Below the pieces are notes generated by a model, which saw only the letters and a list, made by a program, of their open reading frames with translations, was not told the DNA's origin and searched no databases. Below are positions 1-64,000 of a DNA stretch of 64,000 nt, in pieces. The position numbers and the translations under genes were made by a program. The stretch covers positions 3,410,001-3,474,000 of the forward strand of contig NC_017668.1 of NCBI RefSeq assembly GCF_000284515.1, in the 5' to 3' direction. This DNA comes from Halobacillus halophilus DSM 2266 (GTDB lineage Bacteria; Bacillota; Bacilli; Bacillales; Halobacillaceae). Position 1 is the first letter of the stretch. Each line of letters starts with the position of its first letter.

Positions 1-533
1 TGGCGTATGCAAAGTGGAAAAATCCGTATAAGCCAACCTCCTCTTCGCTTCATTGGAAAAACATCACGGAGTGTGGTCCGGAATTTGACGATCTTGCACA
101 GGAAACACGTCACATCGCCCCTGCTCTTGTAGTAAGAGATGCTGCTTATTTGAATTGGCGCTACCTGTCCCATCCCGAAAACGAATATGAAATTCATGCG
201 GTATATCGCGAAGAAATACTCCAGGGGTACGTGGTAACGAAAATCACCACAAGCAGCGGATTTAAAAATGGGTTAATTGTCGATATGCTTGCGAATGAGG
301 AAGAGATTTGGGAAGCGCTGCTGCAGAAGAGCTTTGATGTGCTCAAACAGACCGACGTCATCCAGACATGGGCGCTCGCCCACACCCCTCTCGCGGCCCA
401 CCTGAAGAACAATGGATTTACTCATAAAGACAGCCCAATGCCTTTAGTAGGTAAAGAGATCAATGAATCCCTCCGCTTCTTAAATCAATCGAGCAAGTGG
501 TACATTACCCCAGGCGACGTGGATTCGTATTAA
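1..533 (+). CDS. GNAT-type N-acetyltransferase, 5' end missing
   Basis: The reading frame is open from base 3, so the gene begins outside the window; an internal TTG at 150 is not a credible start because the protein continues upstream without a break. The visible 176 residues contain the motif RDAAYLNWRY and the later segment YEIHAVYREEILQGYVV, which resemble the C-terminal half of GNAT proteins found in Bacillaceae polysaccharide or envelope gene groups. The substrate cannot be told from the sequence. It ends 16 bases before a PIG-L deacetylase in the same direction, so the two are probably co-transcribed and may modify the same amino sugar; that link is inference. Confidence 0.6.
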   Translation, partial: AYAKWKNPYKPTSSSLHWKNITECGPEFDDLAQETRHIAPALVVRDAAYLNWRYLSHPENEYEIHAVYREEILQGYVVTKITTSSGFKNGLIVDMLANEEEIWEALLQKSFDVLKQTDVIQTWALAHTPLAAHLKNNGFTHKDSPMPLVGKEINESLRFLNQSSKWYITPGDVDSY

Positions 534-549
534 AAAGGAGATCTGATTT

Positions 550-1437
550 ATGAAGCGACAAATTCTCAAACTAGCGCGGCCCGTTCTATCTCCCGCGAAT
601 CATATGGTCATCAGCCGCTATTATAAGGCCGACAGACCATTGAACGATGTAACCGAACAGCGCGTGCTGCTGTTTGCACCGCACGTGGATGATGAAACGA
701 TTGGAGCTGGCGGCACGTTAATGAAACATGCCGCCAGTGGAGCAGAGACGCACGTAGCTTTCTTAACAGATGGCTCTGGAAGCCAAAGTACGGGCGCGGC
801 CGATGAGATAGTGGCAGCCCGTAAGAAGGAAGCACAGAAAGTGAAGGAACTGCTTAACCTAACTTCCATCGACTTCTTCGATGAAAAAGATGGACAGCTG
901 ACGAGTGACAAACGGACAAGAGCATGGATCAAAGGGAAGATTGAAACGGTCCAGCCTGAAGTGATCTATGCCCCCGTATTCGTTGACTGTCATGCGGACC
1001 ACATCGCAACCGCCCAGCTCGTCCGCGATACGCTTGAGGAAATGGGACGGGAAGACATCACGATCCGCTTGTATGAGATTAATACATTGCTGCCTAAGGA
1101 AGAAGTGAACTGCATCGTGGATATTTCCCCGTATGTCAGCCGGAAGAAGGAAGCGATTGATGTGTTCCAATCTCAGGCCATCGATTTTGACGGCTTTCAG
1201 AGACTGGAGAAGTTGAAGCGTCATTTGGTGGCCGGTTCGGTAGAAGCCTCGGTAGAAGCCGTCGAAACGTTCCTTGAATTAACACCGGCAGAGCTTCGCA
1301 GCCGCTTCGACCGGGTTCAGGGTAAATATACGTACAGCGAGCATTTCAAACAGGTGAACAAAGAAGTGACCCTGCTCTATGCGATGTACAAGAATTTAAC
1401 GTTTAAGCGGCAGGTATATGCAGAAAGCCGTAAATAG
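550..1437 (+). CDS. PIG-L / LmbE family deacetylase
   Basis: Zinc-dependent N-deacetylase of the PIG-L family, which acts on N-acetylglucosamine-bearing substrates such as GlcNAc-malate in bacillithiol synthesis or envelope glycans. The 295-residue protein carries the metal-binding signature PHVDDE at residues 44-49 and a second motif DCHADH near residue 142, both as expected for the family. A clear AAGGAG site precedes the ATG. The N-terminal extension of about 40 residues and the long C-terminal tail make it larger than BshB, and its neighbour is an acetyltransferase, so an envelope or polysaccharide role is more likely than bacillithiol synthesis. Fold confidence is high; substrate is unknown. 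Confidence 0.85.
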   Translation: MKRQILKLARPVLSPANHMVISRYYKADRPLNDVTEQRVLLFAPHVDDETIGAGGTLMKHAASGAETHVAFLTDGSGSQSTGAADEIVAARKKEAQKVKELLNLTSIDFFDEKDGQLTSDKRTRAWIKGKIETVQPEVIYAPVFVDCHADHIATAQLVRDTLEEMGREDITIRLYEINTLLPKEEVNCIVDISPYVSRKKEAIDVFQSQAIDFDGFQRLEKLKRHLVAGSVEASVEAVETFLELTPAELRSRFDRVQGKYTYSEHFKQVNKEVTLLYAMYKNLTFKRQVYAESRK

Positions 1438-1492
1438 GCTCAGCTTAATTCTTCTGTTAAATAAATCAGTAAAGCAATAGTTAATCCTATAT

Positions 1493-1528
1493 AATAAACG
1501 TCCAGTCAAGTAGAGCTGGACGTTTATT
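1493..1528 (+). terminator. Rho-independent terminator, probably bidirectional
   Basis: A 13-bp perfect stem (arms 1493-1505 and 1516-1528) with a ten-base loop is followed by a run of T. It lies 55 bases after the PIG-L deacetylase and just beyond the 3' end of the convergent minus-strand gene at 1551, and can serve both. Confidence 0.85.
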
Positions 1529-1550
1529 TTTTTGCAGAAAATTTCTTGTT

Positions 1551-1766
1551 CTAAGTATTACTCTTCTTCAGTATCATTTTTGCGGCGATAAAATAGACCA
1601 CAATTCCGAGTATAATAGGCAGAATGGAGCCACCGACATGGATGCTTTTGCCATCTTCTGGTGAATATTCGTTACTGTAGTAGAATTGCAGCCAGCTTAG
1701 ATCCAAGAGACTGCCAGCAGCATAGATTAATAGAATGGCTGATAATTCAATGAAAAATCTCCTCAT
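1551..1766 (-). CDS. Small membrane protein, unknown function
   Basis: A 71-residue protein with two hydrophobic segments (about residues 5-22 and 48-65) separated by a polar stretch containing YYSNEYSPEDGKS, so a two-pass membrane topology is predicted. A GGGAGGG site lies five bases upstream of the ATG, supporting this as a real gene. I do not recognise a family. It is followed by a terminator shared with the convergent deacetylase gene and is preceded on the same strand by another single-pass membrane ORF and a giant membrane protein. Nothing further can be said about its function. Confidence 0.6.
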   Translation of the reverse strand: MRRFFIELSAILLIYAAGSLLDLSWLQFYYSNEYSPEDGKSIHVGGSILPIILGIVVYFIAAKMILKKSNT

Positions 1767-1818
1767 ACGTAAACCCTCCCAGTAAAGGTCTGCCCAATCG
1801 CTTTGAGAATTTTTAAAC

Positions 1819-1986
1819 CTATGGCTCGTTCTTCATATCTTTTATTTCCCTTTCAAGCCTGTCTATTTTCTGCTGCAATTCATGATCTGGCTGCGTAACT
1901 TTCCGCCCTATGATGATTAGGAAGCCGAGAAGGGCTGCACCCCCGCCTATGATGAACACACCTATCAAAATAATAAACTCAACCAT
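1819..1986 (-). CDS. Single-pass membrane protein with short coiled coil
   Basis: The chosen start (MVEFIILIG) gives 55 residues: one strong transmembrane helix (residues 3-25) followed by a cytosolic charged heptad-like stretch (ELQQKIDRLEREIKDMKN) that should form a short coiled coil. The frame is open further upstream, but the purine-rich AGAGGGGGGG tract sits eight or nine bases before this ATG and overlaps the earlier candidates, which decides the start. Proteins of this shape are common in Bacillaceae as unannotated membrane-anchored small proteins. No specific function is known. Confidence 0.55.
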   Translation of the reverse strand: MVEFIILIGVFIIGGGAALLGFLIIIGRKVTQPDHELQQKIDRLEREIKDMKNEP

Positions 1987-2041
1987 TGAATCCATCCCCC
2001 CCCTCTGCACCATCGACCACTTACGAGAGAGCTTCTTTCTT

Positions 2042-5000
2042 TTAATCCCATTTTTTCAAGGCTGTCCACAGCCTTTTCAACTTCCGGTCCACGGGCTTGC
2101 GATCATCGGATTGCTGCTTCTGCCATTCATTGTAGCTCGCTATTCCGATGAGAATGAGGCCTGCGAGCAGCAGATACACCCACCACGGAAGATTGCCCCA
2201 GTAGGGTCTGGTCTGGTAAAGAACATTGAAGATCAGCACACCCATGCCGACGAAAAAGTAAGATTTAATCCGGAACTGCATGCCGGCGACCATCGATAGC
2301 AGCGATAATCCGCCAAGAATCCAAGCGTCCCAAATCGTATGACTCTGGATGCCATCAACTACTAAATAAGCAGCAATCAGCAGGAGAACCGCAAGCTGCA
2401 CATGATTCAGAATCACGGCGTACTCACGCCAGGTTTTTCTCCGCAGTATGAAAAGAACACCAAGAACGGGAAGCACTTGCAGTTCAGCTTCGATTAAGTC
2501 AGGAATCAGTGCATGATAATCCAGTAATACAATGATATACCCGGCATATAAACACCCGAATCCCAATGTAATGAACGATTTGCCAAGCAGCGGCTGCACC
2601 CATTTTTTAGCATTAAACAGGAACCAGATACTCAACAATAGTACGGGAATGACCCTTATCCAGACGTTCTCATCCATCATGGTCGTCAGGTTCAAATAGC
2701 CAATATAAAAGAGCGCTGTCCAGGTATAGGCATCGGCCTCTATTTTCGGGCCGATCAATAAACGATGGAAGTAGCGGCCTGCCACAAGCAGAATACCGAA
2801 ACTTATGACCATCACCGTAACGAACGCTGAACGCTCCCAATCAAGGCTGACCTCATTCAATAACGCCAGGCTAAGTAATAAGGGAATAAATCGAGCGAGC
2901 GACCACTTTCTGCGATGCATAAAGAAGAGGATCAGGATGACGTACCCAACGGCGAGAAGCCATTCATACGGTGCCCACGGTTCCAGTCTGTTGATAAACA
3001 GAGACAATCCGAAAATGGAAAAAGGAATGAGATACCATTCGGTCCTTTTCTTCCACACGGCTGGTACCCCCATCCAGATTCCTGCGATGGCTATACTGGT
3101 CACAAGCCAGGCATACGTTTCGGGAACCGCATCCCACCAGCCGAAGTAGCCAGGGACCGTCCACACCGCAAAAAACAGCGTCGTCAAAGTTGCGTAAAGC
3201 ATCAGCTTGATTTCCCATTCGCGTTTGGCTTTTAAGGTGCTGTAGACGTACAGACTAAGGGGGATCAGCAGTACCCAGGGATACATCGCTTCCCCGCCCA
3301 GTGAATTGAGCAGAAAAATAGCGATCAAGAGAGGCTGAACGGAATGAGCCAGCCAATAAAAATAGGGCTGTCTTTCTTCCCATTTTCCAAGTCTCACATC
3401 TCCAAGAAAGACGAGCAGAGCAGGTGAGAGTATCATATAAGTAAAAAACGAAGCAAACGAATCGAACGATAATGGATCAAGTAAAGAGATATAAAAAGCT
3501 AACATCGTAACCGACACGAATAGCCAGAGAAAGGCTCTTTTAGCATACAGCACAAACCATACCATCATGCCGATGCCGACGAACAGAATCATAGGACGGA
3601 TCAAAACAGGGTCCACCCAGGGATTGGCTGCCAGGATGATCATAGCCAGGATATAAGAACCTTGGCCCGTATAAAAACTGGCCGCAGACAGCTGTTTATC
3701 ACGAAATTTGCTCCATACTAAATGGACGATGGTAAGTAAGATTCCTGTGACGGCCAAATGAAATGGAAAAGCTAACCCTTCCTGATAAGCAGGAAACCAG
3801 CCCATGAGAGGTTCATATAAAATAGCGGATGAAATAAACAAAGCCACCGGATGCACCCATACCGCTGTTTCTCCGATATCCACTTGGCTGTCCTTCCTTT
3901 TCACAGGATAAGCAAGACCGCTGATCATCAGGAACATGAACGAGCTATAGGCCAGACGTTCATCATACACGCTGTACCCAATACAGCCCGCCATAACGAA
4001 TATCGATGCATAGATCGTGCTCGGAGCCACAGCCTGGAGCCAAGCCAGGTTCGTCCATAACCCGATGTAGAGAAGAGACACCGCTGCTCCGATAAACAGG
4101 AATAGAAATAGCGGGCCAATCTCCGTCATTTCCCACAGCTGCCAAAGAGTGATAAAGAAAAACACAGGCGTCATATATTGGAAAACCACGTAGCTGGTTA
4201 AATTCGAAAGCAATAGGTAATTGACTGTAATCAGGGCGTAAGCGATCAGCAAGAGCCACGAACCCTCTTCCCCTCTAAACACGATACTTTCGTAACTAAT
4301 ATAAACAAAAGCACAAAAGGAGACGATTCCGCTCGTATAACGAAACACTTTTTCCACGAATTGATGATTCTTAAAGGCGTAAGCAAAACCTAAGTAAACC
4401 AGCCCAACCACCGCATAAACGGTAAGATCGACAGACTGAAGGGGTGAATTCTCTACCAGTTGATAGATAGCGTACACGATCATCACCGAAAAAACGAATT
4501 GGTACTCTTTCGTTTGATAGATGAAAACCATCGCCATATAGATGCTCGCCGTCAGCAGCAGATTGAAGCTGTAAAAGACTTCACTCTCAAAGAAAAACAG
4601 CATGAGCACGGTTGAAAGGACTAAGTTCATCTGCGCATAGAGCGGCAACTCTTTTATAAATAACGCCCATCTGTTCGAATCCTTAAACCAGATATAACCG
4701 CCAAGCAGAAACGCATTGAAAAGCATTAAACACATATAGAACGCGTCCACCGATAGAGGAAGGGCGCCAAGGCTGAATCCTGCCGACAGCGATAAAAATA
4801 CATAAGAGATCCATACGTATAAACGCGACTTATGTACAATCGCATGCCTGATGTATAACGGCAATGGAAGCAGTGTACCGAGCAGACCTAAGAGGTATCG
4901 GCCTTCCCCGAACAGGGATAGATAGTCACCGAACAATCCAAAGAATCCAATCGCCACAATCGCAATCGGGATTAGCAGACTTCCTAATGTCAAAAAGGCA

Positions 5001-5467
5001 AAGGCTGTCTTCTGGATGTTCAGAAACTTTCCTGTCCCGTAACTCAAACCATGAAAAAACAAGGAGACGAAGAAGATGGAAAGAACTTTCATTCCTGCAC
5101 CCATCTGATCCCACTGGCTTGTAGCGACAATCAATCCTGTTATTAATAGCAGGGAAACTCCAAGGATCAGGGACCACGTAATATTACGCTCACGGATTTC
5201 CTCTTTGGATTTTGTTTTTTTCTCTTTCTTCGGTTTCGCAGGAGGCTTCTGTTCTGAACCTGTATCGCGGACCTCTGCTGTCTCTGTTGCCTCTGCTGCT
5301 GTATGAAGCTTCTTATGTTCTTCTTCCCGCTTCTTGTCTTGTATGTATGTACGATCAGCGTCTAACACCTTATGGTAGGCTTCATCGGTTAAGTATCCAT
5401 TGTTACGTAAGTGCTCAAGCTGATCCTTGAACACTTTCCGCTTCTCGTCTTCCGGTAAATGGGCCAA
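2042..5467 (-). CDS. Giant multi-pass membrane protein, unknown function
   Basis: About 1141 residues. A charged N-terminal domain of about 90 residues (helical, with GYLTDEAYHKV and a lysine-rich linker) is followed by about thirty hydrophobic segments that run nearly to the C terminus, where the protein ends in a basic tail. This layout matches large uncharacterised Bacillaceae membrane proteins of the DUF2157 type; no enzyme motif was seen. Start choice: a TTG at 5467 has a GGAGGGAG site seven bases upstream and begins the protein close to the conserved-looking N-terminal helix. ATG codons at 5524 and 5620 are in frame but have weak sites. The real start remains uncertain by up to 51 codons. 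Confidence 0.7.
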   Translation of the reverse strand: MAHLPEDEKRKVFKDQLEHLRNNGYLTDEAYHKVLDADRTYIQDKKREEEHKKLHTAAEATETAEVRDTGSEQKPPAKPKKEKKTKSKEEIRERNITWSLILGVSLLLITGLIVATSQWDQMGAGMKVLSIFFVSLFFHGLSYGTGKFLNIQKTAFAFLTLGSLLIPIAIVAIGFFGLFGDYLSLFGEGRYLLGLLGTLLPLPLYIRHAIVHKSRLYVWISYVFLSLSAGFSLGALPLSVDAFYMCLMLFNAFLLGGYIWFKDSNRWALFIKELPLYAQMNLVLSTVLMLFFFESEVFYSFNLLLTASIYMAMVFIYQTKEYQFVFSVMIVYAIYQLVENSPLQSVDLTVYAVVGLVYLGFAYAFKNHQFVEKVFRYTSGIVSFCAFVYISYESIVFRGEEGSWLLLIAYALITVNYLLLSNLTSYVVFQYMTPVFFFITLWQLWEMTEIGPLFLFLFIGAAVSLLYIGLWTNLAWLQAVAPSTIYASIFVMAGCIGYSVYDERLAYSSFMFLMISGLAYPVKRKDSQVDIGETAVWVHPVALFISSAILYEPLMGWFPAYQEGLAFPFHLAVTGILLTIVHLVWSKFRDKQLSAASFYTGQGSYILAMIILAANPWVDPVLIRPMILFVGIGMMVWFVLYAKRAFLWLFVSVTMLAFYISLLDPLSFDSFASFFTYMILSPALLVFLGDVRLGKWEERQPYFYWLAHSVQPLLIAIFLLNSLGGEAMYPWVLLIPLSLYVYSTLKAKREWEIKLMLYATLTTLFFAVWTVPGYFGWWDAVPETYAWLVTSIAIAGIWMGVPAVWKKRTEWYLIPFSIFGLSLFINRLEPWAPYEWLLAVGYVILILFFMHRRKWSLARFIPLLLSLALLNEVSLDWERSAFVTVMVISFGILLVAGRYFHRLLIGPKIEADAYTWTALFYIGYLNLTTMMDENVWIRVIPVLLLSIWFLFNAKKWVQPLLGKSFITLGFGCLYAGYIIVLLDYHALIPDLIEAELQVLPVLGVLFILRRKTWREYAVILNHVQLAVLLLIAAYLVVDGIQSHTIWDAWILGGLSLLSMVAGMQFRIKSYFFVGMGVLIFNVLYQTRPYWGNLPWWVYLLLAGLILIGIASYNEWQKQQSDDRKPVDRKLKRLWTALKKWD

Positions 5468-5646
5468 AATTCTCCCTCCATCCCTCACGAATATGTACCT
5501 ACTTGTAAGGGTAAACTTGCCCATATTCGATTTCAACCTTTTTTGGAATTTTATAACAAAATAACGTGAGTTTCGTCCATTTATTTTGATACAGATTTTA
5601 ATAATAAATAATGCCAGCATCTATTTTAGAATACCGGCATCCTTTA

Positions 5647-5844
5647 TTATAAATTCTCTTTTCCAACTTCATGAACATAATCATTTTGAGCCATTTCACG
5701 TTCAGCGGTCTGTTTGGCTAGTAATTCTTTTGCCTGGTTGTAAGAAAGACCTGAGTTCGCGTTCTGACGTTTCACCTCATCAATATCTGCTCCTGAACTG
5801 GTGACGTTTTTCTGATTGCGATTAGGCTCCATGGACTTTGCCAT
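5647..5844 (-). CDS. Probable gamma-type small acid-soluble spore protein
   Basis: A 65-residue, hydrophilic, Asn/Gln/Ala-rich protein. The segment SGADIDEVKRQNANSG resembles the repeat found in gamma-type SASP (SspE family), which are amino-acid stores made in the forespore and degraded at germination. The usual protein has two such repeats; here only one is obvious and the C-terminal half (YNQAKELLAKQTAEREM) is helical, so the assignment is tentative. The ATG at 5844 has a perfect AGGAGGTG site seven bases upstream, which rules out the GTG three codons earlier. It is a single gene between a giant membrane protein and repeat copy E1. Confidence 0.55.
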   Translation of the reverse strand: MAKSMEPNRNQKNVTSSGADIDEVKRQNANSGLSYNQAKELLAKQTAEREMAQNDYVHEVGKENL

Positions 5845-5947
5845 AGGAAACACCTCCTCGTATTAACCTTCTCCTCTCCACTGTTTTTATTCATAAGTTA
5901 CATGACCTTGAACAGCGGGGCGTTGGTAATATAATGGAGTATTGAAG

Positions 5948-6510
5948 AAAAGCTCCATTTACTTGAAGACTCCGTTTCGAGATAATTCTGGTCCGTTCAG
6001 GTATCCGGGCTAGGGTTGGTTGGGAAATAAATCGCTTTCCTGTGGGGGAACTGTTGAGCCTCCTCAGTCGTTTTCACTCCTTGTGGGGTCTCACCTAGAT
6101 CCTTCTCCCACGGGAGTCTCACTATTTCCCCTCCAACCCAACTCTAAAATTGCTAACGGACCCTTCCAGAAGAGAAAAGTTCTCCTCTTTAATCTGTATG
6201 AAATGCTTTGATGACAGGCTATTGTGTATCGTTACATCCTGAAAATAGGTACAAAATCACATGATCTAATTCCTCATTACGCAGGTGATATATAAAGTGA
6301 TTTCGAGCTTCTAATATCGCAAGGTCCGGAGGGGGACGATGAAGACTCCTGTGGGATAAACATGATCGGTAAGATCCCGGAAGGCGAAGCCTGAGGAAGC
6401 TTACCACATGCCCACGGAAAGCGAATCGTCCCCCGCAGGACCTTCAGTATAATCAAACATCTCGAAACTGAGTCTTACAGTAAACGGCCCGATTGTGTAA
6501 TAAGCCTATT
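5948..6510. repeat. Compound palindromic element, copy E1
   Basis: First of five dispersed copies. It is bounded by inverted ends: GAAGACTCCGTTTCGAGATA at 5965-5984 and its complement (TCTCGAAACTGAGTCTT) near 6459-6476. Inside are two large imperfect palindromes. Module A (about 5991-6160) begins GGTCCGTT and ends AACGGACC. Module B (about 6321-6445) begins AAGGTCCGGAGGGGG and ends CCCCCGCAGGACCTT. A less conserved spacer of about 150 bases lies between them. The outer left end carries AAAAGCTCC and the outer right end the GGGCC type (revcomp AATAGGCTTATTAC). It lies between the amidohydrolase terminator and the spore-protein gene. No coding capacity is conserved. Confidence 0.8.
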
Positions 6511-6546
6511 ATGAAAAATCAACACCGTTGGATTCCAGTCTATAAA

Positions 6547-6586
6547 GAAATCCCTCCACGAAATTTTGTCGTGGAGGGATTTTTTC
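6547..6586 (-). terminator. Terminator of the amidohydrolase gene
   Basis: The perfect hairpin TCCCTCCACGA/TCGTGGAGGGA, flanked by an A run on one side and TTTTTT on the other, lies immediately after the minus-strand amidohydrolase stop. Its arms would work on either strand. Confidence 0.85.
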
Positions 6587-6587
6587 A

Positions 6588-7439
6588 TTATCGCAGGTTT
6601 GTAAGCTTCGGAAAGACCCTCATCGCATTGTTGTAGAATACATTCTCTACATGCCTGGACGGTATAAAGTCACCGATAAACTCCGCATACCCTTTGATCG
6701 GAACTAACGGCCAATCCGTTCCGAATAGTAATTTTTCATAATGCCCGCAAAATTTTAAGGCATGCCGAACGTGATCAAAGTAGTTATCTTTCAATTTTCC
6801 GGCGAGAGTTTTGTTTGTACCAACGACCCAGCCAGACAAATCCGCAAATAAATTCGGATTTTTATAAACCAATTCCGCTCCGGTCAGAACCCAAGGATCG
6901 CCTAAGTGCGCCATGATAAAATTCACGTCGCGCCGTAAAACCGCCACCTCATCAAGCGTGAGCGGATGGGCATATTTTAATAACCCGCGTTCGGAATACG
7001 TATCTCCCGTATGAAATACAACCGGTACGTCATAAGACGCGGCTAAATCATAGACTGGCTGATAAACAGCATCATACGCATAGTACGGATAGTAGCCCAG
7101 GTATATTTTCACTCCTGCGACCTGCTGCTTCTTAAGTTCATTTTCGAGAGCATCCAGCCCCGATTTCCCTAATTGGTAAGGGTTGATTCCAGGACAGACG
7201 GCCACGCGTCCCGGAAGCTCTTTTTCTAAATCAAGCCCCATGGGAGAGGCGGCATGATGATCTGGGAACCCCATTTCCGGTGTTTCCGTTACGCCCATCC
7301 CTACCGCAAACTCAACATCTCCCTCTTCCATTTCCTTTTGCAGTCCTTTGCCTGAGTAATCGACGCGCGACAGTTCGTTTGCCGTATGATGGAACGTTTC
7401 GATATCTGAAAAGTGAATATGTGCATCAATGATCTTCAT
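6588..7439 (-). CDS. Amidohydrolase family metal-dependent hydrolase (TIM barrel)
   Basis: 283-residue protein of the amidohydrolase 2 family (COG2159 type). Motifs in order: DAHIHFSD at the N terminus (first metal ligands), VVFHTGDTY in the middle, IMAHLGDPW (conserved His) and FGTDWPL (C-terminal metal-binding Asp). The family hydrolyses or decarboxylates cyclic and aromatic substrates; the substrate here is unknown. The ATG at 7439 (MKIIDAHIH) has an AGGAG site seven bases before it, so the longer frame is not used. The gene starts 10 bases after the stop of the large acetyltransferase fusion and is probably co-transcribed with it, ending in the strong hairpin at 6547. Confidence 0.85.
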   Translation of the reverse strand: MKIIDAHIHFSDIETFHHTANELSRVDYSGKGLQKEMEEGDVEFAVGMGVTETPEMGFPDHHAASPMGLDLEKELPGRVAVCPGINPYQLGKSGLDALENELKKQQVAGVKIYLGYYPYYAYDAVYQPVYDLAASYDVPVVFHTGDTYSERGLLKYAHPLTLDEVAVLRRDVNFIMAHLGDPWVLTGAELVYKNPNLFADLSGWVVGTNKTLAGKLKDNYFDHVRHALKFCGHYEKLLFGTDWPLVPIKGYAEFIGDFIPSRHVENVFYNNAMRVFPKLTNLR

Positions 7440-7449
7440 AAAAAAACTC

Positions 7450-10400
7450 CTATTTAAACAATATTCCATGAAACGGATGGTTTAGTTTGTCATACGTCTC
7501 TTCTCCGAAAAATAGGACGGTCGGCTCTACTTGGGTTCGTTCTCCGGATGTTGCCGCCCAGTCCTGAACCGATTCCACCAGGAAAACTTCCTGGTTTATA
7601 TATGCGCCTGCTGTCTGTCTGGCATTCGGATGGATTAGTGTCGCCTTCTCCTTCCGATCATCGGAACCGATCTGAACAAAAGGTGTGTCGTTTAATTCAT
7701 ACTCTTCGATGCCGGCGTAATACGTATGAAACAAGCCGCTGTTAGGCTGAGAGGCATAACAGGATTTCAAATCTTCCGCTGGTTTGAAAAATGCCTCCAG
7801 GCTGAGGTTTTCACCAGCAAAGGTCCGGTTTGCTCCTTGGTGGATTTCTGCGTAAAAAACAGCAACCGGGATTTCTGGGAGCGTTAGGGCGTATTGGTAC
7901 AGGACGACCCCTTTCATCTCCTCATGTTCCGTGAAAGCCGTCTTCAGGCAGATCCCCGTCCACTCATGACCGTACTGATCTTGTTTCGTTACCGCCTCAA
8001 TCGACGTTTGTTCCTTCAGCATTGAATAGGGACTAACGTTTGGCATCGCATAACGAATACCGCCTCCCCATGGATTCCACCACGCTTTTGGCCCTGCTTC
8101 CGGATAGCAGTGGTGCAGCGTTTCTCTGCCTTTGTACTTAACTGAATAGACACCCGGGTAATAAGAGGAGGAGGCCCGGAAGGCAATCGTTCCGTTATCA
8201 ACCGTCCAAATGTCCTCTTCGTTTGAAACCTCCACAGGCTCTGTTCCTTTTACAACGTGAAGGGCAAGGAGATCTGCCTTCCTTCCTGGACTCCGGAACT
8301 GACCTGTCAGCGTTTTTAAGCCAGCAGTATGGTACGTTAGCGGGTAGGTGATTTTCGTCGAGGCCTCTTCTTTTCTAATTTCTTTTTCAAAAGTATCCTC
8401 TCCAGAATGCACGGTTAAGCGGCCCTGCAGGTAGGAAGAAAGCCTCGAACGAAAAGCGACGTCTACCTTTTCTCCTTTTTCCGAAGCGAAGCCATCGCTT
8501 TCTACTTTCAATCCATAGAGAGGGAGCTCTTCAAGGTTCTTCGTTTCGTTTCCTGCTGCTAACTCGCGCCACTGTCGCCAGCCAGGTACGGTATTGATGC
8601 CGATTTGGATCGGTCCTAGCGATTGAAGCTTTCCTGCTTCGAGGGTACCAATCGAATACATCACCCCAAATCGCCAATCATCACGTTTGCCGACAGCGTC
8701 TTCCTGCCAGGCCAGCCCTGCCGTATCTCCTGAAGCAGAAGAAGTAAACAGCCACCTTTCAGATAGATCCCCGCTATGAATGGTTCCAATAAACGGAATG
8801 TCTGCTTCATTGCCAATTATCACCCCATCTTTCATTGGCATCGCCATTCCTTTTAACGGGATAATAATCGGCTGAAGAAACGCAAGATTGCTCTTTTCCT
8901 CTAATCCATGGTTGATCAATTCATGCGTGATCTCGACCAGACCATCGCCGTAAATCTTATAGTAGGTATTCAGAATAACCGAAGAAAAAACGTGTGACTC
9001 CAGAGTGGTTTTCAGAACAAATGCTTCCTGAAGTTCAATATGTTCCACCGAAGTCGCAGCTGTTTTCGACAATTCATCATTAAACGGCTTCCCAAGCTTC
9101 GGGGTCATGATGGTGAGCGGATCTTCCTTCGCTCTTAAAGAACCAATCTTCACGGCATTATTTCTTTTTTCAATTTTGACATAGTAAGGACCATTGTAAC
9201 CGTACCAATACTCTTCCGTCTCACCGCCAAATTTGGCCCCGGGTCCAGGGAAAGCAAGGGCAAGTCGTGTTTGGAAAGAAGAAGTCCTGCCGTCCTCACG
9301 CTGCACCTTGACTTCAACTTTTTCATCTAAAAAGCCGTGCTTGCGCAGCTCCCCAGAGATCGGAATAGACAGACGTCCTTTCGCATCCACCTGTGCCTGC
9401 ACCTGGGGTTCTTCCCACTGAATCATTTTGTTGATGGGAAGTTTCACAATCCAGGTGGAATCTGTATCCAGCTGGCTCTCCAGATCAAGGTGAAGCTTCC
9501 CTTTATGAGGAACTCTCCAGTTCTTGTTCAACGAACGAAGGTGCAGTTTCCCGGGTTGAATAGGAAAAACTCCCATTCGAAGAGGAAGAACCGATTGATT
9601 GATGGTAAGATCCACACCTATCACCGGGTGGGTTTTCCATGGATTCGGCTCCACTTCCGGCATCTCAAGCTGCACCGGAAACTCCCCGCTCCACGTATCC
9701 AACACTTCAAACGTTTCCTCTACCTCATGCTTGACGACGACTGAGGAACTGCCTGAAATCGAAACTTGAAAAGGCGACGCTGTTTTATTGATAATCCGAT
9801 AACTTGCGTAATGGGGTTCATTTTCCAACAGTTTAAAATGGGGAAGATTCATTTCCACCGTCAGGTCCTGCGTCTCGATCCTCCTTATTCTTCTTCCTGT
9901 CCGTTCGAATTGAATGTGGACGTACTCGTCTCCCGCTTCCCACTTATACTCATAGACCGTATGATCCTGCGCCTTGAAACCATCCGGCTTGATTTTAATG
10001 ACCCGCTGACTCGTTGTGTACCAGTTATGCTTTTCGAAAAAGGGACGCAGCCACTCGATCTGCAGGACCGTGGGCATGAAGTTCATTAAGTGGGTGGCAT
10101 CGTCACGCTCTTCCCAGAAGAATCCGCACTTTTTATATAGAGGTACAGCCTTTGTGTTGCCCGGCCAAGTGAACAAATCGAGTCTCGGCCAGCCTAATTC
10201 GACCGTTTTATCTAAAGCTGTGAGAAGGAGGCGTTTCCCTATTTTCAGTCCCTGGTAGTCGGGATGAACATTGATCAGTGGAATATAAAGCGCCCCTTCG
10301 TCCTCCCGATATTCAGAAAGACCACAATAGCCGACTACCTCATCGCCTATAACCGCCAGGAATAGGTGAAGGTTGGTCGACTTCGCCTCTGTATCGATAA

Positions 10401-10527
10401 TATCCTGTGCCGTTGATACGGAATCATCTCCACCCCAGTTTTCGCTGCTTTCATTCCACATCTTCGCCACCGCTTGTGCGTAACCATCGTGATATTCGAC
10501 TATTTTCACTTGCTCTAAGGTTTTCAT
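7450..10527 (-). CDS. GNAT acetyltransferase fused to a large beta-rich domain
   Basis: 1025 residues. Residues 1-160 form a GNAT domain: AVIGDEVVGYCGL on beta-4, then the acetyl-CoA loop HPDYQGLKIGKRLL and a terminal PLYKKCGF. The remaining 860 residues are beta-strand-rich, with many aromatic and charged positions. They look like stacked beta-sandwich modules ending in a galactose-mutarotase-like region (residues about 760-1020, with WWNPWGGGIRYAMPN). No glycosidase catalytic motif was recognised. GGAGG is eight bases before the ATG. Fusions of this size are unusual for GNAT proteins; the appended part may recognise a carbohydrate or peptide. It precedes an amidohydrolase in the same operon, suggesting linked acylation and hydrolysis, which is inference. 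Confidence 0.75.
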   Translation of the reverse strand: MKTLEQVKIVEYHDGYAQAVAKMWNESSENWGGDDSVSTAQDIIDTEAKSTNLHLFLAVIGDEVVGYCGLSEYREDEGALYIPLINVHPDYQGLKIGKRLLLTALDKTVELGWPRLDLFTWPGNTKAVPLYKKCGFFWEERDDATHLMNFMPTVLQIEWLRPFFEKHNWYTTSQRVIKIKPDGFKAQDHTVYEYKWEAGDEYVHIQFERTGRRIRRIETQDLTVEMNLPHFKLLENEPHYASYRIINKTASPFQVSISGSSSVVVKHEVEETFEVLDTWSGEFPVQLEMPEVEPNPWKTHPVIGVDLTINQSVLPLRMGVFPIQPGKLHLRSLNKNWRVPHKGKLHLDLESQLDTDSTWIVKLPINKMIQWEEPQVQAQVDAKGRLSIPISGELRKHGFLDEKVEVKVQREDGRTSSFQTRLALAFPGPGAKFGGETEEYWYGYNGPYYVKIEKRNNAVKIGSLRAKEDPLTIMTPKLGKPFNDELSKTAATSVEHIELQEAFVLKTTLESHVFSSVILNTYYKIYGDGLVEITHELINHGLEEKSNLAFLQPIIIPLKGMAMPMKDGVIIGNEADIPFIGTIHSGDLSERWLFTSSASGDTAGLAWQEDAVGKRDDWRFGVMYSIGTLEAGKLQSLGPIQIGINTVPGWRQWRELAAGNETKNLEELPLYGLKVESDGFASEKGEKVDVAFRSRLSSYLQGRLTVHSGEDTFEKEIRKEEASTKITYPLTYHTAGLKTLTGQFRSPGRKADLLALHVVKGTEPVEVSNEEDIWTVDNGTIAFRASSSYYPGVYSVKYKGRETLHHCYPEAGPKAWWNPWGGGIRYAMPNVSPYSMLKEQTSIEAVTKQDQYGHEWTGICLKTAFTEHEEMKGVVLYQYALTLPEIPVAVFYAEIHQGANRTFAGENLSLEAFFKPAEDLKSCYASQPNSGLFHTYYAGIEEYELNDTPFVQIGSDDRKEKATLIHPNARQTAGAYINQEVFLVESVQDWAATSGERTQVEPTVLFFGEETYDKLNHPFHGILFK

Positions 10528-10725
10528 TCTTTTACCTCCATGATCCGTATTCAGCCAGTCTGTTTCACCTTACCTGCACCTTGAATTCCTCTGACAATCC
10601 TGATCATTATCAGCGCCTCCTCTCTGCTTATGTACTGGAAAAATTATTCATATTCATTCATAGTTTAAGGTGAGCGACATGCAAAGTAAAGAATATTCTG
10701 AACAGCCTTTTATTATGCAGAAATT

Positions 10726-10756
10726 AAAAATCCCCTCACCATAAGTGATAAGGGGA
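10726..10756 (-). terminator. Possible terminator displaced by a repeat
   Basis: Read on the minus strand this is a CCCC-TCAC / GTGA-GGGG hairpin with a three-base bulge, followed by ATTTTTAA. The nearest upstream minus-strand gene is chrA, whose stop at 11381 is separated from it by repeat copy E2. Confidence 0.5.
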
Positions 10757-10789
10757 AATAAAACGCGATGTTAATTTTTTCTACTAACT

Positions 10790-11340
10790 TTCTTCCACAA
10801 TAGGGCCATATAGTTGAAGAATCGATTTCTAGATAATTTGGGTCCGTTACGATATTTAGGGAAGGGCTTGTGGGGATATAGCTCGCTTTCCTATGGGGGA
10901 ACGGTGAGCTTCCTCGCTCGTTTCACTCCCTGCGGGATCTCACCTAGTCCCTTCTCCCATGGGAGTCTCGCCATATCCCCACCAGCCCAACTTTATTAGG
11001 GCGAACGGACCCTTCGGAAAGAGAGTATCCTATCTCCTTATCCCGCCCGAAATGCTTATATAACAGGCTATCCAACGTAGTTCCAGCCTGTTAAGGATAT
11101 ACGCCCATGTTGTTATTTCTTCTCAAGCGGGTGAAGAACGAAACTGTTTCGAGTTTCTGATTCGGCCAGGTCCGGAGGGGGACGATGAAGACTCCTGTGG
11201 GATGAACATGATCGGTAAGATCCCGGAAGGCGAAGCCTGAGGAAGCTTACCACATGCCCACGGAAAGCGAAATCGTCCCCCGGAGGACCTTCCGCTCCTC
11301 CAATGTCTCGAAACTGAGTCTTCCAGTATCGGGAGCTTTT
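10790..11340. repeat. Compound palindromic element, copy E2
   Basis: Copy with modules in the order A (about 10850-11012) then B (about 11169-11291), as in E1. The outer ends are swapped: the left end carries the GGGCC type (CAATAGGGCCATATAG) and the right end the GGGAGCTTTT type. Ends: TTGAAGAATCGATTTCTAGATA at left, GTCTCGAAACTGAGTCTTCCA at right. The surrounding stretch from 10528 to 11380 holds no other gene; it also has the GNAT-fusion promoter region and the hairpin at 10726. Confidence 0.78.
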
Positions 11341-11380
11341 CTGGAAGACTCGAAATGAAGTTTTTAACAAAGTCTGATTT

Positions 11381-12589
11381 TTAAAAACCTAATAAATTAA
11401 GGAGGTAGCCTCCGATGACACCGAGTATAACGATCATCCAGGCTGGGACTTTCCAGATATTAAGTAAAGCAAATAATATAGTCCCTAAGGCAAAATCTGC
11501 ACCATCAAAGATGGAACTCTTAACAACAGGATCATAAAAAGCGGCTAATAGAATGCCAACGACGCTCGCATTCACGCCCATCAGGATCCCCTGGAAAGAA
11601 GCACGCTTACGCAATTCACTTAAGAAAGGCAAAGCGCCAATTATAAGCAGAAAAGAAGGCAGGAAAATCCCTATGGTAGCAACTACTGCTCCTGCGACTC
11701 CTTCCATCATCGTTCCGAGGTAGCTTGAAAAAGTAAATAACGGTCCTGGAACAGCCTGGGCCATACCATAACCAGCTAAGAACTCATCAGGCGACAGCAG
11801 ACCCTGCGGTACTAATTCTCTTTCAATCATCGGCAATACAACATGGCCGCCACCAAAAACTAAGGAACCTACCCGGAAAAAAATATCGAAAATATGGAGC
11901 AAAGAGTTGTTCACTACGTTCGATATAATCGGGAGTGAAACTAACGAAATTCCTAAAATGGTTAAGGAAAGGATTCCGGTTTTTTTAGATATATTAACAG
12001 TGAAAGGTTCAATTTTTGATTCTGCTTTATCTTTGAACCAGGAAAGTCCTAGCAGTCCAGCAGCTAAGATAATGACAATTTGTATCCAGGCAGAAGGATA
12101 CAGCAGCATAACTAAGGCAGCCACAACCGCAATAGCCTTTCTGCTTTTATCCGGCGTCAGTTTCTGCCCCAGCCCGATAAGAGCATGCAGGACTACGGCT
12201 GCCGCCACCACTTTCAAGCTATGAATAAAGTCTGCGTCAGCCAGGGAGAAATTTTGATAAAGCAAAGCAAACACGACAAGCACAATAACGGAAGGAAGGG
12301 TGAAACCAATAAAGGATGTAATTCCTCCCAGTATTCCCCCGCGTAATATTCCAATCGAGATACCGACCTGACTGCTTGCTGGTCCGGGCAGGAATTGGCA
12401 TAACGCAATGAGATCCGCATAGGTTTTGTCATTTAACCACTTGCGCCGGTCGATGTACTCATCTTTAAAATAAGCCAGGTGGGCTACAGGTCCTCCAAAT
12501 GAGGTCAAGCCCAGTTTCGTAGATGTAAATAAGATTTCTAATAGGATTTGTAGAGTAGTTTTATTCTGTTGTTGGCTCAATTTGTTCAC
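11381..12589 (-). CDS. chrA: Chromate transporter family protein (ChrA/CHR)
   Basis: 402-residue membrane protein with two homologous CHR domains, each starting with the family pattern LTSFGGPVAHLAYFKDEY (residues about 22-39) and, in the second half, FRVGSLVFGGGHVVLPM. The motif FLPGPASSQVGI is typical of the family, which exports chromate or other oxyanions by proton exchange. The two-domain length is normal for the long form. It starts six bases after the stop of a PadR-type regulator on the same strand, so the pair forms an operon and the regulator probably controls it. No terminator follows directly; repeat E2 sits between the stop and the first hairpin. Confidence 0.88.
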   Translation of the reverse strand: MNKLSQQQNKTTLQILLEILFTSTKLGLTSFGGPVAHLAYFKDEYIDRRKWLNDKTYADLIALCQFLPGPASSQVGISIGILRGGILGGITSFIGFTLPSVIVLVVFALLYQNFSLADADFIHSLKVVAAAVVLHALIGLGQKLTPDKSRKAIAVVAALVMLLYPSAWIQIVIILAAGLLGLSWFKDKAESKIEPFTVNISKKTGILSLTILGISLVSLPIISNVVNNSLLHIFDIFFRVGSLVFGGGHVVLPMIERELVPQGLLSPDEFLAGYGMAQAVPGPLFTFSSYLGTMMEGVAGAVVATIGIFLPSFLLIIGALPFLSELRKRASFQGILMGVNASVVGILLAAFYDPVVKSSIFDGADFALGTILFALLNIWKVPAWMIVILGVIGGYLLNLLGF

Positions 12590-12595
12590 CTCATA

Positions 12596-12901
12596 TCATT
12601 TTATTTCTTTAAAGAGTTCATAGGCCTTAGCCCGTGCTTCCTGTAAGACGGCATCCCCTTTATCGGTAATGCGGTAATACTTGCGTATCTTTCCATTCAC
12701 ATTGACATCTTCTCGATAAAGAAGCTGGTCGTTCTCCATATTGTGAAGGATAGGATATAACGTACCGGCACTGATTTCGTACCCATGCTCCTGCAGCTCC
12801 TCAAGCATCCAGGATCCGTAAATAGCTTCTTCTTTGGCATGATGCAAAATATGAATTTGTATAAAACCTAAGAAAAGTTTCCTTACTACTTTATTATCCA
12901 A
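12596..12901 (-). CDS. PadR family transcriptional regulator
   Basis: 101-residue winged-helix repressor. The core ILHHAKEEAIYGSWMLEELQ, AGTLYPILHNMENDQLL and GKIRKYYRITDKG are the classic PadR recognition helix and wing. The start is a TTG at 12901, set by the site AAGGAGGGG seven bases upstream; the TTG ten codons earlier contains that site and cannot be used. It precedes chrA by six bases and presumably represses the shared promoter, relieved by a toxic anion or small ligand. A candidate operator lies directly upstream at 12932. The ligand is unknown. Confidence 0.88.
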   Translation of the reverse strand: MDNKVVRKLFLGFIQIHILHHAKEEAIYGSWMLEELQEHGYEISAGTLYPILHNMENDQLLYREDVNVNGKIRKYYRITDKGDAVLQEARAKAYELFKEIK

Positions 12902-12931
12902 ATACCTGCCCCTCCTTAAAAAGAGTATCAA

Positions 12932-12959
12932 TATCGAAAACCAATATTGACTTTCGATA
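12932..12959. promoter_or_regulatory. Candidate PadR operator upstream of padR-chrA
   Basis: Inverted repeat TATCGAAA-(12 bases)-TTTCGATA, with an inner CCAATATTG palindrome, centred about 45 bases before the padR start. Symmetry and position fit autoregulation. The assignment to PadR is inference. Confidence 0.5.
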
Positions 12960-13235
12960 AGATTATATACGAAGCGATTTGATTGAACAATACTTCCTGA
13001 AATAATTTACATGATCTTAATAAACCGCGAGATAAATTCATTCCTTTCGTCTATGCATCCCGCTTCCCCCAAGCTTATCCCTCATGCTATTATTCAGACA
13101 TTGCCAGACATCGGGAAGCTTGTATCTATATAGGTTGAGGAGTTTCCTAAGAACTTCTCCCATTAAAAGAGTGAAAAAAGAACTATGCAGAAAACTGTCT
13201 ATAACGATAACGAGATGTAAATGAGGTGAAAAGCG
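12960..13235. other. Divergent intergenic region
   Basis: AT-rich space between the divergent padR-chrA and MFS genes, presumably holding both promoters. A weak imperfect hairpin (GGAGTT/AACTTCTCC) is present near 13139-13160. No convincing gene: the minus-strand frame covering 13038-13247 overlaps the MFS start region and has no ribosome site. Confidence 0.4.
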
Positions 13236-14477
13236 GTGGATAACCATTCAAATAAAATTCAGTCAGGAATTAAAGAAAATATCCTTCCATTCTTTTTATT
13301 AGTCATAATCAATTTGTTCGTAGGTTCTATGGTAGGTCTGGAAAGAACAATCCTACCTATATTAGGTGAGGAGCGCTTCGGTATAGCATCTGCAAGTGCC
13401 GCCCTTTCCTTTATTGTCAGCTTTGGTTTTTCAAAAGCCATTGTAAACTTTTTTGCCGGTAACCTTGCCGATCGAATAGGAAGAAAGAGAGTCCTCCTCA
13501 TTGGTTGGGCTATAGGGTTAACCGTTCCTCTGTTGGTTATTTTTGCACATGCATGGTGGGTGGTCGTCGCTGCTAATATCCTTTTAGGTATGAATCAGGC
13601 GCTGACCTGGTCCATGACCGTTAATATGAAAGTAGATCTTGCCAAGCCAGATCAGAGAGGACTTGCCGTAGGGTTTAATGAATTTGCGGGCTATCTGGGC
13701 GTGGCTTTAATGGCAGCCATATCAGGTTATGTGGCATCTTCCTACTCTCTTAGTCCAGAGCCGTTTTATATAGGAATCGGTCTGGTGATCATTGGTTTTC
13801 TATTATCACTGATGGTTCAAGATACCGCTCAGCATGTAAATCTGCAGGCTATCCAGCAGGATGAGGAATCAGGGAGCCTATCCACTAAGGAAGTTTTCAA
13901 ACGAACGACGTGGAAAAACCGCAATTTATCCAGCAGCAGCTTCGCAGGCTTAACAACGAACTTTAAAGATGGTATGGCGTGGGGGCTGTTTCCGATTTTC
14001 TTTGCGTCGGGCGGATTAAGTGTGGGACAAATTGGCACAGTGGTGGCCCTGTACCCGGCAGCATGGGGATTCTTCCAGCTGTTCACAGGTCTCTGGAGTG
14101 ACAGGGTTGGGAGAAGAAAGCTTATCGTTTCCGGAATGTTCGTTCAAGCCTTGTCCTTATGGTTTATTTTGTTTGTCGATACCTATCCTTTATGGATCCT
14201 TGGTGCCATCTTTTTGGGTATAGGTACGGCAATGGTTTACCCTACCATTCTCGCGTCAATTAGTGATGTCACTCACCCTCAATGGAGAGCTACTTCTATG
14301 GGAGTCTACCGATTTTGGCGGGATAGCGGCTATGCATTTGGAGCGCTGGCAGCCGGAATAATTGCCGATGCCTTATCTGTGTACTGGGCAATCGGGCTTG
14401 TAGGGGCCCTGCCTTTTCTTTCCGGTTTGATTTCTATGATCAGGTTGGACGAGACATTAAATAAAAAGCCTCAATGA
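13236..14477 (+). CDS. MFS transporter
   Basis: 413 residues with twelve predicted transmembrane helices. The loop signature NLADRIGRKRVLL between helices 2 and 3 and its repeat SDRVGRRKLIV between helices 8 and 9 are the conserved MFS motif A. The start is GTG at 13236, nine bases after GAGGTGAA. Substrate unknown; proteins of this type often export drugs or small metabolites. It stands alone, divergent from padR-chrA, and is closed by a long hairpin shared with tagO. Confidence 0.85.
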   Translation: MDNHSNKIQSGIKENILPFFLLVIINLFVGSMVGLERTILPILGEERFGIASASAALSFIVSFGFSKAIVNFFAGNLADRIGRKRVLLIGWAIGLTVPLLVIFAHAWWVVVAANILLGMNQALTWSMTVNMKVDLAKPDQRGLAVGFNEFAGYLGVALMAAISGYVASSYSLSPEPFYIGIGLVIIGFLLSLMVQDTAQHVNLQAIQQDEESGSLSTKEVFKRTTWKNRNLSSSSFAGLTTNFKDGMAWGLFPIFFASGGLSVGQIGTVVALYPAAWGFFQLFTGLWSDRVGRRKLIVSGMFVQALSLWFILFVDTYPLWILGAIFLGIGTAMVYPTILASISDVTHPQWRATSMGVYRFWRDSGYAFGALAAGIIADALSVYWAIGLVGALPFLSGLISMIRLDETLNKKPQ

Positions 14478-14554
14478 TCGTGTGCACTCTATGATTGACA
14501 TTGAGATAGAAAAATTAATCCAAAGGAGAATGGATGACGCACCTTCCCCTGTAA

Positions 14555-14605
14555 AAAGCCAGAAAGCCCCGGTTCCTCTGAATGGAACCGGGGCTTTCTG
14601 GCTTT
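14555..14605. terminator. Bidirectional terminator between MFS gene and tagO
   Basis: Perfect 22-bp inverted repeat (arms 14555-14576 and 14584-14605) with a seven-base loop, between two convergent genes; the right arm overlaps the tagO stop codon. Confidence 0.9.
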
Positions 14606-15707
14606 AGGCTTCTTCACGTTCTTTATCCTTGTCTTTACCCTTCTTCTTATCATTTTTAGAAAAGAAATCGATCACCGGTCGTTTTCCGCGGTACACCACT
14701 CCTGTCATTTCTGCAAATAAGTGAAGCAGGAATAAGAGTACAAACGTAATGATCAGCGAGATCCCAATCGAGGTAAGGGAGAATAAAATGGCTAGTAAAC
14801 CGAACAGGGCACTGAATCCATAAATAATTAACACCGTCGCGCGGTGGCTGAAGCCGGCCGCCAGGATTTGATAATGAATATGCTTATTGTCCGGCATCAT
14901 GATTTTCTGCTTATTAATAAGACGTCTCATGATGGAGAATAGCGTATCAAACACAGGAATCGCAAGGACAATAATCGGAATGACGAAACTGAATAATGTC
15001 ACATTTTTAAAGAGTCCTACCATAGATATAACCGCCATGGAATACCCGAGAAACAGAGAGCCGGTATCTCCCATATAAATCTTGGCAGGATAAAAGTTGT
15101 GGAAAAGGAAGCCGATGTTACTTCCAATTAGTACAATACATAAATACACGATGGTGATCTGTGGTTCAATCGCCAGCGCCATGACAGCAATACTAATCAG
15201 GGAAATTGTCGAAACACCAGTGGCAAGGCCATCCAGTCCATCTATCAGGTTGATGGCATTGGTAATTCCAATAATCCAGAAAAATGTGAATAGAATACTG
15301 ATCGGTTCATTTAAAGAGATCATTCCTAAGAAAGGAACGCTTAGGATATCAACTTTTAACCCCGATAGAATCAATATACCGGCAGCTGCAACTTGTCCAC
15401 CCAGTTTAAAAATCGGGCGGATTTGATAGCGGTCATCGAGAAGACCGGTTAAGACAATAATCGTCGCGCCGATACTGATCGAAAGAAAGTAAGGGGTATC
15501 CGGTCTGATATACAGCATTCCCGCTACTACACCGCCAAAAATGGCGAGACCACCCATACGCGGGGTAATTTCTGTATGAATTTTCCTGAGTTCAGGATAA
15601 TCCATCATTTTCCACTTTACGGCTAGTTTCATAACAGGAAATACGAGCAGGTAGCTCACTGCCATGGACAGGCCAATCGCTATTATCATATCAACATATA
15701 TATTCAT
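14604..15707 (-). CDS. tagO: Undecaprenyl-phosphate GlcNAc-1-phosphate transferase TagO
   Basis: 367-residue membrane enzyme of the MraY/WecA/TagO family, which transfers GlcNAc-1-phosphate to undecaprenyl phosphate as the first step of wall teichoic acid or other envelope glycan synthesis. Visible motifs: GLLDDRYQIRP (first Asp-rich loop), NLIDGLDGLATG, YMGDTGSLFLGY, and the cytosolic DNKHIHYQIL histidine motif. About eleven membrane helices. The ATG at 15707 has GAGG six bases upstream; the in-frame GTG four codons earlier overlaps that site. It is a single gene ending in a strong shared terminator. Confidence 0.9.
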   Translation of the reverse strand: MNIYVDMIIAIGLSMAVSYLLVFPVMKLAVKWKMMDYPELRKIHTEITPRMGGLAIFGGVVAGMLYIRPDTPYFLSISIGATIIVLTGLLDDRYQIRPIFKLGGQVAAAGILILSGLKVDILSVPFLGMISLNEPISILFTFFWIIGITNAINLIDGLDGLATGVSTISLISIAVMALAIEPQITIVYLCIVLIGSNIGFLFHNFYPAKIYMGDTGSLFLGYSMAVISMVGLFKNVTLFSFVIPIIVLAIPVFDTLFSIMRRLINKQKIMMPDNKHIHYQILAAGFSHRATVLIIYGFSALFGLLAILFSLTSIGISLIITFVLLFLLHLFAEMTGVVYRGKRPVIDFFSKNDKKKGKDKDKEREEA

Positions 15708-15856
15708 AGAAATCCTCACTTGTGTTTAGTTAATTCAAGGGTGCATCGTTCACATTATACCATAGGCTGGCAAATAATCTGTCGGACTTTGGTTTCAGAT
15801 TTATCCAGGTGATCATTTTCATAATAGCTTTTTAAGTCTCCGTATAGTTTCTGTCA

Positions 15857-16150
15857 GAAAAGCTCCCGTTTGTTTAATACTCAGTTTCGAGATATCTCGT
15901 GAGAGAGTTAGGTCCTGCGGGGAACGACTCGCTTTCCGGCCCTGCACGACGCAGGGTCGTGCAGGGCCATAGGAAAGTGTTCAAATGTGGCATCACCCTG
16001 AAAGACACGAACAGCTTATGTCTCGAGTGTCTGGGTGATGGAACAAGACGAGTTATTTCCCCACCAGCCCCCACCTCATATCGTAACGGACTCAATTTAT
16101 CTCGAAACTGAGTCTTCAATAATCCGGACCGATAGTTTAATAAGCCTCTT
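15857..16150. repeat. Compound palindromic element, short hybrid copy E3
   Basis: About 290 bp, half the usual length. The left outer end is AAAAGCTCCCGTTTG, then ACTCAGTTTCGAGATA; the right end is CTCGAAACTGAGTCTTCA then the GG(A)CCG-type end. Only one internal palindrome remains: its left side starts like module B (GGTCCTGCGGGGAACGA) and its right side ends like module A (CGTAACGGACTC). The tip carries an extra nested hairpin GGCCCTGCACGAC/GTCGTGCAGGGCC at 15938-15968. It appears to be a deletion fusion between modules. The rest of 15708-16240 holds only the tagO promoter region and a terminator. Confidence 0.72.
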
Positions 16151-16187
16151 ATGAAAGGGCAAAACCATCTTAATAGAGCCAATTAAA

Positions 16188-16222
16188 AAACCGTCCCTTA
16201 GGATAGTAGAAGGACGATTTTT
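16188..16222 (-). terminator. Terminator after small ORF at 16241
   Basis: Hairpin CGTCCCTT/AAGGACG with one bulge, flanked by an A run on the plus strand that becomes a T run on the minus strand. Confidence 0.6.
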
Positions 16223-16240
16223 ATATCAATATATTTTCAT

Positions 16241-16351
16241 TTACCGTTGGAGCTGCTGGATTAATTGTTCAATAACGTCCTTAGAAGAGAGGACTTCCGA
16301 ATTTTCGGAGCGCTGGATGATATCCTGCAGCACCTCTTTTAAATTTTCCAT
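16241..16351 (-). CDS. Small protein of 36 residues
   Basis: A short frame with a good GGTGGG site five bases before its ATG and a terminator after its stop. The product is a hydrophilic, Gln/Glu-rich helix-forming peptide (MENLKEVLQDIIQRS at the start, ending DVIEQLIQQLQR). It lacks the Trp-containing core of SinI and the SQxLD motif of Spo0E phosphatases, so I assign no family. It lies 3' of the Sin-like genes on the same strand but is separated by 335 AT-rich bases and a hairpin, so it has its own promoter. Confidence 0.5.
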   Translation of the reverse strand: MENLKEVLQDIIQRSENSEVLSSKDVIEQLIQQLQR

Positions 16352-16646
16352 TCGTCCCACCTTTTCTATCAGTTAGTATCTTACCTATTCTTTCTACTTA
16401 AATCTTCGATGGAAAACATCTTTTTCTGAGGGGGCTTAACAGCTAACCGACAAATAAGAAATATTTATCTCCCTTTAGTTGCATCATTTTCAATTTTTCA
16501 ACAAATAATGTATGAATTCTTCCAATCTATCATCTTATCATATAGCAATCTTCGTCATTTGAATAGTGTTTTTCTTGAAAAATAATTTAAAAATTTATAA
16601 TAGTATATGAATATTTATTCAATCCGTGAAGTAACAGTGTCAAATT
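16352..16646. other. AT-rich intergenic region without recognised gene
   Basis: Very AT-rich. It should contain the promoter of the 36-residue ORF on the minus strand. No frame with a ribosome site was found on either strand. Confidence 0.4.
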
Positions 16647-16690
16647 ATGACAAAAACCTACTTCTTTGATAAGAAAATAGGCTTTGTCAT
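16647..16690 (-). terminator. Terminator of the Sin-like operon
   Basis: Long imperfect stem ATGACAAA...TTTGTCAT with internal pairs CCTA/TAGG and TTCTT/AAGAA around a TGAT loop. Read on the minus strand it covers the stop codon of the gene ending at 16687 and is followed by AT-rich sequence. Confidence 0.6.
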
Positions 16691-17277
16691 TTATAATACC
16701 GGGAGCGCTCGTCTCCCCTGTCCTGAATGGCCCAGTTTCTCTGTTGAAACTTTAAGACGTAGCTTTCACGATCAAAGCGATGGATACTCTTTTGAATGGT
16801 TTCGATTCCTTCCTTATGATGACTAAAGAAAATGACGACGGGATGTAAGAGCGAGTCGTAAAAGAACACGGGATTCAAACTGCGGTGGACTTGTCCAAAG
16901 CTCCATTCCTTAAACAAATCAAGGTTCCTGACCAATGAATCATCTAAAATGGACGATTCACTCAGCCAGCTGCCTTTTCTAGTGTAGTCAGACAGATGGT
17001 GGTAACAGGAGGCAGCTTGAATATAGGAGAGAGGGGACCCGTCTCCTCCCACAGCTTCCATAGCGTCCCGCTTTAATCGGTCATCGGCGGATTTCGCATA
17101 AATAATCCCCTGTTGACTGATCACCTGCCAGCCACCTTTTACGATCAACTGGGAATATTGTTGTACAAGGACGCTTATATCACGAACAGCACATGGTTCA
17201 TGTCTATACTCTGGCAGCCCATTAACGACGATATTCTTTTCAGCCGCTCCCCTGGTAAATAGGACTTTTCCTCTCAA
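16687..17277 (-). CDS. Unknown protein downstream of the SinR-like gene
   Basis: 196 residues from a TTG start at 17277, which is preceded at seven bases by GGAGGG; the earlier TTG at 17298 overlaps that site. The protein is soluble, with mixed alpha/beta pattern and repeated aromatic-histidine clusters (SCYHHLSDYTRKGSW, FFSHHKEG). No family is recognised. It follows the SinI-like ORF by 35 bases on the same strand and ends in a hairpin, so it belongs to the SinR-like operon. A role as a target or effector of that regulator is possible but is only inference from position. Confidence 0.6.
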   Translation of the reverse strand: MRGKVLFTRGAAEKNIVVNGLPEYRHEPCAVRDISVLVQQYSQLIVKGGWQVISQQGIIYAKSADDRLKRDAMEAVGGDGSPLSYIQAASCYHHLSDYTRKGSWLSESSILDDSLVRNLDLFKEWSFGQVHRSLNPVFFYDSLLHPVVIFFSHHKEGIETIQKSIHRFDRESYVLKFQQRNWAIQDRGDERSRYYK

Positions 17278-17312
17278 AATCTTTCCCTCCTGCCTCAAAG
17301 GAGTGGCTTCTT

Positions 17313-17447
17313 CTATTCGAGAAAACGTTTAATGTCTTCCACTGTTAACCCTAGTTTCTTTGCCTGTCTTATAAGCTCGAGCCATTCTATATCCATCTGT
17401 GCCGTTATCTTACCAGTCATTCCAGAGCCAAGTCTCTCTACACTCAT
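17313..17447 (-). CDS. SinI-like domain ORF, in frame after the SinR-like stop
   Basis: 44 residues. The C-terminal part, DIEWLELIRQAKKLGLTVED then IKRFLE, matches the SinI/SinR dimerisation helix hairpin (a conserved Trp then the helix-turn LGLT). The ATG directly abuts the TGA of the upstream HTH gene and is in the same reading frame (stop 17450-17448, ATG 17447-17445). There is no separate ribosome site, so translation must come from coupling or from reading through the TGA. Together the two pieces reproduce the order of B. subtilis SinR: HTH, linker, dimerisation domain. A free SinI-like antagonist made by reinitiation is the alternative. Confidence 0.72.
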   Translation of the reverse strand: MSVERLGSGMTGKITAQMDIEWLELIRQAKKLGLTVEDIKRFLE

Positions 17448-17681
17448 TCACTTTGCGTTCTTTTCTGGTTCGTCTCCCCAACGATAGGGCAGTAATTCCT
17501 CAAGCGGTACCTCCAGGGTCTTCGCGAGCTTACTCATAACGATGAGCGATGGATTTTTCTGAACGCCTCGTTCAATGTTACTAATATACGATTTGGATAC
17601 ATTGGACAGTTTTGCAAACTCATTCACCGATAAACCCCTCCCAATCCGAAGCACCCGAATCTTTTCCCCTATTGTTGCCAA
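17448..17681 (-). CDS. SinR-like XRE family DNA-binding protein (HTH only)
   Basis: 77 residues holding an XRE helix-turn-helix with strong likeness to SinR: IGEKIRVLRIGRGLSVNEFA, then NVSKSYISNIERG and NPSLIVMSKLAKTLEV, where SinR has KSYLSSIERN and NPSIQFLEKVS. SinR is the biofilm and motility repressor of B. subtilis and has a C-terminal SinI-like domain; here that part is missing and is encoded after the stop codon. The start is a TTG at 17681 close behind GGAGG, with short spacing, so it is not certain. Two GTTCTTT boxes, the known SinR recognition heptamer, lie upstream at 17734-17761, suggesting autoregulation. Confidence 0.82.
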   Translation of the reverse strand: MATIGEKIRVLRIGRGLSVNEFAKLSNVSKSYISNIERGVQKNPSLIVMSKLAKTLEVPLEELLPYRWGDEPEKNAK

Positions 17682-17733
17682 TGTCCTCCATCCCCTTTTC
17701 CATGTCGAAATTTATCTAAATGTTGCACATTTT

Positions 17734-17761
17734 GTTCTTTTTTATATTCGTTTTGTTCTTT
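17734..17761. promoter_or_regulatory. Two tandem SinR-type boxes
   Basis: GTTCTTT at 17734-17740 and again at 17755-17761, in the same orientation and 21 bp apart (two helical turns). They match the published SinR consensus GTTCTYT and sit 53-80 bases before the SinR-like start. Confidence 0.55.
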
Positions 17762-17891
17762 ATAAAGAATATTATAAAACGACTCTATTAAAAAGAAAAC
17801 CGCCAAAATTCATAATCGAGAACAACTACGTTCGTCACACGCTTGTTTTCTCCAAATACCTTCAAATATTTTCTATTTTAAGAACAAAAAT

Positions 17892-17921
17892 AAGCCGGCT
17901 GTTCTATAGCTCAGCCGGCTT
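17892..17921 (-). terminator. Terminator of the AraC-type regulator gene
   Basis: Arms AAGCCGGCTG (17892-17901) and CAGCCGGCTT (17912-17921) with a ten-base loop; on the minus strand a TATTTTTG run follows. The arm reaches the stop codon of the gene. Confidence 0.85.
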
Positions 17922-19126
17922 CACTCTTCCATAATATGATGTTTTTTGCGAAATTCATTTGGCCCGATACCTTCTATTTTTTTGAAAACTCTTGTAAAGT
18001 AGCTCTGACTATTAAACCCGAGCTTCATACTAATGTCCAGCAAAGTAAAATCTGAAATGCTCAGCATCTCTTTCGCTTCTTTCACCCGCTCCATATTAAT
18101 AAATTGGGATATTGAAATTCCTGTTTCTTTCTTGAATACTCCTGATAAATAATTAGGATGGACATTCATGGCAGCTGCGATTTCCTGAAGGGAAAGGGAG
18201 TCGCTTAAGTTCTGGAAAATATAGCGCTTGGACCGCTCGACTAAAGGAGAATGCACCGGTTCTTCCTGAGCTCGCTTTAAACGGGTCATGAAGCTTTGGA
18301 TAACATTCTCTTCTAATTCATGAAGTTCTTCCGTAGTCTTCTTCGTTTCTAAATAGTTTATAAAGAACTCGCTCAGGGAGATCACTTCGTCCAGCTGAGC
18401 TCCCCCTTCCAGGCACATCTGATTCAATTCCCCTATCAGACGGATCAGTTGATTCTTCTCAGGTCTCACGGCATTCGAATGACTGGCAGACGAGAACAAT
18501 TGCTTTCTCCACTCCCGATAGACGTCCAGCGCATCCGCCTGGCCAAGTTTGAATAAGTGTATAAAACGTTCCTGAAGCTGATAGTTGTTGTTCGGTGAAG
18601 TTTCGTTCCTGAGATAATGTTCATAAACCTTCTGAATAGGCGAATGTTTTCTTGGACGATGTCCTTCCTGTTTTCCGGAGAGAATTCGTATGAGAATTCG
18701 TTTCATGGACAACATTTGCACGGGGTTCAGCACTGGTAATTGATCATAATAATTTAATAATCTTTCCTTTTTAACTTTACAGTCTGACTCAGCTTTTACA
18801 AAACCATCAATTTCTTTTTTTCCGACCTCTTTATGTAAAAAAGGACCAAATACGATATCTACTGGTTCTTCGTGCCCGATTTTCATAGAATACAAGAAAA
18901 TACTCTGTCCAAATTCATCCGAGAATTTTTCTAAGTTGTTGGGGCTTTTTCTGCTGGTTTCTAAAAAAGGGAAGAAGCTTTTCTTCATAAAATCCGGAGG
19001 CTGATGAAAGCTGTCGGGAAATTGAAAGGTTAATTTCCGTTTATGATTTAAAAGCAGCACCGGGACTTGCAGTGCGATCGAACAGTCCTTCAATAAGTGG
19101 GTAAGCTCATGATGGGACATAGTCAT
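17921..19126 (-). CDS. AraC family transcriptional regulator
   Basis: 401 residues. The C-terminal 100 residues carry the double helix-turn-helix of AraC proteins (LSLQEIAAAMNVHPNYLSGV, then LLDISMKLGFNSQSYFTRVF and GIGPNEFRKKH). The N-terminal 130 residues (PVLLLNHKRKL, FGPFLH) look like a PocR/GAF-like sensing domain, followed by a helical linker. The ATG at 19126 has GGGGG seven bases upstream. Regulators of this long form often control sugar or surface genes; the ligand is unknown. It lies between a second SinI-like gene and the SinR-like operon on the same strand, so it may take part in the same developmental switch, which is inference. Confidence 0.85.
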   Translation of the reverse strand: MTMSHHELTHLLKDCSIALQVPVLLLNHKRKLTFQFPDSFHQPPDFMKKSFFPFLETSRKSPNNLEKFSDEFGQSIFLYSMKIGHEEPVDIVFGPFLHKEVGKKEIDGFVKAESDCKVKKERLLNYYDQLPVLNPVQMLSMKRILIRILSGKQEGHRPRKHSPIQKVYEHYLRNETSPNNNYQLQERFIHLFKLGQADALDVYREWRKQLFSSASHSNAVRPEKNQLIRLIGELNQMCLEGGAQLDEVISLSEFFINYLETKKTTEELHELEENVIQSFMTRLKRAQEEPVHSPLVERSKRYIFQNLSDSLSLQEIAAAMNVHPNYLSGVFKKETGISISQFINMERVKEAKEMLSISDFTLLDISMKLGFNSQSYFTRVFKKIEGIGPNEFRKKHHIMEE

Positions 19127-19209
19127 ATAGATACCCCCAAGTATAATCCTTTTTTACTATTATACCTGAACCAAAAAAAATAGCACCCCTAAATGATTAG
19201 GAGATGCCT

Positions 19210-19350
19210 CTATTCAAATGACTTTCTCTTATCGGAGGAACCTTTAATATAATTTCTCACTTCTTTAATCGTCAGCCCCATGGCCTTTGCCTGCTTTAAT
19301 AAATGTACCCAATCCTCATCTAATTTACTCACACTCGGCAACGTTCTCAT
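19210..19350 (-). CDS. SinI-like small protein
   Basis: 46 residues with the SinI core LDEDWVHLLKQAKAMGLTIK then EVRNYIK, followed by a short basic tail. SinI peptides bind SinR and pull it off DNA. It has a GGAGG site nine bases before the ATG, so unlike the SinI-like ORF at 17313 it is translated independently. No HTH gene is directly attached; the AraC-type gene follows after about 80 bases. Too short to be listed by usual gene finders, but the tryptophan, spacing and LGLT-like turn make the family assignment good. Confidence 0.75.
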   Translation of the reverse strand: MRTLPSVSKLDEDWVHLLKQAKAMGLTIKEVRNYIKGSSDKRKSFE

Positions 19351-19388
19351 CTCTCTAAACCTCCCCAAAATCCTCTAGGTTTCTGTTT

Positions 19389-19434
19389 AAAGATTCTTCA
19401 TTTTTTTATCTATCAAAGAATCTTCCTTCATCTG
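19389..19434. promoter_or_regulatory. Inverted repeat upstream of the SinI-like gene
   Basis: AAAGATTCTT (19389-19398) and AAGAATCTT (19426-19434) form an inverted repeat 40-85 bases before the start. It could be an operator; no protein is assigned. Confidence 0.35.
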
Positions 19435-19569
19435 GAAATGTATTATTATTATAACTGATTTTTTGCAACTGATTTTGAACATATTTAACTATTTTTTAAA
19501 TATAAACATTTAATTTTAGAATATTCCTAATAAAAGAATGTAGGATTTTGTAATTTAAAGTATTTAAAT

Positions 19570-19610
19570 AAACAAAAGCCGATATGACTGCATCATATCG
19601 GCTTTTGTTT
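19570..19610 (-). terminator. Terminator of the IDEAL-domain gene
   Basis: Perfect 18-bp stem AAACAAAAGCCGATATGA with a five-base loop, just after the stop at 19620; A/T-rich on both flanks, so possibly bidirectional. Confidence 0.85.
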
Positions 19611-19619
19611 ATCTTATTT

Positions 19620-20078
19620 TTAAGAATACATACGGTTCCATGTAGTCGTCAGTACCCGGAAGGTATCTCGGTCCTCCGAATCAATTGCCTGATCGATCAA
19701 ACGCCTTAGGTTATTCTTTTCGAGCTCCAGAATCACTTCGTTCGTTTCATTTTCTTCCGGTTTTGTAAGTTCTACCTCTTCCTTTTCATAGTAAGGTGCG
19801 ACAATGGAATGAAGGTGTTGTAGAAAGTCTGGCAGCTGTAGTAGATCGGCTACCGATACATATACTATATTTTTACCGCGTTGAAATACGAAAATATCGA
19901 ATACATTATGAACGCGCTTACGTTGACGGTCAATGATGATTTCTCTGGATTCCATAGGAACGAATTGGTAGAGTTCATTGTCGATAAATAATGAAAAGTA
20001 CTGGTAGGCTAGCACAACTCGGATAAAGCGCTTATCTTCCTTCACGTAATACGGTTTCAGCATTTTAATATTTAACAC
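19620..20078 (-). CDS. IDEAL domain protein
   Basis: 152 residues. The C-terminal 27 residues (LRRLIDQAIDSEDRDTFRVL) match the IDEAL domain, a short Bacillus helix found in proteins such as YpiB and often appended to ComK-type or adaptor proteins. The N-terminal 110 residues form a beta-rich unit (KRFIRVVLAYQYFSLFIDNE, DIFVFQRGKNIVYVSV) that I do not recognise. Start: the GTG at 20078 has AAGGGGTGG about six bases upstream; the GTG three codons earlier lies inside that site. A single gene between two terminators. Function unknown. Confidence 0.65.
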   Translation of the reverse strand: MLNIKMLKPYYVKEDKRFIRVVLAYQYFSLFIDNELYQFVPMESREIIIDRQRKRVHNVFDIFVFQRGKNIVYVSVADLLQLPDFLQHLHSIVAPYYEKEEVELTKPEENETNEVILELEKNNLRRLIDQAIDSEDRDTFRVLTTTWNRMYS

Positions 20079-20266
20079 AGTGCCCACCCCTTTAATTTAA
20101 TCTGAATTTTCAGTATTTTATTCTATTATCGCTGATTTGTCAACAAATTGAAAGTCTTTTATCTTGAATCCAAGGTTGAATTTTAAATATTTTCATAATC
20201 TTCTCCCTTTCATGTTGGGAATCACAGCTATTCTACTTACATCTTCCGTTCCTTTAAGAACAAATT

Positions 20267-20306
20267 AAAAAAGTCCCAGCTTTCCATATGGAAAGCTGGG
20301 ACTCTT
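20267..20306 (-). terminator. Terminator of pgcA
   Basis: Perfect 16+16 palindrome AGTCCCAGCTTTCCA-TATGGAAAGCTGGGACT (20272-20303) followed on the minus strand by TTTTTT, immediately after the pgcA stop. Confidence 0.9.
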
Positions 20307-20308
20307 CG

Positions 20309-22015
20309 TTAAATCAAAGCATGCAAACGGTCATTGACGGTTGCTTTTAATGCTTCAAGGATCTTCTCGCTATCTTTTCGGGAACCGGATTTGGCTCCAT
20401 AATAAAATTTAATTTTCGGCTCTGTGCCAGACGGACGTAAACAGAACCAGCAGTCGTCTTCTAAAATAAACTTCAGCACATTCGAAGTCGGAAGTTCAAT
20501 CTCCTCGGTAGCGCCTCCCTCTACATAATAACGAGTCATTGTAGAATAATCCTCAACGGCTACTACTTTCTTACCGCCTGCTTCTGTAATGCCTGCGTCA
20601 CGGAAGTCTTCCATAATCGTCTTGATTTTATCCGCTCCTGATTTTCCTTCAAGCTTCACGGACTGAAGATCTTCCAGGAAGTACCCGTGCTTCTGATAAA
20701 GCTCTTCCAGGGCATCAAGCAGTGTTTTGCCCTGATTCTTATAATAAGCACCGACTTCTGCGATAAGAATCGCCGCCTGTACGGCGTCTTTATCACGTGC
20801 AAATGGTTTAACTAAATAACCATAACTCTCTTCATATCCGAACATGAACTCATATTCTCCGCTCTGTTCGTACTCTTTAATTTTTTCACCAATAAATTTA
20901 AAGCCTGTCAGTGTATCAAGCGTGCCGATATTATGAGCATCCGCGATCACCCGGCCGAATTCAGAGGTCACAATCGTCTTAATCAGGAGTCCATTGTCGG
21001 GTACATCAGGAGAATGCTCCAAAATATAATCAAGCATAAGAGCACCAGTCTGGTTTCCGGTTAACACCTGATATTCTCCGTTTTTATCCGGTACAGCCGC
21101 TCCCATGCGGTCTGCATCAGGGTCGGTTGCAAGCAGTAAGTCAGCGCCTACTGCTTTTCCTTGTTCAATCGCCATAGCAAATGCCTGATGCTCTTCCGGA
21201 TTCGGGGAAGCAACAGTCGAGAATTCAGGATCCGGCTGCGCCTGCTCTTCTACAATACCTACGGAAGAAAATCCACTCTGCTCCAGCCCTTTTTGTACAA
21301 GGTCCCGTGCCGTTCCATGAAGAGGCGTAAACACAAGAGAGATATCTTTTTTAATATCCGGCTGAATCGTTACGGATTTAAGCTGCTCCAAATAGGCGGC
21401 ATCTATTTTTTCATCGATCCAGTTGAGCAGTCCGTCATCTTCCAGCTGCTTCTGATCGGCTGCATCTACATTCAGTTCGTTTTCTACTTTATTAACAAAC
21501 CCGATCATGGATTCAGCCTGAAGAGGAGGAAGCTGGCCGCCGTCCTCGTTATAGGCTTTGAACCCATTGTACTCTGGCGGGTTATGGCTGGCTGTGACCA
21601 CCACTCCTGCAGCGGTCTTTAAGTGACGCACAGCGAACGAAAGCTCCGGCGTCGGGCGTAAGGAAGTGAATACATATGAAGGAATACCGTGGTAGCCGAG
21701 TACGCGGGCGGTTTCCACTGCAAATTCTTTGGACATATAACGGGAGTCATAAGCAATAGCTACGCCGCGGTTCGAGAGTCCCTGATCATTCACATACGTA
21801 GCGAGTCCTTCGGCAGCTCTTCTGATCGTATAGATGTTCATCCGGTTCGTACCGGGGCCAAGCTTACCGCGCATTCCGCCGGTACCAAACTCGAGGTTCT
21901 TATAAAAGGCGTCTTCTAAAGACTGTTCGTCATCTTCAATCTCTTTTAATTGCGACGATAATTGTTCGTCCATCTCTTTAAATTCTTTCCAGCGATTGTA
22001 CTCATTTTTCCACAT
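20309..22015 (-). CDS. pgcA: Alpha-phosphoglucomutase / phosphomannomutase
   Basis: 568 residues, the usual length of Bacillus PgcA, which interconverts glucose-6-phosphate and glucose-1-phosphate for UDP-glucose, glycolipid and teichoic acid synthesis and for galactose breakdown. Motifs: TASHNPPEYNGFK with the phosphoserine, the metal-binding DPDADRMG, GYEESYGYL for sugar choice, and RPSGTEPKIKFY for phosphate binding. An AGGAG site precedes the ATG. manA follows upstream on the same strand with only 33 bases between, so the two are probably one operon linking glucose and mannose phosphates. The galactose operon at 54.9-64 kb would also feed this enzyme. Confidence 0.93.
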   Translation of the reverse strand: MWKNEYNRWKEFKEMDEQLSSQLKEIEDDEQSLEDAFYKNLEFGTGGMRGKLGPGTNRMNIYTIRRAAEGLATYVNDQGLSNRGVAIAYDSRYMSKEFAVETARVLGYHGIPSYVFTSLRPTPELSFAVRHLKTAAGVVVTASHNPPEYNGFKAYNEDGGQLPPLQAESMIGFVNKVENELNVDAADQKQLEDDGLLNWIDEKIDAAYLEQLKSVTIQPDIKKDISLVFTPLHGTARDLVQKGLEQSGFSSVGIVEEQAQPDPEFSTVASPNPEEHQAFAMAIEQGKAVGADLLLATDPDADRMGAAVPDKNGEYQVLTGNQTGALMLDYILEHSPDVPDNGLLIKTIVTSEFGRVIADAHNIGTLDTLTGFKFIGEKIKEYEQSGEYEFMFGYEESYGYLVKPFARDKDAVQAAILIAEVGAYYKNQGKTLLDALEELYQKHGYFLEDLQSVKLEGKSGADKIKTIMEDFRDAGITEAGGKKVVAVEDYSTMTRYYVEGGATEEIELPTSNVLKFILEDDCWFCLRPSGTEPKIKFYYGAKSGSRKDSEKILEALKATVNDRLHALI

Positions 22016-22048
22016 CCATCCATCACTCCTCTTGTATTTTTATAATGA

Positions 22049-23008
22049 TTATGACTTATTGGAACGGGAGACGATCAAAGAAGCGTTTCCTTTCAATTCG
22101 AATGTACCTACCGTAGCAGGGATAATAAAATGATCCCCTTTTGAAAACGAATAGGTCTCCTGGTCAATCCTGACTTCTCCATTTCCCTGGAGAGCGCTTA
22201 CTAACAAATAAGGATTGGGCTTCAGCTCCCCGCTTCCCCCTTCCAATTGCCAATGAAAAACAGAAAAATACGCTTCTTCTATCAAGGTTTCCTGCCTGAG
22301 GTCTGCCTGAACTGCATCTGATCGATCAATGTGGGGATCTCTATGTGGAACCGTTATCACTTCCAGTGACTTATCCAGGTGCAGTTCCCGCTTCTCTCCA
22401 TCGTTTCCGATGCGATCATAGTCGTAGACGCGGTACGTGATATCCGAACTCTGCTGGGTTTCAAGAATCTGAATGCCAGCGCCAATCGCGTGGATCGTTC
22501 CACTTGGTACATAAAAGAAATCCCCAGGCTGAACAGGAATCCGCCTAAGCAGCCTCTCCCATTCTTCATTCTCCACCAAATCCTGTAATTCCTTTTTATT
22601 CGAGGCATGATGACCAAAAATAATTTCAGAGCCTTCTTCGGCATCGATCACATACCAGCATTCTGTTTTCCCGTAATTCTTTCCTTCCATTTCGCGCGCA
22701 TATGTATCATCCGGGTGGACTTGAACAGATAAGTCCTTCGCAGAATCCAGAATCTTGACTAACAATGGAAATTCTTCTCCCTCTTCATGGGCGAACAGCT
22801 CACGGTGTTCCTTCCACGCTTCCGCCAGCGTATGTCCTGCCAATGGTCCGTTCTGAATGGTGTTTGGACCATTCGTATGGCCGGAAATGCACCAGGCTTC
22901 TCCTGTCTGATCGGAAGGAATTTCGTACTGAAAAATTTCTTTAAGGCCCGTACCGCCCCAAATCCGTTCTTTGAATTCAGGCTGTAAGAAGATAGGTTCC
23001 CTATACAT
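22049..23008 (-). CDS. manA: Mannose-6-phosphate isomerase, class I
   Basis: 319-residue zinc cupin that interconverts mannose-6-phosphate and fructose-6-phosphate. Visible: the N-terminal family start LQPEFKERIWGG, the metal-binding VQVHPDD, GKTECWYVI and FFYVPSGTIHAIG with its catalytic/zinc His. Length matches Bacillus ManA. The ATG at 23008 lies seven bases after GAGGTGA; an in-frame TTG two codons earlier is too close to that site. It is followed closely by pgcA. Upstream, a terminator separates it from the PTS gene, so it is not part of that transcript. Confidence 0.93.
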   Translation of the reverse strand: MYREPIFLQPEFKERIWGGTGLKEIFQYEIPSDQTGEAWCISGHTNGPNTIQNGPLAGHTLAEAWKEHRELFAHEEGEEFPLLVKILDSAKDLSVQVHPDDTYAREMEGKNYGKTECWYVIDAEEGSEIIFGHHASNKKELQDLVENEEWERLLRRIPVQPGDFFYVPSGTIHAIGAGIQILETQQSSDITYRVYDYDRIGNDGEKRELHLDKSLEVITVPHRDPHIDRSDAVQADLRQETLIEEAYFSVFHWQLEGGSGELKPNPYLLVSALQGNGEVRIDQETYSFSKGDHFIIPATVGTFELKGNASLIVSRSNKS

Positions 23009-23080
23009 GAGCAACTCACCTCTTTCTCTTATGATTACCCCTTATTATACCACATTACCTGCCACAAAAAGACAAAAACA

Positions 23081-23117
23081 GACCAGGCCAAACTGGAAAA
23101 TACTGTTTGACCTGGTC
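23081..23117 (-). terminator. Terminator of the PTS gene
   Basis: Read on the minus strand: GACCAGGTCAAAC / GTTTGGCCTGGTC (one mismatch) and then TGTTTTTGTC. Confidence 0.8.
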
Positions 23118-23160
23118 CTCTAGTTATTTCCATATCCTCTAGCAGATCCTGGTAATTACT

Positions 23161-23186
23161 GGAGGACCTGAGGTAGAAAGAATTGG
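23161..23186. repeat. Degenerate half-REP sequence
   Basis: TGGAGGACCTGAGGT-A-GAA resembles the right arm of the 39-bp palindrome (TGGATGACCTGAGGTGGAA) and is almost the same as 36575-36600. No left arm is found. Confidence 0.45.
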
Positions 23187-23198
23187 AATAAATGGTTA

Positions 23199-24605
23199 TT
23201 ATTTGTCTTTGTCGAGCATGCCGTCTTCGTAACCGAAGGCCCATGTAAGACCGAAAGCTACTCCAATAGCGATACCGTTTGCGATAATGTAATTGGCAAA
23301 TGGGAACAAGCCATCCAAGTATAGAAGCATACCAGGAATTACGGTGATCGCCATTCCGGTACCAGCGAGTCCCATAAGAGAAGCGAAGAAACCGCCAGCC
23401 GCTCCACCAATAAGACCCATAACAAATGGCTTCACATAACGAAGGTTAACACCGAAAATCGCAGGTTCTGTAATGCCTAGAAATGCTGAAAGTGAAGACG
23501 GAAGAGCTAAAGCTTTCATTTTCTTCTCTTTTGATTTCAAACCAACTGCCAGTGCTGCTGCACCTTGAGCCGCGATACCTGCTGAAATTAGTGGGTTGAA
23601 CGGGTTCTCTCCTAAACGTTCAAGCAATTGAATTTCAAGTAAGTTGAAGATGTGGTGCACTCCGGTAATAACGATCACCTGGTGCAAACCACCGATAATC
23701 AAGCCGCTGATACCTAATGGAAGGTCCAGCACCACACGTGTAGCAGCGAAAATGCCATTTTCTACAACGTGGAAAATTGGCCCAATGATAAACAATGCTC
23801 CCGTAATCATGATTAATAGTACTAAGAACGGGGTCAGGATTAAATCCAGAGATTCTGGTATTTTCTTCCGCAAAGCTTTCTCAAGCTTTGCCCCTAATAT
23901 ACCCGTGAAAAAGGCAGGAAGCACAGACGCCTGATAACCAACGACAGGGATAAAGCCAAAGAACATAATTGGTTCAACTTCTCCGGAACCGATATCCCAG
24001 GCGTTCGGAAGCGCAGGTGATACGAGCATCAATCCAATGACAATCCCGAGCAATGGACTGCCGCCAAACACTTTAAAAGTGGACCAGGCGACCAGTGCCG
24101 GCAGGAATATAAAAGCGGTATCCGTCAGAATCTGAGTATATAGAAGAAAGTTCTCTGAGATATCTTCAGGTGCCAGTCCAAATAATTGTAAAACCTGCGG
24201 CTGAGTGACAAGTCCGCGCAGACCCATGAACAGCCCGGTAGCAACAAGTACGGGTATGATCGGAACAAACACATCACCAAATGTACGGATCCAGCGCTGT
24301 AAAAAGTTCCCCTGATTCTTCGTGTCTTCTTTCATATCTGACTTTGTTGTTCCTTCAACGTTCAGCTTCGTCACTTCTTCGTAAATCCGGTTAACCGTAC
24401 CAGTGCCGAAGATAACTTGCAGCTGTCCAGAGTTGTAAAAGGCACCTTTTACTTTGTCGATCTCTTCAATTGCAGAAATATCGGCTTTCTCTTTGTCGTG
24501 CAGCATAATCCGAAGGCGGGTGGCACAGTGAGCTACAGAAGCGATATTTCCTTCGCCGCCAGCAGCCTCAATGACGTCTTTTGCGATTTGAGAATTCTCG
24601 GCCAT
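23199..24605 (-). CDS. PTS system EIIBC component, sucrose class
   Basis: 468 residues. The N-terminal EIIB domain (residues 1-85) has the phosphocysteine C27 in AHCATRLR; residues 105-460 form the EIIC membrane domain with GITEPAIFGVNLRYVKP and GVHHIFNLLEIQLL, which match the glucose-glucoside-sucrose superfamily, closest in layout to SacP/ScrA. No EIIA is attached, so a shared EIIA such as that of the glucose PTS must supply phosphate. A divergently placed LacI regulator with two operators lies upstream. No sucrose hydrolase is nearby, so sucrose is only the best guess; trehalose or N-acetylmuramate are alternatives. Confidence 0.85.
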   Translation of the reverse strand: MAENSQIAKDVIEAAGGEGNIASVAHCATRLRIMLHDKEKADISAIEEIDKVKGAFYNSGQLQVIFGTGTVNRIYEEVTKLNVEGTTKSDMKEDTKNQGNFLQRWIRTFGDVFVPIIPVLVATGLFMGLRGLVTQPQVLQLFGLAPEDISENFLLYTQILTDTAFIFLPALVAWSTFKVFGGSPLLGIVIGLMLVSPALPNAWDIGSGEVEPIMFFGFIPVVGYQASVLPAFFTGILGAKLEKALRKKIPESLDLILTPFLVLLIMITGALFIIGPIFHVVENGIFAATRVVLDLPLGISGLIIGGLHQVIVITGVHHIFNLLEIQLLERLGENPFNPLISAGIAAQGAAALAVGLKSKEKKMKALALPSSLSAFLGITEPAIFGVNLRYVKPFVMGLIGGAAGGFFASLMGLAGTGMAITVIPGMLLYLDGLFPFANYIIANGIAIGVAFGLTWAFGYEDGMLDKDK

Positions 24606-24637
24606 TATGAAAACCCCTTTCTTGTATTAGCTTTGGC

Positions 24638-24657
24638 ATGTAATCGATCACACATTT
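24638..24657. promoter_or_regulatory. LacI-type operator 1
   Basis: ATGTAATCGATCACACATTT contains the near-palindrome TGTAATCGATCACA and is the inverted counterpart of a sequence at 24743-24762. It lies 33 bases before the PTS start, where repression would block the promoter or the start of the message. Confidence 0.6.
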
Positions 24658-24742
24658 CATAAAAAAATATAAAACATTCAATAATTTCTTCGAATAAGTG
24701 CGTCGAGTTTCGAATTTCTATAAGGAATAAATTGTGTTCCTA

Positions 24743-24762
24743 AAATGTGTGAACGATTACAT
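24743..24762. promoter_or_regulatory. LacI-type operator 2
   Basis: AAATGTGTGAACGATTACAT, 19 of 20 bases complementary to operator 1 in the opposite sense, 105 bp away. The paired sites could allow loop formation or separate control of both messages. Confidence 0.55.
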
Positions 24763-24782
24763 GATTGCGTTTTCAATTAGAA

Positions 24783-25772
24783 CTATACACTATCTCGTAA
24801 AATTAGTCTATACGTTAGTTCAAATTTCTGATCTACTTTTTCATTTTTTAATTTGGCCAGTAATAGTTCAGCTGCCTGCTGTCCCGCTTTCTTGTTAAAA
24901 TAATCGATCGTAGTCAGGGAAGGGCTTACATATTGAGACAAACTGGAAGCTCCTATTCCGACGACAGCCATGTCTTCAGGAATCCGGTAACCTTGTTCCT
25001 TTAAGTATTCCATAGCCCCGATAGCCATTCTGTCCGTAACAGCATATACCGCACTTGGCCTGTTCTTACCGCTTGCTCGTAAAATCTTTTTCATCTCTTC
25101 ATAACCGGAATCAATCGAAAAATCCCCTGTTCCCATCCAGTGTTCGTTGATCTCTCCGCCTTCCCTCTCCATTACATCGCGAAAAGCCTGTTCTCGCCTA
25201 ATCCCAACGGAAGGGTCGTCCCGGCTCACCCCAATGAAAGCAATTTTATGATGCCCTTTATGAATGAGCATATTCGTTAAATCAGCAGATGCGTGGTAAT
25301 CATCATAAACAAGCGACGTTACTTCAGGAAGGTCCTGCCCGATCGCAAGGAATGGAAGATCCACGTTACGAATTGTTTGAATCAGTTCATCATTCACATT
25401 AGTCGCAAGCAGGATAATTCCATCCACGTGTCTGCTTTTCAGTAAGCGAATATATTCAATCTCTTTTTTCCTGTCCAGTTCTGTATCCGTCAACAGGATT
25501 TGAAAGCCTTCTTTAGCTAGCACTTCATTAATCCCATTCACTACACGAGTGGATGTTTCCGTGCTTAGACGCGGCAGAATAACTCCGATGACGCCTGAAC
25601 GCTTTGTCCGGAGCGATTTCGCTGATTGATTAGGCATATAGCCGGTTTCTTCAACAATTTTCATAATTCTTTTTCGGGCTTCTTCACTTACGTACCCACT
25701 ATTGTTTAAAGCTCTTGAAACGGTCGTCCGGGAAACGTTGGCCCTTTTTGCGATGTCATTGATTGTTGTCAT
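24783..25772 (-). CDS. LacI family transcriptional repressor
   Basis: 329 residues: N-terminal LacI helix-turn-helix (TINDIAKRANVSRTTVSRAL, hinge YMPNQSAKSLRTKRS) and a periplasmic-binding-type sensor domain. The ATG at 25772 lies nine bases after GGAGG, which excludes an earlier frame start. It is in the same direction as the PTS permease gene downstream, with two operators between them, so it most likely represses that permease until the sugar or its phosphate binds. Sequence pattern fits a sucrose or glucoside repressor but the ligand is not proven. Confidence 0.9.
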   Translation of the reverse strand: MTTINDIAKRANVSRTTVSRALNNSGYVSEEARKRIMKIVEETGYMPNQSAKSLRTKRSGVIGVILPRLSTETSTRVVNGINEVLAKEGFQILLTDTELDRKKEIEYIRLLKSRHVDGIILLATNVNDELIQTIRNVDLPFLAIGQDLPEVTSLVYDDYHASADLTNMLIHKGHHKIAFIGVSRDDPSVGIRREQAFRDVMEREGGEINEHWMGTGDFSIDSGYEEMKKILRASGKNRPSAVYAVTDRMAIGAMEYLKEQGYRIPEDMAVVGIGASSLSQYVSPSLTTIDYFNKKAGQQAAELLLAKLKNEKVDQKFELTYRLILRDSV

Positions 25773-25890
25773 AGGTTTCATCCTCCATGGAATCCTTTTC
25801 ACATCATATCGTATTGAAAAAATTGGACATTGTCTAGCTTTTGGTAAAAGATTTCAGTTCCACCATCCCGATACCCGAAAACATTTCTAC

Positions 25891-25926
25891 AAAAAAAGAC
25901 CCTGGAATTCATACAGTTCCAGAGTC
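25891..25926 (-). terminator. Terminator of the 79-residue ORF
   Basis: Minus-strand hairpin GACTCTGGAA/TTCCAGGGTC with one mismatch, followed by seven T residues. Confidence 0.85.
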
Positions 25927-25948
25927 CTTCACGATATGTAATCCACTC

Positions 25949-26188
25949 TCAGCTGCCAAGAAGCTCAAGAAAACGCTGGCGGATTGTACGGTACATATAC
26001 GTATCCTTATTCATATCCGTTATAATGGAGTAAAAGGCTGTTTCTGCTTTATACACCGCCTGCTTCCCTTCATCCTTAAATTCTTCCATCTTCCCTTCCA
26101 CTCCCATCTCTCTGATGATTTGATCGATGACGGCATCATACTTCCTTAATGAATCAGGAAGCGGACCGGAATATAAACTGTCCATCAT
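25949..26188 (-). CDS. Hypothetical protein, 79 residues
   Basis: Soluble helical protein rich in Lys, Glu and Met (segments DAVIDQIIREMGVEG and YKAETAFYSIITDMNKDTYMY). GGAAGG lies six bases upstream of the first of two adjacent ATG codons. It is a single gene with its own terminator between the LacI regulator and the hom promoter. I do not recognise a family. The conserved-looking IRQRFLELLGS tail suggests a small helical bundle. Confidence 0.6.
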   Translation of the reverse strand: MMDSLYSGPLPDSLRKYDAVIDQIIREMGVEGKMEEFKDEGKQAVYKAETAFYSIITDMNKDTYMYRTIRQRFLELLGS

Positions 26189-26466
26189 TGCTGCCCTTCC
26201 CCCTTTTTATTTTTGTAGGTACAATTATTTATATTTTATTTGTCAAAATAAGTCAAGATACTAAAAATTAATACAATAGTTTCATTTTTGTCGTTTTATG
26301 TCGAATAATTAATTAAATTTAATAATTATAGAATTTTTCCTATTAATTATCCTCTTTTATTCACTTTTAACTAATAAAAATAGCAAAACACATCTATTGT
26401 AAAGTTTTAATAAATATGTAGATTTCCTATCTTTTATAAAAATTTGAATCGTCTGAGAATTCGCTC
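26189..26466. other. AT-rich leader region upstream of hom
   Basis: Very AT-rich divergent region holding the promoter of the 79-residue gene and sequence upstream of the hom promoter. No T-box, riboswitch or leader peptide was recognised. Confidence 0.4.
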
Positions 26467-26495
26467 TTGTACTCGCCTTCCCTTTCCGTTACAAT
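26467..26495 (+). promoter_or_regulatory. Sigma-A type promoter of hom-thrC-thrB
   Basis: TTGTAC at 26467-26472 and TACAAT at 26490-26495 with a 17-bp spacer, 52 bases before the hom start codon. Confidence 0.65.
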
Positions 26496-26547
26496 GTCCT
26501 TTATATAAAGAATAATGTATATTTCAAGTGGACAAGGAGTGTGAACG

Positions 26548-27843
26548 ATGAAAAATACCATTACCGTAGGGTTATTAGGTTTAGGGACTGTAGGAAGTGG
26601 AGTGATTGAGATTCTCCATGACCATAAGGAGCGTATTCAGCACAGAACGGGGTGCGAAGTAACGATTAAGTCCGTACTGGTCAATAATGTCGAGAAACCT
26701 CGAGAGCTTCCTGATGACTCCACGAACCTGACCGATCGATACGAAGATATCACCCGCGATCCAGAAATCGATGTAGTAGTAGAGGTGATGGGTGGAATCG
26801 ATCACACGCTAACCATATTATTAGAAGCGATTCAGCACGGGAAACATGTGGTGACGGCCAACAAGGATTTAATCGCCCAGCACGGAGCCGAGCTTTTCGC
26901 CGCCTGTCAGGAAAGCGGCAGTGATCTCTATTATGAAGCCAGTGTAGCTGCAGGTGTACCGATTATCCGCTCCATTATGGACGGCTTATCCTCTGACCGC
27001 ATCACAAAAATGATGGGAATTGTTAATGGAACAACAAACTATATCATGACGAAAATGTCTCAAGACGGAGCTGACTTTGACAGTATATTAAAGGAAGCGC
27101 AAGATCTTGGCTTTGCCGAAGCCGATCCTACAGCCGATGTTGATGGTCTTGATGCAGCACGGAAAATGACCATTCTTTCCATCTTAGGATTCTCCATGCC
27201 GTTTAATCTGGAAGATGTAGAAGTCAAAGGGATCCGCGGCTTATCTCTTTCCGACATTCAATACGCTGAAGAACTTGGCTATCGAATTAAATTAATCGGC
27301 ATTGCTGAAAATGATGTAAATGGTGTATCTGTAAGCGTAGAACCAACCTTCCTCCCCGCAACTCACCCACTTTCATCCGTAAACGATGAATTTAATGCGG
27401 TATATGTGTACGGTGATGCCGTAGGAGAAACCATGTTCTATGGTCCTGGAGCCGGAAAGCTTCCAACTGCCACAGCCGTCGTATCCGATTTAATAGCTGT
27501 ATTAAAAAATATCCGATTAGGTACAACAGGTACAGCTTACGTGCAGCCTCAATTCCCTAAGCAAGTCATGCCGAAGGACCAGCAAATGACAAAGAAATAT
27601 ATCCGTCTGCACGTACTCGATCAAACAGGCATGTTAATGGAAATAACGAAAATTTTCGCTCAGTACAATATTTCGTTCGATCAAATCATCCAGCGTTCCT
27701 ATGAAGAAGATGGAGAGCGTGAGCTTATGATGGTCACCCATCAAGTTAGTGAAGAAGACTTTTCCCAGGCTATGAAGGAAATTGAACAGCATCATTCCGT
27801 GAAAAGTGTTGAAAGTATTTTCCGAGTAGAAGGGGGCAGCTAA
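26548..27843 (+). CDS. hom: Homoserine dehydrogenase
   Basis: 431 residues. Catalyses NAD(P)H-dependent reduction of aspartate semialdehyde to homoserine, the branch point to threonine and methionine. Residues 5-20 hold the Rossmann motif [23 protein letters not shown] and [11 protein letters not shown] are the substrate-binding and catalytic signatures; a C-terminal ACT domain ([20 protein letters not shown]) gives feedback control by threonine. Strong AAGGAG site. First gene of hom-thrC-thrB, two bases ahead of thrC. Confidence 0.97.
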
Positions 27844-27844
27844 G

Positions 27845-28900
27845 ATGTGGCAAGGATTGCTTCACCATTATCGTGAATTTCTTCCCGTAACCGATCAGAC
27901 ACCGAATCTGTCTTTACAGGAAGGCAATACTCCTCTTTTGTCCATACCGACGATTTCGAAGGAGTATGGAATTGAAGGATATGTAAAAATCGAAGGCGCC
28001 AATCCGACCGGTTCGTTTAAGGACCGCGGAATGGTCATGGCGATGGCTAAAGCAATTGAAGAAGGCTCGAAAGCTGTCATCTGCGCATCAACCGGCAATA
28101 CGTCGGCCTCTGCGGCAGCCTTTGCCGCCCGCGCCGGCCTCCGTTGCATTGTGGTCATCCCTGATGGCAAAATCGCCCAGGGTAAACTCGCCCAGGCCGT
28201 CATGTACGGTGCTGAAATCTTTTCCATTAAAGGCAATTTTGATCAGGCGTTGAAGATGGTAAGAGAAATCGCTGAAAAGGAACCGGTCACGCTCGTAAAC
28301 TCTTTGAATCCTTATCGGATTGAGGGACAGAAAACCGGGGCATTTGAAGTGTGCGACGCCTTAGGTGAAGCCCCTGATGTATTATCGATCCCGATTGGAA
28401 ACGCAGGCAATATTACCGCCTATTGGCGCGGCTTCCAGGTGTATAACGAAAAATACGGCCATCAGCTTCCGAGGATGATGGGCTTTCAAGCAAGCGGTGC
28501 AGCAGCCATTGTCCGGAATCAGGTTATTGAAGATCCAGAAACGCTTGCCACTGCCATTCGAATTGGAAATCCTGCAAGCTGGGAAAAAGCGATTCAGGTT
28601 AAAGAAGAATCCGGCGGCTTAATTGACGAAGTAACGGATGACGAAATTGTAGAAGCGTATCAGCTTCTGGCTCAAAAAGAAGGAGTATTTGCTGAACCTG
28701 CTTCATGTGCGTCGATTGCAGGCATGCTTAAGAAAGTAAAGAGCGGCGAAATACCACAAGGATCAAAAGTCGTTCACGTTCTCACCGGAAACGGGCTGAA
28801 GGATCCAGCGGCCGCGATTGATACAAGTCCGGTTAAACCCACGGTCATTGAAAATGATATCGACCAGTTTGCCGAGGCCATCTCAGGAGTTCGCTCATGA
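27845..28900 (+). CDS. thrC: Threonine synthase
   Basis: 351-residue PLP enzyme that converts O-phosphohomoserine to threonine. The PLP lysine lies in [10 protein letters not shown] near residue 60; [19 protein letters not shown] is the phosphate-binding region, and [16 protein letters not shown] and [10 protein letters not shown] are conserved family segments. The short form is normal for Bacillus. It starts one base after the hom stop and overlaps the thrB start by four bases, showing translational coupling in the threonine operon. Confidence 0.97.
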
Positions 28901-29820
28901 GTACATTTCAAATCCGGGTACCCGCAACTTCCGCTAATCTAGGACCAGGATTTGACTCCGTCGGCATTGCTCTTTCCAAATATGTGACGCTAGAGTGTCA
29001 GCCTGCCGATAAGTGGTCGTTCGGCGTGCCTGAGGAGGATCAGCCCCATATACCATCCGGAAAAGATAATTTAATTTATATGACCGCCATCTATACGGCA
29101 ACGGCTTACGGATATGAAGAACTGCCACCGCACCATGTGGAGTTGATCAATGATGTTCCCGTTGCCCGTGGTCTTGGCAGTTCCTCTACAGCCGTTGTTG
29201 GAGGAATTGAACTTGCGAATCAGCTTCTAAATCTTGAGCTTAGCCGCTATGAAAAATTACAGCTTGCCTGCGCCATTGAAGGCCACCCGGATAATGTCGC
29301 CCCGGCCATTTACGGAGGAATTATGGTATCAAGCTATGATGGAGACCATTTAGATTTTGTCCAGTTCACCAAAGGACTCGATGACCTAACCTGGCTTGCG
29401 ATCGTTCCGGATTTCCACCTGGAAACGGAAAAAGCACGCAGCCTGCTGCCTCAGGAAATCAGTTACAAGCAGGGCGTTCACGCCAGTGGTACAGCTAATG
29501 TACTCGTTGCAGCCCTGGCTGAACAAAACTGGGAACTGGCTGGGAAAATGATGATGAAAGATCAGTGGCACCAGCCGTACCGGAAAGAGTTAATTCCTGA
29601 TTTTGATGCGATAGCCGTCAAAGTGAAGGAACTGAATGCTGCCGGCATGTATATTAGCGGCGCCGGCCCAACCATGATTGCTTTATTTGAACAATTAAGT
29701 GAAGATAAACTTGTTCTTCTGCAGAAAGAACTTCCCGCCTATCAGGTGGAAGCTTTACAAGTAGATAGTCACGGATTGGAAGTGACTTCTCCAAGTCTTC
29801 CAAGCCGACAAGCTAAGTAA
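28897..29820 (+). CDS. thrB: Homoserine kinase
   Basis: 307-residue GHMP kinase that phosphorylates homoserine. GHMP motif 1 [16 protein letters not shown] binds ATP phosphates, the N-terminal [18 protein letters not shown] binds substrate, and [12 protein letters not shown] is motif 3. The ATG overlaps the thrC stop (ATGA). Last gene of the operon, closed by the hairpin at 29821. Confidence 0.97.
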
Positions 29821-29854
29821 AAGATCCCGGTGATGGTTAAATCACCGGGATCTT
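29821..29854 (+). terminator. Terminator of the threonine operon
   Basis: Perfect 13-bp stem AAGATCCCGGTGA / TCACCGGGATCTT right after the thrB stop; the following T run is weak on the plus strand and better on the minus strand, so it may also stop transcripts coming from the VanZ-like gene. Confidence 0.75.
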
Positions 29855-29904
29855 CTGTGTTTGTTAAATTAGGTTAAGGAGTGCTTGTGGATTTTTATAA
29901 GAGA

Positions 29905-30521
29905 TCTATTAAACAAACGGGCCGGATTGTGGAAGACTCGATTTCGAGATATTGGGTTGTGCTGAAGGTCCTGCGGGGGACGATTCGCTTTCCATGGGCA
30001 AGTGGTAAGCTTCCTCAGGCTTCGCCTTCCGGGATCTTACCGATCATGTTCATCCCATAGGAGTCTTCATCGTCCCCCTCCGGACCTTGACAAATCAAAA
30101 GCTCGAAATCACTTCAAACATCACCTGCGTTATGAGGAATTAGACCATGTGGTTTTGTACCTGTTTTTAAGATGTAACGATGCGCAATAACCTGTCATAA
30201 CACCATTTAATACAGATTAAGGATGAGAACTTTCCTCTTCTGGAAGGGTCCGTTTGCAAAATTATAGTTGGGTTGGTGGGGAAATGATGAGACTCCTGTG
30301 GGAGAAGGAACTAGGTGAGATCCCGCAGGGAGTGAAACGAGCAAGGAAGCTCCTGGTAAAAAGGAGGATCGACTAAAGTCGCCACGTCCTGTGACAACGT
30401 CGATCGACCCTACGTCTTGTAGGGCCGCAGGAAAGCGAGTTGTTTCCGTAGCCACCCTCATCTATTGTTTGCAAAGGACCTCAACTCTCTCGAAACTGAG
30501 TATTCAAGTAATAGGAGCTTA
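29905..30521. repeat. Compound palindromic element, expanded copy E4
   Basis: Order of modules is B (about 29965-30088) then A (about 30244-30480), the reverse of E1, with the GGGCC-type outer end at left (AACGGGCCGGATTGTGGAAGA) and the GGAGCTT end at right. Module A carries an extra insert of about 60 bases at its tip (30360-30430), containing small nested hairpins such as CCCTACGTCTTGTAGGG. It fills the gap between thrB and the VanZ-like gene; there is no gene in 29855-30540. Confidence 0.78.
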
Positions 30522-30540
30522 TGTTTGCTATCACAGAGAT

Positions 30541-31023
30541 TTATCGAAATTTTTTATAGAAGATAGATAGTAGGACTACACCTGTCAGTGCTCCGGCTGT
30601 ATCGATCATCACATCTCCTATGTATGGAGTCCGGTTCGGAGTGAGGGACTGGTGAAATTCATCAAACGCAGCATAGCCGACGGTTATAACAAGCGCGTAC
30701 AGAAGTTCCTTGCCAAACGAAAGACGCCATCTTTGGTGGAGGGCGTTCCATAAAGTTACCATAAGCAAAAAGAACATGCCGAAATGAGCGGACTTCCGGA
30801 TGAAAAATTCAATAACCCCATCGATCCCTTGAGCTTCCACACTTACCTCTTGCCCGTGGTAAGTTATGTGAATTAGCTCTGCAAGAGGCCTCAGCCATTC
30901 AATTGGAATCCATTGATTCATCGCTGGTTTGATATTTTGTTCTTCATAAGGCTGAGAAGAAAAAATAAATAATATAATCATAATTATAATCGGCAATAGT
31001 TGATAAATGGCATTTTTAAACAT
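30541..31023 (-). CDS. VanZ-like membrane protein
   Basis: 160 residues with four membrane segments. The central RKSAHFGMFFLLM and AFDEFHQSLTPNRTPYIGDV then MIDTAGALTG are the VanZ family signature, named after the teicoplanin-resistance accessory protein; the cellular role in bacilli is unknown. AGGAAG upstream of the ATG. Single gene; no terminator directly follows and repeat E4 begins 20 bases downstream. Confidence 0.87.
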   Translation of the reverse strand: MFKNAIYQLLPIIIMIILFIFSSQPYEEQNIKPAMNQWIPIEWLRPLAELIHITYHGQEVSVEAQGIDGVIEFFIRKSAHFGMFFLLMVTLWNALHQRWRLSFGKELLYALVITVGYAAFDEFHQSLTPNRTPYIGDVMIDTAGALTGVVLLSIFYKKFR

Positions 31024-31176
31024 ATCATTACACTTCCTGTTATCATTTGTACCTTTCTATACTAATAGTTTACTATATCATCCACTATTAAAAACATTAA
31101 TTAATATTTCACACTATTAAATATCGATATTTTTGTATACAATATATTTGTAGATTAGAAAAAAGGGGATTTTTAC

Positions 31177-31551
31177 ATGGCGAAGAGAAGCAAACAATAT
31201 GATTACGACCTGAGTGAAGTAAAGCGATTAATCGGTGAAACGGATAAAAACTATCGCGAAATCTCCGCTGAGACTGGCTGCCCTTATGCTAGTGTGGTCT
31301 ATCACGGCCGCAAAATACGCGGACGAGTAAACCGCATGCATAACCAGCAGGACAGTGAAGAGAAGGAGAACATCGTCCTTCCTATTACGGAGGAAACCGA
31401 AGAGACACCGACAATGATGTCTGGCGGGACAGCATTAAGTATCTCTCGGAATGACGTACACATTCAGGATGCCGAGCAGGAAGCTGCTAAAATGATTAAA
31501 GCAGCGAAGGCATTAGGATTAAGTAAAATCAATATTACCATAGAAAAATAA
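31177..31551 (+). CDS. Small protein with helix-turn-helix-like N terminus
   Basis: 124 residues. Residues 10-48 (LSEVKRLIGETDKNYREISA then TGCPYASVVYHGRKIRG) look like a helix-turn-helix of the homeodomain-like type; the middle is acidic and probably disordered; the C terminus (AAKMIKAAKALGLSKINITI) is helical and beta. AAAAAGGGG precedes the ATG. It is convergent with a small sigma-factor gene and shares its terminator. I do not recognise a named family; a DNA-binding role is likely but unproven. Confidence 0.6.
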   Translation: MAKRSKQYDYDLSEVKRLIGETDKNYREISAETGCPYASVVYHGRKIRGRVNRMHNQQDSEEKENIVLPITEETEETPTMMSGGTALSISRNDVHIQDAEQEAAKMIKAAKALGLSKINITIEK

Positions 31552-31558
31552 TCTTCCG

Positions 31559-32083
31559 TTAGGCCCTGGAGTATTTCTCCAGGGCTTTTCTATTGAATAT
31601 TGAACTGTTCTCCAGTCTCTTCCTGGCATGCCTTCCCCAGTTCTTAACCGCGTCTCTGGTCACTCCCTCCCTGGCAGCAATTTGATCAACAGAGAAATCA
31701 TGGATAATCGAGTAATAGATCCATTTCCACTGATTATCGGTAAGCAGCGCTCGAATACTTTTCCATAGATACGGATCCAGCACGACATCCTCCACTTGAT
31801 AGAGCTGCATATGGATTACATGATCCTGAAACCGTTCTTCAGCTTCTACCGTCCGATTATCTTTTCTTATTTTATCGATCAGTGCATTGTGAATCTTCCA
31901 ATTGATATAAGAACTGAGTGTACCCGCATTCTCGTCATATGTATCGTGGGCCTGCCACAAGGCATAAAGCCCCTCCGCGAAAAAGTCACCGTTCCGGTCG
32001 ATAATATTCAGTTTTCTAATATGGTAATAGATTAATCGTTTATATTCCTCCACTACTTCTGCAAAATCATGATTCTTTATCAT
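31559..32083 (-). CDS. Sigma-70 family RNA polymerase sigma factor
   Basis: 174 residues with region 2 (VEEYKRLIYYHIRKL then AEGLYALWQAHDTYDENAGT and YINWKIHNALIDKIRK) and a region 4 helix-turn-helix (IAAREGVTRDAVKNWGRHAR). It resembles small, ECF-sized sigma factors or the phage-like Xpf type of bacilli. No anti-sigma gene is adjacent. ATG at 32083 is preceded by AGCGGGTG; an in-frame GTG three codons earlier overlaps that site. The end of the gene encodes part of its own terminator. Confidence 0.8.
   Translation of the reverse strand: MIKNHDFAEVVEEYKRLIYYHIRKLNIIDRNGDFFAEGLYALWQAHDTYDENAGTLSSYINWKIHNALIDKIRKDNRTVEAEERFQDHVIHMQLYQVEDVVLDPYLWKSIRALLTDNQWKWIYYSIIHDFSVDQIAAREGVTRDAVKNWGRHARKRLENSSIFNRKALEKYSRA
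31563..31590 (-). terminator. Terminator shared by the HTH gene and the sigma gene
   Basis: GCCCTGGAG/CTCCAGGGC stem with a five-base loop and a TTTTC run on the plus strand. It lies inside the last codons of the sigma gene, so it clearly serves the plus-strand gene. Confidence 0.75.
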
Positions 32084-32315
32084 AGATGGCACCCGCTTTC
32101 GATTTTTAATTTCACACTTATAATCGAGAGATAATTAGATTTTGGTGTCATTTTTTTGCAAAGTTTTTTAATTTTTAACAAAAATCGAGGTCGAAAATTG
32201 ATTTTTCACTCTGAATCTTTATGAATTTGAACTTTCTTTCTAATGCATTCCTATGTTTATGTTTTACCGAATTAGGCAATTGAATAGTTAAATGATACTT
32301 ACGGAGGCGTTATTT

Positions 32316-32597
32316 TTGAATTCGCCACGATCTTTATATCCTCTTGTTCACATCTGGCTGGATGGGACCCCCACTACCTTCATGCATGCCTTTTTTGAAG
32401 AGCTTGCTTATGAGTGGATTGTCGAAATTGTGAACCCTTATCCCTTGCCGCTTATGGAAAACAAAGAATACGTCATGTATTTATCTTTTGAAATGGACGA
32501 TGGAACGACGTATTCTTCACTTGCGATTCAATCTTATACGATGGAACAAGGGAATGAGTTTACGGTCTATCGCTTTTTTATGTACCCTCATCTCTAA
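32316..32597 (+). CDS. Hypothetical protein, 93 residues
   Basis: The start is TTG at 32316, eight bases after GGAGG; the ATG eight codons earlier contains that site in the coding frame. The product is acidic and aromatic-rich (LVHIWLDGTPTTFMHAFFEE, YVMYLSFEMDDGTTYSSL), with an alpha/beta look, and no membrane segment. No family is recognised. A small membrane-protein gene follows 88 bases later in the same direction. Confidence 0.55.
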   Translation: MNSPRSLYPLVHIWLDGTPTTFMHAFFEELAYEWIVEIVNPYPLPLMENKEYVMYLSFEMDDGTTYSSLAIQSYTMEQGNEFTVYRFFMYPHL

Positions 32598-32685
32598 AAC
32601 CACCTCGATAATCCCGGGCTGTTTTCTTCAAACGTTTATCTAATGTTATACTGAAGGAGACGTTTTTGAAGAAAGGAAGAGACCT

Positions 32686-32856
32686 GTGTCTTATCTATTG
32701 TTTGCCTTGTTCTTTGTCGGCTATTTGCTCGTTGGGACTTTCACCGACCTGGTGGAACTTTCCTCTTTTGCGACGGTTATATCGGTAGCCTTGGTTTTTA
32801 CAAATTTATATTTGTACGTTAAATCCAGAAAGAACGCGAATAAAGAAGAAACATAA
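32686..32856 (+). CDS. Small two-helix membrane protein, 56 residues
   Basis: GTG start at 32686 with GAAAGGAAGAG upstream, ending before a perfect terminator. Two hydrophobic segments (YLLFALFFVGYLLVG and FATVISVALVFTNLYLYV) are followed by a basic tail (KSRKNANKEE), giving a hairpin membrane topology with both ends probably inside. No family is recognised. Confidence 0.6.
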   Translation: MSYLLFALFFVGYLLVGTFTDLVELSSFATVISVALVFTNLYLYVKSRKNANKEET

Positions 32857-32858
32857 AC

Positions 32859-32892
32859 AAAAAGTCCCGCCAGCACTGGCAGGACTTTTTTT
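32859..32892. terminator. Bidirectional terminator
   Basis: AAAAAGTCC(C)GCCAG-CAC-TGGC-AGGACTTTTTTT between the 56-residue ORF and the convergent transporter; A and T runs flank it on both sides. Confidence 0.85.
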
Positions 32893-33787
32893 ACGTTAAT
32901 ATTGTGAGAGTAATTGGAATGGTAACTACACTTAGCAGTGTTGTGATTAACGTAATGCTTGAAACGAGCTCGGGCTTTGAATCAAACTGTACAGCATACA
33001 TCGTCGTCGTGGCTGCTGACGGCATAGCTGCTGAAACGATAAGTACGCTCGCCATCATGTCATTCATAGGCAAAATGACCGTTAATGCCCAGGCGATCAG
33101 CGGAGAACCAGCTAACCTCAGCACAGCCGCATACGAAATTTTACTCCAGTCTAAATTTTTAACGGTTATGTTCGCAAGCTGCATACCAAGAAGAATCATA
33201 ATGGAAGGAATCGTCGCGTCCCCCACCAGCTGGATGCTGGACATGAGATTATCCGAGACCGGGATCGATGCATACTTAAATAGCAGCGCAATCCAGACAG
33301 CATGCGTCGGAGGCATTTTGAGGACGGTTTTAAGAGCCATCCCAATGCCAGCCCCGCCTTTTGCCGCATAATAGACCCCGAAGAAATTCATGACGATCTG
33401 CTGGAGAACCATAAACGACACGGAATACACGAAGCCGGCATCACCAAAAGCGAACAGGACAATAGGAGCTCCGTAATTCCCCGCATTCATAAACGCGGTG
33501 GAAAGAATCAATCCACTTTCCGTAGGGGTATCAAAGCTGAATACCTTGGCAGCTATTTTGTTCAAAGCCAAAATGGAGAATAATAATAAAACAGAAAAGA
33601 TGACCATCATTAAATAACTCTGATTAAATTCTGCTTCATAAAAGGTTTTGAATACTAGGCAAGGAAGCATGATATATAGGGTGACAGTAGATATCGATTT
33701 AATTTCTAAATGTAAGATTTTTTGCAAGGCGTATCCTGCGAAAAATACGAGAATGACAGGAAGAACAACCTGGAAGAATATCGTCAT
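32891..33787 (-). CDS. AEC family transporter
   Basis: 298-residue membrane protein of the auxin efflux carrier (AEC) family, with about ten helices split by a central hydrophilic loop. Family features: LHLEIKSISTVTLYIMLPCL near the N terminus, AFMNAGNYGAPIVLFAFG in the first half, and ILLGMQLANI and SAAMPSAATTTMYAVQF in the second. Members export or import organic acids such as malate or malonate, or auxin-like compounds; the substrate here is unknown. AGGAGG is eight bases before the ATG. Single gene, with a REP palindrome upstream. Confidence 0.85.
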   Translation of the reverse strand: MTIFFQVVLPVILVFFAGYALQKILHLEIKSISTVTLYIMLPCLVFKTFYEAEFNQSYLMMVIFSVLLLFSILALNKIAAKVFSFDTPTESGLILSTAFMNAGNYGAPIVLFAFGDAGFVYSVSFMVLQQIVMNFFGVYYAAKGGAGIGMALKTVLKMPPTHAVWIALLFKYASIPVSDNLMSSIQLVGDATIPSIMILLGMQLANITVKNLDWSKISYAAVLRLAGSPLIAWALTVILPMNDMMASVLIVSAAMPSAATTTMYAVQFDSKPELVSSITLITTLLSVVTIPITLTILT

Positions 33788-33874
33788 TTTTCAACCTCCT
33801 GCTACGACAAAACTAGATTACAATTTAATTAGTTTACCAGAAAAATAATAGATTCCATAACCTTACGATTAACC

Positions 33875-33929
33875 AAAACCTGTCACCTCAGGTCATCCAG
33901 ATTATGGATGACCTGAGGTGACAGGTTTT
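33875..33929. repeat. REP palindrome upstream of the transposase (loop GATTA)
   Basis: Perfect arms 33875-33899 and 33905-33929, 25 bp each, loop GATTA. Core CACCTCAGGTCATCCA is shared with all other copies; the outer eight bases are private to this copy. Confidence 0.9.
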
Positions 33930-34008
33930 TACATTTGATGGAAGAAGGATTATTTCGGATGTACAGCGAATAAAAAGTATTGGAAATATATTTGAAAGGA
34001 AGATCAGT

Positions 34009-34566
34009 ATGCCAAACCCTAAACGAATCTGGTATCCTCGTGCTTGTTTTCACATTACAGCGCGCGGCAACAGAAAAACGGATATCTTTTATGAACCGAG
34101 TGATCGCTATCGTTACTTGCAGTTCTTAACAGAAGCTAAACAGAGTTACCCTTTTAAAATCCACGCTTACTGTCTCATGACCAATCACATCCACCTGCTG
34201 GTTGAAACCATTAACCATCCCCCTGGTACTTTCATGAAAGACGTCCACTCCAAATATGCCATGTATTTTAATAAGAAATATGACTATGTGGGTCATCTTT
34301 TTCAAGGTCCTTATAAAGCAGATCTTCAAGGCGATGTAAACGCCCTTCTTCAAGTAAGCCGGTACATTCATTTAAATCCATGCCGGGCTTTGATTACTTC
34401 TAAGCCGGAAACGTATAAATGGAGCAGCTATCCTCACTACCTATCTCTTCTGCCGTACCCTTCTTCTATTGTTACCACTTCCACCATCCTCTCCTACTTC
34501 AAAAGTCCTGAAGAATACGCCTTCTTTGTGAATCTGGCAAATAAAACCACCTCAGGTCATCCATAA
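34009..34566 (+). CDS. REP-associated tyrosine transposase (Y1, RAYT type)
   Basis: 185 residues. Family landmarks: N-terminal RACFHITARGNRK, the HUH metal motif in CLMTNHIHLLVE (H60, H62), GHLFQGPYKA near residue 95, and the catalytic tyrosine Y119 in SRYIHLNPCRA. This is the TnpA_REP/IS200-like enzyme that nicks and joins single-stranded DNA at hairpins. AAAGGAAG precedes the ATG. The last six codons and the TAA stop lie inside the right-hand REP palindrome, the TAA being formed by its loop, so gene end and repeat evolve together. All catalytic motifs are intact, so the enzyme may be active. Confidence 0.93.
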   Translation: MPNPKRIWYPRACFHITARGNRKTDIFYEPSDRYRYLQFLTEAKQSYPFKIHAYCLMTNHIHLLVETINHPPGTFMKDVHSKYAMYFNKKYDYVGHLFQGPYKADLQGDVNALLQVSRYIHLNPCRALITSKPETYKWSSYPHYLSLLPYPSSIVTTSTILSYFKSPEEYAFFVNLANKTTSGHP

Positions 34567-34585
34567 TCTGGATGACCTGAGGTGG
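34547..34585. repeat. REP palindrome overlapping the transposase 3' end (loop TAATC)
   Basis: Arms 34547-34563 and 34569-34585. Opposite in orientation to all other copies as judged from the loop. It also separates the transposase from the convergent gnd gene and may act as a terminator. Confidence 0.92.
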
Positions 34586-34595
34586 AAGAAATAGG

Positions 34596-35492
34596 TTATT
34601 TTTTCACGACGGCGTGCCCGCCGAATTCGTTCCTGAGTGCTGCAACGACTTTGCCTGAGAAGGTATCATCTTCCTGAGAACGATAGCGCGTCATCAGGGA
34701 CATAGCGATGACCGGTGCTGCCATTTCATACTCAATCGCCGTTTCCAGTGTCCATTTTCCTTCACCGGAAGAGTTCATTACGCCGCGAATATCCTCAAGC
34801 TTCGCATCCTTCGAGAATGCACTTTCCATGAGTTCGATTAACCAGGAGCGGATAACAGACCCATTGTTCCACACCTTGGATACCGCTTCGTAATCATAAT
34901 CAAATGGACTTTTTTCCAAGATTTCATAGCCTTCTGCAATGGATTGCATCATTCCATATTCAATACCGTTGTGGACCATTTTCAGAAAGTGGCCACTAGC
35001 GGCACGTCCTGCATAGTGGTAACCGTTCTCAACAGATGTATCTGCAAAAATTGGCTCGATCTCTTTAAACTGCTCTTCGTCTCCGCCGATCATAAAGCAG
35101 CCGCCGTGACGGGCTCCTTCTGTTCCGCCGCTTGTTCCTACATCAAAGAAGAACATGTCCTTCTCTTTAAATTGTTCCGCGCGGCGCAAGCTGTCTTTAT
35201 AATTGGAGTTTCCTCCATCAATGACACGATCACCTGCTTCAAGTAAACCAGAAAGCTCGTCCAGAACAGATTGCGTAATTTCTCCTGCTGGAACCATGAC
35301 CCAGACCGTGCGAGGTGCTTCCAGATTTTCAACAAGTTCTTTCAAACTGTTGGCAGGAACTGCTCCTGCATTGGCAATTTCTTTTATTTGATCGGCGTTC
35401 ACATCGTTCGCTACTACTTCATGTCCATGATCCATCAGGTTCAACCCCAGGTTGTAACCCATTTTTCCAAGACCTATTAATCCAATCTTCAT
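34596..35492 (-). CDS. gnd: 6-phosphogluconate dehydrogenase, short (YqeC/GndA-type)
   Basis: 298 residues, the short form lacking the long C-terminal domain of classic Gnd. NAD(P) motif GLIGLGKMGYNLGLNL at the N terminus, the substrate loop FFDVGTSGGTEGARHG, the catalytic lysine in SGHFLKMVHNGIEYGMM. It oxidises and decarboxylates 6-phosphogluconate to ribulose-5-phosphate; the short type is often NAD-specific. The ATG at 35492 is preceded by AAAGGGG. It faces away from an RpiR-type regulator gene, which probably controls it. Confidence 0.9.
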   Translation of the reverse strand: MKIGLIGLGKMGYNLGLNLMDHGHEVVANDVNADQIKEIANAGAVPANSLKELVENLEAPRTVWVMVPAGEITQSVLDELSGLLEAGDRVIDGGNSNYKDSLRRAEQFKEKDMFFFDVGTSGGTEGARHGGCFMIGGDEEQFKEIEPIFADTSVENGYHYAGRAASGHFLKMVHNGIEYGMMQSIAEGYEILEKSPFDYDYEAVSKVWNNGSVIRSWLIELMESAFSKDAKLEDIRGVMNSSGEGKWTLETAIEYEMAAPVIAMSLMTRYRSQEDDTFSGKVVAALRNEFGGHAVVKK

Positions 35493-35554
35493 TGTTTTAC
35501 CCCTTTCTTTATCACGCACAATTTTCTTCCTGAAAATTTTTTTCTATAATTAAG

Positions 35555-35582
35555 ATTATACAATAATATTTTTTTAACACAA
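35555..35582 (-). promoter_or_regulatory. Sigma-A type promoter of gnd
   Basis: On the minus strand TTGTGT (35582-35577), 16-bp spacer, TATAAT (35560-35555), 63 bases before the gnd ATG. Confidence 0.6.
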
Positions 35583-35681
35583 TGGGGTTTCTGAAAAATA
35601 TTTTACATCTCATAACTTTATTTTGAAATTTTTTTCATTTACAATGGTAATAATAGAAGATGCAGGACAGGAGGAAGACTC

Positions 35682-36539
35682 ATGGCAGAAGTCCCAACCA
35701 AACACGTAATCAATCGAATTCGTTCATCCTATAGTCAATTTAGTGAAAAAGAAAAGTTAATAGCCGATTACATTTTAGAAAACAGGGATCAAATTGTCCA
35801 TTCTACGATTAATCAAGTAGCCGATGATCTTATGGTCGCAGATGCAACCGTTTTCAGATTTTGTAAAAGACTCGGGTTCAAAGGCTACCAGGCGATGAAA
35901 ATTGCCCTCGCCTCAGAAACCGTAAACCCTATTCAGGATATACATGAAACCATTACAGAAAACGATACGGATCTTGAGATCACAGAAAAAGTATTTCAAG
36001 CTAACATCCGAGCTCTGGAAGCCTCGCGCGACATTCAGAATCATGAAAGCTTAGCAAAAGCTATGGATGATCTGCTTTCAGCTGAACGTGTCTTCTTTTA
36101 TGGCAGCGGCGGATCCGGCATTCTTGCGATGGATGCTCATCATAAGTTTTTACGCACAGGTATGGAAACCCACGCTTATACAGACTCACACCTGCAGTTA
36201 ATGTCGGCTTCACAGCTGAGAGAAGGTGATTTAGCGGTCGTGATCTCGCATACAGGGTCCAATAAAGACATCCTGGATATTGTGGATGTCGCCAAATCAA
36301 ACGGCGCACGCGTGTTGGCCATTACCAACTTTGCTAAATCCCCCTTAACCAAATCGGTCGACTTAAGCCTCTATACGGTTGCACAAGAAACAGAATTCCG
36401 TTCCGAAGCGCTGGCTTCACGAATCGCCGGTTTGACGCTGATCGACTCTCTGTTTGTCAATTACAGCATCAAAAAGAAGGAACAAGCGAAAGCATCCACC
36501 CAGAAAATGAGAAACGCTATCTCCAGAAAGCGGATGTAA
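35682..36539 (+). CDS. MurR/RpiR family transcriptional regulator
   Basis: 285 residues. The N-terminal helix-turn-helix (INQVADDLMVADATVFRFCK then RLGFKGYQAMKIALA) is typical of RpiR proteins, and residues 120-250 form a SIS sugar-phosphate domain (VFFYGSGGSGILAMDAHHKF, VISHTGSNKDILDIVDVAK). Such regulators sense sugar phosphates. It is divergent from the 6-phosphogluconate dehydrogenase gene, so 6-phosphogluconate or a related pentose-pathway sugar is the likely ligand. AGGAGG site upstream of the ATG. Confidence 0.9.
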   Translation: MAEVPTKHVINRIRSSYSQFSEKEKLIADYILENRDQIVHSTINQVADDLMVADATVFRFCKRLGFKGYQAMKIALASETVNPIQDIHETITENDTDLEITEKVFQANIRALEASRDIQNHESLAKAMDDLLSAERVFFYGSGGSGILAMDAHHKFLRTGMETHAYTDSHLQLMSASQLREGDLAVVISHTGSNKDILDIVDVAKSNGARVLAITNFAKSPLTKSVDLSLYTVAQETEFRSEALASRIAGLTLIDSLFVNYSIKKKEQAKASTQKMRNAISRKRM

Positions 36540-36574
36540 ACCATCTGCTACACCCCCACCCTTTCCCAATATAT

Positions 36575-36600
36575 GGAGGACCTGAGGTGGAAGGATTTGG
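36575..36600. repeat. Half-REP remnant
   Basis: TGGAGGACCTGAGGTGGAAG differs from the REP right arm by one base near its start; no convincing left arm. It lies between two convergent genes, 110 bases from a complete copy. Confidence 0.5.
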
Positions 36601-36709
36601 ATGAATATAGATAAACGAAAGTACATTGAATATAATGAATCCTTAGTTTTATATCGCATTCTGCACCCATCCTTAATCACAACGCCCTCACCCATTAATG
36701 GAAAATAAA

Positions 36710-36750
36710 TCCACCTCAGGTCATCCAGATTCTGGATGACCTGAGGTGGA
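36710..36750. repeat. REP palindrome (loop GATTC)
   Basis: Arms 36710-36727 and 36733-36750, perfect. Between the convergent RpiR gene and the symporter gene; may act as a bidirectional terminator for both. The rest of 36540-36773 holds only the half-REP. Confidence 0.92.
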
Positions 36751-36773
36751 ACTTTCTTCCTTCTCCCGTTATG

Positions 36774-38432
36774 CTATTTGGCGTCTTTGATCCAGGCTTC
36801 TCCGTCTTTATATTGGATTTGCTCTGGGTAATGCATATCCTGAACTTCCTCCTGCAATTTCTGCGAAGGTGGAGGCGTCAAGAGCGAGACTACAATATTG
36901 GTGATCAGCGCAGCCGAGGCGCCAAACACTCCAGCTCCTGTATCAATAATTCCGAGAATCGTGAAACCGCCATATTTGGCAGCGAAAATGTAACCCAGCG
37001 TGACCGACAGCCCTACGAGCATACCCGCTACCACCCCTGGCCCATTGGCCCGCTTCCACCATACTCCGAGTATAAGTGCCGGGAAAAACGACCCGGAGGC
37101 AAGTGCAAAGGCCCATGCTACAATTTGGGTAATCGCTCCTGGCGGATTCAGTGCCACTAGACCTGCCACTATTGTAGCGGCCACAATAGAGATCCGGCCG
37201 ACAGCAAGCCGCTTCTGCTCGGTCGCTTTTGGATTAATGGAACGATAATAAATATCGTGGGACAAAGCGGCTGAAATCGCGATCATCAGACCACCCGCGG
37301 TGGATAGAGCTGCTGCCATAGCACCTGCCGCCATAAGACCAATGACGAAGATTCCGAGGTCTGCAATTTCCGGTGTCGCCATGACGACAATGTCGTTACT
37401 AATGACAAGCTCGGACCACTGCAGAATTCCGTCACTGTTGCCATCCGCAAGTGACAGCCGTCCGGTATCCACCCAGGCTTCTGTCCACCCCGGCAGATTG
37501 GTAAGAGAAGACCCAGCCACTTCGGTCATTAATATAAACCGGGAAAAGGCCGCGTAAGCAGGAGCAGACAAATAAAGCAATCCTATAAATAACAGCGCCC
37601 AAGCTCCGCTCCAGCGAGCCGCTTTCATGGTAGCCACCGTGTAAAACCTCACAATGACGTGAGGCAGACCAGCTGTACCGGCCATCAGCGTAAACATGAG
37701 AGCCATAAACTGCCACTTCGTCGCTTCTGTAAAAGGAACCACATACTCAGAAATACCGAGCTCCTGATCCAGCACCCTCATTTCCGAAATAACATCCCCG
37801 TAGGAAAGCCACGGAATCGGGTTTTGTGTAAGCTGCATCGACATAAAAATAACCGGGATTAAGTAAGCGATAATCAACACGATGTACTGTGCGACCTGCG
37901 TCCATGTGATCCCTTTCATTCCACCTAAAGCTGAATAAAAAGCAATGAGAACCACACCAATCAGCGTTCCGATCACCGTGTTGACTTCAAGCAGCCGTCC
38001 AATGACTACACCTGACCCGGAAAGCTGACCCACCGAGTACGTGAAGCTGATAATAATTGTTGCGACAGCGGCAATCAGCCGGGCCGCATTACTTTTATAA
38101 CGATCCCCAATGAATTCGGGCACCGTATAGCGTCCAAATTTTCTCAACTGCGGGGCCAAAAGGAAGGTTAACAGCAGATATCCGCCTGTCCACCCCATTA
38201 TGTAAGCCAGACCATCATAACCGAGCACCATTACCGTACCCGCCATTCCAATGAATGAAGCTGCACTCATCCAATCGGCGCCAATCGCCATTCCGTTAAA
38301 CACGGGGGGGACACCGCGTCCTGCTACGTAAAAGTCCGAGGTGGCCCGTGCCATATTAAATACGGCAATTCCTATATATAGTCCAAACGTTGCTAAAATT
38401 AAAATTAGAGATACTACAAATTGTTCGTTCAT
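36774..38432 (-). CDS. Sodium:solute symporter, VC_2705/acetate-permease type
   Basis: 552 residues, about thirteen membrane helices of the SSS (LeuT-fold) family. Landmarks: GRGVPPVFNGMAIGADWMSA near residue 40, RFGRYTVPEFIGDRYKS-like start of helix 4, GLPHVIVRFYTV in the middle and AALSTAGGLMIAISAALSHD. Relatives carry acetate, propionate or other monocarboxylates with sodium. It is the third gene of an operon with a DUF4212 subunit and a small membrane protein, an arrangement typical for this subfamily. Substrate is inferred only as a short organic acid. Confidence 0.87.
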   Translation of the reverse strand: MNEQFVVSLILILATFGLYIGIAVFNMARATSDFYVAGRGVPPVFNGMAIGADWMSAASFIGMAGTVMVLGYDGLAYIMGWTGGYLLLTFLLAPQLRKFGRYTVPEFIGDRYKSNAARLIAAVATIIISFTYSVGQLSGSGVVIGRLLEVNTVIGTLIGVVLIAFYSALGGMKGITWTQVAQYIVLIIAYLIPVIFMSMQLTQNPIPWLSYGDVISEMRVLDQELGISEYVVPFTEATKWQFMALMFTLMAGTAGLPHVIVRFYTVATMKAARWSGAWALLFIGLLYLSAPAYAAFSRFILMTEVAGSSLTNLPGWTEAWVDTGRLSLADGNSDGILQWSELVISNDIVVMATPEIADLGIFVIGLMAAGAMAAALSTAGGLMIAISAALSHDIYYRSINPKATEQKRLAVGRISIVAATIVAGLVALNPPGAITQIVAWAFALASGSFFPALILGVWWKRANGPGVVAGMLVGLSVTLGYIFAAKYGGFTILGIIDTGAGVFGASAALITNIVVSLLTPPPSQKLQEEVQDMHYPEQIQYKDGEAWIKDAK

Positions 38433-38447
38433 CCTTCTCCCCCTTCC

Positions 38448-38750
38448 CTATTGATTTGCTGCCTGGTCTTCGTCCTGGCTGCTCACATGCTTAGGATTGA
38501 TGCCGTATTTCCGATCGACAGCGTCACTTACAATGGCATTCACAAATAACAGAGCAATGAATGTGACTACTGCTCCCTGAGCTCCCATGTAGTAAGGGAG
38601 TGGAATCCCCATTACGCTAAAGGACGAAAGCTGCTGGGTAAAGAGAACAACTCCATAGGAAACGGTCACTCCAATCAGTAAATAAATAATAACCAATATC
38701 GTTCGTAAACGTACGTAAGATTTTGCTTTAGCCGGATCCATTTTTCTCAA
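38448..38750 (-). CDS. DUF4212 small subunit of a sodium/solute symporter
   Basis: 100 residues, two membrane helices (LRTILVIIYLLIGVTVSYGV and GAQGAVVTFIALLFVNAIV) with short charged ends. This is the small partner that always neighbours VC_2705-type symporters. The TTG start at 38750 is seven bases after a perfect AAAGGAGGTG. Fifteen bases separate its stop from the symporter start. Probably forms a complex with the symporter. Confidence 0.87.
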   Translation of the reverse strand: MRKMDPAKAKSYVRLRTILVIIYLLIGVTVSYGVVLFTQQLSSFSVMGIPLPYYMGAQGAVVTFIALLFVNAIVSDAVDRKYGINPKHVSSQDEDQAANQ

Positions 38751-38781
38751 GTGATTTCACCTCCTTTCACGTTTCTTTGTC

Positions 38782-38967
38782 TCAGCCTCTTAAATTAAAA
38801 ATAAACTGCACCGTTTCCCAAAATGGGAGAGGCACCATCATAATCTTCACAACTGCGATGACAAAAATGGAAGCAATCGGTAAGGCAAATAAGATAGGAC
38901 GCTTCTTTTTTAAAGCCATCACCACAGATAGAATCGTAATTAGAGCTAATATAATTGGGATGATCAC
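38782..38967 (-). CDS. Small membrane protein, first gene of the symporter operon
   Basis: 61 residues with two hydrophobic segments (IIPIILALITILSVVMAL and ILFALPIASIFVIAVVKIMM) joined by a basic loop KKKRP. GTG start with AAAGGAGG seven bases upstream. It stands 31 bases before the DUF4212 gene. No named family is recognised; co-transcription suggests a role as an extra subunit or in membrane insertion. Confidence 0.65.
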   Translation of the reverse strand: MIIPIILALITILSVVMALKKKRPILFALPIASIFVIAVVKIMMVPLPFWETVQFIFNLRG

Positions 38968-39240
38968 ATCTGTTCCTCCTTTACTATGTATGCGGTTTCA
39001 TAATTGACCTAAAAAAAAGACCTCCCATCCTTAATTTGAAAAGTTTGAATAAACTGAATATTATAAGTGATATTATTCTAAATATATCCATTAATGTCAA
39101 CCAGTCAGGAGGAAATTCCCTAAGAAGATCCTAACCGTTCAGTAGCGGAAACAAGGAACTCGTCAGGCCCTACATAGGAAAAGATTAAATTTTTGTAAAT
39201 CTTCCCAAAAAAACAGAAAACGAAAAAAGAGGATAAAAAT
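38968..39240. other. Intergenic region upstream of the symporter operon
   Basis: AT-rich; it must hold the symporter operon promoter on the minus strand. No gene or recognised RNA element seen. Confidence 0.4.
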
Positions 39241-39281
39241 TCCACCTCAGGTCATCCAGATTCTGGATGACCTGAGGTGGA
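39241..39281. repeat. REP palindrome (loop GATTC)
   Basis: Arms 39241-39258 and 39264-39281, perfect. It begins a few bases after the stop of the M15 peptidase gene and may act as its terminator on the minus strand. Confidence 0.92.
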
Positions 39282-39284
39282 TGG

Positions 39285-40139
39285 TTATGGAAATAGTTTT
39301 CGCCAGGTTGCGGGGCCTGTTACGCCGTCCAGTTGAAGTTTGTGCTTCGTTTGAAATTTGCGGACGGAAGATTCAGTCTGTCTTCCGTAACTTCCATCCA
39401 CGTCTATACCGAGCACTCTTTGAATTTGTCTGACATACTTCCCTGATCTCCCTCTTTTCAATGGAAAACCCGGATAGCCACTTGTCTCTAAAGCACGCGA
39501 TGTCTCACTCCCCACTACGCCATCAACACGAAGCAGCCAGTCTCTCTGAAACTCCCTTACCGCGGATTCTGTTCGTGGCCCAAAATGTCCATCAGCACCT
39601 GTACTCCCCAATTGATATCCCCGTGCCATTAGTACACGTTGCACCTCTTTCACGGAAGAACTGCTCATCCCTCTTCTCAATACGCTCCCTGTAACTGAAG
39701 CAGTCCCCGGCACGAGTTCCAAATGCGGGTAGTCCGGGAAGGACTTCCAATCTCCGCCCCAGGAAAATCCCAGGCTTTTAGCAATGGACGCTGCCTGCCT
39801 CCACTTTTCGTCTACCTTCCACAATGCTTTTGTACCATCTTCCGAAACAATGAAGTAATCAATCGCCCAGCCTTTATTATGATTGCTCTGCCCGGGCTGA
39901 GCTTTCGTTACAATGTTTCCCTTACTTCCGTATTTCTTCCCCTGCCAGACATAATTAGGACGCCCCTGCCCATAAAGCCTGGCCTGCTCTTCCATTGACC
40001 GAAATCCTGAAGATATTTGAACTGGAATTCTTTTTTTATAAGCTAGTTCAATGAACTCCAGAGCACGCTTTCTCACTTCCGCCTGTACGTTTCCCATGTT
40101 GCGAATACTGCGTTCCTTAAGCTTCTGAACCTCTATCAT
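39285..40139 (-). CDS. M15 family peptidase with two peptidoglycan-binding domains
   Basis: 284 residues. Residues 1-135 form an M15 (VanY/CwlK-type) LD/DD-carboxypeptidase or L-Ala-D-Glu endopeptidase: SSGFRSMEEQARLYGQGR, then SNHNKGWAIDYF with metal ligands, and YPHLEL with the last His. Two PG_binding_1 repeats follow (LRRGMSSSSVKEVQRVL then GADGHFGPRTESAVREF, and LKRGRSGKYVRQIQRVLG then YGRQTESSVRKF). There is no signal peptide, so it resembles phage endolysins or spore-related hydrolases more than secreted autolysins. GGGAGGAGG precedes the ATG at 40139. Confidence 0.88.
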   Translation of the reverse strand: MIEVQKLKERSIRNMGNVQAEVRKRALEFIELAYKKRIPVQISSGFRSMEEQARLYGQGRPNYVWQGKKYGSKGNIVTKAQPGQSNHNKGWAIDYFIVSEDGTKALWKVDEKWRQAASIAKSLGFSWGGDWKSFPDYPHLELVPGTASVTGSVLRRGMSSSSVKEVQRVLMARGYQLGSTGADGHFGPRTESAVREFQRDWLLRVDGVVGSETSRALETSGYPGFPLKRGRSGKYVRQIQRVLGIDVDGSYGRQTESSVRKFQTKHKLQLDGVTGPATWRKLFP

Positions 40140-40257
40140 ATAATCCCCTCCTCCCTTTACTAATCGTCTGAATCGTGGATTACGTGTCATGTTTTTGGAA
40201 ATGAACGATACACATATAGAAAAGGCACGTCCTCATCTTAAGAAAGGATGCGATACT

Positions 40258-41085
40258 ATGTTATGTCCCTCCTGTCATTGTGAACAAGCAGCCGGGAACT
40301 TCTGCTCGGTCTGTGGAAGCTCTTTTCGAGAGTCGGAAACGTATGATGATGCGATTTATGAGGTTATTCCTGTTGCTGAGTCATACGCCCCCGCAGAAAG
40401 CGCCCTATTAACCCGCGTTTCCAGAAACGCGGATGAACCGAACCGGCTCAGTGGCTACACAGACTATTTTCAACGGATTATTAAAAACCCTTCGCAGGCT
40501 TTAGCATCCGATCATGACCACTTTTACTATGGAATGCTATCGGTTGGAATTTACATGGCAACCTTTGCGTTAAGTTTCTATTTTCTCGCTAACAAAATTT
40601 ACACCGCAATGCTTGGCGGGCTCTCAACCCTATTTTCTGAACAAGGCAGCCAACAGGCTCTTCCTTTTATTAATTTTACCTCATCCATTTTCTTTTTCGT
40701 TCTCTTATTCGTCGGCTCAGCCGTAGTCTGTATGTACACGGCGAATCTGTTGATGGGTAAAGGCATGTCCTTTAAGAGGCTCATAGCCCAGTATGGAAGT
40801 GTAGTACTTCCTTTCTCCTGTCTTAATTTGATCGCCATCGTATTCGGGCTGGCAGGCTATACCACACTTACCTTATTCACGGCTGGATTATCTTTATTCT
40901 TTACCATCTCAATCCTACCTGCCCTCTTTATCTATCATCATGGGCTGCACCGGACGGCATCCACCCGCTCCTTCTACTGGAGCATCGGAACGTCTGCTGT
41001 CTCCATGATTGTGTCTTATTTAATTGTCCGTACCTTTGTATTAGAATTTCTAACCCAAATCGTCAATGTTGGAAACAGCTTATAA
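40258..41085 (+). CDS. Zinc-ribbon membrane protein, unknown function
   Basis: 275 residues. The N terminus is a zinc ribbon of the CxxC type (LCPSCHCEQ, then FCSVCGSS), followed by an acidic linker and five hydrophobic segments over residues 95-270, of the layout seen in Yip1-like or YckC-like bacillus membrane proteins. The ATG at 40258 has AAGAAAGGATG upstream and starts directly with the zinc ribbon, which favours it over the upstream ATG. It is divergent from the M15 peptidase gene. Function unknown. Confidence 0.7.
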   Translation: MLCPSCHCEQAAGNFCSVCGSSFRESETYDDAIYEVIPVAESYAPAESALLTRVSRNADEPNRLSGYTDYFQRIIKNPSQALASDHDHFYYGMLSVGIYMATFALSFYFLANKIYTAMLGGLSTLFSEQGSQQALPFINFTSSIFFFVLLFVGSAVVCMYTANLLMGKGMSFKRLIAQYGSVVLPFSCLNLIAIVFGLAGYTTLTLFTAGLSLFFTISILPALFIYHHGLHRTASTRSFYWSIGTSAVSMIVSYLIVRTFVLEFLTQIVNVGNSL

Positions 41086-41150
41086 TCTCCATACCTGATC
41101 CTCTATTGTTATTTCTTTCTAAAATAGAGTTAGACCTTTAGATCTCATTA

Positions 41151-41184
41151 GAAGAGCTGAATTTTTATCAGCTCTTCTTTTTTG
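41151..41184 (+). terminator. Terminator of the zinc-ribbon gene
   Basis: AAGAGCTGA / TCAGCTCTT stem, loop ATTTTTA, then TCTTTTTT. Confidence 0.85.
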
Positions 41185-41410
41185 TGATTAGTTCAGATTT
41201 CTTTATGTTTTACCTTATGACCTGGTCAAGGTCAGCCCCCTCTCTACTTCTCCAACTGCATCTACAGTCAAAGAGACCCCTTCATAAAGCCATCCAAAAA
41301 TTATCTAATCATTTTTATTACTAAAATACTTGTAATAAAACGATTATATATGTAATAATAAAACCAACTTATGAAAGCCCTTACTTAAATACAGAACGGG
41401 AGAGGTTGTA
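41185..41410. other. Upstream region of the GH2-symporter operon
   Basis: AT-rich. A candidate promoter TTGTAA (17-bp spacer) TAATAA lies about 50-85 bases before the GH2 start. No gene was recognised. Confidence 0.4.
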
Positions 41411-43225
41411 ATGGTGGTGAGTTCTATTTCTCGCCTTGAGAAAAAGTCGAGCAACAACGTCGAGTACCCTCGACCTCAATTTAAAAGAAATCATTGGTAC
41501 GACTTGAACGGAACCTGGCAATTCGCATGGGATGATGAAAACAAAGGCGAACAGGAAGGCTGGGCTCAATCGGACGAGAGCCTACCCCAGCAGATTAACG
41601 TTCCTTACGCGTATCAAAGTAAAAATTCTGGTATCGATTCACAGGAACCGCACGATGTAGTCTGGTATAAACGCCATTTTCACTGGGGAAAAAGAGATGG
41701 CTTTGAGCTTCTCCTGCATTTTGAAGCTGTAGATTACCATACAAAAGTATGGGTGAACGGCCAGTTTGTCGGAGATCATGCAGGTGGTCATACGCCCTTC
41801 AGCTTTTCAATTGGCTCTGTTGTACAGGATGGAAACAATGTGATCACCGTCCGGGCGGAAGACCATAATGGAGTGGAACAGCCCATTGGGAAGCAGTCCT
41901 GGAAATCAGATAACTTCCTATGCTGGTACACACGGACAACGGGTATTTGGCAGCCGGTATGGCTCGAAGAAGTATCCTCCCTGCATATAAAAGGTGTGAA
42001 GATGACACCTGATTTGGCCCATTCCAATCTGCAAGTAGAAGCTGAACTTCCGCTTCATCAGTCGAAGGCTTATTTAGAGGCTCACGTTTATTTCAAAGAT
42101 GAATGGATCCATTCATCAGGAGCCTGGATTAAACCCAATCAAACAAAAGTGGATTTCCAAATAGATGCCGAGTCCGACCAGGCTGATTTTCGAGTTTACT
42201 ATTGGACGCCGGACCAGCCACAATTGTATGATATTTACTTTTCTTTAAAAGTCGACGACGAGATCGTGGATCAGGCGGAAAGCTATTTCGGCATGCGGAG
42301 CATGGAAGTGAAAGATGACAAAATCCTGCTGAATCAGGAATTCTTTTATCAAAAGTTAATTCTCGATCAAGGCTATTATGAAGATTCATTAATGTCGGCC
42401 AGCTACGAGCAGATGCATTCGGATTTAACGAAAGTAAAAGCAATGGGATTCAACGGGGTCAGGCGTCATCAGACAATTGCCGACCGCAGATATATGACGC
42501 TTTGCGATCAGCTGGGGCTTGTCATGTGGGCTGAAATGCCAAGTATATTTAAGTTTTCCGATTCATCCATGCAGGCCATGCAGAACGAAACACGGGAAAT
42601 GGTAATGAAACACTATAACCACCCCTCTGTCATTGTCTATACACTTATGAACGAATCGTGGGGCGTGAACGAAATTTATCACCGCAGCGATCAGCAGAAT
42701 TTTGTAAACGCTCTCTATTATCAGACTAAAGCTCAGGATCCAACCCGTCTGATCGTTGGCAATGACGGTTGGGAACATACCGCTACGGATATCCTAACGA
42801 TTCACGACTATAACTCTTCTGCGGAAGATATAGCGGCAACTTATAAAGATAAAGCTTCCTATGTAGATGAAAGCCCTTCTAAGACCAGTAAAAAGCAGAA
42901 CTTTGCCAGCGGTTATCGATACACGGGACAGCCTATTATTATGAGCGAGTTTGGAGGCATTGCCTTTAGTCCTCAGGAAGACGCCAATACGTGGGGATAC
43001 GGCGCACGACCTCAAACGGAAAAGGAAGCGTTAGCAAGATTTGAGAAACTGATGAAAGCGGTTATGGAAACCGATTCATTTCAGGGGTTCTGCTATACAC
43101 AGCTGACAGACGTGGAGCAGGAAGTTAATGGGTTACTGAACCACAAGCATAACGATAAATTTGATCAGCGGGAAATCCGCTCCATTTTATCTTCCGTTCA
43201 GTCCGATGGGTTTATTTTTGAATAA
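41411..43225 (+). CDS. Glycoside hydrolase family 2 protein
   Basis: 604 residues. Three-domain GH2 layout: sugar-binding domain (about 1-190; RNHWYDLNGTWQFAWDDE, KVWVNGQFVGDHAGGHTPF), immunoglobulin-like domain (190-300), and a TIM barrel with the acid/base Glu in YTLMNESWGVNE and the nucleophile Glu in IIMSEFGGIAFS. Substrate is a beta-linked glycoside: galactoside, glucuronide or mannoside cannot be separated by eye. No signal peptide, so it acts inside the cell on a sugar imported by the GPH symporter encoded next. GGGAGAGG lies five bases before the ATG. Confidence 0.87.
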   Translation: MVVSSISRLEKKSSNNVEYPRPQFKRNHWYDLNGTWQFAWDDENKGEQEGWAQSDESLPQQINVPYAYQSKNSGIDSQEPHDVVWYKRHFHWGKRDGFELLLHFEAVDYHTKVWVNGQFVGDHAGGHTPFSFSIGSVVQDGNNVITVRAEDHNGVEQPIGKQSWKSDNFLCWYTRTTGIWQPVWLEEVSSLHIKGVKMTPDLAHSNLQVEAELPLHQSKAYLEAHVYFKDEWIHSSGAWIKPNQTKVDFQIDAESDQADFRVYYWTPDQPQLYDIYFSLKVDDEIVDQAESYFGMRSMEVKDDKILLNQEFFYQKLILDQGYYEDSLMSASYEQMHSDLTKVKAMGFNGVRRHQTIADRRYMTLCDQLGLVMWAEMPSIFKFSDSSMQAMQNETREMVMKHYNHPSVIVYTLMNESWGVNEIYHRSDQQNFVNALYYQTKAQDPTRLIVGNDGWEHTATDILTIHDYNSSAEDIAATYKDKASYVDESPSKTSKKQNFASGYRYTGQPIIMSEFGGIAFSPQEDANTWGYGARPQTEKEALARFEKLMKAVMETDSFQGFCYTQLTDVEQEVNGLLNHKHNDKFDQREIRSILSSVQSDGFIFE

Positions 43226-43244
43226 CATGAAGGAGGAGAGAAGT

Positions 43245-44639
43245 GTGGAAACAGCTAAACAGCATTCGCAGACAGAGGGAACGTATAAGGAAGATATCCG
43301 GAAAAAAGAGATTGCTTCCTATTTCGGTTACGGATTTGCCCAGTGTATCAGCTTTGGTCTATTAGGTTCGTATGTACTCTTTTTTTACACCGATATTTTA
43401 GGAATATCAGCGGCAGCCGCCAGTCTGATCTTCCTGATTGCACGAACGTGGGATGCGATCAATGATCCTTTAATGGCTTCCATTATGGACACCCTTCATT
43501 CTAAGCACGGGAAGTTCCGCCCTTATCTGAAATACATGCCGTTTTTAATCGTTCTATCTACTATTGCCTGTTTTATTCCGCTGGATGGCTTAAGCATGAC
43601 CACCAAAGTCATTTATGCCGGTGCTACGTACATCATCTGGGGCATGGTTTATACCGCTTCTGACGTTCCGTTCTGGTCCCTGTCCTCCGTTATGAGTCAG
43701 GACGCCCAGCAGCGTACAAAATTGATCACGTTTGCCAATATGGGAGTGTTTACAGGGATTGCTTTGTCTCCTACGATTTTCATTCCGCTGACCGAATGGC
43801 TGGGCGGGGATGACATGGGACAGGGCTACCTGCTTGCTACCATTGTATTGATGGCGATTGCTCTGCCGATTATGTTAAATGGCTTCCGAAACACGAAAGA
43901 ACGAGTAAAACCGCCTAAGGCTAAGGTGAAGTTTTCAGACGGAGTTCGGGCTATTAGAGCCAATAAACCGATGTTTGCGGTGCTGGTCGTCTTCTTCTGT
44001 AATGTGTTTATGAATATTACCCAGGCTTTGAACATTTACTTTTTTACGTACAATCTTGGAAACGCTTCCTTAATGACGATTTTCGGAATTATCAGCTTTG
44101 CCAGCTGTATCGGATTCTTTATTATTCCAAAGCTTGCCCATAAATATAAGAAAAAGCATATGCTTATGGTGATCGTTGCGGCGGATGTTTTGATTCGAAT
44201 CGTCTGGTTCAGCCTTGGTTATTCCAGTGTGGTAGTATCCTTTATCTTTATCGGAATTACGATGCTGCTTTATACCACCACTGGTCCTTTAATCTCAGGG
44301 ATGCTTGCAGAAACGATTGAATATACCGAGCTCAAGACTGGAAAACGAAACGAAGCGGTCATTTTCTCCGGGCAAACCTTTACCGGCAAATTGTCTGTAG
44401 CCGTTTCCGGAGGAGCCACCGGATTAATTTTGACAGCCATCAACTATCAGTCCAATCAGGCGCAGAGTGAATTCACACTCGACATGCTGTTTTTCGTCAT
44501 TGCTTTACTGCCTGCTCTAGGCTCAATCGTCCGTTTTATCATCATGTACTTCTACTCTTATACGGAAACAGAGTATAAAGAAACGGTGGAAAAAATTAAT
44601 CTTAGAAAACAGGAAGCTGAGGCTTCCCCTCAAAGCTAA
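43245..44639 (+). CDS. GPH family glycoside:cation symporter (MelB-like)
   Basis: 464 residues, twelve helices of the GPH family. Visible family landmarks: ARTWDAINDPLMASIMDTLH (conserved Asp pair near helix 2), LKYMPFLIVLSTIACFIP, SDVPFWSLSSVMSQDAQQR and the late loop AETIEYTELKTGKRNEAV. Such carriers take up melibiose-, glucuronide- or xyloside-type sugars with sodium or protons. The start is GTG at 43245, eight bases after GGAGGAG; an ATG seven codons earlier overlaps that site. It follows the GH2 gene by 19 bases and is part of its operon. Confidence 0.87.
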   Translation: METAKQHSQTEGTYKEDIRKKEIASYFGYGFAQCISFGLLGSYVLFFYTDILGISAAAASLIFLIARTWDAINDPLMASIMDTLHSKHGKFRPYLKYMPFLIVLSTIACFIPLDGLSMTTKVIYAGATYIIWGMVYTASDVPFWSLSSVMSQDAQQRTKLITFANMGVFTGIALSPTIFIPLTEWLGGDDMGQGYLLATIVLMAIALPIMLNGFRNTKERVKPPKAKVKFSDGVRAIRANKPMFAVLVVFFCNVFMNITQALNIYFFTYNLGNASLMTIFGIISFASCIGFFIIPKLAHKYKKKHMLMVIVAADVLIRIVWFSLGYSSVVVSFIFIGITMLLYTTTGPLISGMLAETIEYTELKTGKRNEAVIFSGQTFTGKLSVAVSGGATGLILTAINYQSNQAQSEFTLDMLFFVIALLPALGSIVRFIIMYFYSYTETEYKETVEKINLRKQEAEASPQS

Positions 44640-44642
44640 AAG

Positions 44643-44680
44643 GGAAGGAGAAGGAATACGATTCGTATCCTTCTCCTTTA
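44643..44680 (+). terminator. Terminator after the GPH symporter gene
   Basis: GGAGAAGGAATACG/CGTATCCTTCTCC stem with one mismatch, followed by TTTATTAATTTTG. Confidence 0.75.
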
Positions 44681-44733
44681 TTAATTTTGTTATACTATGG
44701 AAAAGATTCTATTTAGACACGGAGGCCAAAGAA

Positions 44734-45651
44734 TTGAAAAAACTGTCCCTTAGCTTTGAAAATATGCTGCCGATCAGCAAGGTTTTATCGAATCCTACTA
44801 GAATTAATATCTTAAATCTATTAAGTGAAAAGCCGCATAACGTAAATGAATTAGCAGAAAAGCTGGAACTCCCTTTTTCTACGACCGCCTCTCATATTAA
44901 TAAACTGGAAGAAGTCGAATTAATTGTGACGGAACTGGTTCCGGGAAGAGGAACCCAAAAAGTAAGTGCCATCAACTATGACCGGATTATTATGGACCTA
45001 TTTAATAAAGAAGAGCAATCGAATGAACAGGAACTTACGCTGGAGATGAATATTGGAGATTACCTGGATTGTTACGCTGTTCCTAACTGCGGTCTGGTAG
45101 GTACAGATGAGTATATTGGACACCAGGATGATCCGCGCTCTTTTTACGAAACGGACCGGAAGCTTGCACAGCTGCTTTATTTCAGAGATGGGTACGTGGA
45201 ATACCGTTTCCCTAACCGCACTCCTTACGATTGGACAATAAAAGAGATTATTTTCAGTGCAGAAGTATGCTCGGAAGCACCGAACTATAAACTGGACTGG
45301 CCTTCGGATATCACCGCCTGGGTCAATCATAAGGAAGCCGGGACTTTCACATCGCCAGGAGATTTTGGGGGTGAGCGTGGCATTCACACACCCGAATGGT
45401 GGCGGACCAGCTTAACTCAATATGGTCAGCTGAAACAATGGAAAATAAAAGAGGACGGCTGTTACATTGATAACGAAAAAGTCTCTGACCTTTCCATTGA
45501 CGATCTCAAACTCCATGATTATCCGTATGTAGCTTTTAAGCTTGGCATCAAGGAGGAAGCCGTAAACAAAGGCGGCATGAATTTATTCGGTCCTAACTTC
45601 GGAAACTACGATCAGGGGATTGTGATGACTATTAAATATGAGAAATCTTAA
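44734..45651 (+). CDS. ArsR-type winged-helix regulator with C-terminal ligand-like domain
   Basis: 305 residues, three times the length of ordinary ArsR/SmtB proteins. Residues 10-80 are the winged helix (ISKVLSNPTRINILNLLSEK then VNELAEKLELPFSTTASHIN). The remaining 200 residues have a beta-rich pattern (YVEYRFPNRTPYDWTIKEII, WPSDITAWVNHKEAGTFTSP, GGERGIHTPEWWR) like a carbohydrate-binding or jelly-roll module, and no cysteine metal site is present. TTG start behind GGAGG. It follows the GH2-GPH pair and probably senses the same sugar. No close named family is recognised. Confidence 0.78.
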   Translation: MKKLSLSFENMLPISKVLSNPTRINILNLLSEKPHNVNELAEKLELPFSTTASHINKLEEVELIVTELVPGRGTQKVSAINYDRIIMDLFNKEEQSNEQELTLEMNIGDYLDCYAVPNCGLVGTDEYIGHQDDPRSFYETDRKLAQLLYFRDGYVEYRFPNRTPYDWTIKEIIFSAEVCSEAPNYKLDWPSDITAWVNHKEAGTFTSPGDFGGERGIHTPEWWRTSLTQYGQLKQWKIKEDGCYIDNEKVSDLSIDDLKLHDYPYVAFKLGIKEEAVNKGGMNLFGPNFGNYDQGIVMTIKYEKS

Positions 45652-45658
45652 TTTACCT

Positions 45659-45693
45659 AAAAAGAGCTTCTCCACTAGTAGGGAAGCTCTTTT
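45659..45693. terminator. Bidirectional terminator
   Basis: AAAAGAGCTTC / GAAGCTCTTTT stem right after the ArsR-type gene; on the minus strand it is the first good hairpin after the BASS transporter gene, beyond repeat E5. Confidence 0.8.
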
Positions 45694-45723
45694 GTTATAG
45701 TTTATTATTGGTTTTTCGCAAAA

Positions 45724-46276
45724 AGCTTATTACGCAATAGGGCCGTTTAGTTGAAGACTCAGTTTCGAGATATTGGATTAATTTAAAGGTCCTGCGGGGG
45801 ATGATTCGCTTTCCGCGGGCATGTGCTGAGCCTCCTCGAGCTATGCTCTCCGGGGTCTCACCGATCATGTTCATCCCGCAGGAGTCTTCATCATCCCCCT
45901 CCGGACCTTGCCAAATCAGATGCTCGAAATCACATCAAACATACCTGTTTGATGTGGAATTAAGACGTATGGTTTTACACCTGTTTTCAGGATGTAACGA
46001 TGCACAATAGCCTGTTATAAGCATTTAATGCAGATTAAGGAGAAGAACTTTCCTCTTCTGGAAGGGTCCGTTCACTAGATATCGTTGGGATGGCGGATGA
46101 AACGACGAGACTCCCATGGGAGAAGGGACTAGGTGAGATCCCGCAGGGAGTGAAACGAGCGAGGAAGCTCACCGCTCCCCCATAGGAAAGCGAGTTGTTT
46201 CCGTAGCCGCCCTCATCTATTGTTTGCAACGGACCCCCACTATCTCTAAATCAAGTCTTCAACAAACGGGAGCTTT
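45724..46276. repeat. Compound palindromic element, copy E5
   Basis: Full-length copy in the same orientation as E4: module B (about 45788-45908) then module A (about 46060-46235). Left outer end AAAGCTTATTACGCAATAGGGCC, right outer end CAAACGGGAGCTTTT. Inverted ends are GAAGACTCAGTTTCGAGATA at left and a decayed CTCTAAATCAAGTCTTCAA at right. The space 45694-46326 holds no gene. Confidence 0.8.
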
Positions 46277-46326
46277 TCCTTAATATCAACATGGAAGTTT
46301 GCCAGAGGCTTAGATAAAAAAGGTAT

Positions 46327-47319
46327 TCAATTTCCTGTCCTTTGAACTCTACTCTCCACCTCTTCTTTCTCCGACTCCAACTCTTCCTCTTCCTTCACCG
46401 GTTTCTTGGACCAGAAAGTAGCCAGAATTGGTCCTGAGATATTATGCCATACCGCCGCGACCACATTCGGCAAGGCTGCAAGAGGTCCGAAGTGTGCCGT
46501 TGCAAGTGCTACCCCTAGACCTGAGTTCTGCATGCCTACCTCAATGGAAATCGCACGCCGTTTACTTTCATCCAGTTTCATCAGCATGGCAGCTCCATAA
46601 CCAAGCGTTAGACCGAGCAGGTTGTGAAGAGCTACAGCCGTAAAGATCTGCAGACCGGAGCTTGTAATGCTTTCCACATTCGCAGCCACAACAGCGCAGA
46701 CGATAATAATAATCGCCAGGACTGAAATGAGCGGGATCGCCGTGGCACTTTTATCCACCGTTTGCGGAAATAGCTTTCTAATGAGAACCCCAAGCGTGAT
46801 CGGTACAATAATGACCTGGACAATCGATAGAAACATAGAAACGGGATCCACCGGAAGCCACTGTCCCGCAAGCATTAGTAAAATAACCGGCGTCAGAATC
46901 GGAGCGAGCAAAGTAGAAAAGGAGGTCATCGCTACAGACAGCGCCAGATTACCTTTAGCAAGATAAACCATCACATTAGAAGCCGTGCCGCCGGGTACGG
47001 ACCCAAGCAGGACCAGACCAGCCGCAAGTTCTGCAGGCAAATTAAGCATATAAGCGATACCAAAAGCGATCAGCGGCATCAGCAGATATTGAGCCGCTAC
47101 TCCTGCCACAACAGGAAGCGGTTTTTTGACCACCAGTTTAAAGTCCACTGGTTTTAGAGTAAGTCCCATCCCAAACATGACGACTCCGAGCAGAATGGTA
47201 ATATAGGCTCCTAGACCAAGAAATGCATCTGGTAGAAAGAAAGCTATGAGAGCTGCTGCTATGACCCACAGAGCGAAATATTTTCCAGCAATTCGACTGA
47301 TGGATTCGATCACCTTCAT
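46327..47319 (-). CDS. Bile acid:sodium symporter (BASS) family transporter
   Basis: 330 residues with nine to ten helices. The family signatures VMFGMGLTLKPVDF and GSVPGGTASNVMVYLAKGN then ISIEVGMQNSGLGVALA are clear. Bacterial BASS members carry organic anions such as pantoate, pyruvate or 2-oxo acids with sodium, not bile acids. The start overlaps the stop of a GlcD-like oxidase gene by four bases (ATGA), so carrier and oxidase are co-translated and probably act on the same hydroxy- or oxo-acid. The C terminus ends in a Glu-rich tail. Repeat E5 lies just downstream. Confidence 0.88.
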   Translation of the reverse strand: MKVIESISRIAGKYFALWVIAAALIAFFLPDAFLGLGAYITILLGVVMFGMGLTLKPVDFKLVVKKPLPVVAGVAAQYLLMPLIAFGIAYMLNLPAELAAGLVLLGSVPGGTASNVMVYLAKGNLALSVAMTSFSTLLAPILTPVILLMLAGQWLPVDPVSMFLSIVQVIIVPITLGVLIRKLFPQTVDKSATAIPLISVLAIIIIVCAVVAANVESITSSGLQIFTAVALHNLLGLTLGYGAAMLMKLDESKRRAISIEVGMQNSGLGVALATAHFGPLAALPNVVAAVWHNISGPILATFWSKKPVKEEEELESEKEEVESRVQRTGN

Positions 47320-48713
47320 TGGCCGCAGCTCCTCTCTGTTTGAACAAGTTTACCAGGATTCATGATTCCTTTAGGGTCAATGGCTGCCTTCACTGCCTCC
47401 ATCACAGGCAGGGCTTTTCCATGTTCCCGCTTCTGATACTTCATTTTTCCTTTGCCGACTCCATGCTCTCCGGTGCAGGTTCCTCCACGAGCCAGTGCAT
47501 ATTCTACAATTTCTTCATTAAATTTCTCAGCCTTTTTAAGCTCCTCTTCATTTTCCATATCGATCATAAGGAGCGCGTGGTAGTTCCCGTCACCAACATG
47601 GCCCAGAATCCCCGACTCAAGGTCCAGCTCAGCAATTTTTTCTCGCCCATGTCGAATCGCCCCGGCAAGTTCCGAGATCGGCACGCAAACGTCAGTCACC
47701 ATCATCTTTTTAGCGGGACTGCCATGAATGTAGGCATAGGCTAAATTGTGACGAGCTTCCCACAGCTTCATGCGGGCCGCATTATCTTTTTCAAAATGAA
47801 TCACTTCACACTCATGAGTCTTCACGATTTCTTCCATAAAAGCGACGTCCTCCTGAAGTCCTGCTTCATTGCCGTGAAATTCTAGAAACAGTGTTGCTTT
47901 TTCTATGTAATCCGTCCCATTAAACTGATTTACTCTTCGAATCGAGGCTTCATCCAGCAGCTCTACACGGGCTACCGGAACGCCTGCCTGCAGCATCGAA
48001 ATCACAGCCTCTACCGCGTGATCAATGGTTGGGAAGGAGGCTCTTGCCGCCATGACGTGTTCAGGAATACCATAGACTCTTAATGTTAACTCTGTTATAC
48101 AGCCAAGCGTCCCCTCCGAGCCCACATAGAGACTGGTCAGGTCATATCCAGAAGACGATTTCCTTGCGAGGCTCCCGGTGTGAATGATTTCTCCGCTTGG
48201 TAAAACGACTTCCTGATCCTGTACCTGGTCTTTCATGACGCCATATTTCACAGAAGTTGTCCCACTTGCATTTGTAGCGGCCATCCCGCCGAGCGTAGCA
48301 TCAGCTCCTGGATCCACTGAGAAAAATAGACCGTGCTTTTTTAAAGCCTTATTTAACTGCGACCTGGTTACTCCAGGCTGTACCTTTACTAAGAAGTCTT
48401 TATCCCGTATTTCCGTTACCTTGTTCATGGAGGAAAAATCAATCGTGATCCCTTTATCGTAAGCGATTACATGTCCTTCCAGACTGGATCCTAATCCAAA
48501 CGGAATAACTGGTGTGCCGGACGTATCGGCCACTTTTATTACTTTACTGATTTCCTCCGCGCTTTCTGGAAAGACCACTAGATCAGGCAGACTTCCTTCA
48601 TGATAGGATTCATCTTTACTATGTTGATAGAGAATCGTCTCATTGTTACTCACTTGATCCTCTCTCAAAAATTGCAACAGCTCCTCTTGTAAAACTGCTA
48701 CGTCTGCACTCAT
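47316..48713 (-). CDS. FAD-linked oxidase, GlcD/D-lactate dehydrogenase type
   Basis: 465 residues. The PCMH FAD domain is visible in VIPFGLGSSLEGHVIAYDKG, PGVTRSQLNKALKKHGLFF and DATLGGMAATNASGTTSVKYG, and the C-terminal GlcD half ends with GTCTGEHGVGKGKMKYQ. It oxidises a D-2-hydroxy acid such as glycolate or D-lactate. It is a paralogue of the GlcD at 51424 but lacks a partner iron-sulfur gene; instead it overlaps the BASS carrier gene. Site AAAGGAG before the ATG. Confidence 0.9.
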   Translation of the reverse strand: MSADVAVLQEELLQFLREDQVSNNETILYQHSKDESYHEGSLPDLVVFPESAEEISKVIKVADTSGTPVIPFGLGSSLEGHVIAYDKGITIDFSSMNKVTEIRDKDFLVKVQPGVTRSQLNKALKKHGLFFSVDPGADATLGGMAATNASGTTSVKYGVMKDQVQDQEVVLPSGEIIHTGSLARKSSSGYDLTSLYVGSEGTLGCITELTLRVYGIPEHVMAARASFPTIDHAVEAVISMLQAGVPVARVELLDEASIRRVNQFNGTDYIEKATLFLEFHGNEAGLQEDVAFMEEIVKTHECEVIHFEKDNAARMKLWEARHNLAYAYIHGSPAKKMMVTDVCVPISELAGAIRHGREKIAELDLESGILGHVGDGNYHALLMIDMENEEELKKAEKFNEEIVEYALARGGTCTGEHGVGKGKMKYQKREHGKALPVMEAVKAAIDPKGIMNPGKLVQTERSCGQ

Positions 48714-48816
48714 ATTATTCGACTCCTTTCTCCATTTGCAGGGTTAAACTGTTGGATAATGTTATCACAATTGTCTGAAAACTACAACGGATGTTGGGAG
48801 TGCATTCATAAAGAAA

Positions 48817-48845
48817 AGAGAAGGCAGATTTATGCTGCCTCCTCT
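48817..48845 (-). terminator. Terminator overlapping the 3' end of the 124-residue gene
   Basis: AGAG-AGGCAG / CTGCCT-CTCT stem with one mismatch, then TTTTC on the minus strand. Confidence 0.6.
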
Positions 48846-49204
48846 TCCTTAAGATGCACCCACACATTCAGCGCAAAAAACAAAATCCCCGCTGTCGTAA
48901 GTGTCGCACCACCCGCAATAACCGGCGTCAATGATTCAAGCTGAAGAGTAATCATTAGAAAAAGTCCAGCCATCATGAGCGGTAAGCCGATATTATGAAG
49001 CCAAAAGTGAATTTTCCCTAACTTTGAAGCAGCGAGCTGCGGGAATAAATGATATAAAATACCGGCGAGTGTTAATGCAGTCCATCCTAATAAGTTGATA
49101 TGCACATGTACAGGCGTTAATGCGTAATCATGGACGATAGACATGTAGTACCCCAGCAAAATCCCCATTACAAAATAAATCGTGGAGATTTTTATTAGTG
49201 TCAT
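48830..49204 (-). CDS. Four-helix membrane protein like a heme-copper oxidase subunit I fragment
   Basis: 124 residues with four membrane helices. The motif PVHVHINLLGWTALTLAGIL resembles the cbb3-type or NorB-like subunit I segment with paired histidines; similar short proteins are annotated in bacilli as cytochrome-c-oxidase-like. It is too short to be an oxidase and lacks the other copper and heme ligands. The ATG at 49204 is behind AAGGAGGTGA. Not in an operon; its role (heme binding or sensing?) is unknown. Confidence 0.6.
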   Translation of the reverse strand: MTLIKISTIYFVMGILLGYYMSIVHDYALTPVHVHINLLGWTALTLAGILYHLFPQLAASKLGKIHFWLHNIGLPLMMAGLFLMITLQLESLTPVIAGGATLTTAGILFFALNVWVHLKEEEAA

Positions 49205-49324
49205 TCCGATGATACTCACCTCCTTCATTCACTCTATTCCAGCTCCCAGTTAATCAGAATAATGGATTTCCCGCTTAGAGAGCCGTACAATAAAGATGTA
49301 TTCTATGGAAGAGGTGAAACAGAT

Positions 49325-50029
49325 ATGAAAATTGAAATCTGGTCAGACTTTGTCTGTCCGTTCTGTTATATTGGAAAACGCCGGTTGGAACAGGCTTTAG
49401 AGAATTTCCCGAATGAAGAAAAAGCAGAAGTTATTTATAAAAGCTTTGAGCTTGATCCTAATGCGGAGCGCAGCTCTAAACAGTCCATGCATGAAAAACT
49501 GGCAGCTAAGTATGGCCGGTCCCTGGAGGAAGCGAAAGAAATGACAAGGAATATGGAGGAGCAGGCATCCATGGTTGGCCTTGATTTCCGTTTTGGCACC
49601 ATGGTTCCAACGAACACTATGGATGCTCACCGGGTCGCAAAGTTTGCTGAAACAAAAGGGTTGGATCAAGAAACAGCAGAGATCTTCTTCCGTGCCGTGT
49701 TCACCGATTCAAAAGATATTGGGGATCATGAAACCTTGATCGAACTGGCTCAGGAAGCAGGACTCGACCAAAGTGAAGTACGCCAGGTACTCGAAAGCAC
49801 CGACTATATGGAACTTGTTCGCACGGAAGAAACAGAAGCTCACCAGGTCGGAGTGCAAGGCGTGCCTTTCTTTGTGATCAACCGCAAATATGCCGTATCC
49901 GGCGCCCAGCCGAAAGAAATATTCACCCAGGCACTGGAGAAAGCCTATTCAGAAGAGAAGCAGTCTCCAGCATTTGAAACATTCTCTGGACAAAACGGAG
50001 CATCCTGCACAGATGACAGCTGCGAATAA
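49325..50029 (+). CDS. DsbA family oxidoreductase (FrnE-like)
   Basis: 234 residues. N-terminal thioredoxin strand and the active site CPFC in IWSDFVCPFCYIGKRRLEQA, and the cis-proline segment GVQGVPFFVINRKYAVSG. The C terminus has an extra cysteine pair (SCTDDSCE), common in this subfamily. FrnE-like proteins are cytosolic disulfide or glutathione-like isomerases linked to oxidative stress and to metabolism of aromatic compounds; no signal peptide is present here. GAGGTG precedes the ATG at 49325. Single gene followed by a REP palindrome. Confidence 0.87.
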   Translation: MKIEIWSDFVCPFCYIGKRRLEQALENFPNEEKAEVIYKSFELDPNAERSSKQSMHEKLAAKYGRSLEEAKEMTRNMEEQASMVGLDFRFGTMVPTNTMDAHRVAKFAETKGLDQETAEIFFRAVFTDSKDIGDHETLIELAQEAGLDQSEVRQVLESTDYMELVRTEETEAHQVGVQGVPFFVINRKYAVSGAQPKEIFTQALEKAYSEEKQSPAFETFSGQNGASCTDDSCE

Positions 50030-50053
50030 TATAAGGAAATAAGGAAAAAAAAT

Positions 50054-50092
50054 CCACCTCAGGTCATCCAGATTCTGGATGACCTGAGGTGG
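50054..50092. repeat. REP palindrome (loop GATTC)
   Basis: Arms 50054-50070 and 50076-50092, perfect, with an A run before and TAATTTTTT after, so it should work as a terminator for both the dsbA-like gene and the convergent glcF. Confidence 0.92.
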
Positions 50093-50123
50093 TAATTTTT
50101 TGCATTTCCGCATTGCCGTTATA

Positions 50124-51431
50124 TTATTTCCAGGCAGGCTCAGGCTCGGCTTCCATTAGTAAATCGACTAAATGAATCGAATCGATTTGGTCGCTCTTGC
50201 CTTCGCGTTCGACACCGAGCTTCATCTGAAGCAGACAGCCTGGATTGGACGTTACAATTCCATCCGGATTGACCCCGCAGACATCTTTCATCTTAACATC
50301 GAGAATATCCATGGAATCTTCATAGTTCACAATGTTATAGATGCCTGCTGATCCGCAGCAGAAATTCGGGCGATCGAGTTCTTTCAGCTCAATTCCCGGT
50401 ATTTTACGAATCAGCTGAATCGGAGCTTCCGTGACTCCCTGAACATTCGTCATATGACAGGAAGGCTGATACGTAATCGTCCGGTTCAGAGGCTGATTGA
50501 ACACCAGCTCGTCCAACCCGGTCAGCACTTCGGAAATATCTTTTACTTTAGCCACAAACGCCAACGCACGTTCATGCCACCGGGTTCCTTTTTCAAAAAG
50601 ATGATGGTATTCGATCAGTCTCGCTCCGCAGCCGCCCGCATTATTAACAATGTAATCAAACTTCTCCTCTTCAAAAGCTTCAATATTCTGCTTTGCAAGT
50701 TCGATCGACGTATCAATTTTCCCTGAGTGAGCATGCAGTGCGCCACAACAGGTTTGCGCTTCTGGCAGCACGACTTCCGCCCCGCTTCGCAACAGCAGTT
50801 CAATCGTTTTCTGATTCGATTCGTAAAACACACTATCCATTATGCAGCCGGGGAAGAAAGCAACCTTTGCGGTGGCCGGACGTTTGCGAATATACCTCTT
50901 TGCGCGTTGTTCTTTTCGCCGCTTTGGTGAAGGCAGATCAGGTAAGACTTTCTCAAATTGATCCAGATGCAGCGGAGCAATTTTTGTTAGCTGAAAAGTC
51001 TGCGCCACTTTCTGCAGTCCGGACTTCTGATACAGCCACGTTGCATGTCCGAGGGTGTTCATCCATTTTGAGGACGGGAAAAAGGAATCGTATAGGAAAT
51101 CCTCCGTCACTCGCTGGGAGGTAGATTTCGCCTCATATTCGTCAATGACCCCCATCGCTCCTTCCAGAATTTCACCGTACTGCACATTGGTCGGACAAAC
51201 GGTCGTGCAGGCCATACAGCCGAGGCATTTCTCAATTGGCTCCTGCAAATCCTCTACGCTTGCCTTCCCTTCCGCCACCATTTTCACAAGATTGATACGG
51301 CCGCGCGGGGAGTGGGTTTCTCTTTCCATCGTTTCATAGGTCGGACATGCCGGTAAGCAGTAGCCGCACTGCACACAGTCGAACGTCTTGTCGTAATTCA
51401 GCTTCTGGCTTAGCGTCTGCAGATCACTCAT
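50124..51431 (-). CDS. glcF: Glycolate oxidase iron-sulfur subunit
   Basis: 435 residues. Two [4Fe-4S] motifs at the N terminus (CVQCGYCLPACP near residue 19 and CLGCMACTTVCP near residue 68) and two CCG domains (PEAQTCCGALHAHSG; NFCCGSAGIYN) typical of GlcF, LutA and HdrB. It passes electrons from the flavin subunit to the quinone pool. The start overlaps the glcD stop by eight bases, so the pair is translated together. The E subunit is absent, as usual in bacilli. Confidence 0.93.
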   Translation of the reverse strand: MSDLQTLSQKLNYDKTFDCVQCGYCLPACPTYETMERETHSPRGRINLVKMVAEGKASVEDLQEPIEKCLGCMACTTVCPTNVQYGEILEGAMGVIDEYEAKSTSQRVTEDFLYDSFFPSSKWMNTLGHATWLYQKSGLQKVAQTFQLTKIAPLHLDQFEKVLPDLPSPKRRKEQRAKRYIRKRPATAKVAFFPGCIMDSVFYESNQKTIELLLRSGAEVVLPEAQTCCGALHAHSGKIDTSIELAKQNIEAFEEEKFDYIVNNAGGCGARLIEYHHLFEKGTRWHERALAFVAKVKDISEVLTGLDELVFNQPLNRTITYQPSCHMTNVQGVTEAPIQLIRKIPGIELKELDRPNFCCGSAGIYNIVNYEDSMDILDVKMKDVCGVNPDGIVTSNPGCLLQMKLGVEREGKSDQIDSIHLVDLLMEAEPEPAWK

Positions 51432-52827
51432 TGCGAAGCACCAGCTTCTGCCCTTTTTCTGCGAAAATTTTGCCCGGGTTCATAATTCCATTGGGATCCC
51501 ATGCTTCTTTAATGCGCTTCATCATATTAATTCCGATTTCGCCTACTTCCATTTCCATAAACGGGGCTTTCATCGTACCAATCCCATGTTCACCGGAAAG
51601 TGTGCCACCAAGCTCAACAGCCGCTTCAAACAACTCTTCCACCGCAAGCTCCGCTCTTTTCATTTCCTCCTGATCCCTCTTATCACACAGGATGTTAGGA
51701 TGCAGGTTTCCGTCTCCTGCATGACCGAAAACGACGACTTCTACGTCGTGCTTTTCTTTGATCACCTGCAGGCGGTCAATTAAATCTGGAATTTTACTAC
51801 GTGGCACGGTGGCGTCCTCTGACACTTTCGTCGGTTTAATTTTAGCAATCGCCGGTGAAACCTGCTTTCTGGCATGCCAGATTTTTTCAGCTTCTTCGCT
51901 AGTTTCGGGTACAACTGTTTCCCGGGCTCCGATGTTCTCCATGATTTCTTCTATTAATTGGCGTTCAATTTTCAATGTTTCCGGGTGGCCATCAAGTTCA
52001 ATAATGACAATGGCTGCCGCGTCCACAGGCAGTCCCGCCGGCTGGAAGTTTTCCACGGCTTCAATGCAGGCCTGATCCATGAACTCCATTTTGGAAGGAA
52101 GAATACCCGACGTTAAGGTTCTGGAAATGGCCTCAGCTGCTTTTCTCACTTCGTCAAAAGAGACCATTAACGTTTGGACAGCGGGAGGTTTAGGCAGTAA
52201 CTTCAGGGTCGCTTCTGTAATCACTCCAAGCGTGCCCTCTGAACCGACAATCAGCTTCGTCAGGTCGTAACCGGTTACATTTTTAATCGTATTGCCGCCC
52301 GTTCGAATCAGCTCTCCTTCCGGTGTAATTACTTTTAATCCAATGACATGATCCTTCGTCACTCCATACTTCAACCCGCGCGGACCACCTGAATTTTCCG
52401 CGAGGTTCCCACCGATGGTAGCCACATGGGCACTGCTCGGATCTGGCGCATACATAAGCCCATGCTTTTCTGCTTCTTTATTAATATTTCCGGTTAGTAC
52501 ACTCGGGGATACCGTTACTGTTAAATCATCAGGACTCATCTCAATCCGCTCGGGCCACTGGGACATATCCAGCACCATGCCCCCGTGTACAGGAAGCGGA
52601 CCTCCGCTTAGGCACGTCCCCTGCCCCCTGGGATAAACCGGTATGCGATATTCATTGGCTATCTTAAGTACTTCCATAACTTCCTCATTGCTTTTTGCCT
52701 GGACGACAGCTTCTGGAAGGTGCTCTCCAAAAGAAGCATCAAAACTATAACTATAGCGGTCTGACAGGTCGGTCAAAACTTGTTTAGACGGGACAACCTG
52801 CTTGAGCAGCTGAATCCATTCTTCCAC
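51424..52827 (-). CDS. glcD: Glycolate oxidase FAD-binding subunit
   Basis: 467 residues. The FAD domain shows VYPRGQGTCLSGGPLPVHGG and GLMYAPDPSSAHVATIGGNL, then GPRGLKYGVTKDHV; the C-terminal half ends with GGTLSGEHGIGTMK. Oxidises glycolate (or D-lactate) to glyoxylate (pyruvate). Site AAAGGAG upstream. First gene of glcD-glcF. A second GlcD-like gene at 47316 shares its layout. Confidence 0.93.
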   Translation of the reverse strand: MEEWIQLLKQVVPSKQVLTDLSDRYSYSFDASFGEHLPEAVVQAKSNEEVMEVLKIANEYRIPVYPRGQGTCLSGGPLPVHGGMVLDMSQWPERIEMSPDDLTVTVSPSVLTGNINKEAEKHGLMYAPDPSSAHVATIGGNLAENSGGPRGLKYGVTKDHVIGLKVITPEGELIRTGGNTIKNVTGYDLTKLIVGSEGTLGVITEATLKLLPKPPAVQTLMVSFDEVRKAAEAISRTLTSGILPSKMEFMDQACIEAVENFQPAGLPVDAAAIVIIELDGHPETLKIERQLIEEIMENIGARETVVPETSEEAEKIWHARKQVSPAIAKIKPTKVSEDATVPRSKIPDLIDRLQVIKEKHDVEVVVFGHAGDGNLHPNILCDKRDQEEMKRAELAVEELFEAAVELGGTLSGEHGIGTMKAPFMEMEVGEIGINMMKRIKEAWDPNGIMNPGKIFAEKGQKLVLRNE

Positions 52828-53011
52828 AAAACCTTCTCCTTTCTATGAAAATATGTCATTTTCAGATAATTATTTCTAGTAAAAAGTATAAAGGAATTTT
52901 CCATAAATTGATATACTCGCGGTGTACATCATGGCTTTCTGGAGAGGTTGATCACCGTGTGATAGACCATGCAGGTAGTAAGAAGCATGTAATTCGGATT
53001 ATTTTATAGAA

Positions 53012-53043
53012 AAAATGGACATCACTTCCAAAAGTGTCCATTT
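53012..53043. other. Hairpin between divergent glcD and protease genes
   Basis: AAATGGACA(T)CACTT / AAGTGTCCATTT, one bulge. It sits upstream of the protease promoter region. Read on the minus strand it is followed by a T run, but no minus-strand gene ends there. Purpose unknown; it could be an operator or a remnant. Confidence 0.4.
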
Positions 53044-53120
53044 ACCCAAAGACCTGGGTATACCTTTCTGATATGATAGAAAATGTTAAATATTCAAAAT
53101 ATTCAATCAGGAGGGTTTTT

Positions 53121-54854
53121 ATGAAAAAGAAAAGAAAAGTTTTTTCCGCAATGGCCCTATCCGTGGGGCTGCTTGCTGGTTCAGGTTTAGGAGCCGTCAA
53201 TGTTGAAGCAACCGCAAACGTTCAGGCTAAAATCCAGGAGAGTAAACAATCCATGGGCAACCTGACAGCTCCGTCTGAATCTAAAGCGTCGGATATTGTT
53301 AAAGCAGCCGTAAAAGGACAGATTGACAGTAAGCTTTCAAACTCTCAGAAAAACAATGAAAGTTACGTAGACTATCGCGTAGTAGAAGAAGCGAAAGATT
53401 ATAATGGGCAGGATCTAGTGAAGCTTCAGCAGACATATAAAGGGTACGACGTATTCGGAAAAGTACTGGTCAGCCAGCTGGATCAAGGGGTTATCAAAAA
53501 TGCGCTTGGAGATGTAGCCAAAAATTTAAACGGTAAAAAAGGCTTAAAGGAAAAGCAGAAAATTTCTAAGAAAGAAGCCGCAAGTTATGTGTCAGATACA
53601 TATGGTTCTGATGTTGAGCTGCTTACAGATACAACGGTGGAGAAGGTCGTCTATGTAAATGATAAGGATAAAGCTTCCTTTGGGTGGAAAGTAGATTTCT
53701 CAGTAGCTGCCCCTACTTTTGCCGAAGGGTTTGTCATTCTTGATACGAAAAAAGGAGACACCCTTTTACATGCTGTGAAAGAAATGGACAGAGCTCTTTC
53801 TGATGAAACCATTCAGTATGCAAAAGGCGGCAATGGCGGTAATGGAAACGGCGGAGGCAAACCAGGTTCCAGTGCGACTGTAGTTGGTCCAGTTACAGGA
53901 TCCGGTGTTGATAAAAACGGAAACTCTCGTACGTTCACAGCAAGCGAGATGTCTGATGGTACTTATGAGTTAGCTGATTATACAAGAGGACAGGGGATCC
54001 TGACTTATGATGCACAGTACGCTGATTTAAATCGTGAATACCGACTTTACCCTGGTGAACTATTATCCAGTACATCTACTACGTTTTCTGACGATGAGGG
54101 GGTCAGTGCTCACTACTTAGCAACCTCTGTTTATGAATACTACTTAAATGAATATAACCGTAATAGCTTTGATAATAACGGTCAACAGGTGAAATCGGTC
54201 GTACATGCGTGGGATTCAAGCTCAACCAATGATCCGGAAAACTGGTTCAATGCTGCAAGTGTTAACGACGGTGCCATGCTCATTTATGGAGATCCGTTAG
54301 CTGGGGCTTATGATGTGGCGGGACACGAGTTTACTCATGCCATTACTTCCAGTGAGTCAGACCTCGTGTACAGCGGTGAATCGGGAGCATTAAACGAATC
54401 AATCTCGGATATCTTTGGGGTTGCTATTGAAAAGAATGTGAATAATGGCTCCTTTAACTGGACAATCGGAGAGCAATCCGGAGAAGTCTTCCGCAGCATG
54501 TCGGATCCTTCCTCCATCCAATTCTCATCTACTCTCGTATATCCAGATGACTACAATGATTACCAGAACCTTTCTTATGACAATGGCGGTGTCCATTTCA
54601 ATTCCAGTATCATTAATAAAGCTGCTTACCTTCTTGCAGCAGGTGGAAGTCATAATGGAGTAAGCGTACAAGGTATTGGGGAAGAGAAAGTATTTGATCT
54701 TTTCTATTATGCGAACGTTGACCTATTAACAGCCGATTCTACATTTGAAGATTTACGTAATGCGGTTGAAACCGTAGCAGTAGATCTATACGGCAGCAGT
54801 TCTTCCGAATTTCAGGCGGTAACCGCTGCGTTCGATGCCACATTAATTCCATAA
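53121..54854 (+). CDS. Secreted M4 family metalloprotease (bacillolysin type)
   Basis: 577 residues. Signal peptide (basic MKKKRK, hydrophobic core ALSVGLLAGSGLGA) at 1-30, FTP and PepSY-like propeptide at about 40-230, Gly/Asn linker (KGGNGGNGNGGGK), then the mature protease with zinc ligands H402, H406 (HEFTH) and E426 (GALNESISD). Thermolysin-like enzymes are exported as inactive precursors, cut themselves free and digest external protein. GGAGG is upstream of the ATG at 53121, which starts the signal peptide; the frame is open further upstream but without a site. The acidic mature domain suits a salty habitat. Confidence 0.94.
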   Translation: MKKKRKVFSAMALSVGLLAGSGLGAVNVEATANVQAKIQESKQSMGNLTAPSESKASDIVKAAVKGQIDSKLSNSQKNNESYVDYRVVEEAKDYNGQDLVKLQQTYKGYDVFGKVLVSQLDQGVIKNALGDVAKNLNGKKGLKEKQKISKKEAASYVSDTYGSDVELLTDTTVEKVVYVNDKDKASFGWKVDFSVAAPTFAEGFVILDTKKGDTLLHAVKEMDRALSDETIQYAKGGNGGNGNGGGKPGSSATVVGPVTGSGVDKNGNSRTFTASEMSDGTYELADYTRGQGILTYDAQYADLNREYRLYPGELLSSTSTTFSDDEGVSAHYLATSVYEYYLNEYNRNSFDNNGQQVKSVVHAWDSSSTNDPENWFNAASVNDGAMLIYGDPLAGAYDVAGHEFTHAITSSESDLVYSGESGALNESISDIFGVAIEKNVNNGSFNWTIGEQSGEVFRSMSDPSSIQFSSTLVYPDDYNDYQNLSYDNGGVHFNSSIINKAAYLLAAGGSHNGVSVQGIGEEKVFDLFYYANVDLLTADSTFEDLRNAVETVAVDLYGSSSSEFQAVTAAFDATLIP

Positions 54855-54866
54855 TCATTTCTATAG

Positions 54867-54901
54867 AAAAGCACCAGCGCAACATTAGCGCCGGTGCTTT
54901 T
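54867..54901 (+). terminator. Terminator of the protease gene
   Basis: AAAAGCACC-GCGC / GCGC-GGTGCTTTT stem with one mismatch in the middle, loop AACATTA, then TCTT. Confidence 0.85.
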
Positions 54902-54912
54902 CTTCCATTTCA

Positions 54913-54955
54913 TTCCACCTCAGGTCATCCAGATTCTGGATGACCTGAGGTGGAA
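54913..54955. repeat. REP palindrome (loop GATTC)
   Basis: Arms 54913-54931 and 54937-54955, perfect 19 bp. Lies between the protease gene and the convergent GH42 gene; it is the terminator candidate for the galactoside operon. Confidence 0.92.
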
Positions 54956-54970
54956 CTTATTCCCTTTTCG

Positions 54971-56923
54971 TTACTTTTTTATTATTTCGCTTGCGTAAGG
55001 TTGCAGCTGCCTGCCATCGAAACTTTTCACATAGGGACTGTGGTTCATAACAAATAGATAGCTAGTATCATCTACTTCCCTTCGATAGACCTCTACATCC
55101 TCAGGAGAATCGATATACTCAATCTCCCGTTCTTCCAGAATCTGCTCTGCCATCTGATCAAGAGGAGCTTCATTTAATCCGCCGCCGATATAATAGACGC
55201 TTCCTTTACCCACTTCATTCTTCGTTACTGCGGCATAGTTTTCATAGAATTGGTCCTGATAATGGTAAAGCACCTCCGCTGTTTCCGCCACAAGCAGATC
55301 TCTCCACACAGATACCGTGCCACTCGTCTGAGCAAAGTCACCTTCGCCTTTCAGCTCCACGGCATGCTCTTTTGTCAGTGATTCGATTTCTTCCACTCGT
55401 ACACCCGTCAGGTCGCGCACCAATCCTGGGAGCACTTCGCCAAGCCTCAGGTTGTTGTCTTTTCCTTTTAATCCAGTCCGGAAAGAGAACAGGACGGTGC
55501 CTCCGCCAGCAGCAAACGATCGAAGACGCTCTGCCAGCGATTCGTCCATCATCTGCATAACAGGTACCACGACTACCTTATACTGTGAAAAATCACGATC
55601 GGCAGGGATTACATCAATCGGAATATTCCGCTTATAAAACGGGCGGTACATTCGCAAAAGCTCTTCGTTAAAGTCAAAATCTTTACTTTGAATCTGCGAC
55701 CTCCACGACCAGATATTATCGTAATCATATAATACCGCTGCTTCAGATTCAATTCGGGATTCCAGCAAACGTTCATACTGCTGAATATCCGTAAATAACG
55801 ACTGGACTTCTTTATATTTCCGGCCGTACACATTATCATGATCCACTACTCCGTAACAGAATTGCTCCGCTCCTTTGGTCATGCCGCGCCAGCGGAAATA
55901 CAGCAGGTTGTTGCAGCCATGCGCAAACGCCTGGTACGACCACATCTTCGCCTGATTCGGCCTCGGGAGATAACCAATAACATCATGTCCCTGCGCGCCC
56001 ATCAGCTCTTCCACAATCCAGTAGTTCTGATCCTTGAGGCCACGGTTAAAGTCGTGGGTCATCGCAATCGCTTCCGGCGGGACCGGTTTTTCCAATCCAC
56101 CCCAGACCGGGTAGTTGTCATACGATACATAGTCCATCGGTTTCACATTTTCCGCATGGTCGAACCATTTATCGAAAAATCCACCAGAAACGTTTGTGGT
56201 GACGTCTTGATGACTGCCTTTTGCTTCCCGGACGATCTCCGTCATTTCATGAGTAAAGCTGTTCACCGTAAACGAACGAAAACGGGCCCATTCCAATTTC
56301 AGGCTCGGATTGTGGGTTGTCACAGTCGGCTTCGGCACAGGAATTTCCGAGAAGTCATTGTACGTCTGCCCCCAGAAAATCGTGCCCCATTCCTCATTCA
56401 AAGCCTCGACAGATGAATATTTTTCTGCCAGGTACTGCTGGAACTTGCTGTGACACTGGTCACAGTAGCACATATCACTGCCTTCATGGCCAAATTCATT
56501 ATCGATCTGCCAGGATATAATCGCTTCTTCGCTGCTATAATGCTCGACCAGCTTACGCGTAATCCTCCCGGCATATTCCCGGTAAACATCCGAGTTAAAG
56601 CAATATTGACGGCGCCCGCCGAATACGCGGGTCTGTCCGTTCTCATCTTCTGATAAAACAGAAGGTTCTTTATGAGCAAGCCAGGCTGGAAAAGTAGCCG
56701 TTGGCGTGCCGAACATCACGTTCAGTCCCTGCTCTTTCACTTTATCAAGAACATGATCGAAATATGAAAAATCAAACTGCCCTTCTTCCGGCTCCATTAA
56801 GTGCCACGCAAACTCGCCGATCCTTACGATGTTCGCTCCAAGCTCTTTGATGCCCTGAAGATCTTCGTCGATCATTTCTTTTGGCCAATGTTCCGGATAG
56901 TAATCTACACCTAAGTACGTCAT
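54971..56923 (-). CDS. Beta-galactosidase, GH42
   Basis: 650 residues, the usual GH42 length: a TIM barrel with acid/base E143 (SWQIDNEFG) and nucleophile E305 (YWIVEELMGA), a trimerisation/glutamine-amidotransferase-like domain at about 380-590 and a short C-terminal beta domain. Four cysteines at 108, 152, 154 and 157 match the structural zinc site. No signal peptide, so it hydrolyses imported beta-galactosides or galactan oligomers inside the cell. The ATG directly follows the stop of the mutarotase gene. Last gene of the galactoside operon. Confidence 0.93.
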   Translation of the reverse strand: MTYLGVDYYPEHWPKEMIDEDLQGIKELGANIVRIGEFAWHLMEPEEGQFDFSYFDHVLDKVKEQGLNVMFGTPTATFPAWLAHKEPSVLSEDENGQTRVFGGRRQYCFNSDVYREYAGRITRKLVEHYSSEEAIISWQIDNEFGHEGSDMCYCDQCHSKFQQYLAEKYSSVEALNEEWGTIFWGQTYNDFSEIPVPKPTVTTHNPSLKLEWARFRSFTVNSFTHEMTEIVREAKGSHQDVTTNVSGGFFDKWFDHAENVKPMDYVSYDNYPVWGGLEKPVPPEAIAMTHDFNRGLKDQNYWIVEELMGAQGHDVIGYLPRPNQAKMWSYQAFAHGCNNLLYFRWRGMTKGAEQFCYGVVDHDNVYGRKYKEVQSLFTDIQQYERLLESRIESEAAVLYDYDNIWSWRSQIQSKDFDFNEELLRMYRPFYKRNIPIDVIPADRDFSQYKVVVVPVMQMMDESLAERLRSFAAGGGTVLFSFRTGLKGKDNNLRLGEVLPGLVRDLTGVRVEEIESLTKEHAVELKGEGDFAQTSGTVSVWRDLLVAETAEVLYHYQDQFYENYAAVTKNEVGKGSVYYIGGGLNEAPLDQMAEQILEEREIEYIDSPEDVEVYRREVDDTSYLFVMNHSPYVKSFDGRQLQPYASEIIKK

Positions 56924-57874
56924 TTATAACCCTCCAATTGAAAACGTTAGCGACCACGTGTAAGAACCGCGAGCAGGAATCCGTGAAACTTTGTCGATTT
57001 TCTCAGCGAGATAAACGTCATCATAAACCCCTGTACACGGTTCAACGCCTACATTATATTCACCGCGGTAGCCTCCACGGGTTTTCCAGATCCCGAGATA
57101 AGGGACTTTATCTTCCGGAAAACGATACGTAAGTTTACGGCTGATGTCTTCCTGAATGATGGAACACCAGCCCTCATTTAGACGATCCGTAAAATAAAAC
57201 TTCTCTACCGTACCATCCTCTTTTGGTTCAAGCTCAGCTAAATCAAGCGTTTTTCCCGTTTTCAGCGACTGCGTTTCCGGATACGAATGGGTCGTCCCCC
57301 ACTCTCCTAAATGCTGGGTCCCTTTTTCAACATTCATCACTTCATTTAACCCCTGCGGAACTTCTAATTTCGTTGAATCATTTAAATTCCACAAGGCATG
57401 AGGCGTCCAGATAAAAGGGAAAGGTTCATCGTTTTTATTCCCGGCTTCATATTCGATCTCGATGCTTGACCCTTTTAATGCAACTGTTTTTCTAATTGAA
57501 TAAGGAAATGTGGGACTTTCCACATCGAGAGAAATCCCTTCCTCTGTCTTTTCCCAGTTCCATGGCAATGCCCATACCTCTCCATGATCAGGGATCTCTT
57601 CCCAGTCTGCAGGATGAGGACCTTGATCGATCCCTGGAAACATCTCATCAAACCCACTTGAATCATATTGGGAAAAATCGGCTCCATACGGTGGTACCGT
57701 TAATTCTGAAGCCGACGTCTGAAACAGCCACTCATAGGCTGCTTCTTTATCAAAAAAGCTGACCATTTTCCCGCCATAAGAAGGAAGAATGACACAGCGG
57801 ATCTGCTCATTTTCAAGTACAACAGCTTCAAGTCCTTTAAAGTTAAGCGTCTCTATCACCGGCAGGTCAACCAT
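56924..57874 (-). CDS. Aldose 1-epimerase-like protein (galactose mutarotase fold)
   Basis: 316 residues, all-beta galactose-mutarotase fold: CVILPSYGGKMVSFFDKE near the N terminus, PFPFIWTPHALWNLNDST in the middle and GEYNVGVEPCTGVYDD near the end. Classic GalM enzymes convert beta- to alpha-galactose before GalK; this divergent group lacks the obvious catalytic His pattern of GalM, so it may act on another sugar or bind oligosaccharides. GGGAGAG is seven bases before the ATG. The stop directly abuts the GH42 start, showing coupling. Position between galT and GH42 supports a role in galactose use. Confidence 0.82.
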   Translation of the reverse strand: MVDLPVIETLNFKGLEAVVLENEQIRCVILPSYGGKMVSFFDKEAAYEWLFQTSASELTVPPYGADFSQYDSSGFDEMFPGIDQGPHPADWEEIPDHGEVWALPWNWEKTEEGISLDVESPTFPYSIRKTVALKGSSIEIEYEAGNKNDEPFPFIWTPHALWNLNDSTKLEVPQGLNEVMNVEKGTQHLGEWGTTHSYPETQSLKTGKTLDLAELEPKEDGTVEKFYFTDRLNEGWCSIIQEDISRKLTYRFPEDKVPYLGIWKTRGGYRGEYNVGVEPCTGVYDDVYLAEKIDKVSRIPARGSYTWSLTFSIGGL

Positions 57875-57889
57875 GTTCCACTCTCCCTT

Positions 57890-59401
57890 CTACATAATTT
57901 GTTTAATAAACCGGGTGAAGGCCTCTTGCCCCGCTTGCGTCCTTTTAAAGACACCCGCATGTTCAAGCACCGTCGAAAAGCGTTTGCCGACTTCCTGCCT
58001 CAACCGCTCCTCAATGTCCTCGTTCTCTGCCATGTCCATTTGTTTCGCCCATGCCACGTGTTTAGCTGTCCGTTCATCCTGGAGTGCCTTCCCGTCCAGC
58101 TCGTCCGTCTTCATATACTCTGTCAGCTGATCCATTTCTTCAATTAAACGGCCGGGTAAGACGGCAAGACCCATCACTTCGATTAAGCCTATATTCTCCT
58201 TTTTAATATGATGGACATTTTCGTGCGGGTGAAAAATCCCCATAGGATGCTCATCACTGGTGCGGTTGTTCCGAAGCACCAGATCCATTTCAAACGCTCC
58301 GTTCCGGTAACGCGCAATCGGTGTGATCGTGTTATGCGGCTCCCCGTCGGTTTCTGCATAAACGTCTGCCTCTTCATCCGTGTATCCGCGCCATGACGTA
58401 AGGATTTGATCCGCAACTGCAGACAGCCGTGAGCGATCCTCAGAACGGAGCCGGATGACCGACATCGGCCAGCGGACAATCCCGGCTTTAATATCCTTGA
58501 ACCCTTGAATGGTAAATTCCTGTTCAATCGGAGCCTGAGCCATAGGGAATTCGTGATGGCCCCCCTGGAAGTGATCGTGGCTTAAAATCGAGCCGCCGAC
58601 AATCGGAAGATCCGCATTCGAACCGATGAAATAATGAGGCAGCTGATCAGTGAAATCAAGCAGCCGGTCAAAGCTGTCTTTCGTAATGCTCATCGGGCGA
58701 TGCTCCCGGGAGAAGACAATCGCGTGCTCATTGTAATAAACGTATGGAGAGTACTGCAGGAACCAGTGCTCCCCTTCAAGATCCATCGGAATCACACGGT
58801 GGTTATCACGCGCAGGGTGATCCAGGCGCCCCGCATAACCGACATTTTCTTTACACAGCAGGCATTTAGGATAATTAGGTCCATCTCCCTTATTCGCCCG
58901 TGCTGCTGCGATGGCTTTGGGGTCCTTTTCGGGTTTGGAGAGGTTAATGGTAATCTCAAGATCTCCATATTCCGTCTCACTGTACCAGTGCTTATTTTTT
59001 TCAATCCGATTCGTACGGATGTAGTGACTGTCCTTGGATAATTGGTAAAAATAATCCGTGGCCGCAATCGGCCCCCTGGCTTCAAACGTCTGGTAAAAGT
59101 TCCGAATGACTTCCGAAGGCTTCGGCATCAGCTGATCCATAATTTTCGGATCAAATAAATCCCTCTCTGTCGTCGTATTATCCTCCATCAGCCCTTGCTC
59201 GACCGCATAATCCAGCATCCTTTCAAGAATCGGCACCGGCGTTTCCGGCACCTCCTCTGCCTGAACAGGTTCAGCAGTCTTCCCGTCCAGATTGAATAAA
59301 TGAAACAGGGCATTCCGTACGTAATCAACGTCCCAAACGGACACCATTTTTTTGTTGAGACCATATTGAATAAGCTGTTCGATGTCACGATAAATCGCCA
59401 C
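57890..59401 (-). CDS. galT: UDP-glucose--hexose-1-phosphate uridylyltransferase, class II
   Basis: About 503 residues, the long Bacillus/Lactobacillus class of GalT, unlike the 350-residue enterobacterial form. GGHHEFPM and SHDHFQGG hold the conserved histidine region, and RLDHPARDNHRVIPM is typical. It exchanges UMP between UDP-glucose and galactose-1-phosphate. Start: a GTG at 59401 has GGTGA five bases upstream; the ATG at 59413 lies almost on top of the AAAGGG tract. Ends 15 bases before the mutarotase gene; galE is 21 bases upstream. Confidence 0.92.
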   Translation of the reverse strand: MAIYRDIEQLIQYGLNKKMVSVWDVDYVRNALFHLFNLDGKTAEPVQAEEVPETPVPILERMLDYAVEQGLMEDNTTTERDLFDPKIMDQLMPKPSEVIRNFYQTFEARGPIAATDYFYQLSKDSHYIRTNRIEKNKHWYSETEYGDLEITINLSKPEKDPKAIAAARANKGDGPNYPKCLLCKENVGYAGRLDHPARDNHRVIPMDLEGEHWFLQYSPYVYYNEHAIVFSREHRPMSITKDSFDRLLDFTDQLPHYFIGSNADLPIVGGSILSHDHFQGGHHEFPMAQAPIEQEFTIQGFKDIKAGIVRWPMSVIRLRSEDRSRLSAVADQILTSWRGYTDEEADVYAETDGEPHNTITPIARYRNGAFEMDLVLRNNRTSDEHPMGIFHPHENVHHIKKENIGLIEVMGLAVLPGRLIEEMDQLTEYMKTDELDGKALQDERTAKHVAWAKQMDMAENEDIEERLRQEVGKRFSTVLEHAGVFKRTQAGQEAFTRFIKQIM

Positions 59402-59422
59402 TCTGTTCACCATCCCTTTTGT

Positions 59423-60412
59423 TTACTTTTCATAACCTTCCGGATGCTTCTGAAACCAGTCCCAGGCATTTTGAATCATCATATCCAGCTCCGCATGAGC
59501 GGGTTTCCACCTGAGCTCTTTCATGGCCTTTTCAGAAGAAGCCACGAGCTGGGCCGGATCACCTGCACGTCTCGGAGCAACTTCAGCAGGAATCTCACAC
59601 TGAGTCACCCGGCGCGCCGTATCAATGACTTCCTTCACACTGAATCCTTGCCCATTTCCGAGATTGTACACAGCACTCGTTTCATCTTTTTTCAACTTCT
59701 CAATTGCCAAAAGGTGAGCGTCTACCAGGTCCGTTACATGAATATAATCACGGATACACGTGCCGTCTTCGGTCGGGTAATCATCGCCGAATATCATGAT
59801 TTTATCCCGCTTGCCCTGAGCTACCTGGAGTACGATCGGAATGAGGTGCGTTTCCGGACGGTGATCTTCACCGACTCTTCCCTCTGGATCCGCGCCCGCA
59901 ACATTAAAGTAGCGGAGAACCACATGTTTGATACCATGAGCCTGTTCGGCCCAGTGAAGCATCTTCTCAATGGCCAGTTTTGTTTCCCCATACGGATTGG
60001 TTGGTGTGGTACGGTCATCCTCCTGAATTGGTACTTGATCAGGCTCACCGTAAACCGCTGCCGTAGATGAAAAGACGATTCGTTTTACCTCATGCTCCGC
60101 CATCGCTTTGAGTAAACTGATCGCACCGGAAACATTATTGTCATAGTACTTCAAGGGATCTTCGACGCTCTCTCCAACTAGAGAATCCGCTGCAAAATGA
60201 ATTACGGAATCGATCTCATTTTCAGTAAACACCTGCTCTAGAAAGGCCGCATCCCTTAAATCACCGTTGTAAAAACGGGCCTCTTCGAAAATGGACGCCT
60301 GATGGCCCTTTTGCAAATTATCCACGACCACTACTTCTTCATTACGATCCAATAATTGGGCGACGGCATGACTTCCAATATAACCGGCGCCTCCACAAAC
60401 GAGTACGGTCAT
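59423..60412 (-). CDS. galE: UDP-glucose 4-epimerase
   Basis: 329-residue short-chain dehydrogenase. NAD motif VCGGAGYIGSHAV at residues 4-16, the serine-threonine region FSSTAAVYGEP, and the catalytic YGETK (Tyr-x3-Lys). Interconverts UDP-galactose and UDP-glucose. The start overlaps the galK stop by four bases and has AAAGGAGG upstream, so galK and galE are coupled. Also supplies UDP-galactose for envelope glycans. Confidence 0.95.
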   Translation of the reverse strand: MTVLVCGGAGYIGSHAVAQLLDRNEEVVVVDNLQKGHQASIFEEARFYNGDLRDAAFLEQVFTENEIDSVIHFAADSLVGESVEDPLKYYDNNVSGAISLLKAMAEHEVKRIVFSSTAAVYGEPDQVPIQEDDRTTPTNPYGETKLAIEKMLHWAEQAHGIKHVVLRYFNVAGADPEGRVGEDHRPETHLIPIVLQVAQGKRDKIMIFGDDYPTEDGTCIRDYIHVTDLVDAHLLAIEKLKKDETSAVYNLGNGQGFSVKEVIDTARRVTQCEIPAEVAPRRAGDPAQLVASSEKAMKELRWKPAHAELDMMIQNAWDWFQKHPEGYEK

Positions 60413-61581
60413 TTATGAACCTCCTTTAATTTCTTGGCCCCATCGCCAATTTCTACTTTATAAAAGTCAGCTTCAAGTCCTGTCTGTTCGGAATATTTAC
60501 GGCCGACATTATCCATAAAAGCTTCGACCTGGTTTCGATTCACAATACTTATTGTACAACCGCCAAATCCTGCGCCGGTCATTCTTGAACCGACGGCGTC
60601 TTCCTGCCAGGCTGCTTCCACGAGCGCATCCAGCTCTTTACCCGTTACTTCGTAATCATCACGCAAGGAGACGTGCGATTCGTTCATCAACTGTCCAAAC
60701 CCTTCAATATCTCCAGCGTTCAGCTTCTCCACCGCTTCCATCGTACGACGATTTTCGTAAACGGCATGCTTGGCCCGCTTCTGGGCTAAAGTGTCTTCTA
60801 TAAGATGTTTATGGTCTTCGAATTCTGCTTTGGTTAAATCACCTAAGCTATGAATCGATAGTTTCCGCTGCAGATCCTTCAGAGCTTCTTCACACTGCTC
60901 TCTCCGCTCATTATATTTTGAGTCAGCGAGTCCGCGGCGTTTATTCGTATTCGCTATGATTAAAGCATGATCCGTCAAATCAATAGGCGTATGTTGATAC
61001 TCCAGCGAATCACAGTTTAATAAAATAGCATGATCTTTCTTACCCATTCCGATGGCAAACTGGTCCATGATGCCGCAGTTAACCCCGACAAACTCATTCT
61101 CTGCCTGTTGGGAAAGCTTGACCATTTCCACCGGATCAACCGAAAGTTGAAATAGTTCTTTTAAAACAACCGACGTGACCAGCTCAATAGATGCCGACGA
61201 AGACAGTCCTGCTCCATTAGGAATATTCCCGTAAAAAGCAATGTCCATGCCGGAAGAAATCTCATACCCGGCAGTTCGAAAAGTCTTGATCACACCTTTC
61301 GGATAATTGGCCCAGTCATCTTCATCTCTATATTTCAGATAGTCTAGATCGGTTTCAATAACTCCTAAGTCAGGAAAGTTCATGGAATACAACCTTATCG
61401 TTGTATCCTCTCTTTTTTGTGCGGCTGCATAAGTTCCCACACTTAAAGCACACGGGAAGACGTGTCCTCCATTATAATCCGTGTGTTCGCCAATCAAATT
61501 CACTCGTCCCGGTGCAAAAAATAAATCGACCGGTTCATCCTTTCCTAATTGTTCCTGAAATGCTTGCTTCAATTCTTTCAT
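60409..61581 (-). CDS. galK: Galactokinase
   Basis: 390 residues, the standard length. Signature PGRVNLIGEHTDYNGG at residues 27-42, ATP-binding GAGLSSSASIEL, and GAGFGGCTISIV near the C terminus (GHMP motif 3). Phosphorylates galactose to galactose-1-phosphate. The ATG at 61581 has GAGGTGA five bases upstream, which excludes the GTG three codons earlier. Second visible complete gene of the operon, 46 bases after the alpha-galactosidase gene. Confidence 0.95.
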   Translation of the reverse strand: MKELKQAFQEQLGKDEPVDLFFAPGRVNLIGEHTDYNGGHVFPCALSVGTYAAAQKREDTTIRLYSMNFPDLGVIETDLDYLKYRDEDDWANYPKGVIKTFRTAGYEISSGMDIAFYGNIPNGAGLSSSASIELVTSVVLKELFQLSVDPVEMVKLSQQAENEFVGVNCGIMDQFAIGMGKKDHAILLNCDSLEYQHTPIDLTDHALIIANTNKRRGLADSKYNERREQCEEALKDLQRKLSIHSLGDLTKAEFEDHKHLIEDTLAQKRAKHAVYENRRTMEAVEKLNAGDIEGFGQLMNESHVSLRDDYEVTGKELDALVEAAWQEDAVGSRMTGAGFGGCTISIVNRNQVEAFMDNVGRKYSEQTGLEADFYKVEIGDGAKKLKEVHK

Positions 61582-61627
61582 ATCGATCACCTCATTACTA
61601 TATTGGTAAGTAGAAGCGAAGGATGCC

Positions 61628-63847
61628 CTAGTTCTCCTTCAGCAGGAAAATTCGGGACTGGTAGTCTCCTCCACGTTCTGCCTGATGAGGATTGGCGCCA
61701 TTAAATTCCTTGCCTAGAGGCAGGCCCCGATTCATCAATTCGTCTCCATAAAACAAACGAGTAAATCCTTCAATTTCATATCGCTTCTCAGGCTGCAATC
61801 CTTTAAGTTTCAAGGTTTGGTTATGCCCAGGGTTGGGCCGGTAATTCTCTTTGTACCAGCCAACAATCGCCTGCTTTCCATTTGCGCTGCACGCTATCCA
61901 GGCTGTTTCTTCTCCTTCAAATGGGCTTTTCAGCCGGTAGAACGTGCCCTGGGCGATCAATTTCCTGACCTTTTTAAAAAATTCAATTTGCTGCTTCACT
62001 TCAGACTTTTCCTCTTCACTCAGCTGTGAGGGGTCTAATTCGTAACCAAACGTCCCGAAATACGCGACATCTCCTCTAAATTTGAGTGGCGTTTCCCGAA
62101 GCGTCTGATGGTTCGGGACAGCTGAAACGTGAGAGCCAATCGTAGCGAGCGGATACCCCAGCGAAGTGCCATACTGAATTTTCAGCCGTTCAGCAGCATC
62201 GGTATCGTCACTCGCCCACGCCTGCGGAGCGTAGTACATCATTCCAAGATCAAACCGGCCGCCTCCGCCTGCACAGGATTCAAATAATACATTCGGATAT
62301 TGGGTGGTTAGACGCTCATATAAGTCGTAACCCCCAAGGATGTAACGATGATAAAATTCTCCCTGGTTCTGGAGGTGCTGAGAGAAAGGCTCCGTAATAT
62401 TACGGTTCATGTCCCACTTAATATAATCCAGATCTGCTTCTTCAATCAAAAGGCTCATTCTCTCGTATAAATAATGGACGACCTCAGGATTGGAGAAATC
62501 AAGAACCATCTGATTCCTTCCCAGCGTCTGATGACGACCAGGTGAACCAATAACCCAGTCCGGCCGTTCTTTTATCAGTTCACTCTTAGGACTGATCATT
62601 TCCGGTTCAAACCATAATCCAAACTGCAGACCTTTCTGTTTCACCGTACGCGAAAGCGCACCAATTCCATTCGGCAATTTCCTCTTATCGACAAACCAGT
62701 CTCCTAAAGAACTCGTATCATCGTCCCGCTTTCCGAACCATCCATCATCCAGAACGAAGAGTTCTATTCCTAATTTTCCAGCTTCCGTCGTAAAGGCATC
62801 CAGCTTCTCTTCATTAAAGTCAAAGTAAGTAGCTTCCCAGTTATTAATGAGAATTGGACGCTCTTTGTCTATCCATCTGGAAGGGATTAAATGCCTCCGC
62901 TGCCAATCATGCAGCGCCTGGCTCATGCCATTTAATCCTTTTTCTGAAAATGACAGCACTGCTTCAGGGCTTTGAAAGCTTTCCCCTTTTTCCAGTGTCC
63001 ACTGAAATGACCCCGGATGAATACCCATGGATAATCGCGTTTGATTAAAATGGTCCACCTCTGCCTGCGCAAGAAAGTTTCCGCTGTAGATAAACTGGAG
63101 ACCGATCGCTTCTCCCTGATGTTCTGTGGCAGTGGGTCTTTTCAACATGAGATACGGATTATGCAGGTGTGAACTTGCTCCTCTGTTACTGGAGATCGAT
63201 TGAATTCCCTGCTCCAGCTTTCGCTTTTTAACATGTCGTTCACGTGCCCAGGCTCCGGAAAGATGCATCAGTTCATAATCCGCATCCGGCAGATCCAGCG
63301 TTAAGGACATTAGACGCTTTATTTCCAGCGTTGATTCAAAACCATTTTTAATCATATGACTTCGGGTTAAAATCGGCAGGTTCTCAAATATGGTATAGAA
63401 CAGATGAATTTCTGCTCCGGTTACCTTATCCATTAATCGGATAGTCAGCGTCTCTGCTTCCGTTTCCTGGGCAAAGGAAACGGGAAGACCTTGTAGCTTC
63501 GGCTTCCCTTTTCCTATTTCATATCCCTGGAAAGAAAAATCAGATACTTGGATTTGTTGATCGTCTTCAATTTGAAGAGCGGCCTCCCTGAAGTCTCCTT
63601 TTCCATAAAGGGGAAATTCCTGTTTCACTGTTTCCAATGAAAAATCAGCATCATCCGCGAATGTATGAGTGGTGTACGGAACGGTATTTTCATAGGTTTG
63701 AAAGTGTGTGAAGTCCTCGCGATCCGTCAACGCCCGGCCATAATACAGATGCCCTAACTGCCCATTTTTCATCACATGAAAGATGTAACTGATTTGACCA
63801 TTTGTAAGATGAAATTGCTGTCTTTCTTCATTAATATATATCGACAC
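61628..63847 (-). CDS. Alpha-galactosidase, GH36
   Basis: 739 residues, the tetrameric AgaA/RafA-type length. N-terminal beta-supersandwich (1-330), TIM barrel with ELFVLDDGWFGKRDDD, the nucleophile Asp in YIKWDMNRN and the acid/base Asp in WASDDTDAAERL, with ESCAGGGGRFDLGM between them, and a C-terminal beta domain. It releases galactose from melibiose, raffinose and stachyose in the cytosol. GTG start with AGGTGG upstream. Lies 26 bases after a sugar ABC permease gene, so transported oligosaccharides are handed straight to it. Confidence 0.94.
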   Translation of the reverse strand: MSIYINEERQQFHLTNGQISYIFHVMKNGQLGHLYYGRALTDREDFTHFQTYENTVPYTTHTFADDADFSLETVKQEFPLYGKGDFREAALQIEDDQQIQVSDFSFQGYEIGKGKPKLQGLPVSFAQETEAETLTIRLMDKVTGAEIHLFYTIFENLPILTRSHMIKNGFESTLEIKRLMSLTLDLPDADYELMHLSGAWARERHVKKRKLEQGIQSISSNRGASSHLHNPYLMLKRPTATEHQGEAIGLQFIYSGNFLAQAEVDHFNQTRLSMGIHPGSFQWTLEKGESFQSPEAVLSFSEKGLNGMSQALHDWQRRHLIPSRWIDKERPILINNWEATYFDFNEEKLDAFTTEAGKLGIELFVLDDGWFGKRDDDTSSLGDWFVDKRKLPNGIGALSRTVKQKGLQFGLWFEPEMISPKSELIKERPDWVIGSPGRHQTLGRNQMVLDFSNPEVVHYLYERMSLLIEEADLDYIKWDMNRNITEPFSQHLQNQGEFYHRYILGGYDLYERLTTQYPNVLFESCAGGGGRFDLGMMYYAPQAWASDDTDAAERLKIQYGTSLGYPLATIGSHVSAVPNHQTLRETPLKFRGDVAYFGTFGYELDPSQLSEEEKSEVKQQIEFFKKVRKLIAQGTFYRLKSPFEGEETAWIACSANGKQAIVGWYKENYRPNPGHNQTLKLKGLQPEKRYEIEGFTRLFYGDELMNRGLPLGKEFNGANPHQAERGGDYQSRIFLLKEN

Positions 63848-63873
63848 AACGACACCACCTGTCTATTCGTTCT

Positions 63874-63999
63874 TTATTCTTTAACAGATCCACCAAGAAT
63901 ACCGGAGATGAACTGTTTTTGCAGTAGTAAGAAGAAAATCATAATTGGCAAGGTGGAGAGCGTGGTCCCCATCATAACCTGTCCGTAGTCTATACGGGA
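63874..63999 (-). CDS. Carbohydrate ABC transporter permease (MalG type), C-terminal end
   Basis: Only the last 41 residues are inside the window; the gene continues past base 64000. The visible sequence (GTTLSTLPIMIFFLLLQKQF then ISGILGGSVKE) has the terminal membrane helix and the conserved QKQFISG ending of MalG/LacG/UgpE-type permeases. It is the second permease of a binding-protein-dependent sugar importer, probably for alpha-galactosides given the following gene. The remaining transporter genes should lie beyond the window. Confidence 0.85.
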   Translation of the reverse strand, partial: SRIDYGQVMMGTTLSTLPIMIFFLLLQKQFISGILGGSVKE

Positions 64000-64000
64000 C

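Follow-up and report, generated by a model that had tools for sequence, protein, structure and literature searches.

A RAYT-like transposase gene and a co-varying family of dispersed palindromes in Halobacillus

Here we show that a Y1 HUH transposase gene and a family of dispersed palindromes are located together in Halobacillus, change together from one enzyme clade to the next, and are found in the same set of genomes but for three exceptions, one of them large. The unit of the repeat is a 16-bp arm accompanied by GG or CC dinucleotides at fixed distances, 10 or 11 nt outside and 7 or 8 nt inside. We consider it probable that enzyme and repeat make up a system of the RAYT/TIRYT type, in which a conserved Y1 HUH transposase is accompanied by a dispersed sequence that it recognises.

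The locus was analysed within a window of 64,000 nucleotides (C1:3410001-3474000) in the 4.17-Mb genome of Halobacillus halophilus DSM 2266, labelled G000. As far as the text of one survey goes, REP repeats are tied mainly to Proteobacteria, with eight phyla counted, and the words Firmicutes and Gram-positive are absent from that text (PMC3733652). No description of a system such as the present one in Halobacillus or Firmicutes was found in the openly licensed literature (text, without figures and supplements).

Results

A transposase gene enclosed by two palindromes

The transposase gene (34009..34566, plus strand) encodes a RAYT/TIRYT-like Y1 HUH protein of 185 amino acids with H60, H62, and Y119, an assignment based on profile matches, alignment, a structural model with its fold match, and dN/dS. 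In agreement with the original prediction, the gene is intact and lies between two palindromes, both of them perfect (33875-33929 and 34547-34585); the flanking inverted repeat I1 measures 51 nt (88%).

The upstream palindrome (33875..33929) has 25-bp perfect arms and the loop GATTA, and consists of a core with 16-bp arms (33884-33920) extended on each side by a 9-bp self-complementary outer arm. Folded as single-stranded DNA it reaches -30.7 kcal/mol (z = -11.6 against 200 shuffles). Its stem and outer arms are kept in G003, G006, and G017, and its loop is inverted in all three. An outer foot, CC on the plus strand and therefore GG at position 10 when read outward, lies at 33873..33874 and is supported by the sequence and by the fixed-distance statistics given below; the right-hand outer foot is missing in G000 and G003 (TTTAC) and present in G006.

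The downstream palindrome (34547..34585) has 17-bp perfect arms around the loop TAATC, with its core at 34548-34584, and encodes the end of the transposase: the C-terminal residues TSGHP are specified by the arm, and the stop codon falls inside the loop. Transposase C-termini lie within the enzyme's own palindrome in both clades described below, reading TSGHP or TSSHP in clade A and RPGHP or RPSHP in clade B, where the palindrome is a different one. One outer foot of the downstream palindrome lies inside the coding sequence (34536..34537, GG on the plus strand, CC at position 11 outward) and is absent in G003; the other is a GG at 34594..34595, read from the sequence. The two loops had been described as reverse complements of each other, which is correct for G000 (GATTA and TAATC) but not for the nearest genomes G003 and G006, where both loops read TAATC.

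A search of the window for the arm (≤3 mismatches) gave 14 occurrences against 0.37 expected, 12 of them in palindromes and two alone. The window holds six full palindromes, including those at 36712..36748, 39243..39279, 50055..50091, and 54916..54952, each with the loop GATTC. The solitary arms are half-elements on the minus strand, one at 36574..36589 (CACCTCAGGTCCTCCA), with outer and inner foot and without a partner arm, and one at 23160..23175 (TACCTCAGGTCCTCCA), likewise with outer and inner foot. Elsewhere in the window, at 30357-30423, an Rfam Bacillaceae-1 RNA (RF01690) scores 64 bits against a gathering score of 35.

The enzyme belongs to the RAYT/TnpA_REP family

The transposase matches Pfam Y1_Tnp with 54 bits and NCBIfam REP_Tyr_transpos with 63 bits, the latter under the model cut-off of 80. 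Among 38 aligned transposase sequences, the REP_Tyr_transpos model matches 38 of 38 and the IS200 model 10 of 38, and H60, H62, and Y119 are invariant, which bears out the earlier statement that all active-site residues are present. A single-sequence search of solved structures returned nothing at E ≤ 0.001; a profile built from the 38 sequences found E. coli TnpA_REP (4er8) first (E 6.6e-7). The AlphaFold2 model (mean pLDDT 91) has the TnpA_REP-REP complex 4er8 as its nearest fold (E 1.2e-8), followed by the IS200, IS608, and ISDra2 transposases, and no further Pfam domain was detected at E ≤ 1. By its YIHLNP and NHIH motifs and by a profile and fold nearest to 4er8, the protein belongs to the RAYT/TnpA_REP family.

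Within that family, published motifs of TnpA_Y1 subclass 2.1 are NHVH/NH[YF]H, FQ or W[EQ], Y[IV]HLNP, and an SS tail, as far as the source text gives them (PMC6006769); the Halobacillus protein (NHIH, FQ, YIHLNP, SS) would fall into this subclass by motif only. Most clade A and B relatives read NHVH where this transposase reads NHIH. The closest named homologues are from Halobacillus alkaliphilus (99% identical) and H. halophilus AcN7-4 (97%).

One other Y1 gene is present in G000, located elsewhere and IS200-like (C1:3122937-3123290, L060); it has a much stronger Pfam Y1 match of 142 bits, and two palindromes lie about 6 kb from it. Two or three RAYT-like genes each (E ≤ 1e-15) occur in G002, G005, G009, G012, G018, and G022, the extra ones being 32-49% identical to the transposase studied here.

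Mean dN/dS of the transposase is 0.055 in clade A (9 of 36 pairs usable) and 0.044 in clade B (25 of 28), with pairs of saturated dS or dS ≤ 0.05 left out (27 of 36 and 3 of 28, respectively). These values indicate strong purifying selection at the level of the coding sequence. From reading the open reading frames, we take the divergent upstream neighbour to be an AEC-type transporter gene and the convergent downstream neighbour to be 6-phosphogluconate-dehydrogenase-like. Mean dN/dS of the AEC gene is 0.026 in clade A (5 of 36 pairs) and 0.022 in clade B (18 of 28). It adjoins the enzyme gene in 17 of 17 clade A and B loci and in none of the 13 other loci examined. In 11 of the 17 (nine of clade A, two of clade B) it is divergent and 77-100% identical; in the remaining six, all of clade B, it is convergent, on the opposite side, and 68-69% identical, so that relocation of the enzyme gene or an AEC paralogue is possible there. 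Single copy, vertical inheritance, and purifying selection together place the gene with the RAYT family; vertical inheritance has been reported for RAYTs generally, in the text available to us (PMC8049555), and the AEC neighbourhood and dN/dS agree with it.

The palindrome type follows the enzyme clade

The dispersed copies bear out the proposal that a Bacillaceae-type genome carries a RAYT-like gene and a palindrome family that goes with it. G000 holds 47 palindromes at ≤2 mismatches by genome search and at least 49 when the stretches retrieved for analysis are searched for loops of 5 or 6 with ≤4 mismatches in the arms, 38 of these being exact in all 32 arm bases. Half-site 13-mers (≤2 mismatches) number 88 and 101 per strand, compared with 16 and 14 for the reversed pattern. 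G003 has 49 palindromes by genome search, 47 of them within retrieved stretches.

In 44 genomes of the family we looked for the enzyme and for two palindromes, the present one (type A) and the one that adjoins the genes of the next enzyme clade (type B). These genomes, like the others counted here, are related and are not independent samples. Type A is present in 31-64 copies in all nine genomes with a clade-A enzyme, and the type-B pattern (≤2 mismatches, the related type C included) in 6-13 copies in all eight clade-B genomes and in none of the other 36. Altogether 12 of the 44 genomes contain type A, nine with the matching enzyme and three without it. Two of these exceptions are small (one copy in G014 and two in G022, neither with a clade-A enzyme). 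The third, G019, has 26 copies, and a protein search of it found no enzyme match at E ≤ 10; its assembly comprises about 1000 contigs with 6% contamination, and a DNA search for the enzyme was swamped by palindromes, with 40 of 57 candidates scored. Among 397 genomes from the order, type A occurs in only two, G000 and G010, which belong to the same genus and both carry the enzyme. These searches put to the test the refuting conditions set with the original prediction, a palindrome in unrelated genomes without a RAYT or the lack of a copy-number link: a copy-number link across relatives is supported, and G019 breaks the rule. Overall, the palindrome sequence tracks the transposase clade, apart from one large exception and two small ones.

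The eight clade-B enzymes make up a single supported branch (100/99), nested in the best tree among the clade-A enzymes, which are the nine remaining members of the larger branch and form a grade around B; a single switch of palindrome type is therefore sufficient. The G010 enzyme is adjacent to clade B (support 86/98), and 11 of the G010 copies listed carry the variant CCTCAAG/CTTGAGG, a paired double change. A more distant enzyme (L119, 57%) has a different palindrome alongside, ACCCCAGGAGAACCA.

Some further hairpins were seen near other relatives. More distant RAYT-like genes in G016 (L129) and G018 (L131) have hairpins nearby whose arms read GACGGTTCTC and which seem to be of a further repeat type. 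Of 44 named relatives (three of them close Halobacillus), 16 have at least one hairpin with 12-bp arms within 350 bp and 28 have none, as a raw count. No match to the palindrome was found among 72,556 plasmid and 50,697 phage records, from which records of near-identical genomes are perhaps excluded; a plasmid or phage origin was set aside on this result.

Arms, feet, and half-elements

Outward from the 37-bp core, 65 of 98 sides in G000 and 43 of 90 in G017 have their first GG or CC starting at position 10 or 11, and other starts are uncommon; by type, GG stands at 10 on 36 sides and CC at 11 on 27. In clade-B genomes, 26 type-B and 14 type-C palindromes have a border at the equivalent place (GG at 12 or CC at 13 from the 33-mer), on 35 of 52 and 16 of 28 sides, respectively. 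A and T prevail in the spacer between core and foot, and 84 of 98 sides have T at position 9. Against the feet, about a third of sides in G000 and about half in G017 have none, and between orthologues feet are kept only slightly better than neighbouring bases (44/56, 49/57, and 42/50 versus 62/88, 64/90, and 55/84). Left and right feet are not associated as a GG-CC guide and target pair would be, with 10 complementary and 12 non-complementary combinations at the 22 G000 sites that have both. A canonical 5' GT[AG]G foot was looked for at the hairpins of the listed copies; no GTAG recurs there, and the recurrent border is GG/CC.

Arms also occur singly. The G000 stretches contain 18 arms without a full partner (≤3 mismatches), compared with one for a reversed-arm control. 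When five genome sets are taken together, 29 half-elements are found (≤2 mismatches), some of which are mutual orthologues; 22 have an outer foot, 21 an inner one, with GG 7 or CC 8 positions beyond the arm, and 17 have both; in a few, found in close pairs or tandems, the foot consists of bases of the neighbouring arm. In the full palindrome, the 5-nt loop and the TGG of the second arm set a GG exactly at the place of the inner foot. At three G017 loci (L239, L240, and L241) a half-element stands in direct tandem with a full palindrome; the two meet at CC, and the period is 24 nt. Because loop and TGG coincide with the inner-foot place, and because tandems and half-elements exist, the full palindrome is best read, from its sequence, as two 16-bp arm units placed head to head. 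The GG/CC feet are putative cut sites of the enzyme. By eye, the consensus arms of types A, B, and C each contain a short odd palindrome (ACCTCAGGT, GACCTGGTC, and GACCAGGTC) that might be a dimeric double-strand binding site.

Placement behind genes and along the chromosome

Gene calls are longest-ORF calls. The 49 G000 copies lie in 21 convergent, 19 co-directional, and 9 divergent gaps, where control gaps number 25, 96, and 49 of 170; the 45 G017 copies lie in 11 convergent, 27 co-directional, and 5 divergent gaps and twice within called ORFs, where control gaps number 13, 57, and 31 of 101. Apart from the overlap with the RAYT end, none of the 49 G000 copies is inside a called ORF. A gene 3' end is found within 50 bp of 34 of 49 copies in G000 (24.5 for random positions) and of 24 of 43 in G017 (17.9), and a gene start within 50 bp of 6 copies in G000 (11.9) and 4 in G017 (11.5). 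Just past the stem, at least five T in eight positions are present on 67 of 98 sides in G000, compared with 19 of 98 further out. A stable hairpin followed by a T-rich tract makes the copies candidate intrinsic terminators, and those behind genes with T-rich tails on both sides would resemble bidirectional terminators. A location at gene 3' ends is also described for REPs in the survey text seen (PMC3733652, section 15), and the palindromes are placed alike.

On a larger scale, each of six genomes has one large arc free of copies, 0.75-1.78 Mb long, with a chance of 7e-3 to 3e-9 if copies were uniformly distributed. For this and the clustering analysis, G023, G028, and G029 were represented by exact matches only (53/58, 41/52, and 54/64), the length of G029 was entered as 4.9 Mb (rounded), and G010 contributed 31 places. 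The empty arc of G000 (C1:1.69-2.85 Mb, 1.15 Mb) spans the expected terminus; the start of this contig is, by our reading of it, presumably near dnaN and gyrB. Within 50 kb of the enzyme gene 6-11 copies are found where about one is expected, a number equalled by 2-4% of random anchors per genome; the clustering is no more than suggestive of local hopping around the RAYT gene.

Fixed cores, inverting loops, and re-paired outer arms

Of 93 palindromes in the retrieved stretches of G003 and G006, 90 match a palindrome-bearing G000 site by at least one flank, all 36 G003 loci having been used in the matching. Rates were calculated without pairs in which either copy has more than four arm mismatches; the count of loop inversions left out none. 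Core divergence is 1.0% for G000-G003 (44 pairs), 1.3% for G000-G006 (43), and 1.1% for G003-G006 (41), whereas the aligned flanks differ by 10.5%, 11.4%, and 12.3% and the loops by 31%, 27%, and 26%, in the same order.

With perfect arms, the 5-nt loop alone gives the palindrome a direction. Exact loop inversions were seen in 11 of 44, 6 of 45, and 5 of 42 pairs against 2.7, 2.0, and 2.1 for re-paired sites, and 0, 63, and 258 of 5000 shuffles reached the observed number, which makes the third comparison weak. At the same time loops retain orthology: orthologous loop mismatches number 68, 57, and 54 versus 102.6, 102.6, and 90.1 after re-pairing, and none of 1000 shuffles reached the observed number in any comparison. 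The loop repertoire also differs by lineage, with GATTC/GAATC abundant in G017.

The outer arms pair within a copy at positions 1 and 2 in 46 and 37 of the 49 copies, versus 29.6 and 13.4 when arms are combined between copies. Where an outer pair has changed on both sides, it has stayed paired in 12 of 17, 14 of 20, and 12 of 19 cases; changes on one side only number 72, 67, and 64. A constant core with drifting, often paired outer arms would fit sequence-specific selection on the core, and both loop inversion and arm matching could be explained by template switching during replication.

One clean presence/absence difference was looked at closely, at site 3129488, with a palindrome in G000 and G003 and none in G006; it may be a gain or a loss. 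No movement was seen among these close species (G000, G003, and G006), and the earlier suggestion that the system may still be moving is unproven. Five G000 sites are without a partner among the retrieved stretches in G003 and four in G006, 3129488 included. One palindrome without a G000 partner (L285:1498) lies within an indel of about 1.4 kb, which ruled it out as a clean empty site. At the greater distance of G017, matching genes on either side enclose a G017 palindrome for 19 of the 51 G000 sites, two G017 palindromes serving two sites each; in the pairs printed, the flanks can no longer be aligned by eye, the palindrome upstream of the transposase being the one exception.

Discussion

In a wide sense, the Halobacillus palindromes are a REP-like repeat family, being dispersed, intergenic, and present in many copies with a cognate RAYT. 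They share with the REPtrons of E. coli, Pseudomonas, and Stenotrophomonas, as presented in the parts of the sources seen, the cognate dispersed hairpins, the location at gene 3' ends, and the nearest fold, 4er8 (PMC6006769, PMC8266576), but differ from them in having no GTAG or GT[AG]G foot, a perfect palindrome, a loop of free direction, and GG/CC on both sides. A closer likeness is to TIRYTs and TIRtrons, for which the survey text describes a RAYT-like Y1 gene flanked by non-GTAG inverted repeats, some self-complementary and some forming moderately abundant families, with figure legends marking repeats that overlap the gene end as 5'ov or 3'ov (PMC3733652). Taken as flanking inverted repeats unrelated to GTAG REPs (PMC3733652, section 16, as far as its text goes), TIRs include the Halobacillus palindromes. 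The motif GGGGWSAS reported there for some, not all, TIRs (PMC3733652) is not seen by eye in the Halobacillus core. The TIRtron text, its figures and supplements lying outside this comparison, mentions neither GG/CC feet at fixed distances from a 16-bp unit nor half-elements nor a change of repeat type across a whole clade (PMC3733652). The RAYT relative of Scopulibacillus darangshiensis (L153) carries GGGGTCAG; separately, this gene (about 3001-3510) is flanked by self-complementary GGGGTCTGACCCC..GGGGTCAGACCCC, which fits GGGGWSAS.

Subclass 2.1 includes 20 of 26 described TIRYTs, and REP-like sequences were not found for it, according to the portion of the source seen (PMC6006769, section 12). 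The Halobacillus system departs from the subclass, as that text characterises it, in two traits: the 185-aa transposase has no C-terminal HTH/DnaA_C-like extension (Pfam, E ≤ 1), and repeats are present (PMC6006769). It is a REP-like system of a type unexpected in this branch of the enzyme family.

The alternatives explain parts of these observations. The original prediction saw a complete REPtron here, with the REP-iREP layout of enterobacteria and pseudomonads, whose canonical REPtrons have a GTAG foot. Annotation-level similarity of the RAYT, dispersed intergenic palindromes, and their place at gene 3' ends (PMC3733652, section 15, in the text seen) agree with it, but we find this reading scarcely credible: the GTAG or GGAG foot is absent, the palindrome is perfect rather than directed, and, to the extent that the source text covers them, the NHIH/FQ/YIHLNP/SS motifs are those of subclass 2.1 and not of the GTAG-associated subclasses (PMC6006769). 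The REP-iREP orientation was rejected because loop direction changes between orthologous copies. It is also very improbable that the locus is an insertion sequence of the IS200/IS605 type, with the palindromes as its ends and the dispersed copies as MITEs derived from them. IS608 and ISDra2 share with it the Y1 HUH fold, to which the model also matches, and a hairpin adjoining the gene; here, hairpins flank the Y1 gene and the downstream one overlaps its end. But there is one such gene in G000, with the AEC neighbour at all 17 clade A and B loci (11 in the same arrangement), its dN/dS is low, profile and fold are nearer to TnpA_REP than to IS200, and the dispersed copies have in common no more than the 37-bp core and the spaced feet. 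An IS200-like mobile element is disfavoured by the single gene in a neighbourhood similar across species.

Two further explanations concern the uniformity of the repeats. The palindromes might be ordinary bidirectional intrinsic terminators, or sites for a host DNA-binding protein, kept uniform by selection, with the transposase merely situated between two of them. The location behind genes, the T-rich tails, and the strong constraint on the core are what this would lead one to see; the copy-free arcs (0.75-1.78 Mb, in G000 over the expected terminus) recall chromosome-organising sites, and G019 has palindromes with no enzyme detected. We nevertheless regard it as unlikely, since the palindrome type switches with the transposase clade, 395 of 397 order genomes give no match, and fixed GG/CC borders on three different cores, as well as half-elements with two borders, are not features of terminators. 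Ectopic gene conversion between copies, instead of selection at each site, could likewise account for a core that is near-identical across 49 copies and for a loop repertoire specific to lineages. Conversion of the whole core would, however, erase the orthology that the loops keep, and conversion as the sole cause of uniformity was rejected on this ground; we consider it a decidedly doubtful explanation.

For the RAYT/TIRYT-type system that we favour, the following course may be envisaged. The enzyme would recognise the arm or the hairpin as single-stranded DNA, and its nicking and joining would take place at the GG/CC feet, in the way that E. coli TnpA_REP uses CT. According to the source text seen, cleavage by the TnpA_REP enzymes examined is at CT or CA, and one of them cut at CC after its guide was changed to GTGG (PMC8266576). 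Since CC/GG also occurs within the arm, correctly spaced (tCCa beside the loop), units would join other units, giving palindromes and tandems. Most copies would now be static, and selection would retain them behind genes, where they would act as bidirectional transcription terminators or as mRNA 3' ends, their cores held constant and their outer arms remaining paired through compensatory change. We put forward only tentatively the full picture of a REP system of new build in Firmicutes, in which a mobile 16-nt arm, GG/CC cut-and-join sites, and the joining of unit to unit yield perfect 37-nt palindromes, kept by the host as bidirectional terminators with fixed cores, inverting loops, and re-paired outer arms, and in which specificity and palindrome switched jointly in one branch of the genus.

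What is new in relation to the systems compared is, first, a Gram-positive host that has a clear cognate family; the GG/CC borders, half-elements, and switch between clades are new as well, and so is the contrast of a fixed core with a fast-changing loop. The system combines subclass 2.1 motifs with a clear cognate repeat family and offers a natural switch from A to B within one genus, and its matched pairs of enzyme and hairpin make it possible to test directly, in a Gram-positive host, what the enzyme recognises, how it chooses its cut site, and how perfect palindromes arise. It may also be a case in which a transposase-linked repeat has been turned into a standard signal at the ends of genes.
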